From positions 1 to 5,459 of the forward strand of contig DAOVMD010000237.1 of the NCBI GenBank assembly GCA_030630935.1: 5,459 nt of DNA, written 5' to 3'. The notes under the pieces were generated by a model, which was given only the letters and a program-made list of their open reading frames with translations, had not been told where the DNA came from and did no database searches. This stretch comes from Candidatus Mcinerneyibacteriota bacterium (GTDB lineage: Bacteria; AUK180; JAQVHJ01). Position numbers and translations under genes: made by a program. Positions 1 to 5,459 of the stretch are shown here, one piece after another (the first letter of the stretch is position 1; each line of letters starts with the position of its first letter).

Positions 1-354
1 GTCACAAGTAATATTCAAGAACTTATTCAACACACTGAAAGAGTGGAAGAAATAAATGACGCGATCAAAGAAGGGAGTCAGTATGGAATGGTTTCGTTCG
101 ACCAGTCACTTCTTAAACTTTTACAAGATAAAATCATTTCTTATGATGAAGCATTATCCCATTCTTCTAATCCGAATGATTTTGCTCTCGCAGTCTCAGG
201 ATTCAAAACTAGTGGTGACCTTGAAAAAAATAAAACAGCAGATGAGATGATGCTGGGAAAGAAGAAATCACCAACGGGTGATAATCAGAATCAGGAAGAA
301 AAAGATGATGAACAAGGTTCTGATTCCGGAATTTCTCAAGGGTTCTTTGATTAA
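1..354 (+). CDS. Type IV pilus retraction ATPase, PilT/PilU family, C-terminal part (5' truncated)
   Basis: This is the last 117 residues of a secretion-type hexameric ATPase that works at the inner-membrane base of type IV pili and drives retraction. The frame is open to the first base, so the gene starts outside the window; the GTG at 43 is an internal Val codon. The family match is the C-terminal helical domain: visible residues 19-63 read like PilT, with EGSQYGMVSFDQSLLKLL followed by SYDEAL and the NPNDFAL ending. The Walker boxes lie upstream and cannot be checked. The segment at the position of the PilT AIRNLIRE retraction motif reads NIQELIQH, so the motif is divergent and a PilU or second PilT paralogue is as likely as PilT. 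After the family core (about residue 68) there is a polar, acidic tail of about 50 residues ending GFFD, longer than is usual. It lies 11 bases before the helicase gene and is probably co-transcribed with it. Confidence 0.85.
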   Translation, partial: VTSNIQELIQHTERVEEINDAIKEGSQYGMVSFDQSLLKLLQDKIISYDEALSHSSNPNDFALAVSGFKTSGDLEKNKTADEMMLGKKKSPTGDNQNQEEKDDEQGSDSGISQGFFD

Positions 355-358
355 AGGA
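355..358 (+). promoter_or_regulatory. Ribosome binding site of the helicase gene
   Basis: AGGA begins right after the pilus ATPase stop (TAA 352-354) and sits 7 bases before the ATG at 366. This supports that start and shows that no separate promoter fits in the 11-base gap, so the two genes are likely read from one transcript. Confidence 0.7.
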
Positions 359-365
359 AATTTTA

Positions 366-2546
366 ATGAAAAAAATATTTAAGTTTCTAAATAATAAGCA
401 AAAAGAAGCAATTGAACGTGATGCGGGACCATTATTAATTTTAGGTGGACCGGGAACAGGAAAAACAACTACATTAATATACAAACTTTATCATCTGATT
501 AAAATTAAGAAAGTCAAACCTTCCGAAATCCTTATCCTGACCTCTAATAACAGTAACTTCAATTTCATTAGTGAGCAATTAAAATCGTTAATCTCCAGTT
601 CAATTAATGATTTATGGATAGGAACATTCTTTTCTATATTCTCAAGAATATTAAGAAATGAGATATATCGAATTAATTATTCCGGTGACTTTGTAATATA
701 TGATAAAGAAGATTCTTCTGATATGATAAACTCATGTTTGAAGGATCTTGAAATTGATCCAAAAATTTACCCCCCAAAAATATTCACGAATATAATTCTG
801 CGTCAGAAATATAGCCAGATATCTTCTGAACGATATATCGCAGATAAAACTCTTCATGAAAATGATTACTTTAATGAATTTGCAAAAGATGTGTACCAGT
901 TATATCAGAGTAGAATGAAAAAGAACAATGCATTGGACTATGGTGATATGCTTATGTTGACAGTCAAGATATTAAACGAAAATAAGACAGTACTCAAGAA
1001 ATATCAGAGCAAATTTAAATATATCTTCGTGGATGATTTTCAGGAAGTTAACTTTATTCAGAATTTATTCCTTAGGAAGATTTCAAAAAATGTAAAGCAA
1101 TATTGTGTAATCGGTAATGACGACCAGTCAATTATGCGGAATAAGGGAGCAAGCCTTCAAAATACCCTGAAATTTGAGAAGGAATATCGGAAGAAAAAAG
1201 TTCGATTAATTCAACTAACAAAAAATTATACTTGTTCACAAAATATACTTGATACAGCTGCATTATTAATTCAGAATAATGTAAGGAAAAAGAAAAGGCA
1301 AAAATTAACTAGTTCAAAACCAGGAACTTTTAACCCTAAGATAATCTTTATTGAGAATGAAAGGGCTGAAGCAAGATTAATAGCCCAGGAAATTCAGAGA
1401 TTACATAAAAAGCGAGTACCTTATCGTGAGATTGGAATTTTATATCGTTCTGCTGAGCAAGCTTATACAATTGAAAATCAATTAAGAAATTATAAAATTC
1501 CCTTCGAAACAATTCAACCTGAAAGTATATTCAAAGATAAACATGTAAAAGATCTGCTTGCATATATTAAGGTTTGCTTTAACAGATTTGACGAAATCAA
1601 TCTCCTTAGAATCATCAACCTCCCTAACCGTGGGATTGGCTTCAATACAATTGATAAATTACTCAGACTTGCAAGAAAAAAAAGAATCCCGCTCTGGGAA
1701 GTTATTAGTGAGAACCTGGATAAGAAATTGTTCTCTTCAAGAATAATTAAAAACATTAAAAGTTTCATTGAACTCATTAATAATATCTCACAAAATATTG
1801 ATTTAAAACCATCACAGATAATAACTCTTCTTATTAGGGTTTTAAAATATTTTGATTTTTTAAAGAAATCGGTTTCAAAATATTCTAAAGAAAAAATTGA
1901 AATAATCAATAAATTAATTTCCATTGCAAAGCATATGGAGGATACGGGCAAACTAACCAGCATCCCCGAATTCGTTCAAATGGTTTCATTATATGAAAAT
2001 GTCGATTTCTTTGAGAAGGGTCGAAATAAAGTTACTCTCATGGAAATGAAATCCTCAAAGGGCTTCAACTTCGACACAGTATTCGTATCAGGTATGGAAG
2101 ACGGTGTCATTCCACATTACTCATCATTAGAAGTTCCTCAGGATTTAGAAGAGGAGCGTAGATTATTTTATATTTCTATAACATGTTCGGAGAATAATCT
2201 TTACTTAATTAATGTAAAAGAAAGGAATATTTATAATAAACGAAATATATTCCCTCATTCGAGATTTATAAATGAAATTAAAACTGATAAAACCGAGATA
2301 ATTAATATTCTTAAATCCAAAGCGAAAAAGATTTTACCAACTGAAATTGAAATTGAAAATTCAACGGATTATTTTAAAATTGGAAGAAAAGTTGTTCACC
2401 CTATCTGGGGAAAAGGTATAATAAAAGAAATTTCAGGGTATTCGCCCGATTTAAAACTTACTATCCAATTTTCTCGTGCTGGAATTAAGAAAATTTCTTT
2501 AATATTCCTTAAGAAATTCCTAAAAAAAGAACATCAGAAAAAATAA
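366..2546 (+). CDS. UvrD/PcrA-like superfamily 1A helicase with degenerate catalytic motifs (probable pseudo-helicase)
   Basis: At 726 residues this matches full-length PcrA/UvrD, the 3'-5' DNA helicases of repair and replication. The motifs appear in family order. Q motif (Gln12) and Walker A GGPGTGKT (27-34, Lys33) are intact. Motif Ia reads LTSNNSNF (58-65) where TFTNKAA is usual. Ib is GTFFS (86-90; usually GTFHS). Walker B is VDDFQEVN (222-229; usually DExQDTN), so the catalytic Glu is Asp224. Motif III is DDQSIMRNKGA (252-262), lacking the usual aromatic Tyr and Trp/Phe and the Arg. Motif IV is KNYTC (286-290; usually NYRS), Arg to Thr289. Motif V is MEMKSSKGFNF (559-569; usually TLHSAKGLEF). 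Motif VI is EEERRLFYISITCSE (595-609; usually TRAE), Arg to Cys607. Residues 671-720 form the PcrA/UvrD Tudor domain (IGRKVVHPIWGKGII). ATP binding looks possible, but hydrolysis and unwinding are probably impaired. A fast-evolving active helicase remains the alternative. No frameshift or internal stop is present. Confidence 0.9.
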   Translation: MKKIFKFLNNKQKEAIERDAGPLLILGGPGTGKTTTLIYKLYHLIKIKKVKPSEILILTSNNSNFNFISEQLKSLISSSINDLWIGTFFSIFSRILRNEIYRINYSGDFVIYDKEDSSDMINSCLKDLEIDPKIYPPKIFTNIILRQKYSQISSERYIADKTLHENDYFNEFAKDVYQLYQSRMKKNNALDYGDMLMLTVKILNENKTVLKKYQSKFKYIFVDDFQEVNFIQNLFLRKISKNVKQYCVIGNDDQSIMRNKGASLQNTLKFEKEYRKKKVRLIQLTKNYTCSQNILDTAALLIQNNVRKKKRQKLTSSKPGTFNPKIIFIENERAEARLIAQEIQRLHKKRVPYREIGILYRSAEQAYTIENQLRNYKIPFETIQPESIFKDKHVKDLLAYIKVCFNRFDEINLLRIINLPNRGIGFNTIDKLLRLARKKRIPLWEVISENLDKKLFSSRIIKNIKSFIELINNISQNIDLKPSQIITLLIRVLKYFDFLKKSVSKYSKEKIEIINKLISIAKHMEDTGKLTSIPEFVQMVSLYENVDFFEKGRNKVTLMEMKSSKGFNFDTVFVSGMEDGVIPHYSSLEVPQDLEEERRLFYISITCSENNLYLINVKERNIYNKRNIFPHSRFINEIKTDKTEIINILKSKAKKILPTEIEIENSTDYFKIGRKVVHPIWGKGIIKEISGYSPDLKLTIQFSRAGIKKISLIFLKKFLKKEHQKK

Positions 2547-2549
2547 CAC

Positions 2550-2574
2550 ATTCGGTTAACTCCGTTAACCGAAT
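2550..2574. repeat. Perfect 11-bp inverted repeat just after the helicase stop
   Basis: ATTCGGTTAAC (2550-2560) pairs fully with GTTAACCGAAT (2564-2574) across a TCC loop, starting 3 bases after the stop codon. It could end or protect the 3' end of the pilus ATPase-helicase transcript. No T-run follows on the + strand (the next bases are purine heptads), so it is not a standard intrinsic terminator. It may instead be a dispersed palindromic repeat. Confidence 0.75.
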
Positions 2575-2604
2575 AGAGAGCAGAGAGCAGAGAACAGAAA
2601 ACAG
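2575..2604 (+). repeat. Purine-rich tandem array, 7-base period
   Basis: Four units follow directly on the hairpin: AGAGAGC, AGAGAGC, AGAGAAC, AGAAAAC, then AG. The units drift toward A from left to right. A similar stretch (AGAGAGC then AGAAAAAC) occurs at 5314-5328 in the same orientation. Such AGAGAGC strings are low-complexity intergenic repeats; no function is known to me. Confidence 0.75.
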
Positions 2605-2633
2605 TCGTTTTATAGATAAAAGTATTAAAGCAT

Positions 2634-2647
2634 CGTTATCAATAACG
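2634..2647. repeat. Small inverted repeat CGTTATCAATAACG
   Basis: CGTTA pairs with TAACG around a TCAA loop. It lies immediately before the GCAAAA that opens the first copy of the heptad element. It is short enough to occur by chance. Confidence 0.4.
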
Positions 2648-2740
2648 CAAAAACATTATTCATTATTCATTGTTACTTTCTACACCACGAATCTTACGTG
2701 GTTCGTTGGTTACTTGCGGAGCGAAGCGATGTAATTTTTT
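2647..2740 (+). repeat. Heptad-GAGCG element, copy 1 (with extra hairpin)
   Basis: The order is GCAAAA, then three 7-base units CATTATT, CATTATT, CATTGTT (2654-2674), then ACTTTCTAC, then a hairpin segment, then TTACTTGC and GAGCGAAGCGATGT (2719-2732), then a T-run (2735-2740). Copy 2 (3324-3395) has the same parts in the same order but lacks the hairpin segment. In that segment ACCACG (2684-2689) pairs with CGTGGT (2697-2702) over a 7-base loop. GCGAAGC is a sequence known to form an unusually stable DNA mini-hairpin. The function is unknown. Confidence 0.6.
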
Positions 2741-2763
2741 CTCCATGTCCTCCGTGTCCGGAG
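2741..2763 (+). repeat. Head of repeat copy A: 9-base-period units CTCCATGTC, CTCCGTGTC, then CGGAG
   Basis: Two tandem 9-base units (2741-2758) are followed by CGGAG. The equivalent place in copy C (3219-3232) has only one unit before the same CGGAG, so the unit number differs between copies. That is the mark of slippage or unit-number variation. Confidence 0.6.
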
Positions 2764-2764
2764 T

Positions 2765-2789
2765 TTACCCCGTTTTTTCTGGGTGGTAA
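2765..2789. repeat. Hairpin of repeat copy A
   Basis: TTACC (2765-2769) can pair with GGTAA (2785-2789), or ACCC (2767-2770) with GGGT (2781-2784), around a T6-containing loop. The same hairpin in a better-paired form is at 3234-3258. Confidence 0.55.
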
Positions 2790-2793
2790 GATA

Positions 2794-2898
2794 TTTTTGC
2801 ATTCAATAGATCCTTTAAGCACCTTTTGCTCTAAACAAACATAAATGAAATAAGTAAGTTCATTATAAGTCTCTTTAAAGTCACTGTTAATATTTTTT
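2794..2898 (+). repeat. Repeat body, copy A (about 105 bases)
   Basis: It runs from TTTTTGCATTCAAT through CTCTAAACAA and TTTAAAGTCACTGTTAA. It aligns from end to end with 3095-3198, about three quarters identical by eye with a few short gaps, and partly with 3262-3323. It has no open frame. A long imperfect direct repeat of this kind suggests either duplication within the region or several insertions of one non-coding element. Confidence 0.65.
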
Positions 2899-2958
2899 AA
2901 TTTTTATTTTTCCTTTTGTTTTATATTTTTTTATCGTATGGGTGTTTTATTTCTTATG

Positions 2959-3004
2959 GTCAGGGCAAAACCCTTAACCCCTACTGCATTGTCATATACA
3001 ATGT
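2959..3004. repeat. GC-richer island with two small hairpins
   Basis: AGGG-CAAAA-CCCT (2962-2974) is followed by ACCCCTAC and then CATTGT-CATAT-ACAATG (2987-3003). On the minus strand it reads GTAGGGGTTAAGGGTTTTG, which resembles the GTAGGGG-type intergenic repeats seen in many environmental genomes (recalled, not searched). It lies between bodies A and B, and no partner copy is present in this window. Confidence 0.4.
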
Positions 3005-3044
3005 AAATTAATTCTTCATTATTTTTTTAGGTGTTTTTATTTTT

Positions 3045-3071
3045 CTCTGCGAGCTCTGCGTCCTCTGCGGT
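3045..3071 (+). repeat. Head of repeat copy B: three 9-base units
   Basis: CTCTGCGAG, CTCTGCGTC and CTCTGCGGT form an exact 9-base period over 27 bases, followed by TAATATC. It holds the same place relative to its body (23 bases before TTTTTGC) that the CTCC units and hairpin hold for copy A, but its unit sequence differs. Strings of this CTCTGCG type are widespread in intergenic regions of unrelated bacteria, and their role is not established. Confidence 0.7.
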
Positions 3072-3094
3072 TAATATCTTTCTTTTTTTTGTTC

Positions 3095-3198
3095 TTTTTG
3101 CATTCAATCAAATCCTTAAGCAACTCCAGCTTTAAACAATAATAAACAATATTAATAAGTTACTTACAAGTCTATTTAAAGTCCCTGTAAAAAAAAAT
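3095..3198 (+). repeat. Repeat body, copy B
   Basis: This is the second full copy of the roughly 105-base body. It shares TTTTTGCATTCAAT at its start, TTTAAACAA in the middle and TATTTAAAGTCCCTGTAA at its end with copy A (2794-2898). It differs by scattered substitutions and small gaps, so the duplication is not recent. Confidence 0.65.
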
Positions 3199-3218
3199 CT
3201 CTTTTTACTTTTGTTTTT

Positions 3219-3258
3219 CTCCATGTTCGGAGTTTACCCCGTATTTTCGGGGTGGTAA
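3219..3258 (+). repeat. Head and hairpin of repeat copy C
   Basis: One unit CTCCATGTT and CGGAG (3219-3232) are followed by GTTTACCCCG. ACCCCG (3236-3241) pairs fully with CGGGGT (3248-3253) around TATTTT, and TTACC/GGTAA offers a second pairing outside it. It matches 2741-2789 apart from the missing 9-base unit and a few bases. Confidence 0.6.
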
Positions 3259-3261
3259 TAA

Positions 3262-3323
3262 TTTTACATTCGGTTGTTTACTAAGTACCCTCAGCTCTAA
3301 ACAAGTGCATTGTATTCTCTAAA
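3262..3323 (+). repeat. Repeat body, copy C, left part (interrupted)
   Basis: TTTTACATTC ... CAGCTCTAAACAA ... ATTCTCTAAA follows the left two thirds of bodies A and B. The match breaks off after TCTCTAAAG, where bodies A and B continue to TCACTG or TCCCTG. The missing right end reappears at 3414-3424 as GTCACTGTTAA, after the intervening heptad-GAGCG element. Confidence 0.5.
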
Positions 3324-3395
3324 GCAAAACCATTATTCATTCTTCATTGTTCATTGTTACTTTTTACTTGCTGAGCGAAGCGATGTTATTTTTTT
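3324..3395 (+). repeat. Heptad-GAGCG element, copy 2
   Basis: GCAAAAC, four 7-base units CATTATT, CATTCTT, CATTGTT, CATTGTT (3331-3358), then ACTTTTTACTTGC, then GAGCGAAGCGATGT (3373-3386) and a T-run (3389-3395). Compared with copy 1 it has one more heptad and lacks the hairpin segment. The 14-base GAGCG core is identical in both copies. Confidence 0.6.
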
Positions 3396-3436
3396 ATCCC
3401 CTTAATCCCGTATGTCACTGTTAAAAAATCTTTTCC

Positions 3437-3465
3437 TTGATTTTTTACTGAAATTATGTTATACT
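3437..3465 (+). promoter_or_regulatory. Extended -10 sigma70-type promoter of the receiver/EAL operon
   Basis: TTGATT (3437-3442) and TATACT (3460-3465) are separated by exactly 17 bases, with an extended -10 TG at 3457-3458. Transcription would start near 3472, giving a leader of about 25 bases before the ATG at 3497. Both boxes are close to consensus, so basal expression should be strong. The layout argues against the Bacteroidota-type promoter (TAnnTTTG). Confidence 0.75.
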
Positions 3466-3480
3466 TTTATCTAATAATAA

Positions 3481-3487
3481 AAGGGGG
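3481..3487 (+). promoter_or_regulatory. Ribosome binding site of the receiver gene
   Basis: AAGGGGG lies 9 bases before the ATG at 3497 and supports that start. Confidence 0.65.
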
Positions 3488-3496
3488 TTAGCTTTA

Positions 3497-3886
3497 ATGA
3501 AAAGCGAGAAAGGTAAAAAAGTAATCTTAATAATAGACGATGAAGAAGACATTTTGAAGCTCTGTAAGATTGTACTTGAGAAGGAAGGTTTTAAAGTGTA
3601 TACCTCCCAAGTCGCCAAACTAGGCATTGACACAGCTACATCGGTCATTCCGGAATTAATTTTATTAGATATAATGATGCCTGTTATGGATGGTTGGGAA
3701 GTATTAAAGATTTTAAGAGCTGAAGATGTAACGAAAGAGATTCCAATTGCAATGTTAACCGCAAAAACAGACTTTAAAGATAAGATCATGGGGATTCAGG
3801 AAGGAGCTATTGACTATATCAGCAAACCATTCCTGCCGCAAGAACTAATATTTCGGGTAAAAAGGATATTTCAGGAAATTAATTAA
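3497..3886 (+). CDS. Stand-alone CheY-like response regulator receiver
   Basis: This 129-residue cytoplasmic protein is a single phosphoreceiver domain with no output domain. All active-site residues are present: the acidic pair Asp14-Asp15, phosphoacceptor Asp58 (in LILLDIMMP), Thr88 (MLTAK), aromatic Tyr107, and Lys110 in the SKPF turn. It should therefore accept phosphate from a histidine kinase and switch conformation. No kinase gene is in the window. It is the first gene of a two-gene unit with the EAL protein 5 bases downstream, so its likely job is to report a signal to that c-di-GMP enzyme, by direct contact or through a shared pathway; this partner assignment is inferred from position only. 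The length and start fit the family, with a strong promoter and a good ribosome binding site upstream. The seven residues before the first strand are Lys-rich. Confidence 0.93.
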   Translation: MKSEKGKKVILIIDDEEDILKLCKIVLEKEGFKVYTSQVAKLGIDTATSVIPELILLDIMMPVMDGWEVLKILRAEDVTKEIPIAMLTAKTDFKDKIMGIQEGAIDYISKPFLPQELIFRVKRIFQEIN

Positions 3887-3891
3887 TTACA

Positions 3892-5196
3892 ATGAAAAAA
3901 GCTAATAAGAAAACAGGACAAACATCTTCAAAATCAGATATTTTAAAGTATAAAAATGCTCTTTATGATTCATCTATGGATCTACCCTCATACTCTCTGG
4001 TGTTAGATGAGATAAGAAAACGGCTTGATGAATCGAAAGTTTGCGGGTTAATATTTTTATCTGTTGCAAATTCCAGTAAATTTGAATATACCTACGGTTG
4101 GGAAGCATTTGATAATGTTTTAAAATTTATATCAACAAATCTGAAAGAGTATATTCAAAAAGACTCTACGCATTCACCTCTTCTAACAATTAGAAATATC
4201 AGGAATGACGAGTTCATTATTTTCTTCTTCGAGGATCAAATAACCCATGACCTTACTATTGACTTATTAAATGAAAAGATTTTTGAAATTGAGAGATTTT
4301 TAATAAAGAACGCTAAATTTAATGCTGATTTCTCATATAAATATCCGGTTAACTTCAACCTTGGTTATTCAATTCTTAGTATGAATCCACTTGTCCGATT
4401 TGAAAGGATGCTGTATAACTCAATTAGAGACGCATATTTAATGGCGCATTACAGAGAACAGAATCTGGACTTCAAGATGAAATCCGAACTTCACCGAATC
4501 ATTGCAGAATCACAGATCAGAACTGTATTTCAACCGATATATGATTTAGTCAATATGAAAATCCATGGATTTGAAGCATTGACCAGAGGTCCGGAAAACT
4601 CAATCTTTGAAGACCCTGAAACTATGTTCACCTTTGCATTGCACTCTGATTTAATTACCGAGCTGGATAGAATATGTAGAACAAATGCCTTGCTCCTTTC
4701 AAAAAAAATTCCGGATAATTTCAAGTTATTCTTAAATACAGAAGTTCAGACAATGTACACTCCGGATTTCCTTGAGGGGAAAATTCTTGAGTTTTTAGAA
4801 GCTCATGATTTAAATCCTCAAAATATCGTAATTGAAATCACCGAACGATCAGCAATTGAGAATTATCAGAAGTTTAGAAGCATATTAAAAGTAATTAGAT
4901 CTTTAAAATTTAACATCGCTCTTGATGATGCAGGGGTCGGCTATGCATCACTGCAGACAATTACAGAAATCAATCCTAGATACCTCAAAATTGACCATTC
5001 CTTAGTGAAGGATATAGATAAAAACTTGATTAGAAAACATTTAATACAGACGTTATTAGATTTTTCAGAAAAAACCGATATCTTACTAATTGCTGAAGGG
5101 ATTGAAAGAGAAGAAGAATTGAAAACCCTTCAAGACCTTGGAATTCATTATGGTCAGGGATTTTATCTTGGGAGACCCTCCTTCGATCTCGGATAA
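3892..5196 (+). CDS. c-di-GMP phosphodiesterase: degenerate GGDEF domain plus intact EAL domain
   Basis: This 434-residue protein has no signal peptide or membrane segment. Residues 25-190 are a GGDEF-like fold: DLP (30-32) stands where TGLP is usual, and the active loop reads IRNDEF (103-108) where GGDEF is required. The region that normally holds the metal-binding DxD/E reads LSVANS (56-61), so cyclase activity is not expected. Residues 200-430 are an EAL domain with the known catalytic set: Glu228 (EALTR), Asn282, Glu315 (EITE), Asp345-Asp346 (DDAGVGYASL), Lys366 (LKID), Glu402 (AEGIE) and Gln422 (QGFYLGRP). It should hydrolyse c-di-GMP to pGpG. The GGDEF remnant may be regulatory or serve dimerisation. 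The ATG lies 5 bases after the receiver stop. The nearest AGGA (3873-3876) is 15 bases upstream, rather far, so translational coupling to the receiver is likely. Confidence 0.92.
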   Translation: MKKANKKTGQTSSKSDILKYKNALYDSSMDLPSYSLVLDEIRKRLDESKVCGLIFLSVANSSKFEYTYGWEAFDNVLKFISTNLKEYIQKDSTHSPLLTIRNIRNDEFIIFFFEDQITHDLTIDLLNEKIFEIERFLIKNAKFNADFSYKYPVNFNLGYSILSMNPLVRFERMLYNSIRDAYLMAHYREQNLDFKMKSELHRIIAESQIRTVFQPIYDLVNMKIHGFEALTRGPENSIFEDPETMFTFALHSDLITELDRICRTNALLLSKKIPDNFKLFLNTEVQTMYTPDFLEGKILEFLEAHDLNPQNIVIEITERSAIENYQKFRSILKVIRSLKFNIALDDAGVGYASLQTITEINPRYLKIDHSLVKDIDKNLIRKHLIQTLLDFSEKTDILLIAEGIEREEELKTLQDLGIHYGQGFYLGRPSFDLG

Positions 5197-5203
5197 AATA
5201 ACA

Positions 5204-5229
5204 TATTAATTTTCGGAAGTTCATTAATA
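5204..5229. repeat. AT-only inverted repeat after the EAL gene
   Basis: TATTAAT (5204-5210) pairs with ATTAATA (5223-5229) over a 12-base loop. The stem is all A/T and no T-run follows, so it is a poor terminator. TATTAAT occurs once more at 5261-5267. Confidence 0.35.
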
Positions 5230-5232
5230 AGA

Positions 5233-5260
5233 TGATTTAATATAAATCAGTTCTTTGACA
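5233..5260 (+). promoter_or_regulatory. 17-base palindrome next to a TTGACA box (possible promoter/operator)
   Basis: TGATTTA (5233-5239) pairs with TAAATCA (5243-5249) around ATA, and TTGACA (5255-5260), an exact -35 consensus, follows after 5 bases. The best -10 is TTTAAA (5279-5284) at an 18-base spacing, which is weak. If used, it would drive something beyond the window edge. No open frame starts before the edge. Confidence 0.35.
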
Positions 5261-5313
5261 TATTAATTTATTTACGATTTTAAAAAGAAATATTTAACCA
5301 CTTAGCAGATAAC

Positions 5314-5328
5314 AGAGAGCAGAAAAAC
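5314..5328 (+). repeat. Purine heptad repeat, right-hand copy
   Basis: AGAGAGC followed by AGAAAAAC, after GATAAC. It matches units of the array at 2575-2604 in the same orientation, so this repeat type brackets the repeat region plus the receiver/EAL operon. Confidence 0.5.
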
Positions 5329-5335
5329 TTTTAAC

Positions 5336-5362
5336 CACTGAACACACTGATCACACTGAAAA
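5336..5362 (-). repeat. 9-base-period array, right-hand copy (opposite orientation)
   Basis: CACTGAACA, CACTGATCA and CACTGAAAA repeat with a 9-base period over 27 bases, preceded by TTAAC. On the minus strand this ends with CAGTGGTTAA, comparable to CTGCGGTTAA closing the copy B head (3045-3074). It has the same period and length as that array but different units and the opposite strand. Confidence 0.6.
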
Positions 5363-5376
5363 GATTTAACAGAGAT

Positions 5377-5393
5377 TGGAATCAAAGATTCCG
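5377..5393. repeat. Short hairpin with 3-base loop
   Basis: GGAATC (5378-5383) pairs with GATTCC (5387-5392) over AAA, with a possible outer T-G pair. The following CAACATGATTAAAGGGATTA resembles the AACATGATTAA-type intergenic repeats of environmental bacteria (recalled, not searched). No T-run follows. Confidence 0.5.
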
Positions 5394-5459
5394 TCAACAT
5401 GATTAAAGGGATTATAAAAAAGAATATAATAGAAACTAAATAAGTAATTATTGAATTTA

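Follow-up and report, generated by a model that had tools for sequence, protein, structure and literature searches.

Genes at the locus

The whole stretch of DNA analysed here (the window; 5,459 nucleotides from a Candidatus Mcinerneyibacteriota bacterium) carries a gene of the PcrA/UvrD type, whose product we refer to as P0001, between the 3' end of a gene which we take, from reading its sequence, to be pilT and a pair of genes encoding receiver and EAL-domain proteins. The genes are arranged as follows:

1–354, forward strand: 3' end of pilT, upstream neighbour (read from sequence)
366–2546, forward strand: P0001 (726 amino acids), a PcrA/UvrD orthologue whose motor motifs are degenerate
3497–3886, forward strand: response-regulator receiver protein, downstream neighbour, also present in the sister genome
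3892–5196, forward strand: EAL-domain protein, downstream neighbour, also present in the sister genome

Neither a Pfam scan of the pilT fragment (1–354) nor an Rfam search of the window gave a match. The frame encoding P0001 opens with an ATG 11 bases past the putative pilT stop, with the sequence AGGAAA 5 bases ahead of it, and runs through 726 codons with no internal stops (366–2546), bearing out the intact frame described in an earlier, sequence-only reading of this DNA.

Our sample of the phylum comprises seven genomes. Family f1 is represented by the source genome (G000) and by the sister genome of bacterium STE_202 (G001; same family, another genus), and family f2 by the five other class genomes. 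Both f1 genomes are incomplete MAGs, with completeness of about 80% and 72%, and one has about 2.3x coverage. A scan of genome contigs for further orthologues of P0001 returned only the STE_202 contig, which encodes a 725-residue protein (P0002); the known f1 orthologues number two.

The pilT gene lies directly upstream of the pcrA locus in 7/7 class genomes. The linkage is direct in four f2 genomes and runs via overlapping contig ends in the fifth (G004); the sister-genome contig opens with an apparent pilT C-terminus, and for the source genome the linkage is seen in the window itself. All five f2 genomes encode a canonical PcrA directly behind pilT, one each, at that locus. Searches of the source genome with PF00580, PF13361 and P0001 itself recovered, besides P0001, only AddA and no second PcrA/UvrD, while the same searches of the sister genome recovered AddA together with a truncated, itself degenerate UvrD-like protein and no canonical PcrA/UvrD. 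The locus shared with canonical PcrA and the lack of a second copy make P0001 the positional orthologue of PcrA. The earlier reading had proposed a paralogue, and had named the absence of any other PcrA/UvrD beforehand as an outcome that would speak against its proposal; since synteny and the searches of both f1 genomes agree on this point we reject the paralogue label and regard the protein as an orthologue that lost its motor. Because the canonical class-mates have the same pilT neighbour, the genomic context does not point to a new role. In the gene tree both families sit on long branches (stem lengths of 2.6 for f1 and 2.2 for f2) over an unresolved backbone, and an AU test on this long-branch single-gene tree did not reject f1 and f2 as one clade (p-AU = 0.456).

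Downstream, the receiver and EAL pair (3497–5196) adjoins the pseudo-helicase gene in both f1 genera. EAL paralogues with an adjoining receiver gene occur elsewhere in the source genome (L078) and the sister genome (L079), with similar pairs in class members (L073–L075). A non-coding gap of ~950 bases (2547–3496) separates the pseudo-helicase from the response regulator; the same gap measures 92 bases in the sister genome. It contains repeats of dispersed families, with copies of 124, 54, 47 and 31 nt that are 73–94% identical.

Domain architecture and predicted fold

P0001 scores above cut-off for PF00580, PF13361 and PF21196 (Pfam), corresponding to the UvrD-helicase N and C domains and the PcrA/UvrD Tudor domain, which are collinear over the full length and give a complete 1A-1B-2A-2B-Tudor architecture. 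The TIGR01073 match spans residues 6–714, end to end, yet scores 550 bits against an NCBIfam equivalog threshold of 911 bits. An AlphaFold2 model (mean pLDDT 72) predicts the four-domain UvrD fold, with TM scores of 0.72–0.76 against 3pjr/2is6 and a Z of 39.5 against 2is1 (617 residues, rmsd 4.4); the motif III loop (253–264) is a low-confidence stretch of the model. The domains outside the motor core, with approximate boundaries, are:

690–941, forward strand: 1B domain, residues 109–192 (approximate), with the top identity between the two orthologues (77%)
1512–2009, forward strand: 2B domain, residues 383–548 (approximate), of which residues 401–425 are 92% identical between the orthologues
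2370–2513, forward strand: Tudor domain, residues 669–716, with the RNA-polymerase-contact residues H678, W681 and K708 kept

Loss of motor residues in P0001

The motor motifs were compared with those of PcrA (1pjr) and 28 further canonical PcrA/UvrD proteins (29 in all); the 1pjr sequence used in these comparisons was hand-transcribed, over nearly its whole length, from a printed alignment. The motifs of P0001 are:

444–467, forward strand: Walker A GGPGTGKT, residues 27–34, kept
528–569, forward strand: degenerate motif Ia ILILTSNNSNFNFI, F64 replaced by Ser60
615–638, forward strand: degenerate motif Ib WIGTFFSI, H93 replaced by Phe89
1029–1052, forward strand: Walker B VDDFQEVN, catalytic Glu replaced by Asp224 (1035–1037)
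1113–1151, forward strand: degenerate motif III GNDDQSIMRNKGA
1215–1247, forward strand: degenerate motif IV LTKNYTCSQNI, Arg finger R287 replaced by Thr289 (1230–1232)
2031–2081, forward strand: degenerate motif V VTLMEMKSSKGFNFDTV, Lys-Gly kept, H565 replaced by Lys and E571 by Asn
2148–2198, forward strand: degenerate motif VI EEERRLFYISITCSENN, Arg finger R610 replaced by Cys607 (2184–2186)

The Walker B Glu and the Arg fingers of motifs IV and VI are thus absent from P0001. The equivalent residues E224, R287 and R610 (PcrA numbering) are invariant in 29/29 canonical proteins, and codon arithmetic confirmed Asp224, Thr289 and Cys607 at the codons that the sequence-only reading had assigned to them. 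Its list of departures in motifs Ia, Ib, III and V also held: F64 is changed to Ser and H93 to Phe, and motif III reads GNDDQSIMRNKG in place of the canonical GDxDQSIYxWRG, with D251 lost, Y257 replaced by Met, W259 by Asn and R260 by Lys, while motif V departs at T563, H565 and E571 (PcrA numbering). Alignment likewise supports the residues said to be retained, namely Gln12 of the Q motif, Lys33, Asp223, Gln226, Gln254 and the motif V Lys-Gly (K565 and G566). In total, P0001 is off consensus at 24/69 columns that do not vary across a separate, independent set of 24 canonical sequences, compared with 2–4 for its canonical class-mates. Judged from the sequence, these departures far exceed chance or ordinary divergence, and they back well the conclusion that P0001 has very probably lost its motor; its function we infer.

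A degenerate orthologue in a sister genus

P0001 and P0002 are 61% identical over their full length, and the sister protein is degenerate as well. Both lack the residues that stack on or couple to ssDNA (F64, H93, D251, Y257, W259, R260, H565 and E571) as well as the first Arg finger, R287, several with different replacements. Among the three sites flagged by the earlier reading, only R287 is lost in both proteins (Thr in P0001, Ile in P0002). P0002 keeps Glu224 and the motif VI Arg (Arg605), so Asp224 and Cys607 fall as conserved features of the family. P0002 has losses of its own, in which Q226 is replaced by His, Q254 by Glu, K568 by Arg and G569 by Asp (PcrA numbering). Parsimony over two leaves and outgroups suggests that the common ancestor had already lost one Arg finger along with the ssDNA-coupling sites, with further catalytic residues probably decaying separately. 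The nucleotide-binding residues Q12, K33 and T34 of the Q motif and Walker A are kept in both proteins. With Asp223 also kept in both, it is plausible that P0001 binds ATP.

Constraint has moved away from the motor

Constraint was assessed at the 69 columns that are invariant in the 24 canonical sequences, f1 and f2 having been left out of their definition. P0001 and P0002 differ from one another at 24/69 of these columns and at 260/655 columns elsewhere (ratio 0.88, p = 0.52), such that formerly invariant sites in f1 change no slower than the remainder of the protein. In canonical f2 pairs that have diverged to a similar extent, only 1–2 of the 69 columns differ (ratio 0.03–0.06, p < 1e-15), and the f1 pair is distinct from the f2 pair at these columns (p = 1.6e-7). 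The constraint on domains is inverted in f1, where 1B and Tudor are the most conserved (77% and 73% identity), followed by 2B (66%), and the motor domain 2A is the least (51% for 2A-b); in the f2 pair L014/L021 the corresponding values are 54% for 1B, 69% for Tudor, 47% for 2B and 70% for 2A-b.

For the f1 pair pN is 0.25 and pS is 0.75, at which synonymous sites are saturated, giving pN/pS values of 0.34 overall and 0.19 in 1B. The earlier reading had asked whether dN/dS lies near 1; with dS saturated, the overall pN/pS of about 0.34 does not, and the gene is under purifying selection, which remains strong in the 1B and Tudor domains and at the beginning of 2B. Drifting catalytic sites in a protein otherwise under purifying selection are what is expected of a pseudo-helicase. 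The idea of a conserved pseudo-helicase consequently stands as regards motor loss at independent sites, a constrained frame and an orthologue at 61% identity that is also degenerate, though not as regards the particular substitutions that were named.

A pseudogene or sequencing artefact was considered and ruled out by the open frame in two independent assemblies together with the pN/pS of 0.34. An artefact is further countered by the concentration of the changes in motifs and by AddA of the f1 genomes, whose SF1A motifs are canonical as far as assembly and a simple pattern check reach, an argument against sequencing error or genome-wide decay.

The RNA-polymerase-binding surface

The PcrA Tudor domain binds RNA polymerase via a surface with H681, W684, K712 and L714 (G. 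stearothermophilus numbering; PMC5397179); in RpoB it recognises a motif that contains TGE (PMC8318588). Both f1 proteins keep the His, Trp and Lys (H678, W681 and K708 in P0001), while L714 is replaced by Ile (Ile710), a conservative change seen in canonical proteins too. The helicase-interaction motif of RpoB reads INETTGEIV in the source genome and INETTGEVV in the sister genome. In the few class-mates compared that have a canonical PcrA, the same site reads ITSQGEVI, ISKKGDVL or ITSKGDVI, with TGE not intact. The f1 proteins are also unusually basic, with net charges of +47 (P0001) and +28 against a range of -22 to +20 for canonical proteins.

Separately, rpoB and rpoC are apparently fused in one ORF in the source genome and in four class members (L112–L116); the open frames span 2414–2804 amino acids and include the NADFDGDQ motif of RpoC.

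Comparison with known systems

P0001 resembles PcrA/UvrD (TIGR01073/TIGR01075; 1pjr, 3pjr, 2is1, 2is6) in domain order including the Tudor domain, fold, locus in class-mates, Walker A and RNA-polymerase-contact residues. It differs in having lost the catalytic Glu, the two Arg fingers and the residues that stack on ssDNA, in being strongly basic, and in its lower TIGR01073 score.

HelD, an SF1-type RNA-polymerase recycling factor, keeps its ATPase and has insertion domains of its own. It shares UvrD-like RecA folds with P0001 and acts on RNA polymerase; P0001 was rejected as a HelD-type protein on its weak match to the HelD profile (E about 1e-4), and its structural Z of 16.7 against 6wvk is lower than that against PcrA/UvrD.

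AddB and RecC, subunits of helicase-nuclease complexes, are inactivated UvrD-type SF1A folds kept for another task (PMC4824097), and offer the best precedent for P0001. Like P0001 they combine this fold with lost motor motifs, and they stay functional. They are, however, large subunits in which most or all motifs are absent, whereas P0001 is free-standing and of PcrA length, has a Tudor domain and keeps Walker A intact. A Pfam scan of P0001 found no nuclease or nuclease-like domain and nothing beyond the Tudor domain, so that no fusion of the AddB/RecC type was encountered, and the source genome carries addA- and addB-like genes separately.

A second family of UvrD-like pseudo-helicases (PU2, ~656 amino acids) occurs in 6/7 genomes of the phylum sample (L038:1300-3270 in G003; L088–L092; L037:3-1718 in the sister genome, 5' truncated). 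It was not found in the source-genome assembly, one of the two MAGs of about 80% and 72% completeness. Like P0001 it is of UvrD type, has lost motor motifs and belongs to the same genome group. Unlike P0001 it has also lost Walker A (GDEISMKRT), along with Walker B (IDDYHYSS) and motifs III and IV; it ends at motif V, has no Tudor domain and carries an N-terminal extension of ~55 amino acids. Copies from other f2 genera are 65–72% identical to the G003 copy, compared with 53–58% for canonical PcrA between f2 genera. At L038, L091 and L092 the PU2 gene lies between an ORF with helix-hairpin-helix repeats, presumably ComEA-like from our reading of its sequence, and a presumably ComEC-like metallo-hydrolase ORF named in the same way. 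The stop of the ComEA-like ORF overlaps or abuts the PU2 start, and the neighbourhood suggests a DNA-uptake operon.

Proposed role and alternatives

In the f1 lineage motor residues have been lost, selection has been kept, and the Tudor residues and RpoB motif have been kept with it. We favour, with a probability of roughly 0.6, a reading in which P0001 is a vertically inherited PcrA/UvrD orthologue that was once a DNA motor and has become a non-catalytic protein tethered to RNA polymerase. Given motor loss, an adaptor role at the polymerase is fairly probable, and we prefer it because the Tudor residues and the TGE motif of RpoB are kept and the proteins are unusually basic; the absence of hydrolysis, the binding to RNA polymerase and the adaptor function itself are what we infer from these features. 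P0001 would bind nucleotide without productive hydrolysis, and would neither translocate nor unwind. Its Tudor domain (H678, W681, K708) would hold it on RNA polymerase via the INETTGEIV motif of RpoB, and might possibly also meet UvrB. At stalled elongation complexes, the basic body and the conserved 1B/2B surfaces would then make contacts with nucleic acid or partners.

A natural point of comparison is ATPase-dead PcrA E224Q, which retains its DNA site and in B. subtilis is toxic and dominant-negative and raises R-loops (PMC8318588). In this laboratory mutant, as in P0001, the Walker B Glu is replaced and a block in hydrolysis is expected. P0001 differs in that its ssDNA site is lost too and in being maintained in nature, and the joint loss of the ssDNA pocket and hydrolysis may make a dead motor tolerable.

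An alternative which we consider unlikely, though the strongest of those weighed, is that motor-dead PcrA serves as a structural partner via 1B/2B, for instance paired with an active helicase or AddAB as a heterodimer, and has its main task away from RNA polymerase. Conservation between the orthologues is indeed highest in 1B and the first part of 2B, the source genome has addAB genes, the phylum has a second pseudo-UvrD family in PU2, and there is a precedent in the support of AddA/RecB by AddB/RecC (PMC4824097). We found no candidate partner and no operon shared with a helicase, however, and the Tudor domain and its contact residues, which would be needless for a pure 1B/2B role, are conserved as well.

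It is improbable that P0001 is still an active divergent helicase or ssDNA-stimulated ATPase, with Asp224 as the base and other Arg/Lys residues as fingers. The protein is under selection with Walker A, the Q motif and Asp223 kept, along with Gln254 and the motif V Lys-Gly in P0001, and in the sister protein, where Glu224 and the Arg of motif VI persist, some residual ATPase is conceivable. Against this, P0001 has neither of the Arg fingers, has lost the catalytic Glu and lacks the residues that stack on ssDNA, and a re-engineered active site would be conserved, whereas the orthologues disagree at 24/69 invariant sites.

The paralogue reading requires a canonical PcrA/UvrD elsewhere in the genome, which the incomplete assemblies could be missing. 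We judge it very unlikely, given the locus shared with canonical PcrA in five class-mates, each with one copy there, and the lack of a second copy in either f1 genome; that the missing sequence of both genomes hides a canonical UvrD is itself improbable (about 6%, taking the gaps to be independent of each other). Least probable of all is a decaying gene on its way to loss and open only through recency, since fast change in the motor domains is accompanied by full-length open frames in two genera at saturated synonymous sites, by low pN/pS and by a conserved Tudor domain.

Implications

PcrA/UvrD proteins are among the most widespread bacterial helicases, and how far they depend on their motor at RNA polymerase is still debated. 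A literature search covering few subscription journals returned no free-standing motor-dead PcrA/UvrD orthologue and no UvrD pseudohelicases, and one of the same coverage for PcrA R287A/R610A mutants found none. With P0001, the short list of known inactivated SF1A folds (AddB, RecC) gains a free-standing pseudo-helicase of PcrA length, and the two sampled orthologues show the ssDNA-coupling sites gone in both with the hydrolysis machinery partly lost separately. We tentatively suggest, at somewhat less than even odds, that this lineage replaced its sole PcrA/UvrD by a non-catalytic descendant keeping the RNA-polymerase-binding surface, which would mean that the adaptor function is separable from the motor and selectable alone. 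A motor-less orthologue with a polymerase-binding surface would, if the reading is true, be a separation-of-function mutant made by evolution, and the structural role of PcrA/UvrD in transcription-coupled repair or R-loop control would become directly testable, as would the question of what replaces its helicase activity.
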